Part shown: positions 1 through 64,000 of the stretch, in pieces
Layout: every line of letters begins with the position of its first letter
How positions within the stretch are numbered: position 1 is the first letter of the stretch
Origin: Opitutales bacterium
Lineage (GTDB): Bacteria > Verrucomicrobiota > Verrucomicrobiia > Opitutales > UBA2995
Direction of reading: 5' to 3'
Length of the DNA: 64,000 nucleotides
Assembly (NCBI GenBank): GCA_022824405.1
Contig: JAJDZZ010000074.1
Coordinates: forward strand, 62,001 to 126,000
Notes under the pieces: model-generated
What the model saw: the letters and a program-made list of their open reading frames with translations, nothing else
Databases searched by the model: none
What the model was told of the DNA's origin: nothing
Translations under genes and position numbers: made by a program

Positions 1-321
1 ACCATGGGGGTGGCTTGGAGCGTTTCCGCATTCGGGGTGTTTTACCGGGACATAAGCCCAGTGGTGCAAATTTTCAGCATTTGCATGTTATGGATGAGCG
101 GGGTGTTTTTTTCGGCCAGGGATATTCCGGAAGTCGCCTGGAATTTTTTGAGATTCAATCCGATATTGTTGAATATTGAACTCTGCAGGGATGTCGTTCT
201 TTGGAATCTGCAACCCAATTTCCTCTGGATAACCTATATTTACTTATCCTCCATTATTGTTTTCTTCCTCGGCTTTTGGGTGTTCAGGTCGCTGAAACCC
301 GCCTTCGCCGATGTCATGTAG
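1..321 (+). CDS. Polysaccharide ABC transporter permease, C-terminal part (Wzm-like)
   Basis: This is the last ~106 residues of an ABC-2 type inner-membrane permease; the rest lies before the window. Two hydrophobic stretches are visible (about residues 25-45 and 72-95), separated by a loop rich in aromatic residues, which fits the C-terminal half of Wzm/TagG-type polysaccharide and O-antigen exporters. The ATPase gene starts 9 bases after the stop and is of the matching Wzt type, so the two probably form one exporter moving a lipid-linked glycan across the inner membrane. The assignment rests on hydrophobicity and neighbourhood more than on a signature motif. Confidence 0.75.
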   Translation, partial: TMGVAWSVSAFGVFYRDISPVVQIFSICMLWMSGVFFSARDIPEVAWNFLRFNPILLNIELCRDVVLWNLQPNFLWITYIYLSSIIVFFLGFWVFRSLKPAFADVM

Positions 322-329
322 TTATTCGC

Positions 330-1649
330 ATGCATGCTTCCAAGGCAGGGTCGCTGATCGATGTCAGGAGAGTTTTCAAATACTATAGAATTTGGCGCGA
401 TCCCCAGGCCCGGTTCAAATCCATTCTGTTATCCCTCCTGCTGAAGGGATTCCAGTTGCTGAGAATTCCATGGTCTAAGGCATTGGGCCGTAAATTGGGG
501 AACCGTATCCGGGGTCTTCATCGCGATTTTTTTGCCCTTCAGGATGTATCCCTGCAACTCTCCAGAGGCGAAACCGTCGGAATAATCGGGTTGAATGGGT
601 CCGGAAAATCGACCTTATTGCAAATTATTGCCGGGGTAGTGCAACCCTCCGCGGGGAACGTTTGCGTCAATGGAAGGGTCGCGGCTTTGCTTGAACTGGG
701 TGCGGGATTCAATGAAGAGTTCACCGGAAGAGAAAATGTTTTCCTGAATGCGGCAATTTGGGGTCTGGAAAAACCACAGATCGAGGAAAGAATGGAGGAA
801 ATTATCAATTTTTCCGAAATTGGGCAATTTATCGATCAACCCGTAAAAACCTATTCCTCGGGAATGAAGGTTCGCTTGGCATTTTCCGTCCTCACCCAAA
901 TCAAACCCGATATATTCATTATAGATGAAGCTTTGTCCGTTGGAGACGCCTATTTTAGCCATAAGTCGACCAATTATATAAGGGAATATGTAAATGGCGG
1001 CGGTACCCTGTTATTGTGCAGTCACGACTTGAATGCCGTAAAAACGCTTTGTCATCGGGCCATCCTTCTGGAATCGGGGAGGATTGTGGAAGAAGGGGAC
1101 TGCGAAAGGGTGGTGGATTACTTCAACGCAATTATCAGCAAGAGAAAGGACGATTTTAAAATCAGGCAGTATAAAAACGCTTCCGGGAAGTACATAACGA
1201 GATCGGGTAGCGGGGAGGTCGTGATCGAAGAATTCAAAATTCTGGATGAAAAAAGAACCGAAACCATCGATTTTCATAGAGGAGAACGGTTAGTTGTAAA
1301 AATCAAATGCACCGCCAGGAAGGCTGTGGACCAGCTTACGGCCGGGATCAAAATTTGTGACCGTATCGGATCCACCGTTTTCGGGGTGAATTCATTCCAT
1401 CTGGAAGAAGATATAAGAAATGTGCAACGGGGTGAACATTTGGAGTTCGACTTTTTCATCGACCTCAATCTGGTTCCCGGAGAGTACTCCATTACGGCGG
1501 CAATTCACTCGGATGACAGTCATCTGAAAGGGAATTACGATTGGATCGAGAATATGAGCGTTGTCAGGATAAACGGCCGCAAAACGGATCATTTCACCAT
1601 TGGAACAGCCTACTTGAACAGTCGGGTAACCGTTGAGAGAAGGATATGA
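330..1649 (+). CDS. Polysaccharide ABC transporter ATP-binding protein with C-terminal glycan-binding domain (Wzt-like)
   Basis: This 439-residue ATPase would power export of a lipid-linked polysaccharide. Walker A (GLNGSGKST, about 87-95), the signature region (YSSGMKVRLA, about 165) and Walker B (IFIIDEAL, about 185) are all present. The N-terminus carries the extra ~60 residues typical of Wzt/TagH proteins. After about residue 265 comes a beta-rich domain of ~170 residues matching the Wzt C-terminal domain, which in characterised systems reads the capped end of the O-chain. The ATG at 330 is preferred: an in-frame ATG at 201 would put 43 unrelated residues inside the permease gene. The last 4 bases overlap the next gene (ATGA). 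Confidence 0.9.
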   Translation: MHASKAGSLIDVRRVFKYYRIWRDPQARFKSILLSLLLKGFQLLRIPWSKALGRKLGNRIRGLHRDFFALQDVSLQLSRGETVGIIGLNGSGKSTLLQIIAGVVQPSAGNVCVNGRVAALLELGAGFNEEFTGRENVFLNAAIWGLEKPQIEERMEEIINFSEIGQFIDQPVKTYSSGMKVRLAFSVLTQIKPDIFIIDEALSVGDAYFSHKSTNYIREYVNGGGTLLLCSHDLNAVKTLCHRAILLESGRIVEEGDCERVVDYFNAIISKRKDDFKIRQYKNASGKYITRSGSGEVVIEEFKILDEKRTETIDFHRGERLVVKIKCTARKAVDQLTAGIKICDRIGSTVFGVNSFHLEEDIRNVQRGEHLEFDFFIDLNLVPGEYSITAAIHSDDSHLKGNYDWIENMSVVRINGRKTDHFTIGTAYLNSRVTVERRI

Positions 1650-3091
1650 GAAGTTGGAGAGGGAAAATACCGAGATTTCGGGATGTGGAGTTCATAGCCG
1701 AGGAAGCCATGGCTATTAAAGGCAGCGCCAGAGTGGAGGAAGAAAAGAGGTTTCTGGCCAAAAATATTCGATTAATAGAAGACAATCGGGATTCCGAGGT
1801 GGAAACAGAACAACCGGATTGGCAGGTTTTTCCTATAAAAAGGACCTATCGGTTGAAAGCCCTGTTGCAATTGAACCGATTTGAATTCGTCTTCAACGTT
1901 TTCAGAGCCTTGCTCGGGCGAAACCCGAACCCGGAGGAAATGCGGGCCCAGGTTGAGGTCATAAGAAAAAATAAACTGAGAAAGCTCACTTATTTCATGA
2001 ATTTGAGAGGGGTGGAAGAAAGTAGAATTTACAATTCATCCTTCTGCGATGCGGACTGGGGGATTAGCCTGTTCGGCCGTTTTTTCAAAGTGGGGAACCT
2101 GGGTTCAATTCGGGATATCGAGATCTATTTGAGGGGTTCGGAGTCCATCTTTAACGATACGGATGACCTGGAGCGTCGGCTGGAGGATCTCCGGGCCCAT
2201 TATCGCAATATGGCTTCGTATTGGAACGTGGTCGCGGAAGCTTTCGAGGCGGAAATGGAGAAGGCGCAGGAGAGGGCTGAGGCAAAGGAAACTTCCGAGT
2301 TGGAGAATAGGGTGAAAACCGTACTCGAGACCTTGGAGGGAGCCTCTGGAAAGCGGCTGGAATACAATGAAAGTGAGATGGAAGAAGTGTATTTGGTGGA
2401 CGCTCCCAATTATTACGAAACCGGAAAGAAAAAGGGGGAGAAGGTAAAGGCGGAGGACAGGGGAAAATATCGCAGGGACTACGATTATTATACATTTGAA
2501 AACGTCTTTTACGACCCGGAGGCGGTCAAAAGGAAACAAGCCCATTACCTCCCGCTTCTGAACCATGCCCGGGAGAGTAAAAGGAGATTCCTCGACCTCG
2601 GATGCGGCCGGGGTGAATTCCTCAAACTTCTCAAGGGATACGGGATAGAAGGGGTGGGGGTGGAACAGAACTCCATCGAATGCGAGACCCTGCGAAAGGG
2701 CGGACTCAAGGTATTTCGGGAAGATATTTTCAAGTTTATTGCAGAAAATGAGAGTTTGTGGTCCGGAGTTTCCCTGCTCCACGTAATTGAACATTTGGAA
2801 AAAGACAAAACCACTCGTCTATTCGATGACCTGCTCCAAATGATTGAGCCCGGTGGAATCCTTATAATTGAAACTATAAATCCCCATTGTCCAAAATCAT
2901 TCGGCAGCTTTTTTATGGATCATACGCATGTAATTCCCTACACCCCCGAGGGAATTGCTTTTCATATGCAGAGAGCAGGATTTAAGGATGTCAGGATCCT
3001 CTACTCAAACCTGATTGACGTTTTTCATTGGAGCCCGGAGAGGAAGGCGAATTACCACGACTTTGGGGTCATCGGAAGGAAAACAGGATGA
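1646..3091 (+). CDS. SAM-dependent methyltransferase with coiled-coil and DUF4214-like region
   Basis: The 481-residue protein has three parts. An N-terminal region around residues 75-115 contains an ALLGRNPNPEEM-type stretch resembling DUF4214. A central charged helical segment (about 170-235) is probably a coiled coil. The C-terminal class I methyltransferase domain has motif I (DLGCGRGEF, about 316) and a downstream HVIEHLEK motif typical of UbiE/Methyltransf_23 members. It overlaps both neighbours by ATGA junctions, so it is translationally coupled to the exporter ATPase and the glycosyltransferase. By analogy with chain-capping enzymes of the WbdD type, it may methylate the end of the exported glycan. 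That role is inferred from position. Confidence 0.8.
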   Translation: MRSWRGKIPRFRDVEFIAEEAMAIKGSARVEEEKRFLAKNIRLIEDNRDSEVETEQPDWQVFPIKRTYRLKALLQLNRFEFVFNVFRALLGRNPNPEEMRAQVEVIRKNKLRKLTYFMNLRGVEESRIYNSSFCDADWGISLFGRFFKVGNLGSIRDIEIYLRGSESIFNDTDDLERRLEDLRAHYRNMASYWNVVAEAFEAEMEKAQERAEAKETSELENRVKTVLETLEGASGKRLEYNESEMEEVYLVDAPNYYETGKKKGEKVKAEDRGKYRRDYDYYTFENVFYDPEAVKRKQAHYLPLLNHARESKRRFLDLGCGRGEFLKLLKGYGIEGVGVEQNSIECETLRKGGLKVFREDIFKFIAENESLWSGVSLLHVIEHLEKDKTTRLFDDLLQMIEPGGILIIETINPHCPKSFGSFFMDHTHVIPYTPEGIAFHMQRAGFKDVRILYSNLIDVFHWSPERKANYHDFGVIGRKTG

Positions 3092-4191
3092 TTGGGGTTT
3101 ATGTATCGACATTTTCGAAATACGACGCGACCTGCAACGATGCGGTTTCGATGTGTGAGATTCTACTCAAATCGGGATACCGGGCCAAACTGATTGCGGC
3201 GCATTTCATGGACCCCTGCGAGTTGGTCCCATGGTTTGAATTCTCCGATGGAATGGATGCCATGGACGACAACGGGTCGCTCCTGATTTACCATTACGGC
3301 TCTTTTGATCCGAACTTTGAAAAGGTCCTCTCACTAAAATGTAAAAAGGTCTTCAGGTTTCATAATATTACCGAACCCAAATTCTTCAACGGGTACGATC
3401 CGGTTGTGGAAGACTGGTGTGCCATGGGAATAGAACAAACCAGGTATTCTCTGGGAGGATTCGACGGTTATTGGTCGAACTCCCCTTTTACCGCCGGTCA
3501 ACTTGTGCGGGCCGGTGGATTGTTGCCGGAAGATTCCGATGTTCTCTATCCCTTTCACCGGATTGAACGGAGGCTGAATGGAGGAAGGAAGGTTCCCCGG
3601 ATCAGGGAAGATAAACGGGAGATCAAGCTATTGAACGTCGGTCGCATTTGTCCCCACAAGAATCAACGCCATCTTCTGCAATGCTTCAGGGAATTACAGG
3701 CTGAATCCGACCGAACCTATAAACTGACCTTCGTGGGGAAAATAGGACCCGCCAAGTACTGGGAGGAGATCATGGAGGAACTCGCTGTATCCGGCATGGG
3801 GGAACACGTAACATTTTTAACCGATGGAATTTCCGAAAGAGAATTGGAAAAGCAGTACCGTGAGGCCGATATTTTTTGCTGTGTATCGCGGCATGAGGGT
3901 TATTGCGTGCCGGTTCTGGAGGCAATGAGCTTCTCTATTCCTGTGGTATCCACCCCCGACACAGCCTTAAGGGATACCATTGGCAGCTTTGGATTGCTCG
4001 TTGAGAATGACCGGATTCTGCAATTGAAGCATGCCATCATGAGACTTGCGAAGGAGACGAAATTTTACCATACCCTCTCGAAACTTTCCTATCTGGGATA
4101 CCGGAGAAGGGCGTCTCCCGGATTGGAAAGGGTTTTTTCCAGGAAAATTTCAACCGTCATCGAAACACAGGTTCAGCCGCAGGACAAATGA
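3088..4191 (+). CDS. Glycosyltransferase, GT-B fold (GT1/GT4 type)
   Basis: This 367-residue cytosolic enzyme probably adds a sugar to the polysaccharide exported by the adjacent ABC system. The C-terminal half has the retaining GT4 layout: a strand with NVGRICPHKN (about 190-200), VGKIG, and the nucleotide-sugar site with SRHEGYCVPVLEAMSFSIPVV, an E-x7-E motif. The ATG at 3088 overlaps the preceding stop (ATGA) and yields a normal-length N-terminal Rossmann domain. An in-frame upstream ATG at 3028 would add 20 unlikely residues. Acceptor and donor cannot be read from sequence. Confidence 0.85.
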   Translation: MIGVYVSTFSKYDATCNDAVSMCEILLKSGYRAKLIAAHFMDPCELVPWFEFSDGMDAMDDNGSLLIYHYGSFDPNFEKVLSLKCKKVFRFHNITEPKFFNGYDPVVEDWCAMGIEQTRYSLGGFDGYWSNSPFTAGQLVRAGGLLPEDSDVLYPFHRIERRLNGGRKVPRIREDKREIKLLNVGRICPHKNQRHLLQCFRELQAESDRTYKLTFVGKIGPAKYWEEIMEELAVSGMGEHVTFLTDGISERELEKQYREADIFCCVSRHEGYCVPVLEAMSFSIPVVSTPDTALRDTIGSFGLLVENDRILQLKHAIMRLAKETKFYHTLSKLSYLGYRRRASPGLERVFSRKISTVIETQVQPQDK

Positions 4192-4219
4192 GTGGAAATC
4201 TCAAATGCCAGGTATGTTG

Positions 4220-4225
4220 AGGAGG
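4220..4225 (+). promoter_or_regulatory. Strong Shine-Dalgarno of nadB
   Basis: AGGAGG lies 7 bases before the ATG at 4233, a near-perfect ribosome binding site. It fixes the nadB start and shows nadB is translated independently of the glycosyltransferase 41 bases upstream. Confidence 0.7.
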
Positions 4226-4232
4226 CCTCGCC

Positions 4233-5834
4233 ATGGGTGGAGTATTTGACATTATTGTTATCGGCAGCGGCATTGCCGGGTTGAGTTTCGCCTTGCGCAG
4301 TGCGGGATACGGTCACCGCGTGGCCATCGTAACGAAGAAGCATCAGGCGGAATCGAATACCAACTATGCCCAGGGCGGCATAGCGGTGGTAACTTCCAAG
4401 TCCGACGATTTCGAACTGCACGTTGGGGATACCCTCATATCAGGGGATGGATTGTGCGATGAAGGGGTGGTTAAGCAAATTGTGGAAGAGGGTCCGGCCC
4501 GGGTTCAGGAATTAATCCGTTTGGGCTTGGAATTTACCCGAATCAATGAAGGCGACTATTCTTTGGGAAAGGAGGGTGGACATTCCAAACGGCGCATATT
4601 GCACGTTGCGGACATGACGGGGAAAGCCATTGAAACGGCCCTCCTCAGCGCGGTTAACCAACACCCTCTGATTACCACCTTTGAACATTCATTCGCTATC
4701 GACCTCATAACTTTGAATAAACTCGAACGGGCGGGGCATGTGCGCGGCGGAGAGGGAAACCGCGTAGTGGGCCTGTATGTGCTCGATGTTTTTTCCGGAA
4801 AGGTCGCCACTTTTTCGGCCCAGGCGGTCATGTTGTCCTCCGGTGGCGCCGGTCATGTCTATCCCTTCACCACCAATCCTCCCATCGCAACCGGCGATGG
4901 CATAGCCATGGCTTACCGAGCGGGTGTTCCGATCCGTAACATGGAATTTATCCAATTTCACCCCACCACGCTTTATTCCCCTTCAGGCAAGCGTTTTCTC
5001 ATAAGCGAGGCGGTGCGCGGGGAGGGCGCCGTGCTGCGCAACCGGGATGGTGAGCGCTTTATGGAGGCCTGCGACGCGCGGGCCGAACTGGCGCCTCGGG
5101 ACGTTGTCGCCCGGGCCATTGATGCGGAAATGAAGAAAAGTGGCTCCCCCCATCTCTGGTTGGACATCAGCCACCAGCCCAGGGAGTTCCTTAAAGAGCG
5201 TTTTCCTTCCATCTTTCAAACTTGTCTCGGAGAGGGGTTGGATATCTCCAAGGATTGGATACCGGTGGTTCCCGCGGCCCATTACCTGTGCGGCGGGGTG
5301 GTTACCAACCTGCGGGCGGAAACATCCTTGGCCGGATTATATGCCTGTGGGGAAGTTGCTTGCACCGGTCTGCACGGAGCAAATCGTCTGGCCAGCAATT
5401 CTCTTCTGGAGGCATTGGTAATGGCCTACAACGGGGCCGATGCCGTCCACGGTTATTTGGCGGAGGGCTCGGAGATTCCGGACAATATGCCGAGTTGGAT
5501 CGATGGGGAAATGAGCGATCCGGATGAGCGGGTGGTGTTGACCCACAATTGGGAAGAATTGAGAAGGGCCATGTGGGATTACGTGGGCATTGTCCGGACT
5601 ACCAAGCGACTGGAACGCGCCATGAAACGGATTGAAAACCTATCGGCTGAAATCAACGAATATTACTGGAATTTCAAGGTGGAGCCACTATTGCTCGAAC
5701 TGAGAAATATGATTGTGGTGGGCGAATTGATCGTGCGTTGTGCCCTTAAGCGCAAGGAGAGTCGCGGACTCCATTACACCCTGGATTATCCCGGGAAAGC
5801 GGAAAAGGCGGTCGATACGACCCTCCGAGTCTAG
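4233..5834 (+). CDS. nadB: L-aspartate oxidase
   Basis: NadB oxidises L-aspartate to iminoaspartate, the first step of de novo NAD synthesis, using FAD. The N-terminus has the FAD dinucleotide motif GSGIAGLSFA (about 11-20). It is followed by NYAQGGIAV, the second FAD segment SSGGAGHVYPFT, and the catalytic region FIQFHPTTLY. Later come HLWLDISH, HYLCGGVVT and GLHGANRLASNSLLEALV, all typical of NadB as opposed to succinate dehydrogenase. The length (533 aa) is normal for the family and the C-terminal helical domain is complete. nadA and nadC are not in the window. It converges with the RNase gene, with only 15 bases between the stops. Confidence 0.97.
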   Translation: MGGVFDIIVIGSGIAGLSFALRSAGYGHRVAIVTKKHQAESNTNYAQGGIAVVTSKSDDFELHVGDTLISGDGLCDEGVVKQIVEEGPARVQELIRLGLEFTRINEGDYSLGKEGGHSKRRILHVADMTGKAIETALLSAVNQHPLITTFEHSFAIDLITLNKLERAGHVRGGEGNRVVGLYVLDVFSGKVATFSAQAVMLSSGGAGHVYPFTTNPPIATGDGIAMAYRAGVPIRNMEFIQFHPTTLYSPSGKRFLISEAVRGEGAVLRNRDGERFMEACDARAELAPRDVVARAIDAEMKKSGSPHLWLDISHQPREFLKERFPSIFQTCLGEGLDISKDWIPVVPAAHYLCGGVVTNLRAETSLAGLYACGEVACTGLHGANRLASNSLLEALVMAYNGADAVHGYLAEGSEIPDNMPSWIDGEMSDPDERVVLTHNWEELRRAMWDYVGIVRTTKRLERAMKRIENLSAEINEYYWNFKVEPLLLELRNMIVVGELIVRCALKRKESRGLHYTLDYPGKAEKAVDTTLRV

Positions 5835-5849
5835 CCCGAACCCTTTGGT

Positions 5850-7604
5850 TTACCGCAACTCGGATCCCGTTAACGCGTTTATGATGCGAAAATTCTCCAC
5901 GTGATAAGCGGGATCGGACCGAAAAGACAGTTTCACGTCGTACAGGCGCTCTATATCCACCAAGAGGGATTTATCCTCGCTCCGCAGCCGTTCCAGCACG
6001 GTGGGATTGAGCATTACCCGTATGGTCAGGTTATCGTGACCGTTATCGGAGCCTTTGGGCTGCAGGCGGCGCAGGATGGAAGTAAGTTGCCGTTGGATTT
6101 CCACGCTGATGGTCCTGGCCGCTTTGACGATGCCGCGTCCGTGGCAATAGGGGCAATTGGTGTAGACGCCTGTGGATATGCTCACCTCCTGCCGTTGACG
6201 GGTCATTTGCATTATTCCCAGTTGAGTGATGGGAAGAATGTGCCTCTTCGCCCTATCCACCTCCATTTCCCTACGCATGCGATAGAGCACTTTTTGCCGG
6301 GCCCGTCGATTTTTCATATCGATAAAATCGATGATAATCAGGCCGCCGATATTGCGTAATCGGATTTGGCGGGCAATGGCGGAAGCCGCTTCCAGGTTTA
6401 CCTGCAGTATGAAATCCTTGTCGTGCCCCGTTTTGTTGCGATGCGATCCGGTGTTTACATCTACCGCAACCAGGGCTTCCGTCTCCTCGATCACCACCTC
6501 TCCACCTGAGGGCAGGGGCACACGTCTCTGGAAAGTCTGTTCGATCTGTCGTTCGATGTTGAACCTCTCGAAGATGGGTATGGAGTCCTTGAACAGAGTA
6601 ATTTTTCCCAGGGATCGTTTTGATACCTGGGCCACGGCGGCGCGCATTTTCGTCCAATCGGTCTGGTTGTCGATGAGGATCCGGTCAACTTCCTCGGTCA
6701 GGAAATCGCGCACGGTGCGGCCGATGATGTCGGGCTCCCGGTAAAGGCAGGAGGCGCGTCTTCGACCCTTCAATTTTTTCTCAATATCCGCCCAGGTTTT
6801 CAGGAGCAGGTGGAGGTCGCGGATAAAATACCGCAGTTTCTTGCCCTCGCCCGCCGTGCGGATGATTACCCCCATTCCGTCTGGAATGGTGATGGTTCTC
6901 AGGATTTTGCGCAGGCGCGACCGCTCCGCCTTATCTTCGATCTTGCGGGAGATTCCGCATTGGTCGTTCTTGGGCATGAGCACCAGGAATCGCCCCGGGA
7001 GGGAGATGTTCGTTGTCGTGCGCGGTCCCTTGGTCCCAATTTGCCCCTTGGTGATTTGCACCAGAATCTCAGTGCCGACGGGGTAATGCTTCGGGATATC
7101 CTTGAGGGGGATTTTCTTCTTTTTCTTGGCTGGCCTCCGGGTGTTCCTGCGCACCACTTCTATACTGGAATCCTTGTAGGACGGGACGATGTCCCAATAG
7201 TGGAGGAACGCGTTTTTGGATTGGCCGATATTGACGAAGGCGGCTTTCAGGCCCGGTTCCAGATTCTGGATCCTCCCTTTGAAGACCGCTCCGACCAGCC
7301 GTTCTTCCCCGGCGCGCTCGACTTCGAAGCGTTCGATGACCCCGTCCTCCAATACTGCCACCCGTGTCTCCAGCGGTTCCGCATTGATAATGATCTCGCG
7401 GAAAGGTGGCGACTCCTGCTTGATGGCATGGACGATTTTCTTGAGGAACGGCCGAGACCTTTTGGCTCTTCGGTTGGCTTGTTTTTTTATGCGCCTTGCC
7501 GGCAATGGTTCGGGAGTCCCTTCCACCGGCGGTTTGCGCAGTTCTTCATCCAGTTGTTTTTCTGAAAGTAATGGGGGTGATTTTTTGATTTGTTTTTTGC
7601 TCAT
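5850..7604 (-). CDS. rng: Ribonuclease E/G family endoribonuclease
   Basis: The 584-residue protein combines a basic N-terminal extension (about 1-65, Lys/Arg rich) with an S1 RNA-binding domain (around 95-215, including [20 protein letters not shown]) and the RNase E/G catalytic core. The two metal-binding acidic motifs VAVDVNTG and IIIDFIDM are visible, and the zinc-link Cys pair is in CPYCHGRG. There is no long C-terminal degradosome scaffold, so it is closer to RNase G in size. It lies 95 bases downstream of rodA, an arrangement common for rng near cell-shape genes. It would act in rRNA maturation and mRNA turnover. Confidence 0.95.
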
Positions 7605-7699
7605 GATGGTAAACCAGCCTTCTGGTTGGAGGTGATTCCGTTCCCAGCTGTTCCGAGCAGATCGTAACCCCGAATTGTGTTTGGAAGATCATCATTGGT

Positions 7700-8956
7700 C
7701 TAAAACACCTTGCGGTGGCGGTAAACGCTTTGGACGATACCCTGCAGGATACAACAGCTCAGGAGGAAGGAACCCCCGTAACTTAGGAAGGGTAAGGGCA
7801 GTCCTGTGATAGGCATCAATCCGATGGTCATTCCAATATTTATAAAGCCGTGAATGGTGAATATGGTAGTGACTCCGACGGTCAGGAACATTCCAAACCT
7901 GTCTCGTGCCATGCTGGCTATTCGAATGCCATTCAACAAAAGGATTCCGGAAAGGCCTATGACAGTTATACTGCCGACAAACCCTTTTTCTTCTGCCAAA
8001 ACGGAGAAGATAAAGTCGTTATGCGCTACTGAGCGCGGTAGATACCCCAACTTGGCCTGGGTGCCCTTTTTCCAACCCTTGCCCGTCAAACCCCCGGAAC
8101 CTACCGAAATCAGAGATTGATTCAGGTTCCAACCGCTACCCTTCGGGTTCACCTTGTCAGGCATGAGGAAGGTCAAAATGCGGTTGCGCTGGTAATCTTT
8201 GATATAGGGCAGGTAGGAGTGTTCTTCGTAGACACCCAAATGGCTGGTTGTGGTATAGTTATTGGATTCTAAAAAGTGATAATAGCGAGAGACGTCCCAA
8301 AGGATGATCCCGACCACCAAGGCACACCCCAACAATACGGTGGTAAAAAACTCCATCGAAAGGTTGGAAACGTATAGAAGGCCGAGTACCATTGGGAAAA
8401 GAACCAGCGCCGAACCCAAATCGGGTTGAAGTAAGATCAACACCAAGGGGAAGACGACAACCAAGGCAACTTTTGCCAAGGTGGTCAAGGATTCCTTTAA
8501 TTCCCCGATTTCGGAACGGGCCAGAATGCTGGCCACGACGACCAGGACCGATATTTTAACCACCTCTGATGGTTGAAAACTGAAGAATCCGAAATTTATC
8601 CAGCGGGTGGCTCCTTCCCTTTCTACCCCGAAAAAGTAGACCCAGGCCAACAAAGCCAGAGTTATGAGGTAGAGCCAGTGGCCCGACTTCATGAAGACCT
8701 CGTAGTCGACCAGGGATACAACCAGGTAAACCGCCGCTCCGATCAACATCCAGACGATCTGCAACTTCCATTGGGACATCGGTGAATTCATCTGGGCGCT
8801 ATAGATGAAAAACAGCCCGCCTATGGAGAGAAACAGGATGCATATGGGGTTGATCCAATCCCATTGCGGGTGTTCCTCCCGGTTCAATTTTGCGTGAGGG
8901 CTTCTTTCCAGCCTTTGGCCGGCTGTCCGAAGTGAATGGATAAAATCTGCGATCAA
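7700..8956 (-). CDS. rodA: Rod-shape peptidoglycan polymerase RodA (SEDS family)
   Basis: This 418-residue inner-membrane protein of the SEDS family (RodA/FtsW) has about ten hydrophobic segments. Diagnostic motifs include the WxxxG region early on, FFSFQPSEVVKISVL (about 125-140), LQPDLGSALV and the C-terminal GLMPITGLPLPFLSYGGS. RodA polymerises glycan strands from lipid II with a class B PBP during elongation. RodA rather than FtsW is chosen because of the following RNase G gene, the usual end of mre/mrd clusters; mreBCD and the PBP are not adjacent here. The 270-base gap before it is shared with divergent trpS and shows no clear promoter hexamers to me. Confidence 0.9.
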   Translation of the reverse strand: MIADFIHSLRTAGQRLERSPHAKLNREEHPQWDWINPICILFLSIGGLFFIYSAQMNSPMSQWKLQIVWMLIGAAVYLVVSLVDYEVFMKSGHWLYLITLALLAWVYFFGVEREGATRWINFGFFSFQPSEVVKISVLVVVASILARSEIGELKESLTTLAKVALVVVFPLVLILLQPDLGSALVLFPMVLGLLYVSNLSMEFFTTVLLGCALVVGIILWDVSRYYHFLESNNYTTTSHLGVYEEHSYLPYIKDYQRNRILTFLMPDKVNPKGSGWNLNQSLISVGSGGLTGKGWKKGTQAKLGYLPRSVAHNDFIFSVLAEEKGFVGSITVIGLSGILLLNGIRIASMARDRFGMFLTVGVTTIFTIHGFINIGMTIGLMPITGLPLPFLSYGGSFLLSCCILQGIVQSVYRHRKVF

Positions 8957-9226
8957 AAGAGAAGGATGGGTTGGGCTTTACCTGTCCTGCGGGAAGAACT
9001 CGACCCTCCGATAATAAAATAGTGTTTACCATATCGGTATCTTTTAGGATAGCAAAATACCTGTTTTAATTTGACCAGGGCGGTTTCAGGGACGACATTC
9101 CGGAGCGCGATGGAAAAATGAAGATGTCGCCTCGGTCCGGTGGTGAAGTCGCCGCGCCAGGGTTCATTGCCATCTTCAGGGTTACATCGGCAAACCATTC
9201 CACCTTTATCCGCCCCCTTCATATTC

Positions 9227-10234
9227 ATGGACGAACCGACCCGAAAAACCGTTCTTTCCGCAGCCCAGACCACCGGCATTCTGACGATTGGGAATTACCT
9301 GGGGGCCATCAGGCATTGGGTCCGGTTGATCGAGGACCACGAGTGTTTTTTCCCGTTGGTGGACATGCATGCCATTACCACGACGCCCTACCTCCCCGCC
9401 CAATTGCGCAAGCACACCCGGTCTCTCGCCGCCCAGTACATAGCTTGTGGGCTGGATCCGAAAAAATGCACCTTGTTTATTCAATCCCATGTCCTCGGCC
9501 ATGCCGAATTGGCCTGGATTCTGGGTTGCCTGACTCCGGTTGGGGATCTCCAGCGCATGACTCAGTTCAAGGACAAAATCGATAAGGGGGCGCCCATAAA
9601 TTCCGGTCTGTTGTTCTACCCGGTGCTCATGGCGGCGGATATTCTATTGTACAATGCCGATATGGTCCCGGTCGGGGAAGACCAGAAGCAACACCTGGAG
9701 TTGGTGCGCAATGTGGCGGAGCGGTTCAACAACACCTATTCGGAAACGTTCAAGGTCCCGGAGCCCAAAATCCCCTCCACCGCCAGCCGCATCATGTCCC
9801 TGCAAAAACCCGAGCGGAAGATGTCCAAATCCGACCCCAACCGGGCTTCTTACATTCTTTTGACCGATGAACCGGACCAAATCCGCAAAAAGATCGCTCG
9901 TGCCGTGACCGATTCGGGCAGGGAAGTCCGGCCTGGCCCGGACAAGCCCGGCATTACCAACCTGCTTTCCATCATGAGCGGTTTTACGGAAAAATCCATT
10001 GATGAATGCGCGGCCCGGTTCGCCGGGGAAGGATACAGTTTGTTTAAAAAAGCCGTGGCGGAAGTCGTGGTGGATGGGTTGAGGCCCATTCGGACCCGCT
10101 ACAAGGAAATCATCTCCGATCCGGCCTACTTGGATTCCGTCCTGAAAGCGGGCGCGGCGGCAGCCCAGAAAAGAGCCTTCCGCATGCTCAACAAGGTGAA
10201 CCGCAAGGTCGGTTTCGTAGAGCGTTTTTCCTGA
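9227..10234 (+). CDS. trpS: Tryptophanyl-tRNA synthetase
   Basis: TrpS charges tRNA-Trp. The class I signatures are present: the HIGH equivalent TIGNYLGA near residue 17 and a canonical KMSKSDPN near residue 200. The sequence also has LFIQSHV and the MAADILLYNADMVPVGEDQKQHLEL block characteristic of bacterial TrpS. The ATG at 9227 gives 335 residues, the usual length. An upstream in-frame start at 9140 would add 29 residues without family resemblance. Confidence 0.97.
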   Translation: MDEPTRKTVLSAAQTTGILTIGNYLGAIRHWVRLIEDHECFFPLVDMHAITTTPYLPAQLRKHTRSLAAQYIACGLDPKKCTLFIQSHVLGHAELAWILGCLTPVGDLQRMTQFKDKIDKGAPINSGLLFYPVLMAADILLYNADMVPVGEDQKQHLELVRNVAERFNNTYSETFKVPEPKIPSTASRIMSLQKPERKMSKSDPNRASYILLTDEPDQIRKKIARAVTDSGREVRPGPDKPGITNLLSIMSGFTEKSIDECAARFAGEGYSLFKKAVAEVVVDGLRPIRTRYKEIISDPAYLDSVLKAGAAAAQKRAFRMLNKVNRKVGFVERFS

Positions 10235-10242
10235 TTCCATTT

Positions 10243-10283
10243 CTTTCCCCCTACCGATAAGCGTGGAAAGACCCATTTTTTTG
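10243..10283 (+). terminator. Possible intrinsic terminator of trpS
   Basis: CTTTCC (10243-10248) pairs with GGAAAG (10265-10270) and is followed by a run of seven T's after ACCCA. The stem is short and the loop long (16 bases), so this is a weak candidate, but it sits directly after the trpS stop. Confidence 0.3.
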
Positions 10284-10349
10284 TTGTTGGCTAAAGAAGA
10301 TTGGGCCACATAACTTGGTTGAATTCTACCCCCCAACCCAAAATTTCTC

Positions 10350-11240
10350 ATGAATAACAAAGGACTATTTTCCATCATTTTGACCGGAATCATCGTCGTG
10401 GTCGTCCTCCTCTTCGGTTCCCAATTTTTCAAAACGGTCCCGGCCGGTCATGTCGCCGTGGCCACTCTCTTCGGTAAAGTGGTTGATCGCCCCTATGGGT
10501 CCGGTCTGCACATCCCGGTAAACCCTCTCTATCAGTGGTACGAGTATGATATTCGTGAGGAAACCATTACCGAGACGGCCAGCGTTCCATCCCAGGATCA
10601 GTTGCAGACTCAGATGGATGTGAGCGTTAAGTTCCATATCGATTCCAGTCAGACACCCAATACCTTGCAACAGTTTGGAGAAAAGGAACGGGTGGTGACC
10701 ATGCAGCTCATACCTTCCCTTCGTGCTGCCTTGAGGGAAGCCGGTAAAACCATTGCTCGGGCCGAAGATTTCTTCCTGGAGGAAACCCAGGAACGCCTGC
10801 AACTGCAGTTGTTGAATGATCTCAAATCAAGTTTGGAACCCAAAGGCCTCATCATCGTAGAAGTGCTCATCCGCAGCATTACCCTTCCGCCATTCATTAT
10901 GACGGCCATCGAGGGCAAGAAAGAACGGGAGCAGGAAGTGGAAAAACAGAAGGCCGAACTCGAGCGATTCAGAACCGAACAACAAGAACTCATCGTTGCC
11001 TCCGAAGCTGAGCGCGTAGCTGCTGAGGAACAGGCCATGAAACTTCGCGTGTTGGCCGACGCCAAGGCCTATGAAATTGAAAAGGTCAATGAGGCCATCG
11101 CCGATAACGAGGCCTATATCCAGCTCCAGGCCCTTGAAGCCTTGAAGAAAATCGCGGAAGATCCTTCCGCCAAGATGTATTTCATGGATGGCAACAGTCC
11201 CAATCCGCTTCCCCTCCTGCACATGGGTGAAACGCAATAG
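10350..11240 (+). CDS. SPFH/band-7 domain membrane protein (prohibitin-like)
   Basis: This 296-residue protein has one N-terminal membrane segment (about residues 7-26) followed by an SPFH/Band 7 domain (about 29-190, with VPAGHVAVATLFGKV and YDIREETITE). A long charged helix comes next (about 190-270, rich in E, K, Q and A), likely a coiled coil for oligomerisation. Such proteins form rings on membranes and often regulate FtsH-type proteases or define microdomains, as prohibitins and HflK/HflC do. It stands alone between trpS and a repeat-rich gap, with no NfeD or HflK partner, so its partner cannot be named. Confidence 0.85.
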   Translation: MNNKGLFSIILTGIIVVVVLLFGSQFFKTVPAGHVAVATLFGKVVDRPYGSGLHIPVNPLYQWYEYDIREETITETASVPSQDQLQTQMDVSVKFHIDSSQTPNTLQQFGEKERVVTMQLIPSLRAALREAGKTIARAEDFFLEETQERLQLQLLNDLKSSLEPKGLIIVEVLIRSITLPPFIMTAIEGKKEREQEVEKQKAELERFRTEQQELIVASEAERVAAEEQAMKLRVLADAKAYEIEKVNEAIADNEAYIQLQALEALKKIAEDPSAKMYFMDGNSPNPLPLLHMGETQ

Positions 11241-11300
11241 GGGCTGGAAAGGCTGAATTGGGAATTGAATCTCGCCAAGCTTGCAAGAACGCTAAGAAAG

Positions 11301-11354
11301 GGCTTTACGCCGCGTTTGCTTGGAGAATGTGTCGTGGGATCGCCGCGTAAAGCC
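11301..11354. repeat. REP-like inverted repeat
   Basis: GGCTTTACGC (11301-11310) and GCGTAAAGCC (11345-11354) are perfect 10-base inverted repeats. On the minus strand the flank reads TAGGAGCTGGCTTTACGCGG, the TAGGAG-plus-stem layout typical of REP palindromes. A related, more perfect copy ends the window at 63929-64000. Confidence 0.55.
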
Positions 11355-11364
11355 AGCTCCTACC

Positions 11365-11428
11365 TATTCAGCCTTTAGCCTTCAACCTTCAGCCTTTCTC
11401 AATTCCTGATTGGCGCCAACGGCGCCTT
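11365..11428. repeat. Intergenic mosaic repeat: GGTTGAAGGCTGAA, AATTCCT and GGCGCC modules
   Basis: This stretch joins a heptad-like CAGCCTTTAGCCTTCAACCTTCAGCC run, AATTCCTGATT and the palindromic pair GGCGCC-AAC-GGCGCC. The same modules recur from 42.5 kb to the end of the window. It overlaps the last ~16 codons of the M16 peptidase gene, supplying its stop codon and tail. Confidence 0.65.
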
Positions 11429-13982
11429 TGCCCCCTCCCGGCCGCACGATCAGCTCAAATCGTTTTTCCTTCCGCAGGTAGTTTTTAACGAAATCGGTGA
11501 GGCTGGCGGCGGATACGGCGTCCACTTTTTTGTCAAAATTCATCCAGTCATTGATGGGCATTTTGTAAGTGGCGTTGAGAGCGGCCTGCATGGCCCGGGC
11601 CCCAATGGTTTGCAGGCTCATGCGCCTTTGCGCTTTCAAACAGACTTTTGTCCTTTCCAGTTCCTTCCGCCCGACCTTACCGGCGCCAAGGCGTTCGATT
11701 TCCTCCGCCATTTCTTGCAAAACCAACTCAGCTGCAGAGGGATGGGTTCCGCCATAGAGAAACAGCATCCCGGTATCCATACCCGTGACACGGCTGCTCC
11801 CCAGGTAGTACGCCAGACCCAAATCGTCCCGAACCCGCTCGAACAACCGGCTGCTCATCCCGCTTAAGGTTTCTTCCAACACCGATGCCAGGGTCATGTC
11901 TTCGTCCCGGTTGATTCCGGGACCGGGAAAAGCTTGGAAGATCACGGCTTGTTGACGATCCAGATTCAATTCTTTCCGACCCGTTGCGGCGGGCAGGTGG
12001 TAAACCCGTCCGTCCTCTTTCAAATTTCCCCTCTCCATCCCGGCCAGGATGCCGGACAGTTTCTCTTCCAAACCCGAGCGCTCAAATGCTCCGCTCACCG
12101 CTACGACGCAATTTCCGGCCACCATCAACTTTGCTGCAAACGACTGAAGATCGTCTCGGTTGATTTCGGCTACATCCTCCAATTTTCCATAGGGGTAGAC
12201 GGCAAAGGGGTTTCGGCCGAAAAAGTAGTGTCTCAATTTGCGAACCCCGAAATCGACCATATCGTCATCGGTGGCCCGGATTTGCGCCAGTAGAGCCTCT
12301 CTTTCCAGTTCCAGGGTATCCGGTTGTATTGTGAGGTGGAAGAGCGCCTGACTCATGAGGTCCAAGCTCAGGCCGACATCCTGGGGCAGCGATTCCAGTC
12401 CGAAACCAAAGGTATTGTTACCGGCAAATCCGTTAAAAGCGCCCCCTACCGCTTCAATGGCCCGGGAGATTTCCCGGTTGGTCCGTTTTTTTGTATCCCT
12501 GGTCATCAAAGTGGAAAACAGGGTAGTGATGCCGCGCTTACCGGGATTTTCCCAAACGGGGCCGCCACGAAAAATCACCCGAAAATGCACTTTTGGAAAT
12601 GCGGCGGTTTCCTGAAAGAGCAGCCGGGCTCCATTATCCAAGGTCACTTCCTCGAATTCGGGCAAAGCAGTCCTCCCTTTGCCTGCGCCTTTGGTCCGGT
12701 GGACTTTGGATTTTGGTTTGAGCATAACCTCCGCGCATCCACTGGGGAGGAGATAGGCGTCGATCAATTCCCGCAGCATTGGACCGGATACGCACCGGAT
12801 CCTCTCCAGGTACTGTCGCGGATATTCCAAGTCTCCTATCACCACCTCCGCCGCTCCCAGGCGGGATGCCTGCCCATTCATGGTCTTCCGGCTGTTTACT
12901 TCGGCCACTATGGCTTGCCGCCTGGCTTTGGCTAAACGTTCTTCGGGAACCCCATCGCCTTTCAACTCCTCCACAGCCTGCCAGAACGCTTCCACTGCTC
13001 TTTCCGCCTTATCTTCATCCGTCAACATGGAAACCAGCAGCAAACCGGCGCTGCCGGGATTCCAACTGGAAGCCCCAACCTGGTAAACCAATTTTTCATC
13101 TTCCCGAAGCCGCTCCCACAGAATGGAACTTTCTCCCGCGCCCAGAATTGCGGCCAGCAGATCCAAGGCGGGGGCATCCGGGGAGTGGATACCGGGGATC
13201 CGCAAGGCGAGGCCTACGCGGGTCAGGTTTACATCTCCGGTTAAAGTTTGCCTCCGCGCGGCCAGGATGGCCGGTTCATCCGGAATGTAAATCTCGCCCA
13301 ATCGCTTACGTTTGACCCCTCCGAAGAGTTCTTCCGCCCAATCGACTATGCGTTCCACCTCCACGTCCCCCACTACCGCCAGCGCCATATTGTTGGGGAC
13401 GTAGCGGGACTGGTAGTAAGCCGATAAATCTTCCCGGCCGACCGTTTCAAAAACATCCCTGTAACCAATGACCGGGTAACGGTAGGGATGCCGGGTGAAG
13501 GCAGTTTCAAAAAGGGCCCGTCCCAGCTGTCTATCGGGGTCGTCCATGCCCATGTCGATTTCGCGCAAAATGACTTCGCGTTCCCTTTCCACCTGGTCGG
13601 CCGGAAGCCTGGATTTGAAACCGACATCGCTGAGGATGTCCATGGCCTGACGCGTATGTTCGCTGGGCAGGTCGATATAATAAACCGTCCGGTCGAAAGT
13701 GGTGTAGGCGTTGATATGGCCTCCGAGGGATTGCACCTCCCGGCCGATCGCCTTCCCCTTCCTCTTCTCGGTTCCCTTGAATAACATGTGTTCCAGGAAG
13801 TGGGACAACCCGGCGCCCAGGTATTCGCCCTCGTGTATGCTGCCCGTCTTTACCCAGAGTTGGACGGAACTGATCGCGCTGCTATGGTCCTCCCGCACCA
13901 AAACGGTCATGCCGTTGTCCAGTTGACGGCGGTGGTTGGGGTGTTCCAACAGGGGATTGAGAATGGAATCGAGGTCACCCAT
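11382..13982 (-). CDS. M16 family zinc metallopeptidase, two-domain
   Basis: The 866-residue protein is a tandem M16 (pitrilysin/processing peptidase-like) enzyme. The first half has the inverted zinc motif HFLEH at about 61-65, with the downstream glutamate region EREVILREID. The second half (from about residue 435) is homologous in layout, but the zinc motif position reads FSTLMTRD, so it is probably the non-catalytic partner domain that closes the chamber. No signal peptide is obvious. The ATG at 13982 is preferred to a TTG two codons upstream. The C-terminal tail (GANQELRKAEG) is encoded by intergenic repeat DNA. It is probably the last gene of the block that includes gatCAB. Confidence 0.93.
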   Translation of the reverse strand: MGDLDSILNPLLEHPNHRRQLDNGMTVLVREDHSSAISSVQLWVKTGSIHEGEYLGAGLSHFLEHMLFKGTEKRKGKAIGREVQSLGGHINAYTTFDRTVYYIDLPSEHTRQAMDILSDVGFKSRLPADQVEREREVILREIDMGMDDPDRQLGRALFETAFTRHPYRYPVIGYRDVFETVGREDLSAYYQSRYVPNNMALAVVGDVEVERIVDWAEELFGGVKRKRLGEIYIPDEPAILAARRQTLTGDVNLTRVGLALRIPGIHSPDAPALDLLAAILGAGESSILWERLREDEKLVYQVGASSWNPGSAGLLLVSMLTDEDKAERAVEAFWQAVEELKGDGVPEERLAKARRQAIVAEVNSRKTMNGQASRLGAAEVVIGDLEYPRQYLERIRCVSGPMLRELIDAYLLPSGCAEVMLKPKSKVHRTKGAGKGRTALPEFEEVTLDNGARLLFQETAAFPKVHFRVIFRGGPVWENPGKRGITTLFSTLMTRDTKKRTNREISRAIEAVGGAFNGFAGNNTFGFGLESLPQDVGLSLDLMSQALFHLTIQPDTLELEREALLAQIRATDDDMVDFGVRKLRHYFFGRNPFAVYPYGKLEDVAEINRDDLQSFAAKLMVAGNCVVAVSGAFERSGLEEKLSGILAGMERGNLKEDGRVYHLPAATGRKELNLDRQQAVIFQAFPGPGINRDEDMTLASVLEETLSGMSSRLFERVRDDLGLAYYLGSSRVTGMDTGMLFLYGGTHPSAAELVLQEMAEEIERLGAGKVGRKELERTKVCLKAQRRMSLQTIGARAMQAALNATYKMPINDWMNFDKKVDAVSAASLTDFVKNYLRKEKRFELIVRPGGGKGAVGANQELRKAEG

Positions 13983-14008
13983 ATGCAAATGCGGCCAGGT
14001 AAGCGGAC

Positions 14009-14455
14009 TCAGGACAAGCCTTCAACCCCAGGGCTTTCCACTATTTTTCCCTTGAAGGGTGGTATGCGCCGGTTCTTGGGTCGGAAAGGTTGTAGAAACA
14101 CCTCCTTGAAATCGTATCCGTTGAGAAAATCCTCCCTTTGATCCTGCTCCGTTTTGCCCAAAACCCCAAAATCGACCAGGTTGAATACGATGTCCCCGAA
14201 ATCCGAACACTTCCTTATATTCCAATTGGACAGAACGGTCAGGGTAAGCGGCCCATACTGGTCGAGAGCATATTTTCGGATCCCCTCCAACAATTCCTGC
14301 CCGGAGACGTGGTTGGAGGTCCTCTCCTCATCTCCGTTGAGATTTTTGACGGTGAAGTCCAGGGCCTTTCTAACAAAGTAATAGGCGCCCTTCCCATAGC
14401 GGGAATCGTCCTTGAGAACGAGGTCTACAACTTGGGAAAAGTCTTTTCCATTCAT
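14009..14455 (-). CDS. Minf_1886 family protein (Verrucomicrobia/Planctomycetes-restricted)
   Basis: This 148-residue protein matches what I recall of the Minf_1886 family (TIGR04138): an opening FSQVVDLVLKDDSRYGKGAYYFVRKALDFTV, then HVSGQELLEGIRKYALDQYGPLTLTVL and a C-terminal DFGDIVFNLVDFGVLGKTEQD. Its function is unknown. The family is confined to Verrucomicrobia and Planctomycetes, which makes it a useful taxonomic marker. It has no membrane segment or signal peptide. It lies 77 bases downstream of gatB on the same strand, so it may be cotranscribed with the amidotransferase genes. Confidence 0.88.
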   Translation of the reverse strand: MNGKDFSQVVDLVLKDDSRYGKGAYYFVRKALDFTVKNLNGDEERTSNHVSGQELLEGIRKYALDQYGPLTLTVLSNWNIRKCSDFGDIVFNLVDFGVLGKTEQDQREDFLNGYDFKEVFLQPFRPKNRRIPPFKGKIVESPGVEGLS

Positions 14456-14532
14456 AGAAAATCCATGGGCAGTCGGCAGATGACAATCAGAACATTGGCC
14501 ATGCCATACTCAAGAAGGGCAGCTTTATTTGA

Positions 14533-15990
14533 TCAACCCTTTTCAGCTATGAGTTTCTCCAGCAATGGCCCCACCAAAGCGGGATTGGCTTTTCCCCGAG
14601 TTGCCCGCATGACGCGACCCTTCAGGAAATTGATGGCTTTTTTGTTGCCGCTTAGAACCTCCGCCACCGTATCGGGGTTGGCCTGGACGATTTCCGAACA
14701 AATCTTCTCCAATTCCTCCGCGCTTTCGCTCAGGCCGAGATCCTTGGCTTGCACGATGGCGGCTGGATTCTCTCCGGTTTTGAACATTTCCGGGAAGACC
14801 CGTTCCTTGGCCAGGTTTTTGGAAATGACCCCTTCTTCGATCAGGTTGACCAGTTGGGCAATTTTGGCCGGGTTGACCTTGCTCTCGGACAAGGTCAACC
14901 CGGCCTTGCCCAATTCTCCCAGCAGGTTGTTGACGATCCAATTGGCCGCTTGCCGGGGCAATTTGGCGCGCTTGGCCGCTTCCTCGAAAAAATGGCAAAG
15001 TTCGGGATCGGGGATCAAAACCGAGGTCAGGGTATAGGGCAGACTGTATTGGTCGAAGTAGCGCCGCTGACGATCGAAGGGTTTCTCGGGGAGGGAAGCG
15101 CGCAGGCGTTCCCGCCAGCGTCGGTCGATCCGGACCGGCATCAGGTCGGGATCCGGGAAATAGCGGTAGTCGTGCGATTCTTCCTTGGAGCGCAAATGAT
15201 AGGTCATCCCCTTGGCCGCATCCCAGCCGCGGGTTTCCTGGACCAAGGTTCCTCCCCCCAGCAATACCTGGATCTGCCGCTCAATTTCATAGGCCAATCC
15301 ATTGCGCACGCCGGAAATGCTATTGAGGTTTTTTATTTCCACCTTTACTCCCAGTTTTTTCTGGCCCGCCGGACGAACGCTTACATTGGCATCGCAGCGC
15401 ATCTGGCCCTTCTCCATGTCGCAATGGGAAACCTCCCCGTAAATCAGGAGCATCTTCAACGCGGTCAGGTAGGCGTAGGCTTCCTCCGGGGTGTGCATGT
15501 CCGGTTCGGACACGATTTCCAGCAGGGGAGTCCCGGCACGGTTGAAGTCGACCAGGCTTTCCTGTTCCAGATGGATTAATTTCCCGACGTCCTCCTCCAG
15601 GTGGGCCCGGGTCAGAGCTATGGTTTTATGCTCGCCCATCACATTGCGGGAAGGCCCCTTCAACTCGATTTCCAATTCACCCCCGGAGCAAATGGGTCGG
15701 TCGAATTGGGAGATCTGGTAATTCTTCGGGCTGTCCGGGTAAAAATAGTTTTTGCGATCCCACTTTGTAACCCGGGGAATGGAGCCGTTCAGCAGCATTC
15801 CCACCTTGATCGACTTTTCTACCGCCTCGCGGTTAATGACCGGGAGAACACCGGGTAATCCCAGCACGACGGGATCGGTCAGGGAGTTGGGTTGGGCCCC
15901 AAATCCAACCCCGACCGAAGAAAAGATCTTCGACTCCGTCTTTACCTGGACGTGGACTTCCAGTCCGATGACCGCTTCGTATTCCATCAA
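14533..15990 (-). CDS. gatB: Aspartyl/glutamyl-tRNA amidotransferase subunit B
   Basis: GatB binds mischarged Glu-tRNA-Gln or Asp-tRNA-Asn and carries out the kinase and transamidase step. Typical features include the N-terminal YEAVIGLEVHVQ, the signature DYNFPDSPKNYQISQ-like segment (here FYPDSPKNYQISQFDRPIC), and DFNRAGTPLLEIVSEPDM. The C-terminal YqeY-like tail (about 340-485) contacts the tRNA. The length is normal (485 aa). The first 4 bases overlap the end of gatA, so A and B are translationally coupled. Confidence 0.97.
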   Translation of the reverse strand: MMEYEAVIGLEVHVQVKTESKIFSSVGVGFGAQPNSLTDPVVLGLPGVLPVINREAVEKSIKVGMLLNGSIPRVTKWDRKNYFYPDSPKNYQISQFDRPICSGGELEIELKGPSRNVMGEHKTIALTRAHLEEDVGKLIHLEQESLVDFNRAGTPLLEIVSEPDMHTPEEAYAYLTALKMLLIYGEVSHCDMEKGQMRCDANVSVRPAGQKKLGVKVEIKNLNSISGVRNGLAYEIERQIQVLLGGGTLVQETRGWDAAKGMTYHLRSKEESHDYRYFPDPDLMPVRIDRRWRERLRASLPEKPFDRQRRYFDQYSLPYTLTSVLIPDPELCHFFEEAAKRAKLPRQAANWIVNNLLGELGKAGLTLSESKVNPAKIAQLVNLIEEGVISKNLAKERVFPEMFKTGENPAAIVQAKDLGLSESAEELEKICSEIVQANPDTVAEVLSGNKKAINFLKGRVMRATRGKANPALVGPLLEKLIAEKG

Positions 15991-17465
15991 TCGGGTGGGG
16001 ACGGGTTCGGGTGCCGGTCGATGAAATCGTGGGCCCGTTCAAAGCTTTGGGCAATGGCCAGCAGGTTGGCCTCTCCCAAAGGCTCCCCAAGAATCTGCAG
16101 TCCTATGGGCAGGCCTTGGCTATTGAAACCGCAGGGCAGGGAGATTCCCGGAATACCGGCAAGATTTGCCGAAATCGTATAGATATCGCTCAAATACATG
16201 GCCAGTGGATCCCGGGTTTTTTCACCGGCTTTAAAGGAAACAAAGGGGGACGTCGGAGTGAGCAGACCGTCCACCTCCGCAAAGGCTTTGCTGAAATCCT
16301 GGCGAATGAGGGCGCGTATTTTTTGCGCCCTCAGGTAGTAGGCGTCGTAGTAGCCGGAACTGAGCACGTAGCTGCCCAGGATTATGCGGCGTTTGACTTC
16401 CTCGCCGAACCCTTCGGCCCGACTCTTGAAATACAGGTCCACCACGTCCTCCGCTCTATCGCTGCGGTGGGTATAGCGCACGCCGTCGTAGCGCGCCAGA
16501 TTGGAGGAGGCCTCAGCCGTGGCGACAATGTAATAAACCGATATGGCCAAATGCATGTGGGGGAGGGATACCTCTACCATCTCACAACCCCGATCCGCAT
16601 ACCAGTCGATGGCGGCCTGAATCGCCTCCTTTACTTCGGGATCCAGCCCCTCGGCAAAATACTCACGCGGAATTCCGAGTTTCCAGGGACCCTTCTTCTC
16701 GGCTAAAGCCTTGGAATAATCCGGCGTCGCGGTGTCAATGGAGGTGGAGTCCCGGGGATCGTGTCCGGCGATTACCTGGAGCAACCGCCCCGCGTCCCCC
16801 ACCGTTCGGGCAAAGGGGCCTATCTGGTCCAGGGAAGATGCAAATGCCACCAAGCCGAAACGCGAAACCAGTCCGTAAGTGGGTTTCAGCCCCACCACTC
16901 CGCAAAAGGAAGCCGGTTGGCGAATGGAACCGCCGGTGTCACTGCCCAGGGAAACCGGCAACTCTCCAACGGCTACGGCGGCGGCGCTCCCACCGCTGGA
17001 ACCCCCCGCCACTCTAGACGTGTCCCAGGGATTGAAAGTGGTCTTAAAGGCCGAGTTCTCGGTGGACGAACCCATGGCAAATTCATCCATGTTCAAACGG
17101 CCCAGCAAAACCGCCCCGGCATTTTTCAAACGCGAGGTAACGGTGGCGTCGTAGGGCGACACGAACCGCTCCAACATCCTGCTCGAACAAGTGAGCGGCT
17201 GATCCTTCACGGCGATGACATCTTTCAATCCAACCGGTATGCCATCCAAGGGGCCCTTTATCTTGCCGGCAGCCCGGCGTTCATCCGAGGCCTCGGCCTG
17301 CCGCAAGCAATCCTCCTCATCCCAGGAATTGAATGCCTGGACCCGTCCATCCACGGCTTCGATCCGATCCAGGTGGCGCCGGGTCAACTCGACGGAGGAT
17401 ACGGATTTGCTCGCGAGCGCTTCCTGGAGTTGGGCGAGGGTTTGAAAGTGGATTTCGCCTGGCAT
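15987..17465 (-). CDS. gatA: Aspartyl/glutamyl-tRNA amidotransferase subunit A
   Basis: GatA is the glutaminase of the GatCAB complex. The amidase signature includes the catalytic Lys in GIPVGLKDVIAVK (about 81), the cis-Ser and nucleophilic Ser in GGSSGGSAAAVA, and the GSDTGGSIRQPASFCG block. The sequence is full length (492 aa). It is followed by gatB with a 4-base overlap and preceded by gatC at 23 bases. Having gatCAB suggests the organism makes Gln-tRNA or Asn-tRNA by transamidation; glnS and asnS cannot be excluded outside the window. Confidence 0.97.
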   Translation of the reverse strand: MPGEIHFQTLAQLQEALASKSVSSVELTRRHLDRIEAVDGRVQAFNSWDEEDCLRQAEASDERRAAGKIKGPLDGIPVGLKDVIAVKDQPLTCSSRMLERFVSPYDATVTSRLKNAGAVLLGRLNMDEFAMGSSTENSAFKTTFNPWDTSRVAGGSSGGSAAAVAVGELPVSLGSDTGGSIRQPASFCGVVGLKPTYGLVSRFGLVAFASSLDQIGPFARTVGDAGRLLQVIAGHDPRDSTSIDTATPDYSKALAEKKGPWKLGIPREYFAEGLDPEVKEAIQAAIDWYADRGCEMVEVSLPHMHLAISVYYIVATAEASSNLARYDGVRYTHRSDRAEDVVDLYFKSRAEGFGEEVKRRIILGSYVLSSGYYDAYYLRAQKIRALIRQDFSKAFAEVDGLLTPTSPFVSFKAGEKTRDPLAMYLSDIYTISANLAGIPGISLPCGFNSQGLPIGLQILGEPLGEANLLAIAQSFERAHDFIDRHPNPSPPD

Positions 17466-17488
17466 GGTTCTATTCCGTCTTGGGAGTA

Positions 17489-17782
17489 TCAGCCTTCAAC
17501 CACTTTGGGCACCAAAACCATGTTGTTGCGCTTTCGCGGGGCGTTTTCCAAGGCTTTTTCCGGGGGTAGGCCCGGTTCCGATTTATCCTCGCGAAAGACG
17601 TTTTCGACGGGGAAGGCGTGGGCCATGGGTTCCACTCCGGAAACGTCGACCTCATTGAGTTGGGCGAAGTGTTGCAGAATATCGCCCAATTGACCGGAAA
17701 ACCTCTCCCGTTCCTTCGCGGTCAGCTCCAGGCGCGCCAGTTGGGCCACATAGTCGATATCGATCGAATGCGGGCCGCTCAT
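17489..17782 (-). CDS. gatC: Aspartyl/glutamyl-tRNA amidotransferase subunit C
   Basis: GatC is the small stabilising subunit that wraps GatA and GatB. The 97-residue product begins with IDIDYVAQLARLELTAKER and continues with the GQLGDILQHFAQLNEVDVSGVEPMAHAF core typical of GatC. It ends with the conserved NMVLVPKVVEG. The start chosen (17782) leaves one base after the pheT stop. A longer upstream reading would run back into pheT. Confidence 0.95.
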   Translation of the reverse strand: MSGPHSIDIDYVAQLARLELTAKERERFSGQLGDILQHFAQLNEVDVSGVEPMAHAFPVENVFREDKSEPGLPPEKALENAPRKRNNMVLVPKVVEG

Positions 17783-17783
17783 C

Positions 17784-20228
17784 CTAATTCCTGATCCGGT
17801 AAGGCGTTGAGGCCTCGACCCGGTCCTGCAATGCGGAGAATACCTCTCCAACTTCCTTGTCCGTCAGGGTGCGATCATCGGCGCGAAACCGGAGGTTGAA
17901 GGCCAGGCTCTTTTTCCCTTTCGGAATGCCTTCACCCTTGTAGACATCGAAAACCGACACCGCTTCGAGATCGAATCGTTTGCCCGCCACCTGCCTTGCC
18001 AACTTTCCCAGTTGGCGACGAACCGTTTCGGCCAACAGGGATTCGTCCACCACAAGGGCCAAATCCTTTACGGCCGTGGGAAACTGGCTGAAGGGCCGAT
18101 AGGTGACCATGCCCTCGTCTTTCCCCAGTTTTTCCGGGAGAATTTCCAGACTTCCCCCCAGCACGTCGCCATCGAGATCCCATTCCTTGACCACTTTGAA
18201 ACGGAGCCGGCCGATTTGGGCTTGGAAGCCATCCACGGCCATGGCGTCCACCTGGGCCGAATGGCCTTTCAGCCATAGGGAACCGTCCTTTTCCTCCGCC
18301 TGGTAACCAATGCTTTCGATATCCAATGCGGCGGCCTTGGCCAAAACTTCCATTATGCTCTTGGCCGAATAAAAGTCAAAGGCCTCGCGCCTTTTCCAAC
18401 TCGCGGTGCGTTCAGGGATAAAAGCCAGGAAGGCAACGGAATACAGTTCATAAACCCGTCCGTCCCGCTCGTGAAAAATTTTTCCCACCTCGAAGACCCG
18501 TTCCAATCCCGTGTCGCGGGCCCGATTGAATTTCAGGGCGTCCAACAGGCCCGGGATAAGGGATACCCGCAAGTGGGTTTGATCCGAAGCAATAGGGTTT
18601 TCCAATCGCAATGGGTCGAGTTCGAAGTGGCCGAACCAGCGGCTGATCTCATCCTCCGAACGCAGGCTGTAATTTATGCATTCCTGAAAGTGCCGGTTGG
18701 CCAAATATTGGGAATGCAGTCTGGTCAGTGACGCCACCGGAGCGTCCTTTTGATCCATTCCGCTCATGGTGACCGGAGTGTCCGGAATGCGGTCGCTTCC
18801 ATACAGGCGCAGAAACTCTTCGGCCAAATCGGCCGGTCGGTATAAATCTCCCCGCCAACTGGGCGGCTCGACCTCCCAGTGGTCATCCCGTTCCCTCACC
18901 CCGCATTCCAGGGCTCGAAAAACTTCCCTGATCCTGACATCGGGAAAATCAAACCCTGCCAGTTCGCGAATATATTGGGGGGTAATGGCAATTTTCCGTT
19001 CAACTGTCGGCTCCGATCCCGTCTGGATCACCGGGCCGATCCTTTCTCCCCCTGCTATCTCCAGAATCAGATCGATGGCCCGGAGCGCGGCAAAATTTGC
19101 CCCATTGGGATCTACCCCGCGTTCGAACCGGTAGGAACTGTCCGAGGACAAGCCCAATTGCCGGGAAGTTCTTCGAATATTGGAAGGGTTGAAATAGGCC
19201 GACTCCAATACGATATCCACCGTGCTTTCGTCGACTTCCGCCTCAATCGAACCCATGACCCCGGCCACGACCAGGGGTTTTTCCGCATCGGCGATGACCA
19301 GCATGTCGGAATTGAGAATCCGTTCCTTGTTATCGAGAGTGACGATTTTCTCACCCTGCACGGCTTGCCTTACGATAATTTCTCTTCCGCCGATCTTGTC
19401 CGCATCGAAGGCGTGCAGGGGCTGGCCGAGCTCGAGAAGAACGAAGTTGGTGATATCCACCACGTTATTGATCGGCCGTTGATCGACCGCTCTCAGGTAA
19501 CCTTGCAACCATTCCGGACTGGGAGCGATTTTCACCCCGCCAAGACTGTAGGCGATGTAATTGGGGCAATTGTCCGGGGAAAGCGTCGTGACCCCCCCGA
19601 TCAATGCGGATCGGCCGACTGGCGGGAGGCGGTCGGGGTCGGTTTTGAGTTCGGGATAAACCAGTTTCTTTCCAAAGTACGCGGCCAATTCCCGGCCAAT
19701 GCCGAGATGGCTCAGACAGTCGGGCCGATTGGGCGTTACTTCGAGGTCGAAAACCGTATCCGAGTCCGGAAACGCCTGGTTGATCGGGGCGCCTATCTCG
19801 GGTTCCCCATCGAGAATGAGCAAACCTTCGTGATCCTCGCCCAATCCCAATTCCCGTGGACTGCACATCATGCCGAAGGAGGTTACCCCCCGCAATTCGG
19901 TTGCATTGATTTTGTAGCCGCCCGGCAGGCTGGACCCCACCAAAGCTACCGGGACCCGATCGCCTACCCGGTAATTGGATGCTCCGCAGACGATTTGAAG
20001 CGGTTTCATGGTGCCGACCTCTACGCGGCAAACGGCCAGGCGATCGGCGTTGGGGTGTTGGTCCCGGTGCAGCACCCGGCCCACCACCACCTTCTCCAAT
20101 TGGGGGAGGCCGGTTTCCCTTACCTTCTCCACTTCGAATCCAAGCATATTCAGGGCATGGGCAATCTCCTCCACCGTCTTGTCGGCCAGATCGATGTAAC
20201 GGGATAGCCAATTGAGAGAGATCAGCAT
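17784..20228 (-). CDS. pheT: Phenylalanyl-tRNA synthetase beta subunit
   Basis: PheT is the large subunit of the alpha2-beta2 PheRS. The 814-residue product has the N-terminal tRNA-binding OB fold (about 40-150, HPNADRLAVCRVEVG), the B3/B4 editing domain (about 205-380), B5 (about 400-470) and the catalytic-like core. The C-terminal anticodon-binding FDX-ACB domain begins at FSQFPTAVKDLALVVDE (about 725). The ATG at 20228 opens the canonical MLISLNWLSRYIDL. It overlaps the pheS end by 7 bases, and gatC follows after a 1-base gap. Confidence 0.97.
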   Translation of the reverse strand: MLISLNWLSRYIDLADKTVEEIAHALNMLGFEVEKVRETGLPQLEKVVVGRVLHRDQHPNADRLAVCRVEVGTMKPLQIVCGASNYRVGDRVPVALVGSSLPGGYKINATELRGVTSFGMMCSPRELGLGEDHEGLLILDGEPEIGAPINQAFPDSDTVFDLEVTPNRPDCLSHLGIGRELAAYFGKKLVYPELKTDPDRLPPVGRSALIGGVTTLSPDNCPNYIAYSLGGVKIAPSPEWLQGYLRAVDQRPINNVVDITNFVLLELGQPLHAFDADKIGGREIIVRQAVQGEKIVTLDNKERILNSDMLVIADAEKPLVVAGVMGSIEAEVDESTVDIVLESAYFNPSNIRRTSRQLGLSSDSSYRFERGVDPNGANFAALRAIDLILEIAGGERIGPVIQTGSEPTVERKIAITPQYIRELAGFDFPDVRIREVFRALECGVRERDDHWEVEPPSWRGDLYRPADLAEEFLRLYGSDRIPDTPVTMSGMDQKDAPVASLTRLHSQYLANRHFQECINYSLRSEDEISRWFGHFELDPLRLENPIASDQTHLRVSLIPGLLDALKFNRARDTGLERVFEVGKIFHERDGRVYELYSVAFLAFIPERTASWKRREAFDFYSAKSIMEVLAKAAALDIESIGYQAEEKDGSLWLKGHSAQVDAMAVDGFQAQIGRLRFKVVKEWDLDGDVLGGSLEILPEKLGKDEGMVTYRPFSQFPTAVKDLALVVDESLLAETVRRQLGKLARQVAGKRFDLEAVSVFDVYKGEGIPKGKKSLAFNLRFRADDRTLTDKEVGEVFSALQDRVEASTPYRIRN

Positions 20229-21277
20229 GAAACGGGGTGGCCGAATTGCCGCAAAAACCGATAGTCGTTCTGGTAGAAATAACGAATGTCGTCGATGCCA
20301 TAAAGAATCATGGCACAACGCTCGATACCGAAGCCGAAAGCATAACCGGAGTAAACCTCCGGGTCATAGCCGACCGCGGCGAAGACGGCGGGGTCGACCA
20401 TGCCGCAACCGCCCAGTTCGACCCACTCCTTGCCCACCTTTTTCAAATGGGCAGAACGGGCGTCCATTTCAAAGCTGGGTTCGGTGTAGGGGAAAAAGTG
20501 AGGGCGAAAGCGTGACTTGGTATCGGATCCGAAAAGCGATTTGAAGAGAAAATCCAACACCGCTTTGAGATCCCTCACCGTAACACCCTTGTCCACGTAG
20601 AGTCCCTCCACCTGGGTAAAACTGGCGCTGTGGGTGGCATCCGTCGTGTCGCGGCGAAAACACCGTCCCGGGGATATGATCCTTACCGGCGGTCTCTGCC
20701 CGAGCATGGTTCGTATCTGCACCGTGGAGGTGTGCGTTCGCAGCAGGTAGCGTTCGTCGGAAAATTTTGCCACGTTGGCTAATTTGGCCTCGACGGGGAG
20801 GTAAAAGGTGTCCTGCTCGTCCCGTGCCGGGTGATCCTCAGGCGTGTTGAGGGCATCGAAACAAAAAAACTCCGTGTCCACTTCGGGGCCATCGGCCACG
20901 ACAAAACCCACACTCTTGAGGATGCGGTTTATCTCCTCCCTGACCTGTGTGAGGGGGTGCAGGTTACCTGGCGGAGGATCCGGACTGGGCAGGGAGGGGT
21001 CGATGGCTTCACCCAATTTGGCGGCTTGTTCCTCCTCCTCAATGGCGCCGAGACAGACCTCGAACAGTTCCTCCAGACGCTTCTTTGTCCGATTCAGCAG
21101 TTGGCCGATGCGTGGCTTATCTTCTCTGGGAACCTGTTTTATGCCGCGCATGGCCCGGGTCAGGGAACCATGGGGACCGAGGTAGCGGGCTTTGAATGCT
21201 TCGAATTGGGGTCGGGTTCGGACGGTCGGAATTCCGTCCTCAGCCTCAGAAATCAAGGCCTTGAGTGTATCCTCCAT
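20222..21277 (-). CDS. pheS: Phenylalanyl-tRNA synthetase alpha subunit
   Basis: PheS is the catalytic class II subunit. The N-terminal helical arm (about 1-85) is followed by HPLTQVREEINRIL, motif 2 with LRTHTSTVQIRTM and GRCFRRDTTDATHSASFTQVEG, and motif 3 GYAFGFGIERCAMILYGIDDIR near the C-terminus. At 351 residues it has normal length. It lies 27 bases after rplT in a ribosomal protein-synthetase order seen in many bacteria. Confidence 0.97.
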   Translation of the reverse strand: MEDTLKALISEAEDGIPTVRTRPQFEAFKARYLGPHGSLTRAMRGIKQVPREDKPRIGQLLNRTKKRLEELFEVCLGAIEEEEQAAKLGEAIDPSLPSPDPPPGNLHPLTQVREEINRILKSVGFVVADGPEVDTEFFCFDALNTPEDHPARDEQDTFYLPVEAKLANVAKFSDERYLLRTHTSTVQIRTMLGQRPPVRIISPGRCFRRDTTDATHSASFTQVEGLYVDKGVTVRDLKAVLDFLFKSLFGSDTKSRFRPHFFPYTEPSFEMDARSAHLKKVGKEWVELGGCGMVDPAVFAAVGYDPEVYSGYAFGFGIERCAMILYGIDDIRYFYQNDYRFLRQFGHPVSC

Positions 21278-21304
21278 GCAATGGGACGGAGCTGATTCTT
21301 CCCG

Positions 21305-21679
21305 TCAGGCGCTTTGGGACGAAGCGCTGAGCGCTTCCTTGACTTTTTGTATGAGAGCGACAAAGGCCGTTTCGTCGTGGATGGCCATTTCGGAAAGTTG
21401 TTTACGATCGAGTTCGATCCCGGCCTTTCTCAGTCCATTCATGAACCGGCTGTAATTCATGCCGTTGGCCCGGCACATGGCGTTGATGCGCACGATCCAG
21501 AGAGAACGCCAGGTGCGTTTCTTGTTCCTGCGGTCCCGGTAGGAATATTGCAGGCCGTGGTTGACCGCCTCGTGGGCGTAGCGGTAAAGGCGGGAGCGAT
21601 TCCCCCAGTAACCTTTGGCTTGTTTGATGACCCGCTTGCGGCGCTTGCGGGATGCGGGTGCGTTGGTGGCTCTAGGCAT
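21305..21679 (-). CDS. rplT: Ribosomal protein bL20
   Basis: bL20 is an early 23S rRNA-binding assembly protein. The 124-residue product starts with the basic tail [26 protein letters not shown]-type sequence and continues with the conserved [22 protein letters not shown] and [25 protein letters not shown]. It lies 91 bases after rpmI. Confidence 0.97.
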
Positions 21680-21770
21680 GTTTTTAAGTTTCCTTTGGGT
21701 TGGGACCCGTCAGGCCGCCTGCATTGTATTTCGCCTGAAAAGTCCGTTCAATGGTAAAGGTTCAGGTGCG

Positions 21771-21962
21771 CTAGGTATGAGGCATGGCCTTGCGCACAAT
21801 GGAAGAATAACTGGCGGAAGTGGGGCGGTCCCTCCCACTGCGACGCTTTTGCTTGACCGACTTGTTGATCAGAAGATGGCGACGGTTGGGACTGCGGTGC
21901 ATGATCTTGCCGCTACCCGTCACTTTGAAACGCTTGGCAATGGCTTTCTTGGTTTTTTGCAT
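21771..21962 (-). CDS. rpmI: Ribosomal protein bL35
   Basis: bL35 is a small basic 50S protein. The 63-residue product has the typical [21 protein letters not shown] start and [13 protein letters not shown] core. It is the first gene of the minus-strand block. infC, which commonly precedes rpmI, is not present upstream: the 268 bases to the divergent gene at 22231 hold no IF3-like reading frame. Confidence 0.95.
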
Positions 21963-22150
21963 GAAAATTTTGGAAAAGCGGTAAATAAAAGGCTTCTGTT
22001 CCCTCGGTGTAAAGCGTGAAATTCCCCCTTAAACCTTGGGGCAACCTGCCCGCCCAACAACCGCCGGAATGAAAAAGTGGCAAAATGGCAAGGGCCGGGG
22101 TTGGGTCGCCTTGGTTTTAAACGACTTGGCCTTGATCCGGGGCACAATTT

Positions 22151-22200
22151 AAGTTATCTGGAATAAAGTATCGGCCAAGGTGTCGAATAACTTATAACTT
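22151..22200. promoter_or_regulatory. AAGTTAT/ATAACTT repeat cluster upstream of the small exported protein
   Basis: AAGTTAT (22151-22157) is followed by two tandem copies of its inverse, ATAACTT (22187-22193 and 22194-22200), 31 bases before the ATG at 22231. This could be an operator or part of an AT-rich promoter between the divergent rpmI and 22231 genes. Both readings are guesses from symmetry alone. Confidence 0.3.
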
Positions 22201-22230
22201 CAATACATTAATTCCTTAAATCATATATTC

Positions 22231-22557
22231 ATGAAAACATTACTTCTCATCGCAACCGCCCTTTCCCTGACCTTGTCCGCCTATGCGGGAGAGGGGAAGA
22301 AAGTCACCCTTAATGGCGAAGGGGTTTGTGCCCATTGCGATCTGGCTATGGCTAAATCCTGCGCAAATGCCCTGCAGGTGAAAAATGACGAGGGCAAGCT
22401 GGTCAATTACATTCTGACCGGAAAGGCACTGGAAGGAGTAAGGGTTTCCAAAAAAGCTTATTCCAACATCACCGTTACCGGGACCGTGACGGAAAAGGAC
22501 GGCCAATTGATCCTGAAGGCGTCTTCCGTGGAAAAGAAGACGGACAAGGAAAGCTGA
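22231..22557 (+). CDS. Small exported CxxC protein (DUF6370-like)
   Basis: The 108-residue product has a clear signal peptide (MKTLLLIATALSLTLSAYA, cleavage near residue 19). The mature domain begins with a KKVTLNGEGVCAHCDLAMAKSC-like segment, giving a CxxC plus a third Cys about seven residues on. A beta-rich tail with TVTGTVTEKDGQLILKASSV follows. It resembles small secreted proteins of the DUF6370 type whose role is unknown. The cysteines could bind a metal or form a redox pair. It is monocistronic and faces recD2 end to end. Confidence 0.75.
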   Translation: MKTLLLIATALSLTLSAYAGEGKKVTLNGEGVCAHCDLAMAKSCANALQVKNDEGKLVNYILTGKALEGVRVSKKAYSNITVTGTVTEKDGQLILKASSVEKKTDKES

Positions 22558-22595
22558 TCGTCCTAACCGCAACCTGGCCTTCCCGCCGGGAATGA

Positions 22596-22636
22596 GACCC
22601 CGCATGGACCGACCCATGCCGGGGTCAAAGGTTTTG
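22596..22636. terminator. Hairpin terminator between convergent genes
   Basis: GACCCCGCATGG (22596-22607) pairs with CCATGCCGGGGTC (22614-22626) with a single bulge and a 6-base loop, followed on the plus strand by AAAGGTTTT. It sits between the stop at 22557 and the recD2 stop, and its right arm overlaps the recD2 stop codon. It probably ends plus-strand transcription. Confidence 0.5.
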
Positions 22637-24805
22637 CGGGCCCGATTGCAGGATCTTTTCCCTGAGGCCGGTAAAGCGCTTGGCCGGGTCGGCGTTGTTC
22701 ACGGCCATGAACCAGGCCGTGGGATCTCCCACCAGGTATATCTTTTGCTTTCCCCGGGTCAGGGCCGTGTAGAGCAGGTTGCGTTGAAGCATCATGTAGT
22801 GCTGCTTCATTAGGGGGAGTATGACGATCGGATATTCCGATCCCTGAGATTTGTGCACGCTGATGGCGTAGGCCGGGCTGACGTCTCCCAGATCGGACCG
22901 GGTCAGCTCGACGGTTCCGTTATCGAACCGGACCCTCAGCGTCGCCTTTTCGGAATCGATGCTTTCGATGTTGCCGATGTCTCCGTTAAAGACATTCAGG
23001 TCGTAGTTGTTGCGATTCTGGATGATTTTGTCTCCCGCGCGGTAGCGCACCGGGCCGAAGGTCATACCGTTCCGGCCGGGGTTGAGAGCCCGCTGCAAGA
23101 CGGCGTTGAAATTTCCGATGCCGGCAATTCCCTTATGCATGGGTACGAGCACTTGGGTATCCCGCAAAGGGTTCATGTTCAGTTTACGCGGAATAAAGTC
23201 TTGGCAGAGGCGCCGCACGATATCCACGCATTTCTCCGGGTCGGTAGCCTTGATGAACTGCAGGTCCTTTTCGGGATCGAGGTCCCCGATGTCCCGCACC
23301 AGACAGGGGATTGAATTTACACCGTTCAAGACATTGTGGGCCGTCGAAATAATGGAACTTTCCCGGTGCTGGCGGAAAATTTTCCGGAGCCGCGTTACGG
23401 GCACCATCCCGCATTCGATCAGGTCGTTTAAAACGTTGCCCGCACCCACGGATGGGAGTTGGTTCACGTCACCCACCAGGACGATGTGGGCCGTGTGTGG
23501 GATGGCCCTGAAAAGGGAGGCCGCCAGACGGGCGTCCAGCATGCTGGATTCGTCCAGAATGACGAACCGGGTTTGCAGCGGATTCGAGTTGTCGTGCTGA
23601 AACCGCCCCAATCCAGGATCGAATTTCAATAGGCGGTGGATGGTTTTTGCCTGGGTTCCGGTCGCGGCGGAGAGGCGTTGGGCGGCGCGTCCGGTTGGGG
23701 CAGCCAGGACCCCGGTCACTTTTTTGGCTGAAACGATCTGAACCAAGGCGCGAAGAATGGAGGTTTTCCCCGTTCCGGGGCCTCCCGTAATGATGGATAC
23801 CTTTTCCCGGAGCCCTTTGCCTATGGCTTCGAATTGTTCCGGGGCAAATTGGAAATTTGCCCTGTCCTGGGCCCAGCGGATGGCGATATCGACCTTGATG
23901 GGAGGCAAGCCCGACTCGGCCCGCAAGGTTCGCATTACAACTTCCGCTATGGTGGTTTCCGCACGATGAAACTCCGGTAACTGGACGCGACTGTCCCCCT
24001 CCGCGGAAACGACGTCCCGGGTTTTCAAAAGGTGGTCCGCTCGGGGATCCAGTTTGTTCTCGGAAGTATCGAGCAAGTTGACAGTGTGTTGGATCCACTG
24101 TTCCCGCGGCATGCAGGTGTGCCCCTCGGCTTCCAGTTCTCGAAGGCTGAAAAGCAGTCCGGCATCGAGACGCTTGGGGCTTTCGTTCCCGAAACCCAGA
24201 TTGAGGGCGATCCGGTCTGCCGTTTTAAATCCGATCCCTTCCATCTCCCGGGCCACCCGGTAGGGTTCGTTTTGCAAAATGGTCTTGGCCTCGTTTCCGT
24301 AGCGCTTGACCAGGCGGACACAGCGATTGGCGGAAACACCGTAGGTCTGCAGGAACACCATTACCTTCCGTATGGCGCGCTGTTCCTCCCATGCCTTCTT
24401 TATGGAATGAGCTCTCGTGCTTCCAATTCCCGGAACTTCCCTCAGGCGCGCGCTCTCTTGGGAAATGATGTCGAGAGTTTCGGACCCGAAATGATCGACG
24501 ACTTTGTTGGCGAAATGGCGTCCGATTCCCGGCACCAGTCCGCTGCCAAGGTATTTGCGAATGCCGTGCACGGTGGAAGGAAGGATGGAATCGAACGATT
24601 TCACCTTGAACTGGCGGCCGTACTTCCTGTCCATCACCCAGTGGCCCTTGACCTCGAGGGTTTCTCCGCATTGCGCTCCGGGCATAATCCCGGTAATGGT
24701 CACCGAGGCAGGATCCCCCTCAGGGCGCATCTCACCGACCAGATAATAGTTTTCCTCGTTGGAAAACAGGATCCTTTCAAGGACGCCGCGGATGGTTTCC
24801 GGCAT
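22625..24805 (-). CDS. recD2: RecD2-type ATP-dependent DNA helicase
   Basis: This 726-residue SF1B 5'-3' helicase has an N-terminal OB-like region (about 1-90) and a helix-hairpin-helix segment around LGSGLVPGIGRHFANKVV and LREVPGIGSTRAHSI. The RecD helicase core follows: Walker A (GGPGTGKTSI, about 345), Walker B (VILDESSM), QHRESS and the C-terminal VHKSQGSEYP motif. The long N-terminus distinguishes RecD2 from RecBCD RecD. The ATG at 24805 is preferred because family members start with MPETIRGVLERILF-like sequence. It overlaps the end of the dehydratase gene by 29 bases, implying one transcript. Confidence 0.93.
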   Translation of the reverse strand: MPETIRGVLERILFSNEENYYLVGEMRPEGDPASVTITGIMPGAQCGETLEVKGHWVMDRKYGRQFKVKSFDSILPSTVHGIRKYLGSGLVPGIGRHFANKVVDHFGSETLDIISQESARLREVPGIGSTRAHSIKKAWEEQRAIRKVMVFLQTYGVSANRCVRLVKRYGNEAKTILQNEPYRVAREMEGIGFKTADRIALNLGFGNESPKRLDAGLLFSLRELEAEGHTCMPREQWIQHTVNLLDTSENKLDPRADHLLKTRDVVSAEGDSRVQLPEFHRAETTIAEVVMRTLRAESGLPPIKVDIAIRWAQDRANFQFAPEQFEAIGKGLREKVSIITGGPGTGKTSILRALVQIVSAKKVTGVLAAPTGRAAQRLSAATGTQAKTIHRLLKFDPGLGRFQHDNSNPLQTRFVILDESSMLDARLAASLFRAIPHTAHIVLVGDVNQLPSVGAGNVLNDLIECGMVPVTRLRKIFRQHRESSIISTAHNVLNGVNSIPCLVRDIGDLDPEKDLQFIKATDPEKCVDIVRRLCQDFIPRKLNMNPLRDTQVLVPMHKGIAGIGNFNAVLQRALNPGRNGMTFGPVRYRAGDKIIQNRNNYDLNVFNGDIGNIESIDSEKATLRVRFDNGTVELTRSDLGDVSPAYAISVHKSQGSEYPIVILPLMKQHYMMLQRNLLYTALTRGKQKIYLVGDPTAWFMAVNNADPAKRFTGLREKILQSGPQNL

Positions 24806-25829
24806 GGGAAGGGGTAGGGAGGGGTGATGAATCGAGATACCAGGTCGCCGTTTGGGCAATGCCCTCCTCAAAACGTATCCGGGGACGCCAACCCGTGACC
24901 CGGACCGTTTTCTCTATCGACATGGCGTAGCGGCGATCGTGTCCCGGGCGATCGTTTACGAAGGTTATCAATTGGGCATAAGACGAACCATCGGGACGCG
25001 GTTTTATCCCATCCAGTACGGCGCATATGGTTTGGACGATTTCGATATTGCTCTTTTCACAGTTTCCGCCGATATTGTAGGTTTCCCCGATAGCGCCCTT
25101 CTCCAGAACCTTGTGGATGGCTCTGCAATGGTCCTCCACGTATAGCCAATCGCGCACATTCAGTCCGTCTCCATACAGGGGGATGGCCTTTCCCTGGAGG
25201 GCATGAGTGATGGTGAGGGGAATGAGCTTCTCGGGAAATTGGCGGGGACCGTAATTGTTGGAGCAATTGGTGATGAGGGTGGGGAGGCCGAAGGTATGGC
25301 GGTAGGCGCGCACGAGGTGATCGCTGGCCGCCTTGGATGCGGAATACGGACTATTGGGAGCATAGGGAGATTGTTCTACGAATGGAGGATCGTCCGGACC
25401 GAGAGAACCGTAGACTTCGTCGGTGGAAATGTGGAGAAAACGGAAGTTTGACGCCTTGGAGTCCGGCAGGGAAGTGAAGTAATCCAGGGAGGCTTTCAAC
25501 AACTCGTGGGTACCGACCACGTTGGTCCGGATAAAGGAGTCCGGTCCTTCAATAGAACGATCCACGTGTGTTTCGGCGGCAAAGTTGACCACCCAATCGA
25601 TGGCGTGGTCCCGCAATAACCGGCGGGCCAGGGTCTGGTCGCCAATGTCCCCTTTGACAAAGTTGAACCGCCGGTCCTCCCGGTGGTGTTGGATATTCTG
25701 CGGATTTCCCGCGTAAGTGAGCAGGTCCAGACACACCGTTTCCTCGATGCCGGGGGTTTCCTCGTCCAGCACCAGATCTAGGAAATGGGATCCAATGAAC
25801 CCGGCGCCTCCTGTTACCAATACCCGCAT
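24777..25829 (-). CDS. rfbB: dTDP-glucose 4,6-dehydratase
   Basis: This 350-residue short-chain dehydrogenase converts NDP-glucose to the 4-keto-6-deoxy sugar. Visible motifs are GGAGFIGSHFLDLVL (NAD), NFAAETHVDRSIEGPDSFIRTNVVGT, HISTDEVYGSL (catalytic T-D-E) and SPYSASKAASDHLV (Y-x3-K). These match RmlB closely. The tail after about residue 335 (SSPLPTPSHAGNHPRRP) is encoded where the gene overlaps recD2. The 10-base gap to the upstream epimerase-reductase gene suggests a two-step deoxysugar pathway. Confidence 0.93.
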   Translation of the reverse strand: MRVLVTGGAGFIGSHFLDLVLDEETPGIEETVCLDLLTYAGNPQNIQHHREDRRFNFVKGDIGDQTLARRLLRDHAIDWVVNFAAETHVDRSIEGPDSFIRTNVVGTHELLKASLDYFTSLPDSKASNFRFLHISTDEVYGSLGPDDPPFVEQSPYAPNSPYSASKAASDHLVRAYRHTFGLPTLITNCSNNYGPRQFPEKLIPLTITHALQGKAIPLYGDGLNVRDWLYVEDHCRAIHKVLEKGAIGETYNIGGNCEKSNIEIVQTICAVLDGIKPRPDGSSYAQLITFVNDRPGHDRRYAMSIEKTVRVTGWRPRIRFEEGIAQTATWYLDSSPLPTPSHAGNHPRRP

Positions 25830-25839
25830 CCCTCTTAAA

Positions 25840-26712
25840 TCAGGCTATCCAGTTTCGGCAGGCTTCTTCAATGGCCCGGTGAACTTCCGTCATCCCGATG
25901 CCCGCATCGGATAATTTTTCCGTGCACAGGATGCAATTGGAGCGGGGAGCCCCCCCTATGATTCTGGTAAAGGCTTCTTCGCTTTCGAAAAACTTCAACT
26001 CCTTCCGGACCAGGCCATGTCTTTTCATGATGTCGGTAATGGTCCGCGCCTTGATGGAACCCGGATTGGTTACGTTGTAGGTTCCAAAAGGTATCCTCAT
26101 TTCCAGGCAGTCCAGGCAAGCGCCGACAAATTCGAATCGCTGGGAAATGGAATTTTCCACGTTCAGGAGCCTTTCGTAAGCCAGGAGTTTCGACAGGTAG
26201 TTGCGTGGATGATTGCGATGGTCGAAGGGAATGCGCAAACGCCAGATATAGCACTTTTCAGCGCCTTTCAGGACCTCTTCTCCCAGGGCTTTGGCGCCGC
26301 TGTAAAAACTGCAGTAATTGCTGCGAAAGGAAAAATTGGGTCGATCGTCCTCTCGGAAGGGCCTGCCCTCCGGGCCATTGCCGGTGTAGATGCAACCCGA
26401 GGATACGTGCCCCCAGGGCAGGTGCAGGTCATGGCATACATCTCTGATGATTCCGGGGAGAACGGCATTGCCCAATAGACATTCCGCCTTGGCCTCTTCG
26501 CACGCGTCCACGTTGGGCTTGCCCGTGAAACCGGCCGCATTGATCAATGCATCCGGTCTTATTTCCTTCAGGGCGTTGCGCAGGAGGATCCGGTCGTAGT
26601 AGTTCAGGTCCTTGCGGGCGATGTTGTGGTAACCGATCCCCCGTTCGGTCAGAACTTCCTGAAAGGCTTGGCCGACGTAGCCGCTTCCTCCGAGTAAAAC
26701 GATGCGATTCAT
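25840..26712 (-). CDS. NRS/ER-like nucleotide-sugar 3,5-epimerase/4-reductase
   Basis: The 290-residue SDR protein has GGSGYVGQAF (about 6-15) and the catalytic YSGAK. Its sequence resembles the plant NRS/ER (UER1) enzyme, which both epimerises and reduces NDP-4-keto-6-deoxyglucose to NDP-rhamnose. Shared landmarks I recall are NAAGFTGKPNVDACE, SSGCIYTG, the EDDRPNF block, LRIPFDHRNHPRNYLSKL and GAPRSNCIL. Paired with the upstream-acting 4,6-dehydratase this would finish rhamnose synthesis without separate RmlC and RmlD, neither of which is visible here. The alternative is an RmlD-like reductase. It is first in its operon and divergent from the export operon. Confidence 0.75.
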   Translation of the reverse strand: MNRIVLLGGSGYVGQAFQEVLTERGIGYHNIARKDLNYYDRILLRNALKEIRPDALINAAGFTGKPNVDACEEAKAECLLGNAVLPGIIRDVCHDLHLPWGHVSSGCIYTGNGPEGRPFREDDRPNFSFRSNYCSFYSGAKALGEEVLKGAEKCYIWRLRIPFDHRNHPRNYLSKLLAYERLLNVENSISQRFEFVGACLDCLEMRIPFGTYNVTNPGSIKARTITDIMKRHGLVRKELKFFESEEAFTRIIGGAPRSNCILCTEKLSDAGIGMTEVHRAIEEACRNWIA

Positions 26713-26848
26713 TTGCAAAGCTCGATATGAAGGCCGCAATTATCGCTTGTGACAAGAATGAACCTTGACCTGGAATTTGGCCCGATTTGTGTTATCGAGG
26801 CTGAATACTGTTCCGCCTCGACCGTACTGAACCCGTTCAATCTTTTTC

Positions 26849-28225
26849 GTGACACCCGTTTTCCGATTCCCATATCTGGTCGCAATTCTCTCCCTGTTTC
26901 TCCTCGCGCGAGGGATTTCATTGGGAGTGGACGGGGTGGATTCTCCCGACTCGGTTCCCCCGGTTCCGTTGGATGAATTGGTCGAAGAGTTGCGTGCGCA
27001 CCTGGAATTCGCCGCGGCCAAATCCTGGAAAATGGAATTGCAGGACATTCTTCTGGCCCAGGGAGAAGCGCATTCCACCCGGTTGAGTTCGGGAAAATCG
27101 ACCAAGGTAACGCTCAATGCGGGTTTTGGTTTGGATGATGATTCGAGCGGGTTGGACCCAGCCGAAGGGCTGGAATACCGTTACGATTTTTTGATCAGCA
27201 AACCGCTCTACCATTGGGGAGCCCTGGAGGCCGATCACCAATTTGGGATCCTCCTGGTGCAAAGGACCCATAGCAACCGCCAAGTGGCCTTTCTCGGGCT
27301 CTATGAAAGCTTGGTCAATCAATTCATCGATTATCTGATCCTCCGGCAGCGAAAAAAACACAGTGCCGCCACCCTGGCCTTCCAAAAGGAGCGGTTGGAA
27401 CTTTTGCGCGATCAGGAACTGCGGGGTGAACTTCCCCGGGAGCAGTTGATCCAGGAAGAGTTGAACCTGAATCAGGCTACCCTGGATCATCAGTCCCTGG
27501 AAAATTCCATTACCAGGGCGGAAAGATATTTCAGGACGGAAGCGGGCCTGGATAGCCACGTCCCTTTGTCCGCCCAAGGAATGTTGCCTGCCGTGGCAGG
27601 GGACCTGAAGTTGGTTGAGGACCGGATGGCCAGCTTTTTCCGTCAGGTGGAAAAATTATCCGTTCGCTTTCAGGAAAAACAGTTACGACTCGATCAGGAA
27701 TCAAAAAAATTGCACAAGTACGAAGTCGACAACCGGCCCAAATTCAACGGGGTCTTCCGGGTGCGCAGGGACATCGAAACCGTTGGCGGGATCCGGCGCC
27801 GCGCGGAATTCGAGGAAGTTTTTGCCGGATTGGAATTCAGTTGGAGTATATTCGATGGAGGCGCCATGCGGGCCCTGGCGCTCGACTCCATTCAAACCAA
27901 ACGGCAATTGGAACGCGAACTGGCCATCCTGAAAGATTCCATTATCTCCGAAACCAATTTCCTGCTGGAGGACTTGAAAATACACCGGGAGAGCAGCCTC
28001 CTGGTCGAGCGACATTTCGCCCGCGCTCTTGAACAATACGAGCAAATGGACCGGGACGTCGAAGCCGGCCGCATGTCGGAAAGAGACCTCCAGAGGTTGC
28101 GCCAGAATCTGGAACACTGGCGCACGAACCTTTACATTTCCCGCGGCGGTTACTACAAGACATTGACCGACATTTACGTGACCTTGGAGTATCCATCGAT
28201 CCTGGCTTACATCAATCAACCATGA
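26849..28225 (+). CDS. TolC-like outer membrane efflux protein
   Basis: The 458-residue product starts at a GTG with a hydrophobic signal sequence (about residues 8-25). The rest is largely long amphipathic helices with heptad spacing, and a repeated layout with SWSIFDGGAMRALALDSIQT near residue 330. This is the pattern of the OEP/TolC family, which forms the trans-periplasmic exit duct. Similarity to TolC is structural more than motif-based. It leads a four-gene operon and overlaps the adaptor gene by ATGA. Confidence 0.8.
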   Translation: MTPVFRFPYLVAILSLFLLARGISLGVDGVDSPDSVPPVPLDELVEELRAHLEFAAAKSWKMELQDILLAQGEAHSTRLSSGKSTKVTLNAGFGLDDDSSGLDPAEGLEYRYDFLISKPLYHWGALEADHQFGILLVQRTHSNRQVAFLGLYESLVNQFIDYLILRQRKKHSAATLAFQKERLELLRDQELRGELPREQLIQEELNLNQATLDHQSLENSITRAERYFRTEAGLDSHVPLSAQGMLPAVAGDLKLVEDRMASFFRQVEKLSVRFQEKQLRLDQESKKLHKYEVDNRPKFNGVFRVRRDIETVGGIRRRAEFEEVFAGLEFSWSIFDGGAMRALALDSIQTKRQLERELAILKDSIISETNFLLEDLKIHRESSLLVERHFARALEQYEQMDRDVEAGRMSERDLQRLRQNLEHWRTNLYISRGGYYKTLTDIYVTLEYPSILAYINQP

Positions 28226-29328
28226 GGATTTTTATCATCGCCGTCGTCCTGGCTGTCCTGGCTGTGGCCGGTTTTATCTTCAATTCCAAACTTCTGAGGC
28301 ACGATGCGGTGGTGGAGGCGGTGGAAATCGACACGGCGCGGGCCGTGATTTTGGGAACCATCCGGGTGGAGGCTTCCTACGATACCGCTATTCGTTCGGA
28401 AGAAGCCGGCCGCATCCTGGAGGTGCTGGTGGAAGAGGGCCAGGAGGTCAGTGAAGGGGATACCGTGGCCAAGCTGGATACGGGGGATCTGGAACTCGAG
28501 CTGAAGGCCCTGCAAATCAACCTGAATCAGGCCAAAAAACAAATGGAAATCGGCAACGCGCACCGGTTTGGATTCCAGGTAGCCCAGGAGACCCTGGAGG
28601 AGGAAGTGCGCTTGTTCGATTTGGGCCAGAGATCGGAAAAACAGGTTAAATCGGCCGAGCGGGGGCTTCAAATGTCCAAGGAAGACCTCGAGTTGTCCGA
28701 ACTCCTGGCTTCCTCCAATATCGAGCGTCTGGAAAATTCCGTCCGGGTAATGAATCGCCGTCTGGAAAAAATGGTTATTCGAACACCCATGGATGGCATC
28801 ATCAACGAAGTTTACGCTTACAAGGGCGACCTTATTTCGAGGGGGCATTCCCTTGCCTCCCTAATCTCCAAGGAGCGGGAGGTGAGGGCCGAATTGAACG
28901 AAGAGAATTTTGCCGGTATCCGGGTGGGGCAGAAAGCCAAAGTCCGCTTTCTTTCCCACGGGGCCAATCTTTACGATGCCGAAGTGGTTAAGATCCTTCC
29001 CTCGGCCAATCCCGACACGCAGCGTTACACCGTCCAATTGGAGGTGGGCATAGCGCAGCATTTGCTGGTGCCGGGCCTGACCGGAGAGGTGTCCATCAAT
29101 GTCGGCGAACGGGCGGGGGCCAGGATCATCCCGACGCGGGCCCTGATGGGAGATCGGGTGTTTGTGGTCAATTCCGACAACAGACTGGAGTACCGGCAGG
29201 TCGAGTTCGGATTTCGCAGCCTATCCCGGACCGAGGTTCTTTCCGGTTTGGAGGAAGGAGACTTGGTAGTAGTAGAAGAATTGGAAAGATTCCGGGAAGG
29301 AGATCGGGTTTCCATCAAAAAGCGATAG
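28222..29328 (+). CDS. Membrane fusion protein (HlyD/MacA family)
   Basis: This 368-residue periplasmic adaptor has an N-terminal membrane anchor (residues 2-22). The first lipoyl half is seen in SEEAGRILEVLVEEGQEVSEGDTVAKL, followed by a coiled-coil hairpin (about 90-180). The second lipoyl half is VIRTPMDGIINEVYAYKGDLISRG, with beta-barrel and membrane-proximal domains after it. It would link the ABC permease to the TolC-like channel. It is coupled to the outer-membrane gene by a 4-base overlap. Confidence 0.9.
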   Translation: MRIFIIAVVLAVLAVAGFIFNSKLLRHDAVVEAVEIDTARAVILGTIRVEASYDTAIRSEEAGRILEVLVEEGQEVSEGDTVAKLDTGDLELELKALQINLNQAKKQMEIGNAHRFGFQVAQETLEEEVRLFDLGQRSEKQVKSAERGLQMSKEDLELSELLASSNIERLENSVRVMNRRLEKMVIRTPMDGIINEVYAYKGDLISRGHSLASLISKEREVRAELNEENFAGIRVGQKAKVRFLSHGANLYDAEVVKILPSANPDTQRYTVQLEVGIAQHLLVPGLTGEVSINVGERAGARIIPTRALMGDRVFVVNSDNRLEYRQVEFGFRSLSRTEVLSGLEEGDLVVVEELERFREGDRVSIKKR

Positions 29329-29367
29329 GCCGGTCGCCCATGATTCAATCGGGATCAATAGCGGAGA

Positions 29368-30624
29368 ATGACCTCTAATATCCTCGTAGCGCTCCGTTTT
29401 CTCACCGCCAACAAGCGGTCCATGGCCATGAGTCTGGCCGGAATTGTATTCGGGGTCGGGTTTTTTATTTTCAGTCAGGCCCAAACCAGTGGATTTGAAC
29501 AGTTCTTCATAAAAACCGTCTTGGGAACCAATGGCGCTATTCGGGTGCAGGACAAGATACGCGCAACCTTTTCCACTATGGAAATGGATGAGGAAAAGGG
29601 TGATGGCGGCAAGGGCTGGGTCATCGAAAACAAGGAAAACCTGAAGTATATCGAGGGCATCGAACACCCCCTCGAAGTCATCGAGGCCATCAAGCAATTC
29701 GACAGTGTGACCGGGGTATCGGAAGTCCTCACCGGGACGGTGATTGTATCCAATAATTTTCGCAGTCGCTCCGGCACCCTTTACGGGGTCGATTTCGACC
29801 GCCATGCCGCCGTTTCGGATTTGGAGAATCAGATCGTTTTCGGCGATATGGACAGCATCCGGGCCAAACCCAACGGCATTTTACTCGGGTCGGCATTTGC
29901 CAGGTGGCTCCAAGCCAAGATGGGGGACTCCCTCGTGGTGACAGCCAGGGATGTCACTCGCCGTTTCACCGTGGCCGGAATATTCGAAACCGGTGTTTCC
30001 GATATCGACCGGGAACGGATTTACATGCACCTGCCCGAGGCCCGTAGCGTTTTGCAAAAGCCCCATGGGGCCAGCTTTTTGCAGGTAAATCTGAAGAACC
30101 CTCTCCGGGCCCGGGAGGAAGCTGAGCACATGATGAACACAATTTACTATCACGTGGCCAGTTGGCAGGAAAGAGAACGGTCCTGGCTCGATGCCTTCCT
30201 GGTCCTGCGAGTATCCACCGCCCTCACCGTTTCCACCATTATATTGCTGAGCGGGCTGGGCATGTTCAACACCTTGGCCATGCTGGTCATGGAGAAGACC
30301 AGGGAAATCGCCATTCTGAGGTCGATGGGTTATAACCGGAAGGACATATCCAGCATCTTTCTCTGGCAAGGAGGTCTCGTTCTGTTGGCCGGGACCGTTT
30401 CCGGATGGGCCTTGGCCGTATTTGTCACTTTCGGGGTTTCCCAACTGCCCTTTCGGGTAACCGGCATATTTACCACCGATTCCTTTGTGGTCCATTGGTC
30501 GATTTGGCATTACGTTGTCGCCACGCTCACCGCCGCCATTGTCGTCATGGTGGCCTCCTACCTTCCAGCCCGGCGGGCGGCCAGGCTCGAACCGGGGGAA
30601 GTTATCCGGGGGGCCGCACCGTGA
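29368..30624 (+). CDS. ABC transporter permease, FtsX/MacB type
   Basis: The 418-residue protein has one membrane segment near the start (about 18-38), a large periplasmic MacB_PCD-like domain (about 40-285), and three C-terminal membrane segments typical of FtsX permeases. The FtsX region includes GLGMFNTLAMLVMEKTREIAILRSMGYNRKDI. MacB-type transporters push substrates already in the periplasm, such as lipoproteins, peptides or antibiotics. The substrate is not evident. The stop overlaps the GTG of the ATPase gene. Confidence 0.88.
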   Translation: MTSNILVALRFLTANKRSMAMSLAGIVFGVGFFIFSQAQTSGFEQFFIKTVLGTNGAIRVQDKIRATFSTMEMDEEKGDGGKGWVIENKENLKYIEGIEHPLEVIEAIKQFDSVTGVSEVLTGTVIVSNNFRSRSGTLYGVDFDRHAAVSDLENQIVFGDMDSIRAKPNGILLGSAFARWLQAKMGDSLVVTARDVTRRFTVAGIFETGVSDIDRERIYMHLPEARSVLQKPHGASFLQVNLKNPLRAREEAEHMMNTIYYHVASWQERERSWLDAFLVLRVSTALTVSTIILLSGLGMFNTLAMLVMEKTREIAILRSMGYNRKDISSIFLWQGGLVLLAGTVSGWALAVFVTFGVSQLPFRVTGIFTTDSFVVHWSIWHYVVATLTAAIVVMVASYLPARRAARLEPGEVIRGAAP

Positions 30625-31325
30625 GCCAGGTCCCAGCCACCCCCAACGACCGCATTGTGTTGCGGTGCCGGGACCTACATCGCTATTTGGGCGAGGGGGA
30701 AAATCGCGTGCACGTGCTCAGGGGCATTTCCCTACAGTTGGAGCGGGGAAAAATTTACGCCATCTCCGGTCCCTCTGGCTGCGGGAAGAGCACTCTCCTC
30801 TATCTATTGGGCCTCCTGGACCGTCCCGATAGGGGAGAGGTCTACCTCAATCGCCAACCCATGGCCAAATCCAGCGACCGGGAGAGGACGGCGGCCCGAA
30901 ACGCCAGCATCGGGTTCGTATTCCAGTTTCATTTTTTGCTCAAGGAATTCTCCGCCCTGGAAAACCTCATGATTCCCATGCGGAAAAAGGGAACCTACAG
31001 CCCGGCCCAAATGGAGTCGCGTGCCCGCCGATTCCTCGAAGCGGTAGGGTTGGGGGAAAAGACCCATCGCCTGACCACTCAACTTTCCGGCGGCGAACAA
31101 CAGAGAGTCGCCCTGGCTCGTTCCCTGGCCAATTCCCCCGCCGTCATTCTGGCGGACGAGCCCACCGGCAACCTCGACGTAAAAAATTCCAACCTCGTAT
31201 GCGAATTGTTGACCCAACTGGCGCGGGAGAACGACCAAGCTGTTCTGATCGTCACCCACAATCCTGAAATTGCTCGCAAGTGTGACCGCGTTTTGCGCAT
31301 GAGAGACGGCGTATTTTTGGGGTGA
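30621..31325 (+). CDS. ABC transporter ATPase, MacB/LolD type
   Basis: The 234-residue ATPase has Walker A (SGPSGCGKSTLL, about 45-55), a Q-loop in FVFQFHFLL, the signature LSGGEQQRVALARSLA, Walker B (VILADEPTGNLD) and the H-loop THNPE. GTG at 30621 overlaps the permease stop (GTGA) and gives the usual LolD length. An ATG far upstream at 30405 would lie within the permease gene. With the preceding three genes it completes a tripartite MacAB-TolC-like pump. Confidence 0.92.
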   Translation: MSQVPATPNDRIVLRCRDLHRYLGEGENRVHVLRGISLQLERGKIYAISGPSGCGKSTLLYLLGLLDRPDRGEVYLNRQPMAKSSDRERTAARNASIGFVFQFHFLLKEFSALENLMIPMRKKGTYSPAQMESRARRFLEAVGLGEKTHRLTTQLSGGEQQRVALARSLANSPAVILADEPTGNLDVKNSNLVCELLTQLARENDQAVLIVTHNPEIARKCDRVLRMRDGVFLG

Positions 31326-31675
31326 TATGCCCGCTATTATTAGAAAATCGCATAGGGTCAGATTGCCTCTCTAATATTTCCAAAATGTTATTGCTATAAA
31401 AAGTGGCGAACATTCTATAAGAATTTTAATTGCGAGCTTCTGTACACTTCTCCCTTCTTCCCCTGAAAAATGTCAGTTCTACCGGCAAACCTTTCCAGAC
31501 TCCGCTCGGTTAAGGGGTTTTACGGCAAGGGGCTCGCTTCCCCGTTTTCGGCAGGATCGGTCGCCTTTGGAAAAGGCCTTGGGGACGACGGACCACCAGG
31601 GTTTTCCCGGTTCCGTTTATGGTGATTCCCTCCGTCCCGTTCCCCGCTCATGGGTGATTTGCAGTAGATCCGCAT
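31326..31675. other. 350-base gap before the ACIII operon with a possible promoter
   Basis: No gene is seen here. A candidate promoter is TTGCTA (31391-31396) with TATAAG (31416-31421), but the 19-base spacing is long. No clear terminator follows the ATPase stop. The G+C-rich second half (31500-31670) has no strong SD before actA. Confidence 0.3.
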
Positions 31676-32329
31676 ATGTCCACCATATTTCCCAAAAAGG
31701 CCAATAAGGTTCCCGCCCAGGTCGTCATTGCCCTGTTGCTGATGGGGGGAGCCTTGACCGCGGGTATCACCTATTATTTTACCCCCAAATATTCGCGGGT
31801 CGGGTATCAGCCCATCCAACCCGTCCCCTTTGAGCATTCCCTGCATGCCGGTGAACTGGGCATCGATTGCCGCTACTGTCACAACCACGTGGATAAATCG
31901 GGCCATTCCAATGTGCCCTCCACCAATACCTGCATGAATTGTCACAACCAGATCCAACTGGCCAGCGATAAACTGGAACTCGTGCGCGCCAGTTTCGCCA
32001 CGGGCGAGCCCATTCCCTGGGTGCAGGTACACAAACTTCCCGATTATGTCTATTTCAACCACTCCGTACACGTCAACAGGGGCATAAGTTGTTACGAATG
32101 CCATGGCCAAGTCGACGAGATGGATGAGGTTCATCACGTAAAACCCTTCAGCATGGCCTTTTGCCTGGATTGCCATCGCCATCCCGAGAAAAAACTCCGC
32201 CCCCTCGAGGAGGTGTTCAATCTCGATTGGCGGCCTGAAAGCGAGGAGGCTCAACTCGAATACGGTAGCGAAGCAAAGGAGGCCTGGAAGGTAAATCCGC
32301 CAGTGGGATGCGCCGGGTGCCATCGATGA
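31676..32329 (+). CDS. actA: Alternative complex III subunit A, pentahaem cytochrome c
   Basis: ActA carries haems that take electrons out of ACIII on the periplasmic side. The 217-residue product has an N-terminal membrane segment (about 13-33) and exactly five CxxCH motifs: CRYCH (65), CMNCH (86), CYECH (139), CLDCH (163) and CAGCH (212, at the very end). Extra histidines (FEHSLH, YFNHSVH) can serve as distal ligands. The stop overlaps the actB start by ATGA. It is the first gene of a ten-gene run on one strand ending at 42564. Confidence 0.93.
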   Translation: MSTIFPKKANKVPAQVVIALLLMGGALTAGITYYFTPKYSRVGYQPIQPVPFEHSLHAGELGIDCRYCHNHVDKSGHSNVPSTNTCMNCHNQIQLASDKLELVRASFATGEPIPWVQVHKLPDYVYFNHSVHVNRGISCYECHGQVDEMDEVHHVKPFSMAFCLDCHRHPEKKLRPLEEVFNLDWRPESEEAQLEYGSEAKEAWKVNPPVGCAGCHR

Positions 32330-35300
32330 AGAAGATCCTGATACATCCGGAACCGACGGATTCCGACCTGCGGGGCCCTCATTATTGGAGGAGCCTGGAC
32401 GAGTTGGCCGATACCCCCGGGTTTCAAGCCTATCTCCAGCGCGAATTTCCCGAGGGTGCGGCGGAGCTCAGAGGTGTGAACCGCCGCCACTTTCTCAAGG
32501 TCATGTCTGCTTCCTTTGCCTTTGCCGGGGTGGGACTGGCGGGTTGCAGGCGTCCGGAAAAGTACGTCTTGCCTCATTCGCAACATCCCGAGGAAGTCGT
32601 CCACGGCAAACCGCTTTACTACTCCTCCGCCATGCCCCATCGCAACGACCCGGTTCCGCTGGTGGTGGAAACCAACGAAGGACGGCCCACAAAAATTGAG
32701 GGAAATGACCGTTTGCCGGGCCGCAACGGTTCGACCGATCAGTATGCCCAGGCTTCTATTCTCGACCTTTACGATCCCGATCGCTCAAAAAAGACCATTT
32801 TGAGAAACCGGACCCTCACGGTGGCGGAGCGAACCGAATACTTGGCCGGAATTTCCCGGAAGTACTCCGAAAACGAGGGAGAGGGATTGGCATTCCTGGC
32901 CGAGGGCCAATCCTCCGTGACCCGCACTTTCCAACGCGGGCAACTGCGAGCCAAATTTCCCAAGGCCGCCTGGTTCGAATACGACCCCGTCGATACTTCC
33001 AATCCTGAAAAAGCGGCCCGAAAAATTTTTGGCAAACCGGTTCGGGCCATTTACGATTTTTCCAGGGCACAGCGCGTGCTCTCCCTGGAAGCCGATTTTC
33101 TCTACAGCGATCCCAACCATCTCGTTTATACGCGGGATTTTGCCAAAGCCCGGCGGGTGGAGGACGATGAGCCCACCATGAACCGGCTCTACGCGGCCGA
33201 GTCCTACTACTCCATAACCGGCGCGGCGGCGGATCACCGCCTGCGTGTGGCGTCCAGCGACATTCCCATCCTCACCGCCATGTTTATGGCGGAGGTCCTT
33301 GCCGCGGCGGGCATCGCTTCCCAGGATGAGGAAGCTTTGCGGGCTCTGGGCAAGGCTCCGACCGTGGACGAGCAGTGGGTGCGGGAATGTGCCCGGGATC
33401 TCTACGACCATGCCGGAGAGGCTTTGGTCGTGGCGGGGCCCCACCAACCTCAATCCGTGCACGCCATGGCAATGGCCATGAACGCGGTGCTGGAAGCTCC
33501 CGGGAGAACCCTCAAATACATCGATATTCCGGAAAGCGATGCCGCTACGCTTTCAGACTTGGCTTCGGATATCGAAGCCGACCGGGTCAAAACCCTGGTC
33601 GTTCTCGGCGGCAACCCGGTCTATGACGCCCCTGTCGACCTGCACTGGGACGAGGTTCAGGAAAAGGTCGAGGAGGTGGTCCGCCTGGGTCAATATTTCG
33701 ACGAAACTTCCGAACGGTCCGATTGCCACATCAACGCGGCCCATTATCTGGAGAGTTGGGGGGATGCGGTGGCCTACGACGGGACCGTTCTGCCTATCCA
33801 GCCCATGATTCTCCCCCTGTTTCGGGGACTCACCGAGAGCGAAGTTTTGGAATTGATCGTCAATGGTGAGCCCAGGGAGGGATATGACATCGTTTTCGAT
33901 GCCGTCACTCAGACGCTGGGAGGCGGTCGAAAAGAATTTGAAAAGTTCCTGCACGACGGATTCTGGGCCGGGACGACCGGTAGCGGCGTTTCCGTGCGCA
34001 TTAGCGCCGCCGCCGCCCGCGATTTGGCCATGTCCGGGGGGATTGTCCCCAGCAACCTCTCCTCCTCCCGACTGGAATTGCGCTTTATTCGGGATCCCAG
34101 TCTGGACGACGGCCGATTTAACAATAACGGCTGGTTGCAGGAATGCCCCGACCCCGTGACCAAGCTGACCTGGGACAACGCCTTTTTGATCAGCCCGAAG
34201 CTTTCCCATGAACTGGGAACCACCGCGGCTGATCCGTTGGTGACGGTGGTGCGCAAAAACCCCAATGCCCACAAGCGGGGCAGGGAACAGGGCCGATTGA
34301 TCGAGATTACGGTTAACGGAAAAACCCTGCGCGGTCCGGCCCACGTATTGCCCGGCCTTCCGGACTATACCGTGGTGGTATCCCTCGGTTACGGGCGTTC
34401 CGTCACGGGACGCATCGGACAAGGGAGCGGCATCAACGCCTACCGTCTGCGTTTTGCCGATGGCCTTTCCGTTAATACCGGAGTTGCCGTAACCCGGGTG
34501 GACGGGGTTCGGGAACTGGCCAATACACAGGAGCATTGGTCCATGGAAGGTCGCGCCATCATCCGTGAAGCCAATATCGATTACTACCGCAAGAGCCCCG
34601 ACTTTGTCGATCGCATGGGGATGGAAGCGCACTCCCCGCCTCCCTTGGGACTGGATGAAGACGGCGGCAACCGTCGCGACACCGTTGGTCTGTTGGAACG
34701 CTCCATTGCCGGTAAAGCCAACCGGGGAAATTCCGCTTATGTCACCCCCGCATTTACGGGCGATCACCAGTGGGGCATGTCGATCGATCTGAATACCTGT
34801 ACGGGTTGTAATGCCTGTGTCATTGCCTGCCAGTCCGAAAACAATATCCCCATCGTGGGCCGCGAGCAGGTGCTGCGCGGCCGGGAAATGCATTGGATCA
34901 GGCTCGATCGCTACTATTCGGCCAGTCCCCATTTGGGCAAGGCAGACATGCCGGAGAACCCCCAGGTCTCGATTCAGCCCATGACGTGTCAGCATTGTGA
35001 AACCGCGCCCTGCGAATCGGTGTGCCCGGTCAATGCCACCGTGCACGACGAAGAGGGCCTCAATGTAATGGCCTATAACCGTTGCGTGGGCACACGTTAT
35101 TGCGCACAGAATTGTCCCTACAAGGTGCGCCGTTTTAATTTCTTCGATTGGAACGACCGCGACCGCGACAGGGTTTACCAGGGACCTCTAGGACCACGGG
35201 GAATGGAGGAAATCCGCAAGATGGTCCAGAATCCCGAGGTGTCCATGAGAATGCGGGGGGTCATGGAAAAGTGCACCTATTGCGTACAACGCATCCAGGC

Positions 35301-35640
35301 GGCCAAGATCGAGCAAAAGGTGAAAGCGGCCGATTCGGGCGATATCAAGGTTCCCGATGGAACCATTAAGACGGCTTGCCAACAGGTCTGTCCGGCCGAG
35401 GCCATTGTGTTTGGCGATATTTCGGACCCGGATTCCCAGGTTGCCACTCTGAAAAACTCCAATCGCGACTACGGGGTTCTGGCCTATTTGAACACTCGTC
35501 CGCGCACCACCTACCTGGCCAAGCTGCGCAATCCGAACCCGCTCATGCCGGATTATTACGACAATCCCCTGAGCTACATGGAATACAAGGCCGCCAGCGG
35601 GCCCTCCGGACACTCCGGTGGAAAGGAAGAGGACCATTAA
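32326..35640 (+). CDS. actB: Alternative complex III subunit B, fused oxidoreductase-like and iron-sulfur protein
   Basis: ActB of 1104 residues combines a molybdopterin-oxidoreductase-like domain (about 80-800, without an evident cofactor Cys) with a ferredoxin-like domain. A twin-arginine export signal (NRRHFLKVMSASFAFAG, RR at 53-54) precedes a possible lipobox LAGC. The Fe-S cysteines are in CTGCNACVIAC (825), CQHCETAPCESVC (888), CVGTRYCAQNC (920), CTYC (983) and CQQVC (1018). Thr replaces one Cys in the third group, which fits three [4Fe-4S] and one [3Fe-4S] cluster as in known ACIII. It would sit on the periplasmic face, passing electrons from quinol to ActA. Confidence 0.94.
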   Translation: MKKILIHPEPTDSDLRGPHYWRSLDELADTPGFQAYLQREFPEGAAELRGVNRRHFLKVMSASFAFAGVGLAGCRRPEKYVLPHSQHPEEVVHGKPLYYSSAMPHRNDPVPLVVETNEGRPTKIEGNDRLPGRNGSTDQYAQASILDLYDPDRSKKTILRNRTLTVAERTEYLAGISRKYSENEGEGLAFLAEGQSSVTRTFQRGQLRAKFPKAAWFEYDPVDTSNPEKAARKIFGKPVRAIYDFSRAQRVLSLEADFLYSDPNHLVYTRDFAKARRVEDDEPTMNRLYAAESYYSITGAAADHRLRVASSDIPILTAMFMAEVLAAAGIASQDEEALRALGKAPTVDEQWVRECARDLYDHAGEALVVAGPHQPQSVHAMAMAMNAVLEAPGRTLKYIDIPESDAATLSDLASDIEADRVKTLVVLGGNPVYDAPVDLHWDEVQEKVEEVVRLGQYFDETSERSDCHINAAHYLESWGDAVAYDGTVLPIQPMILPLFRGLTESEVLELIVNGEPREGYDIVFDAVTQTLGGGRKEFEKFLHDGFWAGTTGSGVSVRISAAAARDLAMSGGIVPSNLSSSRLELRFIRDPSLDDGRFNNNGWLQECPDPVTKLTWDNAFLISPKLSHELGTTAADPLVTVVRKNPNAHKRGREQGRLIEITVNGKTLRGPAHVLPGLPDYTVVVSLGYGRSVTGRIGQGSGINAYRLRFADGLSVNTGVAVTRVDGVRELANTQEHWSMEGRAIIREANIDYYRKSPDFVDRMGMEAHSPPPLGLDEDGGNRRDTVGLLERSIAGKANRGNSAYVTPAFTGDHQWGMSIDLNTCTGCNACVIACQSENNIPIVGREQVLRGREMHWIRLDRYYSASPHLGKADMPENPQVSIQPMTCQHCETAPCESVCPVNATVHDEEGLNVMAYNRCVGTRYCAQNCPYKVRRFNFFDWNDRDRDRVYQGPLGPRGMEEIRKMVQNPEVSMRMRGVMEKCTYCVQRIQAAKIEQKVKAADSGDIKVPDGTIKTACQQVCPAEAIVFGDISDPDSQVATLKNSNRDYGVLAYLNTRPRTTYLAKLRNPNPLMPDYYDNPLSYMEYKAASGPSGHSGGKEEDH

Positions 35641-35658
35641 CCACCCCGTTTGCAGGAT

Positions 35659-37101
35659 ATGGCATTCTCTGAGCAGTTTTCATTAGAAGGAAAGTCGGGT
35701 GGTTCCCCCAAGGTGCTGGACCGGGTCGAACCGGCCCGCATGCCCAGGCTCCCCCTGGTTCTGAACAACCGCAGCTTCTCTTGGATCACCGATAAAGTAT
35801 GCGGTATCGTGGAGGAAAAGACACCCCTCTGGTGGTGGATCGCTTTTTGCTGTTCCGCTTCCCTGGCCGGCTTTACCGCCGTAGGCCTGACTTATCTGGT
35901 CTCAACCGGTGTGGGGGTATGGGGACTATCCAATCCAATCAACTGGGGTTGGGCTATCGTCAACTTCGTTTTCTGGATCGGTATCGGCCACGCCGGAACC
36001 CTGATTTCCGCCATATTGTGCCTGCTCAAGCAAAAGTGGCGCACGACCATCAACCGGGCGGCCGAGGCCATGACCATATTCGCCGTGGCCTGCGCCGGCA
36101 TCTTCCCTGTATTCCACATCGGAAGGGTCTGGTTTGCCTGGTGGTTGTTTCCCCTTCCCAACGCCAATGCCATCTGGCCCAATTTCCGCAGCCCCTTGTT
36201 ATGGGATGTTTTCGCGGTATCCACCTACGCCACCGTTTCGGTTCTCTTCTGGTACGTGGGGATGATCCCCGACCTGGCCACGGTGCGCGACCGCGCCAAA
36301 ACCCTGTTCCGAAAAGTTTCTTACGGCATCTTGGCCATGGGCTGGCGCGGGTCCAACCGCAATTGGAGCAATTACGAAATGGCCTACCTGTTGCTGGCCG
36401 GCCTCTCCACCCCACTGGTCCTTTCCGTCCACACAATCGTATCCTTCGACTTCGCCGTTTCCCTCATCCCCGGTTGGCACACCACCATCTTTCCACCCTA
36501 TTTCGTGGCCGGCGCTATTTTCTCCGGTTTCGGTATGGTGCTGACCTTGATCATCCCTCTGCGCGCCATTTACGGTCTGCACGACCTGATCACCCAGTCC
36601 CACATCGATTGCATGTGCAAGATCACTTTGGCCACCGGAACTATCGTGGGGTACGCCTATTCCATGGAGTTCTTCATTGCGGCCTACGGTGCCAATCCCT
36701 TCGAGATATTTGCCTTTATCAACCGGGCCTTCGGCACCTATGCCTGGGCCTACTTCATCATGTTCTCCTGCAACGTGATCGTCCCGCAGTTGTTCTGGTT
36801 CAAATATATCCGGGAACGCCCCCACGTGGTTTGGATTGTTTCGATCCTGGTCAACGTGGGTATGTGGTTTGAGCGTTTTGTCATAGTGGTGACTTCTTTG
36901 GCCCGCGATTTTCTTCCCTCCAGTTGGGGATACTATTCTCCCACGCTGGTGGATATCTTCACCTTTTTCGGCACTTTCGGCTTCTTCGCCACCCTGTTCC
37001 TACTATTCGTCCGGTTTCTTCCCCTCATCGCCGTGGCCGAAGTGAAGGCCGTAACCCCTCAAGCCGACCCCCATCACTACCGAGGCAAGCACCACGCATA
37101 G
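35659..37101 (+). CDS. actC: Alternative complex III subunit C, NrfD-like quinol-binding membrane protein
   Basis: ActC has about ten membrane segments in 480 residues and belongs to the NrfD/PsrC family. Recognisable parts are [25 protein letters not shown] (quinol-site region), [17 protein letters not shown] and [20 protein letters not shown]. It would oxidise menaquinol or ubiquinol at the periplasmic side and feed ActB. The ATG at 35659 is used; a TTG at 35650 is also possible because the AGGA at 35654 is too close to the ATG to decide. Confidence 0.94.
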
Positions 37102-37113
37102 GATTTATTCAAA

Positions 37114-37650
37114 ATGGCCCGCACTGACATATTTGGCTTGGCAGCCGACTTTGCCAACCCAGGGGTATTGATGGACGCCGCCCATCGTTGCCGTGAGAAG
37201 GGATTCGAGAAGTGGGATGTCATAACCCCCTTTCCCGTGCACGGGTTGGATGAAGCAATGGGGTTGAAACGGTCCCGCGTGCCATTCTTCACTTTCGTGG
37301 GTGGAGCTATCGGGTTTGCCACCGGCACCTTTATGGCTTGGTACATGAATGCCTTCGATTATCCCATTATCGTGGGGGGCAAGCCTTTCTTCAGCCCCAT
37401 TTTTCCCTTCCCGGTAATGTATGAATTGACCATTCTCCTGGCCGCCTTGTCCACCATCCTGGGCATGTTTCTGCTGAATGGTTTACCCATGCACTATCAC
37501 CCGGTGATGAAGGCGAAGCATTTTGCCTCCACCACCGACGATACCCTGCGCATCGCCATCGAGGCATCAGATCCATTGTTCGACCTGGAAGGGACGCGGG
37601 CTTTTCTAAGAGAAATTGGCGGGGCCAATATACAGGAGTTGGAGAATTGA
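37114..37650 (+). CDS. actD: Alternative complex III subunit D (DUF3341)
   Basis: The 178-residue product starts with a cytosolic DUF3341 segment (FGLAADFANPGVLMDAAHRCREKGFEKWDVITPFPVHGLDEAMG). Two membrane segments follow (about 62-82 and 97-125). ActD has no cofactor and stabilises the membrane part of ACIII. The gap to actC is 12 bases and the stop nearly touches actE. Confidence 0.93.
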   Translation: MARTDIFGLAADFANPGVLMDAAHRCREKGFEKWDVITPFPVHGLDEAMGLKRSRVPFFTFVGGAIGFATGTFMAWYMNAFDYPIIVGGKPFFSPIFPFPVMYELTILLAALSTILGMFLLNGLPMHYHPVMKAKHFASTTDDTLRIAIEASDPLFDLEGTRAFLREIGGANIQELEN

Positions 37651-37652
37651 CC

Positions 37653-38261
37653 ATGAAGTATTTCTACGCCTTCTTCGCCCTGGCTATTCTCGCCACCTTG
37701 TCCATTTTCGGCTTTCGCGGGGACAAGTCCACCAAACCTCCCTTCATCATTTTCCCCGACATGGACGACCAGTCCAAATTCAAACCGCAGGGATCGAGTC
37801 CGTTTTTTGCCGATGGACGCACCGACCGTCTCCCGGTGCCGGGGACGGTGGCCCGCGGTTTTCTGAGGGAGGACGACCATGCCTCTTATGGAAAGGACGG
37901 GGAGGAATGGGCTCGGGGTTTTCCCATGGCCGTCGATCGGTCGGTTCTCGATCGCGGTGAAGAGAAGTATGGAATTTATTGTGCGGTTTGCCATGGGGGA
38001 ACCGGGGATGGCAACGGGGTGACCAAATCGCGCGGCATGTTGGTAACCCCGAGCTTCCACGACGACCGGTTGCGGGATATGGCCGAGGGAGAAATTTTTA
38101 ATACCCTGACCAACGGCAAGGGATTGATGGGTTACTACCGGGACAAGTTGTCGGCGCCCGACCGATGGGCTGTCATTGCCTACATGCGGGTCCTGCAGCG
38201 GTCTCAGAATGGTACCATCGATGACGTTCCACCCTCGGCCCGAAAGGAGTTGGGACTGTGA
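37653..38261 (+). CDS. actE: Alternative complex III subunit E, monohaem cytochrome c
   Basis: ActE is a 202-residue membrane-anchored cytochrome with one hydrophobic segment (residues 3-21) and a single CAVCHGG haem site (near residue 110). Mets in GLMGYY and elsewhere are possible distal ligands. It would pass electrons from ACIII to a downstream acceptor. The ATG at 37653 follows a GGAG stretch at the correct distance and is preferred to the TTG at 37647. Confidence 0.92.
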   Translation: MKYFYAFFALAILATLSIFGFRGDKSTKPPFIIFPDMDDQSKFKPQGSSPFFADGRTDRLPVPGTVARGFLREDDHASYGKDGEEWARGFPMAVDRSVLDRGEEKYGIYCAVCHGGTGDGNGVTKSRGMLVTPSFHDDRLRDMAEGEIFNTLTNGKGLMGYYRDKLSAPDRWAVIAYMRVLQRSQNGTIDDVPPSARKELGL

Positions 38262-39514
38262 ACGGCCAAGCCACAACCACGGGGGCCATGGTGGCGTCTC
38301 CTGGCAGGAAGGACTGGTCCAAAATTGTCCTGAGCGCGGGAATCCTTTTCCTGGCCCTGTCCTTTTTGGGGATCTGGCTGGGCTTCGTCCGGGGCGATGC
38401 CCGCCCGGCCTACGGAGTGCTGATCATGTTTTCTTTCTACCTCAGCATCGGGTTGGGTATGCTTCTGCTAATCATGCTTCACCACTTGTTTGGCGCTGGC
38501 TGGTCGGTCATTCCGCGCCGTCAGTTGGAGCATGGAATCACCATATTTCCCTGGTTGGGCCTGATTTTTATTCCCTTCCTCCTGATTTCCTACCTGACCG
38601 CGGTGGAGGATCAGGGATTTATCTGGAAGTGGTTCAACGAGAATGCGGTGGCCGACGACGTTCTATACCAGAAGAAGAAGTGGTGGTTGGGAGAAACTTT
38701 CTTCCTCATCCGCTATTTCATCTATTTCGGCGGTTGGATCCTGATCGCCTCCAAATTGCGCCAGTGTTCCCTGCAGCAGGATGAGGACGGTGATCCCAAG
38801 TGGTCCCGTGCAGGCGCCAAATGGTCCGCCTTCGGCATCGTTTTTACCGCCCTCACTTTGTCGGGGGCATCCATCGACTGGATCAAGGCCCTCGAGTTCC
38901 ATTGGTTTTCCACCATGTACGGGGTCTGGTTCTTCTCCGCAAGCATGCGGGCCGCTCTGGCCGTCACCGTTTTGGCCTGTCTCTTCCAAGTTTACAAAAA
39001 TGGCCCGTTGACCGGTCTGTTCAAAACGGGCCACCTCTACGACCTGGGTTGCATACAGTTGGCCTTTACCGTGTTTTGGGCCTACATCTCCTTTTCCCAG
39101 TATTTCCTCATCTACAACGCCAATATACCGGAAGAAACCTTCTGGTACGTCATGCGCGAACAGGGGGCCTGGTGGTGGGTGAGCATGGGGCTCATTTTCG
39201 GGCACTTCCTTTTCTCCTTTTTGTTTCTTTTGTTTTACCGGAACAAGATCAAGGCGGGGCCAATGATTTTCATTTCCCTTTGGGTGCTTGTTTGGCACTT
39301 GGCCGACCTCTACTTCAATATCCTCCCGTCCAAGCGATTGGACTACGATATGTACATTTCCTATCCCTTTTCCGTGACCCTTTGGGACGTAACCGCATTT
39401 CTCGGTATCGGAGCCATCTGCGCCTGGTCCTTTATGCGCAGTTGGAAGGGATCGCAACTAATCCCCATCCGGGACCCCCGCATCACCGAATCCTTGCAGC
39501 ACCATGGCCGTTGA
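38258..39514 (+). CDS. actF: Alternative complex III subunit F, membrane protein
   Basis: ActF of 418 residues has about ten membrane segments in a layout related to ActC, but without quinol-site acid residues that I can identify. Landmarks are RRQLEHGITIFPWLGLIF, FLIRYFIYFGGWIL, GASIDWIKALEFHWFSTMYGVWFF and a C-terminal DMYISYPFSVTLWDVTAF. GTG at 38258 overlaps the actE stop (GTGA). Its last 11 bases overlap the following small gene. Confidence 0.92.
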   Translation: MNGQATTTGAMVASPGRKDWSKIVLSAGILFLALSFLGIWLGFVRGDARPAYGVLIMFSFYLSIGLGMLLLIMLHHLFGAGWSVIPRRQLEHGITIFPWLGLIFIPFLLISYLTAVEDQGFIWKWFNENAVADDVLYQKKKWWLGETFFLIRYFIYFGGWILIASKLRQCSLQQDEDGDPKWSRAGAKWSAFGIVFTALTLSGASIDWIKALEFHWFSTMYGVWFFSASMRAALAVTVLACLFQVYKNGPLTGLFKTGHLYDLGCIQLAFTVFWAYISFSQYFLIYNANIPEETFWYVMREQGAWWWVSMGLIFGHFLFSFLFLLFYRNKIKAGPMIFISLWVLVWHLADLYFNILPSKRLDYDMYISYPFSVTLWDVTAFLGIGAICAWSFMRSWKGSQLIPIRDPRITESLQHHGR

Positions 39515-39797
39515 GAATCCGCAGACCGATCCGGGTAGATCCACCCTGCTCAAGAACACTTTGGCAGTGGCGGCCTGCCTGGCTGTGTTTGTCCTGATCC
39601 TTCCCCTGGCCATTCGCATGGGGAAACCTGCTTCTCCGGACACGGATGAGGCCGAGGCCCTTCCCACTGCGGCGGAACTTCAAGCCAGGGATTGGGAAAT
39701 ATTGCACTCCTACGGTTGGATCGATGAGGAAAAGGGTGTGGTACGCCTTCCCATCAGCCGTGCCCGCCAACTCTTTGTCGATGAAAACAATCCCTAA
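39504..39797 (+). CDS. Small single-span membrane protein of the ACIII operon
   Basis: The 97-residue product has one membrane segment (about 20-40) and a periplasmic tail ending in YGWIDEEKGVVRLPISRARQLF. I recall that YGW-D-GVV-x-IPI-x-RA motif from small proteins beside SCO and ACIII genes in Acidobacteria and Verrucomicrobia, where no function is known. The overlap with actF (11 bases) and 9-base gap to the CcoN-like gene place it firmly in the respiratory operon. It may be an accessory subunit holding ACIII to its partner complex. Confidence 0.75.
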   Translation: MAVENPQTDPGRSTLLKNTLAVAACLAVFVLILPLAIRMGKPASPDTDEAEALPTAAELQARDWEILHSYGWIDEEKGVVRLPISRARQLFVDENNP

Positions 39798-39806
39798 TAG
39801 TTATTC

Positions 39807-41285
39807 ATGACGGTTATCGGTCCATCGCCCCAACCACCATCGAGGGATGCCCATGGCGCATCCCGCCTCAGCGCCGAGATTGCGGAGGTCGACAGATCGA
39901 TACGGTTGCCTTTCCTGTTTTTTATTCTGAGCGGTTGGGTCTGGTTGCTGGCGGCATCCTTTTTCGGGTATTTGACGTTTTGGAAGGCTCATAACCCGGA
40001 GTTTTTAAATGCTCAGGCCTGGATCTCCTTCGGGCGGGTTGCGCCAGCTTTCAACGCGATGCTGGTCTATGGCTTTGCCTGTAATTTCGCCTTTGGGCTC
40101 GGTCTTTGGATTGTCAGCCGCCTCGGTCGTGTTCCGGTCCGTTACCCCATCTTGCTCGCGGTGGCGGCCATTTTCTGGAACGGTGGGGTCAATATCGGGA
40201 TTTTCGGAATCCTGCGAGGCGATTTGAATGTCTTCGATTATTTCGAGCTTCCCGGCTATGTGGCCCCGATTATCCTGGCCGGTTTGCTCTTTGTGTCGGT
40301 TTGGGTGATTTTGGCCTTCATCAATCGCCGGAGCGACGCGGTCTATGCCGCCCAATGGTACTTGGTGGCCGGATTTCTGGCTTTTCCCTGGATTTTCCTG
40401 ATAGCGGCGGCGATGCTTTTTGTCTATCCTACGGCAGGGGTTTCCCAGCCCCTGGTGGCCAATTGGTATGCCGGCAGCCTGCTCTGGTTGTGGTTCGGTT
40501 CCGTTGGAGCGGCCCTCCTCTATTACCTGATTCCCAAGTTGTCCGGAAAACCGATTCTGGCCTACGACCTGGCCCGGTTCGGTTTCCTGGCTCTGGTTCT
40601 GGCCGGCGCCTGGACCGGAACGGCGCGTCTGTCAGGAGGTCCGTTTCCCGCTTGGATTATTACGGTTGGAATTGCCTCAGGGTTACTCCTGCTGGTGTTT
40701 TTTCTGATTACCGGAATCAATTTTCTCGGCTCCATGAGTTCGGCCCCGGGCGCCCTTTCCGGCAATACCGTCTTGCAGTTTGCCTTTGTCGGATCGCTTT
40801 CCCTTCTCCTTTCCGGTTTGGCTTCGGCCTTGCTCCCCCTGAGGAGCATTAACGAGGTGGTTCAATTTACCATTGTCGGGGAGGCCCGGCATTTCCTCCT
40901 CCTCTATGGATTTTTCAGCATGGTGGCTTTTGCCGGGGTCTACTATGCTCTTCCCAGAATTCTTCAGCAGGACTGGCCCATGGCCTTCATGATACCGGCG
41001 CATTTGTACACCGCTGTGATCGGGCTGCTCCTGGTGGTCTTTCCTCTGGCATTGGGAGGCTGGAATCAAGGCGTGGCCCTGAACGACCCCTCCATTCCCT
41101 TCGCGGAGGTCGTTAGAACCGCCACCGTCTGGATGTTGGGCCGATCTCTGGGCTGGCTCTTTATAATTTTCGGTCACCTGGCTTTCAGTCTGAACTTGGT
41201 CCTCATTCTGGTGGAAAAATGCAAATCGGTTTGCTGCCCGGATAGAGATTATGCCGAAGCGGTGAAGGAGGGTGTTGGATCATGA
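39807..41285 (+). CDS. CcoN-like haem-copper oxidase subunit I homolog lacking metal ligands
   Basis: This 492-residue protein has about 12 membrane segments and aligns by eye with cbb3 oxidase subunit I (CcoN). The landmarks are FGRVAP-F-N-AML, NWYAGS, LLYYLIPK, QFTIVGE and GVYYALPR. Positions that should be metal ligands are replaced: helix II haem b His by Phe82, helix VI CuB His by Gly223, the helix VII His pair by Ala273-Arg274, and the helix X His-x-His by Gly/Ala (358 and 360) or Glu/Arg depending on register. Only five His remain (16, 62, 362, 399, 457), none clearly at a ligand position. The reading frame is intact, so this is not a decaying pseudogene. It cannot be an oxidase by itself. 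A role as membrane scaffold for the two following cytochromes is inferred. Confidence 0.85.
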   Translation: MTVIGPSPQPPSRDAHGASRLSAEIAEVDRSIRLPFLFFILSGWVWLLAASFFGYLTFWKAHNPEFLNAQAWISFGRVAPAFNAMLVYGFACNFAFGLGLWIVSRLGRVPVRYPILLAVAAIFWNGGVNIGIFGILRGDLNVFDYFELPGYVAPIILAGLLFVSVWVILAFINRRSDAVYAAQWYLVAGFLAFPWIFLIAAAMLFVYPTAGVSQPLVANWYAGSLLWLWFGSVGAALLYYLIPKLSGKPILAYDLARFGFLALVLAGAWTGTARLSGGPFPAWIITVGIASGLLLLVFFLITGINFLGSMSSAPGALSGNTVLQFAFVGSLSLLLSGLASALLPLRSINEVVQFTIVGEARHFLLLYGFFSMVAFAGVYYALPRILQQDWPMAFMIPAHLYTAVIGLLLVVFPLALGGWNQGVALNDPSIPFAEVVRTATVWMLGRSLGWLFIIFGHLAFSLNLVLILVEKCKSVCCPDRDYAEAVKEGVGS

Positions 41286-41905
41286 AACAGTTATTCACCC
41301 TCTTCCTGCTCGTGTTTGCCGGTGTGGCTTGTTCCTGGGTTTGCCTGCTCCTGGTCGGTTCGGGTGAGCTTTCCGCCGGAAAACTGGAAACCAGCCTGAC
41401 CGTGGCAGGAGATGATGTCGTATTGGAAACGGACCTCGGATTGGCCGCGCGGGGGAAACAGGTCTACCGCGAATTGGGATGCGTGCAATGCCATACCCAG
41501 CAGGTTCGCCGACCGGGATACGGAGGGGATCTGGAACGTGGATGGGGATCCCGTCAGACTGTGGCCCGCGACTATGTCCTCCAGGACCTCGTGGCGCTGG
41601 GAAACCGCCGCATCGGTCCGGACCTGGCCGATGTCGGTTCGCGACGGGATGCCGAATGGTTTTACCGGCATTTGTACGACCCCTCCTCCTTGGCCGATTG
41701 GTCGACCAGTCCTTCTTATGCCCACCTTTTCTACGACAAGGAAGTGACCGATGAAACCTCTCCCACCGCCTTGAAATTGGAGGGAAACGATGCTCCCGAC
41801 CCAGGTTTTGAGCGGGTGCCCAATTTCGATGCCAGAGCTTTGGTGGCCTATCTGGAAAGCCTCAAGCTGGATTACGATCTCCCTGAATCCAAACGGGTAA
41901 AATGA
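41282..41905 (+). CDS. CcoO-like monohaem membrane cytochrome c lacking the distal Met
   Basis: The 207-residue product has an N-terminal membrane helix (about 4-26) and one haem site, CVQCHTQ (67-73). It is followed by QQVRRPGYGG and RRIGPDLADVG, as in CcoO of cbb3 oxidases. The usual distal ligand motif S-x-M-P-x-Y reads STSPSY (141-146), with Ser143 in place of Met. The protein contains no Met at all besides the initiator. His148, just after that motif, is the obvious substitute and would give a lower-potential haem. The gene overlaps its CcoN-like partner (4 bases) and the next cytochrome (ATGA), so the three are made together. Confidence 0.85.
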   Translation: MKQLFTLFLLVFAGVACSWVCLLLVGSGELSAGKLETSLTVAGDDVVLETDLGLAARGKQVYRELGCVQCHTQQVRRPGYGGDLERGWGSRQTVARDYVLQDLVALGNRRIGPDLADVGSRRDAEWFYRHLYDPSSLADWSTSPSYAHLFYDKEVTDETSPTALKLEGNDAPDPGFERVPNFDARALVAYLESLKLDYDLPESKRVK

Positions 41906-42564
41906 TGAGCGACGACGACCGGAAACTGGCCCGAAAGGACTTGATAGCAGACGCGGATCTGGCCTCCTTCAGCCGTGGGCAGAGCCCTGGTCCGGTCCGA
42001 GTTACCGCCTACTTGGCCATGATCTTCATCCCCATAATTTCCGTTCTTTACCTTTGGAGGTATTCGGCTGGTTTTGATTCGCAGCAATATTGGGAAAGGA
42101 GCGAGATCGCGGAGCAAATCGCCGCCCTCGGCGGTTCTTCAGCGGACGGTTCGCAGGACTCCGTGGAAGTCGTATTCGACCCGATCAAGGAGGGCAGGAA
42201 AATTTACCAAACCATCTGCATGGCCTGCCACCAGGTCAACGGTCAAGGTTTACCCGGCGCTTTCCCACCCCTGGCCGAGTCTGCCTGGGTGGAGAAAAAC
42301 CCCGCCTTGTTGGCCCGCATTGTCCTGCATGGTCTTCATGGTCCCATCACCGTCAATGGTACGGCGTACAATAGCGTGATGGCCCCTTTGGGCGCCGTAT
42401 TGAGCGACGAGCAAATCGCCCTGGTCCTCACCTATGTGCGCCAGGAGTGGGGCAACGCGGGCAGCGCCGTGGAGACCGACGTGGTAGCCCAGGCCCGCAA
42501 CGAATCGAGCGGGCGCGCCGCCATGTGGACGGTAGAGGAATTGGCTCCCTGGGATACCAATTGA
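41902..42564 (+). CDS. Membrane-anchored monohaem cytochrome c (CcoP-like position)
   Basis: The 220-residue protein has a hydrophilic N-terminus, one membrane helix (about 34-53) and a single cytochrome c domain. The haem site is CMACH (106-110) and Met160 in YNSVMAPLG is the likely distal ligand. Canonical CcoP has two haems and this has one. By order and topology it takes the CcoP place behind the CcoN-like and CcoO-like genes. It is the last gene of the ACIII operon. Electrons might pass from it to soluble cytochrome c or an oxidase encoded elsewhere. Confidence 0.88.
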   Translation: MMSDDDRKLARKDLIADADLASFSRGQSPGPVRVTAYLAMIFIPIISVLYLWRYSAGFDSQQYWERSEIAEQIAALGGSSADGSQDSVEVVFDPIKEGRKIYQTICMACHQVNGQGLPGAFPPLAESAWVEKNPALLARIVLHGLHGPITVNGTAYNSVMAPLGAVLSDEQIALVLTYVRQEWGNAGSAVETDVVAQARNESSGRAAMWTVEELAPWDTN

Positions 42565-42765
42565 TGCTGGATGCGGAAAGGCGCCAATGGCGTCAATTAA
42601 GAATTAGAAATTAGGAATGAAAAGACTCTGAGGCACAAAGGATTATCTTGATCGTGATCTCTCTGTGCTCTCTGAGTCCTCTTTGGTTTATCTCTTCCCC
42701 ATCTTTGCGTTCTTGGCGAGAGTCCAATCCTTCAGCCTTTAACCTTCAGCCTTCAACCTTTCGGA
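42565..42765. repeat. Intergenic mosaic repeat region
   Basis: The gap after the cytochrome gene contains GGCGCC-AAT-GGCGTC, AATTAGAAATTAGGAAT, TTGATCGTGATC, CTCTGTGCTCTCTGAG and a heptad run of CAGCCTTTAACCTTCAGCC type. The heptad run extends into proC and supplies its last codons and stop. The same modules recur at 47.4, 51.8, 55.7, 56.8, 58.4, 59.9 and 63.8 kb. Confidence 0.7.
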
Positions 42766-43545
42766 GCGCGCCTTGGCCGCTTTTACGGCGCCGTGAATGA
42801 GAGGGCGGAGCCCCCCGGCTGCGAGGTGTTCCAAACCGGCCTGAGTGGTTCCTCCCTTTGAGGTCACCTGGTCGCGCAACGCTTCCGGCGGTGCGGACGA
42901 TTCGACTGCCAGGGATGCTGCGCCATAGACGGTTTGTCTGGCCAGTTTCAAAGCCATATCCGCGGATAAGCCTTCCTTTTCCCCGGCCTCCTTGAGCGCC
43001 GCCATGAACTCAAAAACGAAACCGACCCCACTGGACGCGACGGCGGTGAATACGTCCATCAGCTTTTCATCGATCTCGATCGTGTATCCCATGGGGTTGA
43101 GAATGGTGAGAAGGGTTCCGCGGGTCTCCGCCGGGATTTCCCCCTCCCCGCAATAGGCGGTGGCGCCCTTACCGATGCTTCCCGCCGTGTTTGGCATGGT
43201 CCGGATCAACGCTTTCGCCTTGGGGCAGCAGGACCTCAGGACTTGCAAGGACTTTCCGGCGAGAAGCGATAAGACCGGCACGCCTTCAATTCTCCCCAGT
43301 TCAGACCGCAAATCATCCAATTGAAAGGGCTTGAAAGCCAAAATCAGTACCCCCGATTTCTCGATCAATTCGGAACTGTTCCGGAGGGCCAGAACTCCGC
43401 TTTGACGGGCAAAGGCGCGGGCGGAGGCGCCCGATTTGCTGATACAGTAAATTTTCTGAGGTGAATGACCTCCTCGGTCAATCAGCCCCTGCATCATGGC
43501 TTTGGCCATGTTGCCGCAACCCCAAAAACCAATGGTATCTTTCAT
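42739..43545 (-). CDS. proC: Pyrroline-5-carboxylate reductase
   Basis: ProC reduces P5C to proline with NAD(P)H. The 268-residue product opens with GFWGCGNMAKAMMQGLI (nucleotide-binding) and has AFKPFQL, IRTMPNTAGSIGKGATAY, ASSGVGFVFEFMAAL and the C-terminal signature DQVTSKGGTTQAGLEHL. The last residues (ERLKAEG) are encoded by intergenic repeat DNA. It is followed upstream by folD on the same strand with 22 bases between. Confidence 0.95.
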   Translation of the reverse strand: MKDTIGFWGCGNMAKAMMQGLIDRGGHSPQKIYCISKSGASARAFARQSGVLALRNSSELIEKSGVLILAFKPFQLDDLRSELGRIEGVPVLSLLAGKSLQVLRSCCPKAKALIRTMPNTAGSIGKGATAYCGEGEIPAETRGTLLTILNPMGYTIEIDEKLMDVFTAVASSGVGFVFEFMAALKEAGEKEGLSADMALKLARQTVYGAASLAVESSAPPEALRDQVTSKGGTTQAGLEHLAAGGLRPLIHGAVKAAKARSERLKAEG

Positions 43546-43567
43546 CGGTGCAACCTGGGTCCGAGGT

Positions 43568-44452
43568 TCAGGAAGTTGGGCCGTGGGCGCCGTTTTTGAA
43601 AGCTTTCAAAGTATTTCGCATAAGCATGGCTACCGTCATGGGACCAACTCCACCTGGCACGGGGGTTATGGCCGATACCACTTGGACCGCTTCCTCGAAG
43701 TCCACGTCACCCACCAAACGGTAGCCGCTTTTCCGGGAAAGGTCTTTCATGCGGTTAATGCCGACATCAATTACAACGCCTCCCGGCTTCAGCATGTCCC
43801 GGGTTACGAAATGCCCCCGGCCGATGGCCACTACCAGAATATCGGCCCGGCGCGTTACCTCACCGATATCCCTGGTTCTGGAGTGACATACAGTGAGGGT
43901 GGCGTTCCCGAATGATCCTTTGTTGAGCAAGAGGAGGGAAACCGGCTTCCCCACAATCAGGCTTCGCCCCAAAACTACCACGTTCTTCCCCTCGGTCGAG
44001 ATGTCGGAGCGCTTCAACAATTCGATGATCCCGGCCGGCGTGCAGGCCTTAAAACCAGTCGGATCCTCCTGGCAGAGTTTTCCGATGTTCACCGTGTGAA
44101 ATCCGTCCACGTCCTTTTCGGGCAAAACCGCATTGAAGACAGTCCGCTCGTCCATGTGAGCGGGCAGGGGCGCCTGTACGAGGATTCCATGAACCGAGGG
44201 ATTGGCGTTGAGGGATGCTATCTCGCCCAACAGCTCGGCAGCGCCGATGGATTCGGGAAAAACCATTTGTTCGCTGACGATCCCGGTTTTGGCCGCGGCT
44301 CTCGCCTTGTTCCGGAGATAGGAAACAGACGCGGGATCATCCCCGACCCTGACAAAGGTGACACAGGGCTTTTCCTCACCCAGTTGAGCTACTTCCGCGG
44401 TAATTTCATCTAAAATGTCCGAAGCGATTTTTTTACCGTCAATGAGTTTCAT
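43568..44452 (-). CDS. folD: Methylenetetrahydrofolate dehydrogenase/cyclohydrolase
   Basis: FolD interconverts methylene-, methenyl- and formyl-THF. The 294-residue product has SYLRNKARAAAKTGI (active-site Tyr and Lys), GILVQAPLPAHM, KDVDGFHTVNIGKL, VVLGRSLIVGKPVSLLL (NADP site) and the terminal TPVPGGVGPMTVAMLMRNTL. Size and motifs are standard. It lies between proC and an SH3-like exported protein on the same strand. Confidence 0.96.
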   Translation of the reverse strand: MKLIDGKKIASDILDEITAEVAQLGEEKPCVTFVRVGDDPASVSYLRNKARAAAKTGIVSEQMVFPESIGAAELLGEIASLNANPSVHGILVQAPLPAHMDERTVFNAVLPEKDVDGFHTVNIGKLCQEDPTGFKACTPAGIIELLKRSDISTEGKNVVVLGRSLIVGKPVSLLLLNKGSFGNATLTVCHSRTRDIGEVTRRADILVVAIGRGHFVTRDMLKPGGVVIDVGINRMKDLSRKSGYRLVGDVDFEEAVQVVSAITPVPGGVGPMTVAMLMRNTLKAFKNGAHGPTS

Positions 44453-44459
44453 ATAGGGC

Positions 44460-45311
44460 TCACTGCGCGACGATCTGCCGCGCTACGATTAATATGTTTT
44501 TGCCGTCTTCCGATTCCGAAAGGGTGCCCGACAGGATGACCTTCCGGCCCTCGAACGTTTCCAAAGGCCTGATCGGATAGAGGTGTTTCGGGTCGACATA
44601 GGCGATTCGCCTGTTGTTCCGGTCGATCAACTCCCAGGTGTAAAACTGTCGGGAAAAAAGCCCGGATTTTTGGACTTTGCGTAGACGGCCCTCCAATTTT
44701 CGGTCGAGGGGGAGCCCCGAAAGGGTACGCGATGGCGTAAGGATCAAGGCCTTTCGGGTGTAGGGGGCCTGCTCACCGGTTATGGAAGGTGGGTCTGGTT
44801 GGAGTTCATCGGCAAACCCGGTCTCTGCCGTCTCCGGCTCTTGGGCCGGGGGAGGCCCGGTCTCTTGCCCTCCTTCCGGTGCTTCCGCCTGGAAATAAAC
44901 CGGCAAGGAAGCAGTGAGGGAAATATTGACCCAATCGTTTTCCGTCCCCAACACCTCCACCTCATTGTCCGCCTGCAGGACGGTGAGGAAGGCGCTTTCA
45001 TTATCGGGTTTGAAATAAACCAGGGCGCCGGGGATGACGGTCAATCCCTTTGTGACCTCACCTTTTTCCACGTAACCTTCGAAGGTGTCGTTCAGTTCAA
45101 AGGTTTTCCAGATGATAGGTTGGTCGCTATCCGACCCCATTTCCGCCGCAAATTCCAACCGGGGATCGTCCATCGGCAGGGTGTCTACCACGTACCCCGA
45201 AGCATTGGGTTCGAGGTAGAGGGTCACGGTTTCCTGGGCTCTGAGACCGAGGTTCATCATCAGTAGCGAGATAGGAAGAAGGGTTGTTCTGAAACAAATC
45301 AAAACGTTCAT
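44460..45311 (-). CDS. Exported SH3-like domain protein, function unknown
   Basis: The 283-residue product has a signal sequence (about residues 5-25, LLPISLLMMNLGLRAQ). The N-terminal half has an SH3_3-like pattern (FEGYVEKGEVTKGLTVIPGALVYFKP and AFLTVLQADNEVEVLGTENDWVNISL). A Pro/Glu-rich linker (about 140-175) follows, then a beta-rich C-terminal domain with WELIDRNNRRIAYVDPKHLYPI. Such proteins probably bind cell-wall or protein partners in the periplasm. I do not recognise a named family. It lies 7 bases upstream of folD on the same strand. Confidence 0.7.
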   Translation of the reverse strand: MNVLICFRTTLLPISLLMMNLGLRAQETVTLYLEPNASGYVVDTLPMDDPRLEFAAEMGSDSDQPIIWKTFELNDTFEGYVEKGEVTKGLTVIPGALVYFKPDNESAFLTVLQADNEVEVLGTENDWVNISLTASLPVYFQAEAPEGGQETGPPPAQEPETAETGFADELQPDPPSITGEQAPYTRKALILTPSRTLSGLPLDRKLEGRLRKVQKSGLFSRQFYTWELIDRNNRRIAYVDPKHLYPIRPLETFEGRKVILSGTLSESEDGKNILIVARQIVAQ

Positions 45312-45396
45312 GGCAATAACAATTGGTAGCGATTGGGAATGGTATTTTAGGACGGGTTAAAGACCCTGGATTTGTTTCAAACAAGTATAGAAACCT

Positions 45397-46128
45397 TCAA
45401 GCCAGTAACAACCTTTTTTCTCGGTTGTAGAGACGTTTTACCGATCCGAGTTCAAGTCCGCCCAACCTGAATTTTCCAATCTGAAAACGTTCCAGGTCCA
45501 ATACCCGGAACCCCAGGACCTGAAAAAGCCGTCGTATTTCCCGTTTCTTGCCATGGTGGAGGCAGATTTCCAGCTCGTTCGGTTTCCTGGGATTTGGCCG
45601 GGCCGATTCAGCCTGGACCCATTCCCCCTGGTCCCTGACTCCCCGAATCAAAAAGGGGATCCTTTTAACGGGGAAGGCTCGGTCCAGCGCCACTCGATAA
45701 TACTTGGGGACCTTTCGCGAAGGGTGAGTCAGGGCATAGGTCAGATCCCCGTCGTTGGTTATGATGAGAAGTCCCCGGCTCGCCTTATCCAGACGTCCAG
45801 CGCAATGCAATCCGGGTTTACCGCGGTCCCCGCCCGGTAACAAGGCGAACACGGTCTTTTTCGCGTGGGGATCGGCGTTTGTGCATGTGTACCCCGGTGG
45901 TTTATTGATGGCAAAAGTGACCGTTGCTTTCGATGGCGGCCTGATTTTTACCCCATCCACCGCCACCGAGTCGGTCTCGGGGTCCACTCTCTGCCCCAGG
46001 GTGGACACCTGCCCATTAACCGTAACCCGGCCCTTGGAGATGAGGGCTTCCGCCTTTCTCCGGGATGCCACGCCCGATTTGGCCAGAAATTTCTGCAGAC
46101 GTACGGCTTTTGGGTCGGAGGAAATCAA
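45397..46128 (-). CDS. rRNA pseudouridine synthase, RsuA/RluB family
   Basis: This enzyme isomerises a uridine in rRNA. An S4 RNA-binding domain (RLQKFLAKSGVASRRKAEALISKGRVTVNG, about residues 9-40) precedes the RsuA/RluB catalytic domain, with the Asp of LHCAGRLDKASRGLLIITNDG (the GRLD motif). It ends with HHGKKREIRRLFQVLGFRVLDLERFQIG, characteristic of this family. TTG at 46128 gives ~243 residues and opens just before the S4 domain. An upstream start at 46308 would add unmatched sequence and overlap the divergent reductase gene. RluB and RsuA cannot be told apart with certainty. Confidence 0.9.
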   Translation of the reverse strand: MISSDPKAVRLQKFLAKSGVASRRKAEALISKGRVTVNGQVSTLGQRVDPETDSVAVDGVKIRPPSKATVTFAINKPPGYTCTNADPHAKKTVFALLPGGDRGKPGLHCAGRLDKASRGLLIITNDGDLTYALTHPSRKVPKYYRVALDRAFPVKRIPFLIRGVRDQGEWVQAESARPNPRKPNELEICLHHGKKREIRRLFQVLGFRVLDLERFQIGKFRLGGLELGSVKRLYNREKRLLLA

Positions 46129-46200
46129 AGTAACGGAAAGTCCAAATTGAAGGTTGTCATTGTGGGGCGGGATCTTGTGATATCTCTGATTCGAAGTGTT

Positions 46201-47361
46201 ATGGCAGCCGACGTCGAATCGAAATACGATAAAGATCATCCTTTTTTGGCACGACTGACCGAAAACTACCTCCTCAATAAAGAGGGGACCGGTAAGGATA
46301 CGCGGCATTTGGTTATCGACCTTTCCGGCAGCGGTTTAACCTACACCTGTGGGGATTCTCTGGGTGTGTATCCCACCCATCGCATGGGGTATGTGGAGGA
46401 GGTTCTCGGGGCTTTGGGAGCCACGGGGGAAGAGTCGATTGCCTTGCCCAGGACAGGTGAGGAAATGACTCTGCGCGAAGCCATGTCAAAAAAAGTGTCC
46501 CTGGCCGGACCGACCGGGAAGTTTCTCCACACCTTGTCCGAGAAGGTGGAATCCAAGAAGGAAAAAGCCCGTTTGGCCGACCTTCTGGCCCGGGAAAATA
46601 AGAAAGCCACGCGTAAGTATCTGGCCAACCGGGAGGTTATCGATTTGTTGGAAGAATTTCCCACGGCAAAATTTTCTCCTCAGGAATTTGTCGGAAGCAT
46701 GCGCCGGCTGGTCCCCCGGCTTTATTCCATCGCCTCCGCTCCGATTCGCTACCCGCGGGAAGCCCACTTGACCGTGGCAGTCGTTCGTTATCGAACCAAC
46801 AATCGGGATCGGGAGGGTGTTTGCAGCACCTATTTGGCCGACCGGATCGACTTGCACGATCCATCCGTGCCCGTATTTGTGGCCAAATCCCCCTTCGGAT
46901 TACCCAAGGATGAAGCGGCCGATATGATCATGGTGGGTCCGGGAACCGGTATCGCCCCTTTCCGGGCCTTTTTACAGGAGCGGGCGGCCCTCAAATCAAC
47001 GGGCCGCAACTGGCTCTTTTTTGGCGATCGACATGCCGCCTCGGATTACCTTTACGGAGAGGAATTTGAAGCAATGAAAGCAGCCGGTCAGCTCGAACGA
47101 ATCGACTTGGCCTGGTCCCGGGACCAGGACCACAAGATTTACGTCCAGGATAAATTGCTCGAGGCCGGGCCAACCGTTTGGGAATGGATCCGTAGCGGCG
47201 CCAATTTTTACGTCTGCGGCGACGCCCAACGCATGGCCAAGGACGTCCATGCCGCCCTCCACGCCATCGCCCGGGAACACGGCGGGTTGTCCCGGGACGA
47301 GGCGGTTCGATACTTCCGGAAAATGAGAAGGGAGCGGCGTTATCAGCGCGATATCTACTAG
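46201..47361 (+). CDS. CysJ-like FAD/NADPH reductase without flavodoxin domain
   Basis: The 386-residue product matches the C-terminal half of sulfite reductase flavoprotein. It has an FAD-binding part (about 25-225, including RLYSIASAPIRYPREAHLTVAVV and GVCSTYLADRI) and an NADP-binding part (MIMVGPGTGIAPFRAFLQER, FFGDRHAASDYLYGEEF and the final YQRDIY). The flavodoxin/FMN domain is absent. Such short forms usually hand electrons to a separate partner. No sulfite reductase haemoprotein or ferredoxin gene is next to it, so its partner is unknown. The ATG at 46201 is used. Confidence 0.87.
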   Translation: MAADVESKYDKDHPFLARLTENYLLNKEGTGKDTRHLVIDLSGSGLTYTCGDSLGVYPTHRMGYVEEVLGALGATGEESIALPRTGEEMTLREAMSKKVSLAGPTGKFLHTLSEKVESKKEKARLADLLARENKKATRKYLANREVIDLLEEFPTAKFSPQEFVGSMRRLVPRLYSIASAPIRYPREAHLTVAVVRYRTNNRDREGVCSTYLADRIDLHDPSVPVFVAKSPFGLPKDEAADMIMVGPGTGIAPFRAFLQERAALKSTGRNWLFFGDRHAASDYLYGEEFEAMKAAGQLERIDLAWSRDQDHKIYVQDKLLEAGPTVWEWIRSGANFYVCGDAQRMAKDVHAALHAIAREHGGLSRDEAVRYFRKMRRERRYQRDIY

Positions 47362-47391
47362 CTTGGCGTCCCTGAAAATAACACCACAAAA

Positions 47392-47601
47392 GGCGCCTTC
47401 GGCGCCAATTAGGAATGAGGAATTGGGAGAAGAGAAATTAAAAACCAGAAGACAAATTTCACTGACCACTAATGAAACGGATTCCTCTCTGCCACCCTTC
47501 GCGTTTTTCCCAAGATTCACTCCCCCTCACCCGCCGACTCCCAAATCGAAACATTCTTAATTCCTCATTCCTAATTTCTAATTGGCGCGCCCCGGCGCGC
47601 C
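47392..47601. repeat. Inverted-repeat-bounded mosaic element (MITE-like)
   Basis: The left end GGCGCC-TTC-GGCGCCAATTAGGAATGAGGAATT (47392-47425) is mirrored by the right end AATTCCTCATTCCTAATTTCTAATTGGCGCGCC (47560-47592) and a second GGCGCGCC (47594-47601). The 130-base core contains no gene. The whole lies between the reductase and fabG. Its ends are related to those at 55.7, 58.4 and 63.8 kb. Confidence 0.65.
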
Positions 47602-47650
47602 TTTGAATTCCCTTGAACGCTTAGGAAAAATATGGCGAACTTCCCAACTC

Positions 47651-48400
47651 ATGGAATTGACCTTTAAGAAACGAGTGGCCGTGGTAACCGGGGCCGGACG
47701 GGGCATCGGAAGAGCCATTGCGGAGACCCTGGCAGGGGAAGGCGCGCACGTGGTTTGTGTAAGCAAGCATCCCCGGAGTTGCGGCTCCGCCGCCGAGGCC
47801 ATTCAGGCCAAGGGGGGAAAGGCGCAGGCCTTGGCCGTGGATGTTTCGGATAGCGTAGCGGTGGCGGAGGCTTGCAAGAGCCTGATCTCCCAACACGGTC
47901 GGATAGACATACTGGTCAACAACGCCGGCATTACCCGAGATAACCTGCTCATCCGCATGTCCGAGGAAGACTGGAAAAGCGTCATCGACACCAATTTGAA
48001 TAGCGTGTTTTATTGGACCAAGGGTCTGGTCCGATTCATGATGAAGGGACGATGGGGCAGGATCATAAACATCTCCTCCGTCAGCGCCATTACGGGAAAT
48101 TCAGGTCAGGCTAATTACGCCAGCGCCAAGGCCGGGATGGTCGCCTTCGTCAAGTCCCTGGCGAAAGAGCTTTCCGCTCGCTCCATCACCTGCAATGCGG
48201 TGGCCCCCGGCTTTATTGAAACGGATATGACCCGGGCATTCCAGCAGGGAGACGCGGCTCAACGCGTTCTGGCCGCCATTCCTTTGAAACGATTCGGGCA
48301 AACCAGCGAAATCGCCAGCGTGGTGGCATTCCTGGCCTCCGAGGAAGGCGGCTATATTACGGGCCAAGTTTTTACTGTTGACGGCGGTTTGACGATTTGA
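47651..48400 (+). CDS. fabG: 3-oxoacyl-ACP reductase
   Basis: FabG reduces beta-ketoacyl-ACP with NADPH in fatty acid elongation. The 249-residue SDR has VVTGAGRGIGRAIAETLAGEGA (about 11-30), NNAGITRDNLLIRMSEEDW, the catalytic Ser and Tyr-x3-Lys in NISSVSAITGNSGQANYASAKAGM, and the terminal GGYITGQVFTVDGGLTI. The start at 47651 gives the MELTFKKRVAVVTG opening; an upstream in-frame ATG at 47633 or earlier would run into the repeat. It heads a fabG-acpP-fabF cluster. Confidence 0.96.
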   Translation: MELTFKKRVAVVTGAGRGIGRAIAETLAGEGAHVVCVSKHPRSCGSAAEAIQAKGGKAQALAVDVSDSVAVAEACKSLISQHGRIDILVNNAGITRDNLLIRMSEEDWKSVIDTNLNSVFYWTKGLVRFMMKGRWGRIINISSVSAITGNSGQANYASAKAGMVAFVKSLAKELSARSITCNAVAPGFIETDMTRAFQQGDAAQRVLAAIPLKRFGQTSEIASVVAFLASEEGGYITGQVFTVDGGLTI

Positions 48401-48436
48401 ACTCTCATTTTAATTATATTCCATTTACACCCCATC

Positions 48437-48694
48437 ATGGCAGACAAAACAATTGAAGATCGCGTTACTGAAATCATAATCAACCAGCTCAACGTCAATG
48501 AGGAGCAGGTTACGCCCGAAGCCTCCTTCCTGGATGATCTGGGAGCGGATTCACTCGATACGGTCGAGTTGATCATGGCTTTTGAGGAGGAATTTGAGGA
48601 TGAAATAGACGGGGAGATTCCGGAATCCGATGCGGAGAAGCTTCAGACGGTGGAGGATGTGATCGCTTTCCTCAAAGAGAAAGCACAATCGTAA
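48437..48694 (+). CDS. acpP: Acyl carrier protein
   Basis: The 85-residue acidic protein carries growing fatty acyl chains. The 4'-phosphopantetheine Ser is in the [18 protein letters not shown] motif (DSL near residue 38). The remainder, with [11 protein letters not shown], fits a standard ACP. It lies between fabG and fabF, as in most bacteria. Confidence 0.97.
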
Positions 48695-48736
48695 ACCGTC
48701 ATCGCGGGCGTCTTCAAACCAGCGCCCCTGTTTACC

Positions 48737-49990
48737 ATGGCCAGTTCCGCTCAGAACAAGCGCGTTGCCATTACTGGCATGGGGATTATCACCGCGTTGG
48801 GCGACAATCCGGATGCCTATTGGAGCAGCCTTCTGGCCGGCAAAAGCGGTATCCGGAGGGTTACCCATTTCGACACTTCCGAGTTCACTTGCAAAATCGG
48901 TGGGGAAGTCGATTGGGATCCGGCCCGCGTAATGGATGCCAAGACGGCCCGTCGCAACGATCGCTTCACCCAGTTTGCCGTTTATGCGGCCCGTCAGGCC
49001 GTGCAAAACGCGCAGTTGGATATGAGCAGGGAAGATCCCTTCCGGGTGGGTGTATTTGTCGGATCGGGCATAGGAGGCATGTACACCATCGAAAGCCAAT
49101 CCCGCGCCTTGCATACCCGTGGACCCCGTCGGGTTTCCCCCTTCATGATTCCCATGCTCATCGCCAACATGGGCTGTGGGGTGATTGCCATTGAACATGG
49201 GGCCAAGGGACCCAACTTCGGTATCGTAAGCGCTTGCACGACCGGAACCAACGCCATTGGCGAGGCCCTGCGCCACATCCGCTACGGCGATGCCGATGTA
49301 ATGATCGCGGGTGGGAGCGAGGCTACCATTACCAGGCTCTCCTACGCCGGTTTCTGTCAGATGAAGGCCATGAGCACGGCCAACCACCAACCGGAAAAAG
49401 CCAGCCGGCCCTTCGATTTGGAGCGGGACGGATTCGTCATGGGGGAAGGGGCCGGGGTTCTCATTTTGGAATCTTTGGAGCATGCCTTGCGGCGAGGGGC
49501 GCCCATCCTGTGTGAATTGGCCGGGTATGGAGCGACTTGCGACGCCTTCCACATCACCGCGCCCGATACATCGGGGGAAGGATTGCAACATGCCATAGAT
49601 TACGCCCTGAAAGATGCCCGCCTGCCGCCGGAAGCGGTCGATTACATCAATGCCCACGGAACCTCCACCCCCTACAACGACAAGATCGAAACGCTATCCA
49701 TCAAGAAATCCCTGGGGGACCATGCCGCCAAGGTTAAGATAAGTTCAACCAAGTCCATGACGGGACATTTGTTGGGTGCGGCGGGAGGCATTGAGGCCAT
49801 CGCTTGCGTGCAATCCATAAGGAGCGGAGCCATCCCCCCCACTATCAACCTGGACAATCCGGACCCCGAATGTGACCTGGATTACGTGCCCCACGTCAAG
49901 CAATCCGCCTCGGTCGAGGTGGCGCTGAGCAACAACCTCGGTTTCGGGGGCCACAATGGTGTGCTCGTCTTTAAAAAATACCCCTCCTGA
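48737..49990 (+). CDS. fabF: 3-oxoacyl-ACP synthase II
   Basis: FabF condenses acyl-ACP with malonyl-ACP. The 417-residue product has the catalytic Cys in SACTTGTNAIGEA (about 165) and the two His in NAHGTSTPYND (about 307) and TKSMTGHLLGAAG (about 344). The N-terminus VAITGMGIITALGDNPD and the C-terminus NNLGFGGHNGVLVF are typical. The order fabG-acpP-fabF suggests one transcript. Malonyl and KAS III genes are not in the window. Confidence 0.97.
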   Translation: MASSAQNKRVAITGMGIITALGDNPDAYWSSLLAGKSGIRRVTHFDTSEFTCKIGGEVDWDPARVMDAKTARRNDRFTQFAVYAARQAVQNAQLDMSREDPFRVGVFVGSGIGGMYTIESQSRALHTRGPRRVSPFMIPMLIANMGCGVIAIEHGAKGPNFGIVSACTTGTNAIGEALRHIRYGDADVMIAGGSEATITRLSYAGFCQMKAMSTANHQPEKASRPFDLERDGFVMGEGAGVLILESLEHALRRGAPILCELAGYGATCDAFHITAPDTSGEGLQHAIDYALKDARLPPEAVDYINAHGTSTPYNDKIETLSIKKSLGDHAAKVKISSTKSMTGHLLGAAGGIEAIACVQSIRSGAIPPTINLDNPDPECDLDYVPHVKQSASVEVALSNNLGFGGHNGVLVFKKYPS

Positions 49991-50163
49991 AACGGCTCGA
50001 CCCAGATCGGCCCGTTTGAAATTCCCGTTCATGAGAATTATCGTCCGAAAAAATCAAATATTTTCCCCGGTACAATAAGAAGTAGACAAACCGCCAATTT
50101 TGCCTTTTATAGGCTTTTCACCCCGAAACTCTCACCAAACAAAAAACCCCTTTCCGCATTGAT

Positions 50164-51690
50164 ATGAAAAATGATCCCAAAGCTTTAAGGATGTTCTGGG
50201 GCTGCTTCATTGCCCTGATAACCACCGCCATGGCCTTCAGTACCAGGATTGGCCTGGTCTTCACTTCATGGGCTGAACAATTCTCCTTGAACAGCGTTCA
50301 ACAAGGCGAGTTGTTCGGGGCCGGCGTCTGGCCGTTCGCCATCAGTATCATCCTGTTCAGTCTGGTCATCGACAAGATCGGTTATCGAACGGCCATGATT
50401 TTCAGTTTCATCTGTTATGCCTTATACGGGATTTTCGCATTCCTGGCGCATGGCGCTGCGGACAACGCCACCGCCTATAATTACCTCTACATCGGGTCCA
50501 TCATTCTCGGTCTTGGAAATGGAACGGTGGAAGCCTACATCAACCCGATCGTAGCCACCATGTTCAACAAGGAGAAAACCAAGTGGCTCAATATTCTGCA
50601 CGCCGGTTGGCCGGGCGGCCTTGTGGTCGGCGGGCTCCTGACCGCCGCTCTGGGGAAAACCGGTGAGGAACAATGGTTGATCCTCATCGCCCTGGTCATC
50701 ATTCCGGCCATCATCTTTTTCGTCATGCTGATTAACGCCCACTACCCGGTTAACGAGCGGGTGGCCTCGGGAACCACCTACAAGGAAATGCTGGCGGAAT
50801 TCGGCACCGTTTGCGCCTTGATCTCCGCCTGGTTGATATCCGCCCAATTGGGGCAGGTATTTGGATGGAGCAACGCGGTGGTATGGATTTTGACCATCGT
50901 TTCCACCGTGGTTTATTTCGCCTATTGCCGCTCTCTGGGCCGTCCCATCATGATCGTCCTCGTTCTCATCATGATACCCCTGGCCATCACCGAGTTGGGC
51001 ACCGATGGGTGGATAACCAGTTTGATGCAGGCTCCCATGCTGGAAATCGGAGCGCCGGCCATCCTGGTATTGGTCTATACCTCAGCCATTATGATGATAC
51101 TTCGCTTCAACGTTGGTCCCATTGTTGGTAAACTCGGACCATTGGGACTTCTGATGGCCGCCGCCGCCTTCGCCGCCGTGGGGCTTTTCCTCCTGGCCGG
51201 CGCCACGGGATTGGCCATGGTGTTCATCGCCGCCACCATTTACGGCATCGGTAAAACCTTCTTCTGGCCCACCATGCTGGGTGTCGTATCCGAACAGTAC
51301 CCGAAAGGGGGAGCCCTTTCCCTCAATGCCATCGCCGGAATCGGAATGCTCTCCGTCGGTATCGTAGGCGGACCGCTCATCGGAGCCTTTCAGGAGAGGA
51401 ACAAAACAGATGCCATCGCCGAAGCCCATCCGGGTATGATCGAAACCATCGGACAGGACAGGAGTTATGTCCTTGGTGATTACAAAGCCATAGATCCCCA
51501 AAAGTTCGAGGAACTCTCACAGGAGGACCAGGAAATGCTGCAGCCCATCATCGAAGAGGGCACCCAGAGCGCATTGAGGGAAGTCACCCTCTTTCCCATC
51601 CTCATGCTGATCGGTTACATCGGCCTCCATCTCTTCTTCAAGAGCAGGGGCGGCTACAAACCGGTCGACCTTTCCGCCGGCGCTCACTGA
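50164..51690 (+). CDS. Major facilitator superfamily transporter
   Basis: The 508-residue protein has about 12 membrane segments and the MFS layout. Landmarks are LVIDKIGYRTAMIFSFICY (a D-x5-R loop like motif A), YIGSIILGLGNGTVEAYINPIVATMF and HAGWPGGLVVGGLL, with a related second half. A soluble segment near residues 415-465 separates the final helices. It resembles sugar:proton symporters of the FHS group, but the substrate cannot be assigned. It is monocistronic, with 173 bases upstream that contain AAACGG/CCGTTT dyad symmetry after fabF. Confidence 0.82.
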   Translation: MKNDPKALRMFWGCFIALITTAMAFSTRIGLVFTSWAEQFSLNSVQQGELFGAGVWPFAISIILFSLVIDKIGYRTAMIFSFICYALYGIFAFLAHGAADNATAYNYLYIGSIILGLGNGTVEAYINPIVATMFNKEKTKWLNILHAGWPGGLVVGGLLTAALGKTGEEQWLILIALVIIPAIIFFVMLINAHYPVNERVASGTTYKEMLAEFGTVCALISAWLISAQLGQVFGWSNAVVWILTIVSTVVYFAYCRSLGRPIMIVLVLIMIPLAITELGTDGWITSLMQAPMLEIGAPAILVLVYTSAIMMILRFNVGPIVGKLGPLGLLMAAAAFAAVGLFLLAGATGLAMVFIAATIYGIGKTFFWPTMLGVVSEQYPKGGALSLNAIAGIGMLSVGIVGGPLIGAFQERNKTDAIAEAHPGMIETIGQDRSYVLGDYKAIDPQKFEELSQEDQEMLQPIIEEGTQSALREVTLFPILMLIGYIGLHLFFKSRGGYKPVDLSAGAH

Positions 51691-51760
51691 GACAGGGTTC
51701 CGGAGATATAGTTATCAGCCGCTGTACCGTGCGTCGCTGCATGGTGCGCCGCGATTTTTG

Positions 51761-51940
51761 TAACCACAAAAGGCCCAAAAGACTCAAAAGAGAGGAAATG
51801 CCGAAGGCCTATACCGGAGGGCGGGTTTTCCAACCCGCCTTTACCTCGATAAAGATAAAGCGGGTTGGAAAACCCGCTCTCCGTTAAATCCTGTTCCGGC
51901 CTTGCCGAACCCTTTCTGCTCTCTGAGCCCTCTGTGGTTA
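51761..51940. repeat. TAACCACA-bounded mosaic repeat containing a REP-like palindrome pair
   Basis: TAACCACA (51761-51768) and TGTGGTTA (51933-51940) bound a ~180-base element in the gap after the transporter. Inside, GCGGGTTTTCCAACCCGC (51821-51838) and its exact inverse GCGGGTTGGAAAACCCGC (51860-51877) form an 18-base inverted repeat, extended by GGAGGG/CTCTCC flanks with one mismatch. CTCTGTG-type modules lie at the right end. Confidence 0.65.
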
Positions 51941-51958
51941 ATTTCCCACTCGACCGTC

Positions 51959-52234
51959 TTAATGGTAGAACTCCAAATAGAAACGAACACCGCCTAAAGC
52001 CTCCACTACGTGTGGAACTTCCGGCTCCACGATTCCGAATAAATCGGGCGAGAGTTCAATTTCCTCAATCTCCGGCGTGAGAATTCGATAGAGGAGCCTT
52101 CCCTCCAATACTACGATTTTTGCCCAGTTATCGGCCTTGGTTCGGTGCGATTTCCGCAGGCTTTCCGGTATGGAGGATTCGGAAAACGTCTGACTGTTCG
52201 CATACTTTGAAACATCCTTCGGTAATGATTTCAT
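51959..52234 (-). CDS. DUF1971 (TehB-like cupin) protein
   Basis: The 91-residue product matches DUF1971, a small cupin-like domain often fused to or beside TehB tellurite methyltransferase. It has SLPKDVSKYANSQTFSESSIP, HRTKADNWAKIVVLEGRLLYRIL and the characteristic VEPEVPHVVEALGGVRFYLEFY. The ATG at 52234 is preferred. The reading frame continues upstream to 52255 into a heptad-type repeat (CTCAACCTTCAGC), so the extra seven residues are likely spurious. The function is not established; anion or metal binding is a guess. Confidence 0.82.
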   Translation of the reverse strand: MKSLPKDVSKYANSQTFSESSIPESLRKSHRTKADNWAKIVVLEGRLLYRILTPEIEEIELSPDLFGIVEPEVPHVVEALGGVRFYLEFYH

Positions 52235-52356
52235 GACACCCTCAACCTTCAGCATTCCAAGGTGGTGTCAAACCGGTAAAAAGCAATCTGCCGATAGGAA
52301 GACCCGACCGATGAAGTTCGGATGCTCCAATTGCGGAGACGTGCCTGAAGACCTTT

Positions 52357-52917
52357 CTAAAGCCTGACGTTGACCGGGATGACCTTGACGTGGACCCGAG
52401 CCAAACCCTTTTCGTGGAATCCCAGTCTCCTGGCAGCCCCATAGGCCAAGTCGATAATGCGTTTCCCGGAGTTTGGATTGTGGACGCTGGGAAATGGCCC
52501 ACGGTCGTTGACCCGGACGATGATCGACCGACCGTTTTCCAGATTCGTCACCCGGACGATGATCGGTAAAGGCAGGTACTTATGGGCGGCGGTCATGCCC
52601 ATGGGGTTGAACGCTTCGCCGTTCGCTGTCATGTGCCCCCCCTTTCTTCGGCGAGTTTCTTCTCCATACCATGACGCGATTCCCGTCTCTTCATAACGTT
52701 GTGCCTGCCGGCTGCTCATGGGCACGTAACGTCTGCCTTTCACCACGTAGGGGGCCCAATGGACCCGGCCTTGGCGGATGGCTTCTATTACAGGCATCCC
52801 CTCCGTTGTTTGCCCGACCGCCCTCCCATTGAGGGGTAGGGAGAGAATCAGAAACACGCTCAGGCAGATCAGCTGTGTCAGTAACAGGCCGGTCGAATTT
52901 GTTTTAGTCATGGGCAT
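52357..52917 (-). CDS. RlpA-like septal ring/lytic transglycosylase family protein
   Basis: The 186-residue exported protein has a signal sequence (about residues 8-30), no clear lipobox, and a double-psi beta-barrel (RlpA-like) domain. Landmarks are GIASWYGEETRRRKGGHMTANGEAFNPMGMTAAHKYLPLP and the IIVRVNDRGPFP loop containing the probable catalytic Asp. It ends with VHVKVIPVNV. Unlike E. coli RlpA there is no SPOR domain. RlpA proteins cut denuded glycan strands at septa. An ATG at 52944 is also possible. Confidence 0.85.
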   Translation of the reverse strand: MPMTKTNSTGLLLTQLICLSVFLILSLPLNGRAVGQTTEGMPVIEAIRQGRVHWAPYVVKGRRYVPMSSRQAQRYEETGIASWYGEETRRRKGGHMTANGEAFNPMGMTAAHKYLPLPIIVRVTNLENGRSIIVRVNDRGPFPSVHNPNSGKRIIDLAYGAARRLGFHEKGLARVHVKVIPVNVRL

Positions 52918-53212
52918 GCGGATGGACGGTTGATCGGTACCCAAATTTCCTGTCGGGACAAATTAAACGTTTACTTGGATTTGTTCATTGCCGTTGCAAA
53001 GTTGGCTTCGACAAAAGTCCTTGCCCAGGTAAGCCGTAACCCGATCGGATTTGGAGGTTGTTTCTTTAGCTTTTTTACCGAATTTGCAATTATATTTGGG
53101 GAAAAAATGGCCGAGACCGACCTGATGCCGGGTATGGTGATCGAAAGGAACGGGCTGAAGAATTGACTCTCGCAAAGAACTGACCTCTTATTTGTTCCTT
53201 TTTGAAAAAGGT
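52918..53212. other. Gap between the RlpA-like gene and tRNA-Ser
   Basis: About 295 bases without a supported gene. The short frames here overlap the tRNA or lack family resemblance. A CCTTTTT/AAAAAGG palindrome at about 53200 lies just beyond the 3' end of the tRNA and could help end its transcript. Confidence 0.3.
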
Positions 53213-53301
53213 GGCGGAGAGAGGGGGATTCGAACCCCCGGAGGACTTTCACCCTCGACGATTTAGCAAACCGTTGCTTTCGACCACTCAGCCATCTCTC
53301 C
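53213..53301 (-). tRNA. tRNA-Ser (anticodon GCT)
   Basis: The minus strand reads an 89-base serine tRNA. The acceptor stem GGAGAGA pairs with TCTCTCC. The D arm contains GCTGAGTGGTCGAAAGC, the anticodon loop TTGCTAA gives GCT, and a long variable arm (GAGGGTGAAAGTCCTC) is typical of tRNA-Ser. The T arm is GGGGGTTCGAATCCCCC, followed by the discriminator G and an encoded CCA. It reads AGC/AGT codons. Confidence 0.96.
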
Positions 53302-53399
53302 GTGTAGAGGGAGGTAGCTTGAGAAAAATTAGAATTCAGGCAACCCGAAAAGCTGGAGAAAGTGGTCGAACCCAACGGTTGTTGCCTTGCAATCTTTCC

Positions 53400-54407
53400 T
53401 TATTCCTCAAACCTGCCGCGATTAAAATCGGTCAGCAGAGTGGTGAGGGAGTGGGTTACCAGAAACAACCCGAGGGGAATCAGGCAACTGACAACTGCTT
53501 CATCGAAAGATTTACCCTGGTAGAGTCGCGTTCCGAACCACAAAGCCATCAGAGCAAAGCTTATGAAGATAAGCGTTTTGGTTTTCTGAAAAAGGTCCAA
53601 CAGGTTGCGAATGGGATAGACCACCTTGGTTACCTTACCCCTCTTCGCTGGCATAAAGATGGTGAGGCGCTGTATATGGCGGGCCGAATGTAAGATGAGG
53701 AAGTAAAAAGTGAGGCCCAAGACCGGCGATACCCAGGCAAAGAACAACAAAAGGGCCCCGGACTCCAAGAGGTGACCCAAGAGTTTAGCCGGAGCGCGGT
53801 GACCTTCAATAAACCCGGAAACGAACAGGGCCAGCAATTCCAGGAAAATGGCAACCACTAAGAGGTGGGGGGCAAAGGCATGCAGGCTCGCCAATATATT
53901 GCTGTGGCTCAGCCCAAAAGAATTCAGGACGAAGTCTTGAATCTCCAGAGGTTGAAAAAACAAGGGGGCCATAACCACGAGCATCCCTCTCCCAATGGAG
54001 CCGATCAACCATGACGGCCGGGTAAAACGAAATAGGAAAAACGTATCCATGCTCCCCCAGTGCCAAATGACCAGGGCGGTGAGAAAGGCCAGGAATAACT
54101 CGGGTTGCAGCATCCAAACACCAAGCATAACCAATGCCCCCAACAAATGTACCGCCACGATACAGGCCCAGTAGGTGGGGCGTTTTTCCCAGTGCGGAAT
54201 TAAAATCCAGGCGGGGAGGTGAAGATCGGGAACGCCGTGAGGAAGAACCAACAGGCATATTCCCATGAGCATGATTACAGCTTCCGCCTGGGCCAGGTGT
54301 GGACTCAACCAAGTGTCGAATACCCAGATCAGGATTAACACCGACCACAAGCCTCGGCGATCCCAAATGGCCTTGCCGATAGTGTTGAACGGTTGGAGGT
54401 TAAGCAT
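53400..54407 (-). CDS. Brp/Blh family beta-carotene 15,15'-dioxygenase-like membrane protein
   Basis: The 335-residue protein has eight or so membrane segments and the iron-binding motifs of Brp/Blh enzymes: HGVPDLH (57-63), HWGSMD (116-121), LHSARH (239-244) and a late THS (His319). Brp/Blh cleaves beta-carotene to two retinals for rhodopsins. No rhodopsin or carotenoid gene is in the window, so the substrate is unproven. It is followed on the minus strand by tRNA-Ser and preceded by the exported methyltransferase, and appears monocistronic. Confidence 0.8.
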   Translation of the reverse strand: MLNLQPFNTIGKAIWDRRGLWSVLILIWVFDTWLSPHLAQAEAVIMLMGICLLVLPHGVPDLHLPAWILIPHWEKRPTYWACIVAVHLLGALVMLGVWMLQPELFLAFLTALVIWHWGSMDTFFLFRFTRPSWLIGSIGRGMLVVMAPLFFQPLEIQDFVLNSFGLSHSNILASLHAFAPHLLVVAIFLELLALFVSGFIEGHRAPAKLLGHLLESGALLLFFAWVSPVLGLTFYFLILHSARHIQRLTIFMPAKRGKVTKVVYPIRNLLDLFQKTKTLIFISFALMALWFGTRLYQGKSFDEAVVSCLIPLGLFLVTHSLTTLLTDFNRGRFEE

Positions 54408-54570
54408 CCCGGATGGTTAAAGATTAAAATCGGTTGGCGGGTTGTAGCCTATTTGGTTTTTGGTACCAATCAAATAAATGAGGGACCGGTAAGGACCGTT
54501 TTCCGGCTTTACCGTGCTCGCTGTCAATGAGATGGACCGCATTCCAGCGGCAGTGCCACGGGCAGGGTCG

Positions 54571-55305
54571 TCAGGATGGGTGATCCGGCTTTCTGAAAAC
54601 AAGGATGTGTTGCCACGGCAGGATGCCAATCGTTTCGACGTATTCGAGGTTGTGCACCTCCATCTCCTTTTTTACCTGATTTTCAGTCATTTTATGCAGC
54701 CGCTTGATCGGAACGGCGGGGTCTTCCGCGCGGTATTCCACCAATACCAACCATCCGCCCGGTTTCAAACCCTCCACTAACTTTTCCGTCATTTCGTAGG
54801 GATGACTGAACTCGTGATATACGTCTACCATCAGAGCCAGGTCGACTCCGGATGGAGGCAACCGAGGATCGGTGATGGAACCGAGAATCGGCTCGACTTG
54901 ATGGACCACTCCCTGTGTTTCCATGTTTTTCCTTAGAATTTCCAGCATCTCCGGCTGAATATCGACAGCCAGAACTTTCCCCTTTCTACCCACCCGTTGG
55001 GCTATCCTCCAGGCGAAGTAACCACTACCCGCTCCGATGTCCGCTACCACATCTCCCTCACTAATGGGGAGGGAATTGAGCAAAAGATCCGTTCGTTCTT
55101 CTAATTCCCTTTCCGGTCGCTCCAGCCAGGAAGCGGCCCGGTGTCCCATAACATGTGAGATTTCCCGACCTAAATAAAATTTGCCTATGCCATCCGGATT
55201 CGCTTCCTGGCGTTGTTCGTAGAGTGGGTTGGGCGGCGCCGCGGCCTGGGACCAGCCCCAAAGTCCAGTGGTCAGGAGTAAGGATATTGCGCCGACTTTC
55301 CGCAT
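54571..55305 (-). CDS. Exported class I SAM-dependent methyltransferase
   Basis: The 244-residue product begins with a signal sequence (about residues 3-22, AISLLLTTGLWGWSQAAA). A class I methyltransferase domain follows, with motif I VVADIGAGSGYFAWRIAQRVG (about 88-105), VLAVDIQPEMLEIL and DLALMVDVYHEFSHPYEM. A periplasmic location would be unusual because SAM is cytosolic; similar signal-bearing methyltransferases occur in Planctomycetes and Verrucomicrobia. The ATG at 55305 is chosen because it opens the signal sequence. A longer frame from 55362 adds unrelated residues. Confidence 0.8.
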   Translation of the reverse strand: MRKVGAISLLLTTGLWGWSQAAAPPNPLYEQRQEANPDGIGKFYLGREISHVMGHRAASWLERPERELEERTDLLLNSLPISEGDVVADIGAGSGYFAWRIAQRVGRKGKVLAVDIQPEMLEILRKNMETQGVVHQVEPILGSITDPRLPPSGVDLALMVDVYHEFSHPYEMTEKLVEGLKPGGWLVLVEYRAEDPAVPIKRLHKMTENQVKKEMEVHNLEYVETIGILPWQHILVFRKPDHPS

Positions 55306-55657
55306 ACTGCCTATGAAACCTAGATTAGGGTATATGCCAACCGGGAAAAGGAATTTTCCCAACCTGCCATCTATTCGCTTCCTTTGATTAACCCCTTCGG
55401 AGCAATTAACCCGGCATCCATGTATCCATATCCTTATTTCTCAAAAAAAGGGCCTGGAGCAACTTTTTCTCCGCTCTGGGAAATAAAAGGGAACCTATGG
55501 CCTCAAATCATGTATCCAAAGCTTAAATGGTTAGAGAGTTACCGAGTGGATAATCTCCACTACGGAAAGATGGTGTCTCGCCGACACATTGTAAGGCTCC
55601 AGGATAGTAGGTTCCTGGAGCCTGTCTTTTATCTCCAAGTATCCTGACTATTAAGGA
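55306..55657. other. Gap with three successive small hairpins
   Basis: No supported gene. The region holds AGTGGA/TCCACT (55545-55550/55556-55561), GTGTC/GACAC (55573-55577/55583-55587) and AGGCTCCAGGA/TCCTGGAGCCT (55594-55604/55613-55623), the last followed by GTCTTTT. The third hairpin could be a terminator. The 87-codon frame through it starts at TTG and resembles nothing. Confidence 0.4.
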
Positions 55658-55882
55658 TTAACCACAGAGAGGCGCGCCGAGGCGCGCCAATGAGGAATTA
55701 GGAATTGGGAAAAGGCTGAAGGTGCTGAGATAAATCGTGATCGTGATCGTGATCGAAAAAGAGACCAATTAGCCACAAAACGCACAAAAACACAAAATTC
55801 CTCACCCGCGCGCCTCCCCCCTTCTCCCTTTTCAGCCTTCATCCTTTCCCCCCTCTGTGCTCTCTGTGGCCTCTGTGGTTAA
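55658..55882. repeat. TTAACCACAGAG-bounded mosaic element (MITE-like)
   Basis: TTAACCACAGAG (55658-55669) and its exact inverse CTCTGTGGTTAA (55871-55882) bound 225 bases. Inside are GGCGCGCC-GA-GGCGCGCC (55671-55688), AATGAGGAATTAGGAATTGGG, AAAGGCTGAAGGTGCTGAG, a threefold repeat of CGTGAT and, near the right end, CAGCCTTCATCC and CTCTGTGCTCTCTGTGG. No open frame is supported. Confidence 0.7.
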
Positions 55883-55910
55883 TTTTCCTTCTCCCTGATC
55901 CAACAGAGTA

Positions 55911-56741
55911 TCAGGAAGCTGGGATAAAACGTTGGGCTACCAATGCCAAAAGAAAAAAGGCGGCGAAACCGACCCCGACCTCAATTGAGGCGTATCCCAT
56001 ACAGCCCAGAATAGCCAAATCAACCCAACAGATCCCGGCCAGGAGCGGCCCAATGGTTTTCCCGACCATCAGTTGGCCATTGACCATGGCGCCCCGAAAA
56101 ACATAAGTCATCCAACCGGCCACCATTCCGACAGTGATGAGTTGGAAGCCCGGATTTTGCATGGTCAATAGGGCGACGGCCAAAATGGGCGCGGCCAAGG
56201 AAACGAAAGCAAGAGGGGAAGTCGGTTCCGGCCTGGATTCGCCACGGGCCAGCCAAGTAATCCCCATCACGTAGAAAAACATCAGGATACCAGCCAACCC
56301 GATTCCAGGGGTAACTCCTTCCGGGGACGCCGCTCCCACTACCCAGAAAACCGCCATTCTGCATGCGGCCATGAGGGGAACACCGATAGCCGTCCTCTTG
56401 TGCAGGTGGTTATAGAGAACGATCAGCAGCAACAAAACAGCGCCTGCCGGAAGGGTTTGCCAACCCGACCAAAGCAGACAACCCAATCCGGCAGTAAAGA
56501 AAAGAACTACCGCCACAAAAACCGTGGCCCGAGTCACCTGGCCCGAGGGGATGGGACGCTCCGACCTGAATTCCCGGTCCCAATCCGCGTCGCAGTAATC
56601 GTTAAGGTACATTCCTCCCAGGTAAATCAGGCTTAGCCCCAGGAGCAGGATCGGGAAGACGGGCGTTGCCCCGCCACCCCCCAACAGCCAGGCGCACAGA
56701 CAGTTCGACCAAAGGGTGGGAATATTGGATACCCGCCCCAA
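55911..56741 (-). CDS. UbiA-like prenyltransferase (EboC-like)
   Basis: The 276-residue membrane protein has about eight membrane segments. It has the UbiA Asp-rich motifs: NDYCDADWDREFRSERPIPSG early, and a weaker second region near NHLHKRTAIGVPLMAACR. It resembles EboC of the EBO cluster, which moves polyprenylated or phenolic precursors toward the periplasm. TTG at 56741 is the first canonical start. Family-like codons (LRAYLLLGRVSNIPT) continue upstream to an in-frame TAA at 56775-56777, so the true start may be an unusual ATT or ATA near 56766-56771. The divergent EboF-like gene supports the assignment. Confidence 0.7.
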   Translation of the reverse strand: MGRVSNIPTLWSNCLCAWLLGGGGATPVFPILLLGLSLIYLGGMYLNDYCDADWDREFRSERPIPSGQVTRATVFVAVVLFFTAGLGCLLWSGWQTLPAGAVLLLLIVLYNHLHKRTAIGVPLMAACRMAVFWVVGAASPEGVTPGIGLAGILMFFYVMGITWLARGESRPEPTSPLAFVSLAAPILAVALLTMQNPGFQLITVGMVAGWMTYVFRGAMVNGQLMVGKTIGPLLAGICWVDLAILGCMGYASIEVGVGFAAFFLLALVAQRFIPAS

Positions 56742-57074
56742 AAGGAGATATGCGCGGAGGTCTTTAATTATGAATTAAAAGAGGTTAACCACAGATTGCT
56801 CAGATTAGCGCATAGGGGAAGGCGCCAGGGTGTGCCAATCAGGAATGAGGAATTCAGAATTAGGAATTGAGGAGAATGGAATGTCCACAGAGATTAATCG
56901 CGATTGTGATTTCCCTCTTTGCGAGATCCCTCTCCTTTTTCATCCTTCGTCCTTCATGCTTTTCTCCCCCCTCCCTCTATGGTTTCTGTTTACCAGCATC
57001 CGGAAACCAGATCGCAGAGGAATGATGGTTGAAGAGGTACAACATGGAGCTAGCCTAACGAGGTTTCCGGACTG
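56742..57074. repeat. Mosaic repeats between the UbiA-like and phosphodiesterase genes
   Basis: The 333-base divergent gap contains TTAACCACAGA (56785-56795), GGCGCC, CAGGAATGAGGAATTCAGAATTAGGAATTGAGG, ATTAATCGCGATTGTGATT and CTCTATGGTTTCTGTTTACC. It is a degenerate relative of the element at 55658. Any promoters for the two divergent genes must lie in this repeat DNA; I see none that stand out. Confidence 0.6.
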
Positions 57075-58439
57075 ATGAAAAGGACGGCCGTAATAAATGT
57101 GGTAGGATTGACCCGTTCCCTTATCGGGGAAGACACCCCGCGAATTCGGTCCTTTGCCGACCGGACCTGGATGGGGAAGATCGTGCCCCCTTTCCCGGCG
57201 GTTACCTGTTCCGCGCAGTCGAATTTCCTCACCGGGAAGTTGCCCGCCGAGCACGGCATTGTGGGAAATGGCTGGTACGACCGAGACTATGCCGAGGTCC
57301 ACTTCTGGAAGCAATCCGATCATTTGGTCGAGGGCCCGAAAGTTTGGGACCGTTTGAAGGCCAAGGATGCTTCTTTTACCTGCGCCAAAATGTTCTGGTG
57401 GTTCAACATGTATTCATCGGTCGATTATGCCGCGACCCCCCGCCCCATGTATCCGGCCGATGGCAGAAAGATCTTCGATATTTATACCAAACCCATGGAG
57501 TTGCGGGAGGAATTGAAAAGCGATCTGGGCCCTTTTCCCTTTATGACGTTTTGGGGTCCGCGCGCCGGTATCGAATCTTCCCGGTGGATAGCGGAGTCGG
57601 CCAAATGGATCGAGGAAAAGCAGAGGCCGACTTTGAACCTGGTTTATCTGCCCCATCTCGATTACAATCTGCAGCGGCTCGGTCCGAGTGATCCGGCGGT
57701 GGGAAGCGACCTGCGGAAGATCGATGAGGTGGTCGGTGAATTAATCGATTTTTTTGAAAAGCGTTCGGTGCAGGTGTTGCTGCTCTCCGAATACGGAATA
57801 TGCGACGTAGACCGCCCCATTTATATCAATCGTATTCTGAGGGATAATGGGTGGATAACGATAAAGGATGAACTCGGATTGGAGCAGCTCGATTGTGGAG
57901 CCAGTCGAGCCTTCGCCGTAACCGATCACCAGGTTGCCCACGTCTACCTCAACGATCGGGTTATTCGGAATAGGGTTAGAAGCGTGCTCGAATCGATTGA
58001 AGGGGTGGAGGCGGTATTGGATGAGCAAGGAAAGCGGGCTGCCGGTTTGGCGCACCATCGCGCGGGTGATTTTGTTCTTATTTCCGACCCGAGCAGTTGG
58101 TTCGCCTACTACTATTGGAAGGATGACAATGTGGCGCCCGACTATGCCCGTTGCGTGGACATCCACCGCAAGCCGGGGTATGATCCGGTGGAATTGTTTG
58201 TCGATCCCAAGCTATCCTTGCCCACATTGGACGTGGCCAGATTTCTGTTAAAAAAGAAACTCGGTTTCCGGGCCCTATTGGAGGTCATTCCATTGGATGC
58301 GGGGTTGGTTAAAGGATCCCATGGCCGGGTGCCGGATGCAGAGGAGGAGTGGCCCGTTTTGATTGGCAGCGCCAGCCGCAGTCCCCTTCCCTCCACCCGG
58401 GTAGGGGCCGTAATCGAACGCCTGATTCTGGAGGAGTGA
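57075..58439 (+). CDS. Alkaline phosphatase/nucleotide pyrophosphatase family protein (EboF-like)
   Basis: The 454-residue protein has the NPP fold. The nucleophile is in FPAVTCSAQSNFLTG (Thr near residue 43), followed by the conserved HGIVGNGWYDRDYAEVHFWKQS. The metal-binding parts are YLPHLDYNLQRLGP, LLSEYGICDV (in place of D-H-G) and a late His cluster in LAHHRAGDFVLISDP. The opening VINVVGLTRSLIGEDTPRI lacks the usual first metal Asp, a feature I recall of EboF. Its substrate is not known. It is divergent from the UbiA-like gene. Confidence 0.75.
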   Translation: MKRTAVINVVGLTRSLIGEDTPRIRSFADRTWMGKIVPPFPAVTCSAQSNFLTGKLPAEHGIVGNGWYDRDYAEVHFWKQSDHLVEGPKVWDRLKAKDASFTCAKMFWWFNMYSSVDYAATPRPMYPADGRKIFDIYTKPMELREELKSDLGPFPFMTFWGPRAGIESSRWIAESAKWIEEKQRPTLNLVYLPHLDYNLQRLGPSDPAVGSDLRKIDEVVGELIDFFEKRSVQVLLLSEYGICDVDRPIYINRILRDNGWITIKDELGLEQLDCGASRAFAVTDHQVAHVYLNDRVIRNRVRSVLESIEGVEAVLDEQGKRAAGLAHHRAGDFVLISDPSSWFAYYYWKDDNVAPDYARCVDIHRKPGYDPVELFVDPKLSLPTLDVARFLLKKKLGFRALLEVIPLDAGLVKGSHGRVPDAEEEWPVLIGSASRSPLPSTRVGAVIERLILEE

Positions 58440-58500
58440 GGCGCGCCAATGAGGTATGGGGAAGAAAAAGACCACGGATGAGCACTGATTGGGCCGGGAG
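58440..58500. repeat. Short mosaic repeat fragment
   Basis: GGCGCGCCAATGAGGTATGGGGAAG directly follows the phosphodiesterase stop. It is a truncated copy of the GGCGCGCC/AATGAGGAAT module, in the 77-base gap between two convergent genes. Confidence 0.5.
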
Positions 58501-58516
58501 GGGTGCCCTGCAAATA

Positions 58517-59785
58517 TTACCCGCCGCCGATGCAATAAAGATGCGAAACAGTTCTCAGGTAAAGTCGTCCCTCATGGACGATGGGGGTGGCGTGACAGGT
58601 TTGATCGATCAGGGTGCGGCCAAGTATTTCAAAGGTGTCGGCGGCCCGAAAAACCACCACGTCCGCTCGCCGGGAAACGGCGTAAATCCGGTCGTCTACG
58701 CGAATGGGTGAACTGAAGTAGGTGTCCCCCAGTTTGGCCTTCCAGATTTCCTCTCCGTTGGGCGCGTCGATACAGGTGGCGATGCCGCCGTCGCTGACCA
58801 GGAAGAGTCTGTCCCTGTAGCCCACCGGAGTGGGGACATAGGGCGCCGACTTGCGGATCTCGTAGGCGATTTCCGGTTCTGCCCCGGCTCGGGCGGGCGG
58901 TCGGACGGCGGTAAGTTTGGCGCCGCCGGTTCCGCTGCCGTCACTTGCAAATATGTATCCGCCAATCCTTACGGGAGATAGAATAGTGCGTTTGGAGAAG
59001 AGATGGGGCATTTCCCAGGTGACGTCGCCATTATTCGGATTTAACGCGGTCATGCCTCTGGAGGTGGAAATGAAGATCAATTGCTTATCGCCCCGGGCGG
59101 TATGATAAACCAGTGGGGTGCTGTAGGAGGCTTTACCTTTCGGGTCATTGGGCCGTTCCCTATTCCAAAGGGTCTCGCCCGTCATGCGATCAAGGGCATG
59201 AATGGAACTGGGGCCTCTGCTGTCGTTGACCACGATCAACCTGTCGTCCAGGACGATGGGCGAGGTTTCGCCGCCGTGCTGCGTGACTCTGGTCCCCAAT
59301 TTGCGACGCCAGACTTCCTTTCCGCTGTGATCGATGGCGGCGATATTGAAATCGCTATGATTGCTCCAGGCCATGTAGACGTGGTATCGGTCTACTGCAG
59401 GGGTAGACGTGACGTAAGAAGCGAGCCGGTGCAATCGGTGGGCTTCCGATTCGAAGGACCGGCGCCAAATTTCTTTCCCCGATTGAGAATCCAGGCAAAG
59501 CAGGAAGAGCCTTGGATTTCCCCGATCGGTGCAGGTTACGTAGATTCGGTCTCCCCAGGCCATGGGGGAGGAGTGTCCGTCCCCGGGGAGCTCGAGGGTC
59601 CAAAGGTAGTCGTCCTTGCTCCAGCTCACGGGCAAATTTTTTGCCGTATAGATTCCGGAACCCTCGGAACCGCGAAAACGGTTGCTTTCCAGGGTTGGCG
59701 GCTCTTTTTCACCGAGGACGGGGTCCGAGGCGATACCGGGCACCGGGATTATCAAAATGCAAACAGAGTAGAGAAAACGCTTCAT
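58517..59785 (-). CDS. Exported PQQ-like beta-propeller repeat protein
   Basis: The 422-residue protein has a signal sequence (about residues 2-20) and at least six propeller blades. Recurrent strands such as SGKEIWRRSF, SGKEVWRRKLG, TGETLWNRE, NNGDVTWEMP and NGEEIWKAKLG mark the blades. It is the PQQ_2/YncE-like repeat pattern common in Planctomycetes and Verrucomicrobia, where such proteins may be scaffolds or dehydrogenase-like. A PQQ cofactor need not be bound. It lies close to the DUF1592/DUF1552 pair but in a separate transcription unit. Confidence 0.8.
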   Translation of the reverse strand: MKRFLYSVCILIIPVPGIASDPVLGEKEPPTLESNRFRGSEGSGIYTAKNLPVSWSKDDYLWTLELPGDGHSSPMAWGDRIYVTCTDRGNPRLFLLCLDSQSGKEIWRRSFESEAHRLHRLASYVTSTPAVDRYHVYMAWSNHSDFNIAAIDHSGKEVWRRKLGTRVTQHGGETSPIVLDDRLIVVNDSRGPSSIHALDRMTGETLWNRERPNDPKGKASYSTPLVYHTARGDKQLIFISTSRGMTALNPNNGDVTWEMPHLFSKRTILSPVRIGGYIFASDGSGTGGAKLTAVRPPARAGAEPEIAYEIRKSAPYVPTPVGYRDRLFLVSDGGIATCIDAPNGEEIWKAKLGDTYFSSPIRVDDRIYAVSRRADVVVFRAADTFEILGRTLIDQTCHATPIVHEGRLYLRTVSHLYCIGGG

Positions 59786-59853
59786 TTTTCAGGAATAGGC
59801 TAATGGGGGTTCCCCTATCTTTCATGGGATCGAAAACATGGGGAAGAAAAAAT

Positions 59854-59909
59854 TAACGACAGAGGGGCACCTCTCTCCCTCTGTGCTCTCTGTGTCTTCT
59901 GTGGTTAAC
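59854..59909. repeat. Miniature TTAACGACAGAG-CTGTGGTTAA repeat
   Basis: A 56-base unit with imperfect ends TTAACGACAGAG (59854-59865) and TCTGTGGTTAA (59899-59909), and CTCTGTGCTCTCTGTG between. It is a short relative of the element at 55658. Confidence 0.55.
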
Positions 59910-59932
59910 AATGGTAAAACTAATCCCGCGAT

Positions 59933-62332
59933 TTACAGTTCACCGCGAAACAGGGGGCTGGCACAAATATCGTGAATCAGATCCTTGAAGCCCTCGTCAT
60001 TTTCCAGGTTGGCTTTTGCGATGTCCTCGGCCATGATGTGCTCGGCAAAGGAGAGGGGATGCCCCAGGGCATAGGTAAACAGCTTCCCGGTCAGGGCCCG
60101 GGCAAATTGTTCGGCTCGACCCATGAGAACCTGTTTCAGCTCGGTAGCTCCGTCGAATGAACCGCCCGGCAATTCTCCCCAGGCTTCTATGGGTTGGCCA
60201 TTGCGGTATTGGCTGCGAAGGGCACCCACAGCATCAAAATGCTCCAGGCCCATTCCCCAGGCATCGATTTTCCTATGGCAATCATTGCAGGATTCGACCT
60301 CCCGGTGCCTGGCCAGCATTTCCGGAATGGTTTTCGTGCCGCGCACGTCGGGTTCGATCGGTTTGACGTCGGCTGGGGGAGGGGAGGGTGGATCCCCCAG
60401 GATGTTTTCCAGAATCCAGACCCCCCTGATGACGGGTGAGGTGCGTGTGCCATTGGAAGTGATTTTCAAGATGCTGGCCTGTCCCAATAAACCTCCGCGA
60501 GGATTGTTCATGGCCAATTCAACTTTGCGGAACTGGGCGCCTTTGACTCCATCGATCTGGTAATGCTGGGCCAGACGTTCGTTGATCCAGACGAAATCGG
60601 AGTCGAGAAAAGTGGTTACCGGCATGTTCTTTTTCAATATCCTTTCGAAGAATACCTCGCTTTCCTCACGCATGAACCCCTCCAACAACGGATCGTATTC
60701 CCGGTAGAGTTTTGGGTCCGGCCTCATGTCGCCGATTTTTTTTAATTGCAACCAGTTTGCCGTGAAATCACTTACAAACCGATTCGCCTTCTTATCGGCC
60801 AGCATCCGGGTCACCTCTTTTCGAATGACATCCGGCTGGAGGAGTTTTCCACTTTCGGCCAAGCCAAGCAATTGGTCGTCGGGCATGGAATTCCACAAAA
60901 AATAGGAGAGCCGGCTGGCCAGAGCCCAAACATCCTTCCCCTCTCCGGCATCGTGATTGAAAAGGAAGCGAGGTGAGCAAAGGACCCCCTCCACCACGTT
61001 ACGCATCGATTCCACCTCGCTGAGTCCCCGTTCCAATCCGGACCGGTAGAGACGGATAAAATTTTCTACGGTAGTATCGGGTACGGGACGTCGAAATGCC
61101 CGGAAAAGAAAGTCTTTGATTCGAGAACTGATTTCGAGCGTGGTCGTTCCCTTTCCGTTTCCCAGCAATTTTGTCTGCGCCCTGGATGGCCAGGATTCCA
61201 GAAGAGGTCCGTTGATCTCGATTTCTTTTACATGGAGGAGGTCTGCTACGAGCATTTCTTCCCCGCCAACGCTGGCGATGGGCGAACGGTTCAGGACGGC
61301 GCCGGAAGCATAGTGAATCATCACGTTTTCCCCTTTCTTGAGCCGCACCTCCACCGCGTCGGATTCAACCTTATTGCTCACGTAGAAAAATCCAACTCTC
61401 CGACCGGGAACGGAAGCGGCATCCATGTGCCGTGCTTCCGATGCCTGAATGGCCACGATGGCCACCAGGCGCAAAGCGTCATTGGGGCGTCTATTGCGGG
61501 ATTTCAGCGATTGTTCATAACTTTCATCGTGGTAGGTGTATTCGATTCCACGTTCTTCCAGTACCGTCCGTAAGTCCTCGGCAAAGGCCGTTACCTTTAT
61601 GGCGTATATTCCGTCCTGGGGAACGACAAATCCATTGGGCCACATCACGTGTTTGCGGTCCCGGCTGGAGGAGGTGACTACAAACCCGCCTCGTTCCTCC
61701 ACGTTATATCCATGACCGATATCGCCGATTGCATAAACGCGCTTCTGACGGATGTCGCCGCCGCTTACCAGGGTATGCCGGGCAAGTTTCCGGGCATTGT
61801 TCTGCAATTTCAGGACTAATTCGGGGTTTGCGTCCAGGGTAGCCGCCAGATTGTCGAATCCTTCCAATTCCGGATCGGCCGGCAGGTGTTCGGACAGTTT
61901 TAAATTGATGCCAAGCAAGTCTCTTACGGTATTGTCCAGGGCGCTGTGGCTGAGCCGGCGAATGGCAATTCTTCCCTTGCTCCCATGTGCTTCCGCCGCT
62001 GCCCGCAATTCGGTATCGATGGCTTTGAGGACGGGTAACAGGGCATCGGCAGGAGGCCGAGGCTCTTCTTCGGGCGGCATGTCCCCGAGGGTCAGGATTT
62101 CGGCCACATTCCGCCATATGACAGCATTTTCCGCCCGGGTGAAGTCCGTGCTCAACGTGTCGAGCCGGAGGTCTCCCTTCTGTTTCTCTTCACCGTGGCA
62201 TTTGGCGCAATGCTCCTGAATAAAGGGAGTAATCAACGCATCGAAATCCCCTTCAACGGTCAATGATGCCCATCCCATGAGGAAGGCCAACCCAACCGCA
62301 GGACCGAAAACCAACTTTCTACGCCTGTCCAT
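59933..62332 (-). CDS. DUF1592-type planctomycete/verrucomicrobial cytochrome c protein
   Basis: The 799-residue protein has an N-terminal membrane segment (about 8-25) and one haem motif, CAKCHGEEKQKGDL (around residue 43). The DUF1587, DUF1595, DUF1592, DUF1588 and DUF1585 modules follow in that order. Recognisable stretches are LRRLSHSALDNTVRDLLGI-like (DUF1587), FLWNSMPDDQLLGLAESG (DUF1592) and ALGHPLSFAEH near the end (DUF1585). ATG at 62332 is used; one 20 codons upstream is possible. The family is abundant in polysaccharide-degrading Planctomycetes and Verrucomicrobia but its reaction is unknown. It is followed upstream by the DUF1552 gene with 68 bases between. Confidence 0.9.
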   Translation of the reverse strand: MDRRRKLVFGPAVGLAFLMGWASLTVEGDFDALITPFIQEHCAKCHGEEKQKGDLRLDTLSTDFTRAENAVIWRNVAEILTLGDMPPEEEPRPPADALLPVLKAIDTELRAAAEAHGSKGRIAIRRLSHSALDNTVRDLLGINLKLSEHLPADPELEGFDNLAATLDANPELVLKLQNNARKLARHTLVSGGDIRQKRVYAIGDIGHGYNVEERGGFVVTSSSRDRKHVMWPNGFVVPQDGIYAIKVTAFAEDLRTVLEERGIEYTYHDESYEQSLKSRNRRPNDALRLVAIVAIQASEARHMDAASVPGRRVGFFYVSNKVESDAVEVRLKKGENVMIHYASGAVLNRSPIASVGGEEMLVADLLHVKEIEINGPLLESWPSRAQTKLLGNGKGTTTLEISSRIKDFLFRAFRRPVPDTTVENFIRLYRSGLERGLSEVESMRNVVEGVLCSPRFLFNHDAGEGKDVWALASRLSYFLWNSMPDDQLLGLAESGKLLQPDVIRKEVTRMLADKKANRFVSDFTANWLQLKKIGDMRPDPKLYREYDPLLEGFMREESEVFFERILKKNMPVTTFLDSDFVWINERLAQHYQIDGVKGAQFRKVELAMNNPRGGLLGQASILKITSNGTRTSPVIRGVWILENILGDPPSPPPADVKPIEPDVRGTKTIPEMLARHREVESCNDCHRKIDAWGMGLEHFDAVGALRSQYRNGQPIEAWGELPGGSFDGATELKQVLMGRAEQFARALTGKLFTYALGHPLSFAEHIMAEDIAKANLENDEGFKDLIHDICASPLFRGEL

Positions 62333-62400
62333 AATGCGGTTGATGCCTTCAGCTCCGCGGAAATCCTTCAGCGTCTCCGCAGATTCATGCAATATGCGGG

Positions 62401-63672
62401 CTAAGCCAACAGGTGATTGATGTTGCCGGTGCTCACGGCGAAGCTGTCCGTTTCGATTCCCAGTTGCTGCAGCATGGTGACAAAGACATTACAGAGGGGG
62501 GTTTTTCCTTCCTCGAGGATGATGTCTTTGCCGTCGTGACGCAGGCCGCCTCCCGCCAACAGGACGGGCAAATTCCTATTGGAGTGTGAACTGCCATTTC
62601 CCAGACCGCTGCCAAAGAGAACCTGCGTCCGGTCCAACAAGCTGGCGTCCCCATCCGGGATTCCTTTCAGGCGGGTGAGGAATTTTGCCACCGATTTTGT
62701 GTGCATCTGCTCGATCGTGATGAGTTCTTCCAAAACTGCAGGGTCTTTCCCATGGTGTGACTGGCCGTGGTATCCGGAGAGTTGCTGGCCGTCCAACAGG
62801 ATGGGCAATCCACCGGCCGGCAATTCGACCGAGACGACCCGAGTGCAATCATGCTGCAAGGCCAGGGCGGTCAATTCCAGCATCAGGTCCAGGTTCTGGT
62901 GGAAGCTGACAGGGGGTTGCCTCAAGGGGGCTACCTCGGGTTTTGGGGTATTGATCCACTGTTGTTGCCGCTTGATGCGCTTTTCCACATCGCGGATGGA
63001 GGAGAAATAACCTTCCACTTTTTCCCGATCCTCGTAACCGATTTCCCTTTGCAGGGAGCGGGCGTCCTCGGCCACCATGTCCAGAATACTACGGCTGAAG
63101 TCCATCGCCTTGCTCGCCGCCTCGGGATTGAGGTCGTCCACAAACAGTTTTTGGAAAACCTTCAAAGGGTCGGGTTCGGGGAGTAGGGGGACCCCGTTTT
63201 CATCCCAGGACAAGGTTTGGGTGGGCTTGCCTTCAGACGCTCCGAGTTGCAGGGAGTGGAACCGGCTGTCGGCGCTCAGTTGCCTGGCTGCCAACTGGTC
63301 CAGAGTGATCTGATTGCGCACCATGACGGATTCGCCGATATATTCGGGCTGATAGACGCCGGAAAGGAAGGAAGGGGTACCCTTGTGTCCCCCGTTGATG
63401 CCGTGATCCACCCCGGAAACAACCGTGAAATCCTTGCGGTGCGGCAGCAAGGGTTCGAGTAGGCGCGGAACGGAATTGTCCCCCTTCCTGGGGTGCCATT
63501 CCCCCGGGTACATACCCAGAAACGTGCCAATGCAGACAAGTCGCTTGCGGGTGTCCGCCACGGATTTTACCGCCGCTGCCGGCAATGGAACGGATTGGAG
63601 AAAGGGCAGGGCCATCAGGCCCCCGGCGCTGCGGAGAAATTGCCTTCGATCAAGATGAAATAACTTTTTCAT
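62401..63672 (-). CDS. DUF1552 family protein with twin-arginine signal
   Basis: The 423-residue product begins with a Tat signal (LDRRQFLRSAGGLMALPFLQS, RR at 8-9). The DUF1552 domain follows: CIGTFLGMYPGEWHP, VSGVDHGINGGHKG, LDQLAARQL, SLQLGASEG, GYHGQSHHGKDP and GSGLGNGSSHSNRNLPVLLAGG. The DUF1592-1552 pair is a well-known conserved couple, and they probably act together outside the cytoplasm. ATG at 63672 is preferred; one 11 codons upstream would spoil the Tat signal. Confidence 0.9.
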   Translation of the reverse strand: MKKLFHLDRRQFLRSAGGLMALPFLQSVPLPAAAVKSVADTRKRLVCIGTFLGMYPGEWHPRKGDNSVPRLLEPLLPHRKDFTVVSGVDHGINGGHKGTPSFLSGVYQPEYIGESVMVRNQITLDQLAARQLSADSRFHSLQLGASEGKPTQTLSWDENGVPLLPEPDPLKVFQKLFVDDLNPEAASKAMDFSRSILDMVAEDARSLQREIGYEDREKVEGYFSSIRDVEKRIKRQQQWINTPKPEVAPLRQPPVSFHQNLDLMLELTALALQHDCTRVVSVELPAGGLPILLDGQQLSGYHGQSHHGKDPAVLEELITIEQMHTKSVAKFLTRLKGIPDGDASLLDRTQVLFGSGLGNGSSHSNRNLPVLLAGGGLRHDGKDIILEEGKTPLCNVFVTMLQQLGIETDSFAVSTGNINHLLA

Positions 63673-63928
63673 CAGTTCATTTACATTATCGGAAGTTTCC
63701 CGCATCGGTCAACTAACATTTTAACCGCGGTTTTCATGGATAGGGGATAGACTCTCGCAAAGCTCGCCAAGAGCGCAAAGAGAGGCGCGCTGAGGCGCGC
63801 CAATGAGGAATGAGGAATGAGGAATTAGGAATGAGGAATTGAGAAAAGGCTGAAGGTGCTGAGTTTAATCGTGATCGAAAGAAGGAGGAGGGACATTCCC
63901 CAGCATCTATTGATAATCAATTACGAAA
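63673..63928. repeat. Mosaic repeat region before the end of the window
   Basis: No gene. From about 63780 it contains GGCGCGCT-GA-GGCGCGCC, six AATGAGGAAT or AATTAGGAAT type units in tandem (about 63803-63842), AAAAGGCTGAAGGTGCTGAG and TTTAATCGTGATCG, the same order as at 55.67 kb. Confidence 0.65.
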
Positions 63929-64000
63929 CTGTAGGAGGGGGTTTATCCCCCGATTGCGGTGAGGCCTTTGGAAGATCGGGGGATAAACCCCCTCCTACAG
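63929..64000. repeat. Perfect 26-base inverted repeat, REP/BIME-like
   Basis: The arms read CTGTAGGAGGGGGTTTATCC... (63929-63954) and its exact inverse (63975-64000), separated by 20 bases. The TGTAGGAG start and G/C-rich stem are the hallmarks of REP palindromes. The window ends at the last base of the right arm, so the element may continue. Confidence 0.75.

Follow-up and report, generated by a model that had tools for sequence, protein, structure and literature searches.

A CcoN-fold protein without metal ligands behind alternative complex III, and the probable parallel decommissioning of an ACIII-linked oxidase in Verrucomicrobiota

Haem-copper oxidases are defined by six histidine ligands. 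In a verrucomicrobial genome (96% complete), a gene resembling that for subunit I of cbb3 oxidase (CcoN) lies behind an operon for alternative complex III (ACIII), and a prediction made from the DNA alone had proposed that its product has lost every metal-ligand histidine that could be placed and is kept as a membrane scaffold for two c-type cytochromes. The locus therefore raises two questions: whether the protein is indeed an oxidase subunit emptied of its metals and, if so, why the gene has been kept. We analyzed the whole 64,000-nucleotide stretch of DNA that holds the locus (the window, on contig 72 of the genome) together with related genomes. The window contains a complete ACIII operon with actABCDEF in order (31676-39514), which continues on the same strand through a small gene (orf97), ccoN, ccoO and a cytochrome c gene (cytC) as a single block with short gaps and overlaps (Table 1). 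Coupling of ccoN to its neighbours was confirmed, with distances of 4-11 bases: orf97 overlaps actF by 11 bases, 9 bases separate orf97 from ccoN, and the ccoN/ccoO and ccoO/cytC junctions each overlap by 4 bases. The next gene 3' of cytC is unrelated and on the opposite strand. Both of the c-type cytochromes that had been foreseen are encoded directly behind ccoN, one as a CcoO-like and the other as a CcoP-like monohaem protein. No family match was found in Pfam or NCBIfam for ActF or Orf97. The C-terminal motif of Orf97 in the window and its homologues follows the pattern G-W-V-D...V-R-I-P-I-x-x-A-M-E-L-T, and at one other locus (L062:8038-8832) this motif is fused N-terminal to an extra monohaem cytochrome c.

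Table 1. Genes and intergenic features of the act-cco block in the window
Feature	Position	Strand	Basis
actA-like multihaem cytochrome c of ACIII	31676..32329	+	Pfam Cytochrome_C7/Cytochrom_CIII; operon position conserved in ~90 loci
actB, iron-sulphur subunit, 1110 aa	32308..35640	+	Fer4 domains; operon tree built from ActB and ActC
actC, NrfD-like membrane subunit	35650..37101	+	Pfam NrfD 3e-22
actD	37114..37650	+	Pfam ActD 5e-65
actE, monohaem cytochrome c	37647..38261	+	Pfam Cytochrome_CBB3 2e-12
actF, membrane subunit	38258..39514	+	act operon position; upstream of every ACIII-linked ccoN studied
orf97, small single-TM protein, 97 aa	39504..39797	+	C-terminal motif 'YGWIDEEKGVVRLPISRARQLF' conserved; in live and dead loci
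9-base gap between orf97 and ccoN	39798..39806	+	site of ccoS/FixS (65-75 aa) in live relatives; ccoS absent here
Ligand-less CcoN-like subunit (P0001), ATG start, 492 aa	39807..41285	+	profile, structure and alignment matches
CcoO/FixO-like monohaem cytochrome c, CQQCH	41282..41905	+	Pfam FixO (PF02433) 3e-19
CcoP-like membrane-anchored monohaem cytochrome c (cytC), CMACH	41902..42564	+	Pfam Cytochrom_C 4e-11, Cytochrome_CBB3 5e-9

The reading frame of the CcoN-like protein, P0001, is open, and its fold was examined by profile, sequence and structure searches. The protein matched Pfam COX1 (E = 2e-32, 113 bits, cut-off 35), scored 81 bits on the ccoN model TIGR00780, below the equivalog cut-off of 583, and matched the solved cbb3 CcoN chains 9g6b, 8smr and 3mk7 (E = 5e-16 to 2e-13). 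A single-sequence AlphaFold model was poor (pLDDT 52, pTM 0.35) and was replaced by a model from a three-sequence alignment (mean pLDDT 65, pTM 0.70). When this model was compared with the PDB using Foldseek, the top seven matches were cbb3 CcoN chains (E = 1e-11 to 3e-10, TM ~0.72), with NO reductases and other oxidases ranking after them; P0001 is homologous to the CcoN fold across its full length. Ligand columns were assigned in a MAFFT alignment with 115 family members and 3mk7 and, independently, in a profile-profile alignment (hhalign) that set the family of the window protein against canonical cbb3 sequences from its order, and the two agreed. All six ligand histidines are replaced (Pseudomonas stutzeri residue first): those of low-spin haem b (H60 to F82, H347 to F363), of CuB (H207 to G223, H257 to A273, H258 to R274) and of haem b3 (H345 to R361), as is the catalytic tyrosine of helix VII (Y251 to G267). 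The original prediction was accurate at each of these sites, having named Phe82, Gly223, Ala273 and Arg274, non-histidine residues at both helix X positions (R361 and F363) and a missing helix VII tyrosine. Its count of five histidines in all 492 residues was also right; one of them, H362, falls between the ligand positions of helix X and matches neither of the two. A scan of genome contigs found two relatives. A same-genus homologue (from an 'Opitutia bacterium' metagenome-assembled genome) is 87% identical and has all seven replacements too; because of this shared set of replacements and a dN/dS of 0.22 between the two genes, a pseudogene was excluded. The window gene thus encodes an intact CcoN-fold protein without its metal ligands.

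Matches to P0001 were found in 61 of 88 relatives belonging to the order and class of the window genome and in 126 of 388 genomes sampled from the phylum, counts whose weaker matches include canonical cbb3. For comparison we assembled 115 distinct actF-linked homologues from Verrucomicrobiota, calling a copy live when all six histidines and the tyrosine are kept and dead when zero to four of the six histidines remain. This analysis revealed 39 live and 76 dead copies, and none with five histidines. Live copies typically carry the motifs RSAHLNA, WFAHNVL, FYNWAGVHHLIG and VGHAHHG and score only ~220 bits on TIGR00780 (cut-off 583), which marks the ACIII-linked family as a separate lineage alongside canonical CcoN. 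The presence of a ligand-complete, CcoS-equipped version at the same operon position in many relatives had not been foreseen. The ligand-poor form always follows actF, as all 76 copies examined lie behind this gene, and homologues read away from ACIII were all ligand-complete. Among the latter, L053 (G030:C93) is a CcoN near the family with its own ccoS and without ACIII genes, and its genome carries a dead copy linked to ACIII as well; more divergent ligand-complete C-type-like subunit I lineages also lie outside ACIII operons (L063 in G040, and L182 and L183 in family f49).

One or two ligand histidines survive in some dead copies, and L040 (G052) retains four of the six. In L161 and L162 (family f31) both low-spin haem b positions (H60 and H347) are kept and the CuB and haem b3 ligands are gone; these copies could bind a low-spin haem b and may represent an intermediate stage that holds a single haem b. 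Retention of this kind would suit a dead form that stays redox-active with changed cofactors, either a single low-spin haem on residual histidine or other haem ligands. We regard this as improbable for the class: the window protein retains no ligand histidine, the dead forms share no conserved alternative His/Met pair, and the loader gene ccoS is gone in all dead loci.

FixS/CcoS is the cofactor-loading (assembly) protein of cbb3 oxidases. Every live locus encodes a FixS/CcoS protein of 62-104 aa between orf97 and ccoN, and these genes match Pfam FixS, mostly above the cut-off. All 39 live loci carried ccoS, and none of the 76 dead loci had an intact copy (Fisher P = 1e-31, uncorrected for kinship). 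On a tree of ActB and ActC, all eight independent contrasts on well-supported (starred) branches agreed (sign test P = 0.008). No ccoS was found in the act operon of the window, and a search of the window genome with PF03597, a short model that misses some live copies too, detected no FixS. At the ccoS position beside a ligand-poor ccoN in G014 there is an open frame of 61 aa (L073:3177-3362) that resembles ccoS weakly, matches no Pfam family and appears to be a decaying ccoS remnant. Loss of ccoS is a second, independent mark of the dead state.

We also examined selection on the dead copies. Between the window and its same-genus relative, ccoO had the same dN/dS as ccoN (0.22), with values of 0.14 for actF and 0.06 for actC; seven further pairs of dead ccoN gave 0.05-0.24. 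These data uphold the earlier claim that selection keeps the gene. Live ccoN pairs had lower dN/dS than dead pairs, and dead genes evolve faster than live ones, indicating that constraint on the dead form is relaxed but not absent. Of 136 positions that are near-invariant in live copies, 34 fall below 35% in dead copies, foremost the ligands and the residues around them, and 44 are conserved in both classes. Faster evolution and the loss of ccoS are what would be expected if the dead gene were a decaying relic with no role, persisting only by lying between needed genes of one transcript. This explanation has little probability in view of the low dN/dS in all eight dead pairs, the 44 positions still conserved and the open frames of all 76 dead copies, though several dead lineages have diverged to ~35% identity; moreover, ccoN has never been deleted, whereas ccoS in the same stretch was.

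The history of the loss was reconstructed on two trees. On the ActB and ActC tree, which was built without CcoN, the live/dead state requires 12 changes, at least eight of them forced by starred branches, and 19 losses are implied if losses are irreversible. A CcoN tree of a 37-row subset, inferred under a site-mixture model with all ligand columns excluded, rooted among live forms and required five changes (four forced), with dead forms arising among live ones. A single dead clade was recovered in 0% of bootstraps, and constraining all dead forms together lowered the log-likelihood by 101 and was rejected (AU P = 1.6e-5). The most similar live CcoN came from the protein's own family for L121 with f10 (0.61), L035 with f24 (0.53) and L036 with f13 (0.50). 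Grouping of live and dead f13 CcoN as one clade was not rejected (P = 0.29), and a single event of transfer or replacement may have occurred in f13.

A FastTree of all CcoN, calculated without a mixture model, placed the live copies in one late clade and the dead copies as a basal grade; given the mixture-model tree and the AU test, this topology was rejected as long-branch attraction. Left uncorrected, it would favour a ligand-less ancestor into which live CcoN-CcoS modules were later brought by transfer. We consider such an origin very improbable, since outgroup cbb3 and the closest relative outside ACIII operons (L053) are all live, the root of the mixture-model tree falls among live copies with one dead clade rejected, several of the dead proteins are similar to live members of the family they belong to, and a dead locus (G014) holds the ccoS remnant. 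The ligands have been lost independently, many times, although the exact number of losses is uncertain. Together with the live, CcoS-equipped version at the same operon position in many relatives, this pattern indicates repeated loss of an ACIII-linked oxidase.

The cytochromes beside the dead subunit have kept their haem c sites, with CxxCH present in 72 of 72 CcoO and 75 of 75 CytC proteins checked. Seven dead-locus CcoO proteins have two CxxCH motifs, and the ccoO-like gene beside some dead ccoN (L054-L056 and L058-L060, families f2 and f18) encodes ~370-430 aa compared with the usual 210-250. A purely structural or regulatory subunit of ACIII, padding or stabilizing the membrane domain (as a dimer interface or a lipid or quinone site, for example) without electron transfer, the cytochromes acting alone, would fit the constant position behind actF and the absence of any remaining metal site, and ACIII already contains the cofactor-free membrane subunits ActC and ActF. 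We hold this to be unlikely, as ccoO and cytC with their haem c motifs are always kept alongside and FixO-type proteins are built around CcoN.

To see where electrons might go, we turn to the other oxidases in these genomes. Among 30 relatives that carry a dead copy, 29 encode another haem-copper oxidase, and the remaining one, G042, is a draft assembly of 410 contigs. Three genomes that carry the live form (G012, G016 and G081) encode no other haem-copper oxidase and no cytochrome bd, and because it is their sole haem-copper oxidase, the live form very probably works as a terminal oxidase. In 16 dead loci from other families of the class, an A-type coxA gene lies directly behind cytC, which places the dead block between ACIII and an A-type oxidase; this gene order is the strongest hint at the electron-accepting partner. 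The window genome has its A-type oxidase operon (C67) on another contig, not beside the act operon.

Taken together, these data make it likely that a cbb3-like oxidase linked to ACIII was repeatedly put out of service, and that its membrane subunit has stayed on without metals as a scaffold for two c-type cytochromes, which hand the electrons of ACIII to another oxidase. The ancestor would have been a catalytic cbb3-like subunit I belonging to ACIII, and both its ligands and ccoS have disappeared, independently in many lineages, with ccoN, ccoO and cytC retained. The dead CcoN, predicted from its residues to carry no haem b, would form a metal-free membrane body of 12-14 helices that docks both c-type cytochromes at ACIII; the invariable linkage of the genes points to a complex of CcoN, CcoO and CytC with ACIII. 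Quinol electrons would then flow from ActB, ActA and ActE through the haem c of CcoO and of the CcoP-like protein to another terminal oxidase (A-type), so that electrons that once passed from the CcoO haem c to haem b would now exit via the c-haems. The non-catalytic part of the original prediction stands, with the fold kept, all ligands lost, the gene under selection and two cytochromes behind it; the scaffold role itself, which we infer, is plausible and better supported than could have been known from the window alone.

Family f30 carries particulate methane monooxygenase (pMMO) genes, and its ACIII-adjacent copies (L181, L184 and also L211-L214) are ligand-poor, with 6-7 histidines in all and no CcoS. 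At these six loci an A-type coxA lies directly behind the ligand-less ccoN locus. The other haem-copper proteins in the six genomes are of other types, judged from their motifs. A statement in one review (PMC8498564, citing Refojo 2010) places a C-type oxidase beside ACIII only in verrucomicrobial methanotrophs and Opitutaceae, and the ACIII-adjacent cbb3 of the methanotrophs has been linked to high oxygen affinity (PMC6688271). The operon type is identical to that of the window. In contrast to the functional, high-affinity enzyme reported (PMC8498564, PMC6688271), the f30 copies are ligand-poor and without CcoS, and the 'cbb3 oxidase' encoded next to ACIII in methanotrophic Verrucomicrobiota is of the dead type. 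The broader proposal, that metal-free hubs wiring ACIII to an A-type oxidase arose in parallel and that the 'cbb3' of methanotrophs and most Opitutaceae-like bacteria is a pseudo-oxidase that does not reduce O2, seems to us evenly poised between right and wrong.

Sequences that lack the six histidines were filtered out in a reference classifier of haem-copper oxidases (PMC3084760), so that a ligand-less family falls outside such surveys by design; no published description of a ligand-less subunit I family was found in the open-access literature. If our reading is correct, a central respiratory enzyme has been repeatedly emptied of its cofactors yet kept, with loss of the loader gene as an independent marker, and in many Verrucomicrobiota it seems to have become a structural component of the respiratory chain. 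Metabolic reconstructions would also need correction, as genomes scored for a high-affinity cbb3 beside ACIII have a ligand-less copy there, including those of methanotrophs whose high oxygen affinity was explained by that cbb3 (PMC6688271). The live, remnant and dead loci would provide a natural before-and-after series for how ACIII hands on its electrons. The finding is larger than first stated: a phylum-wide, parallel decommissioning of an ACIII-linked oxidase, with the loader gene lost each time.

The closest known system is the cbb3 oxidase itself, as the window shares with CcoN/FixN (3mk7, 8smr, 9g6b, 6xkw) the fold, an alignment across the full length and the order ccoN-ccoO-cytochrome, and with the oxidase complex a FixO-type monohaem subunit with CxxCH (PF02433, E = 3e-19). 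It differs in the absence of the six histidines, the tyrosine and the CcoS assembly gene, all of which are common to the live relatives. The ActB1 domain of ACIII is a molybdoenzyme homologue without the molybdenum cofactor. Like the dead CcoN, it has the fold of a former redox enzyme that a respiratory complex has retained without catalysis; the two folds are unrelated, and ActB1 reflects a single ancient loss, whereas CcoN was emptied on several occasions. In the ACIII-caa3/aa3 supercomplexes of Rhodothermus and Flavobacterium, the ACIII gene cluster is likewise coupled to an oxidase, and electrons are transferred directly without a soluble cytochrome (PMC5928083, PMC8552683). The partner in those supercomplexes is a catalytic A-type oxidase, whereas here a dead C-type body lies in between, with or without coxA behind it.
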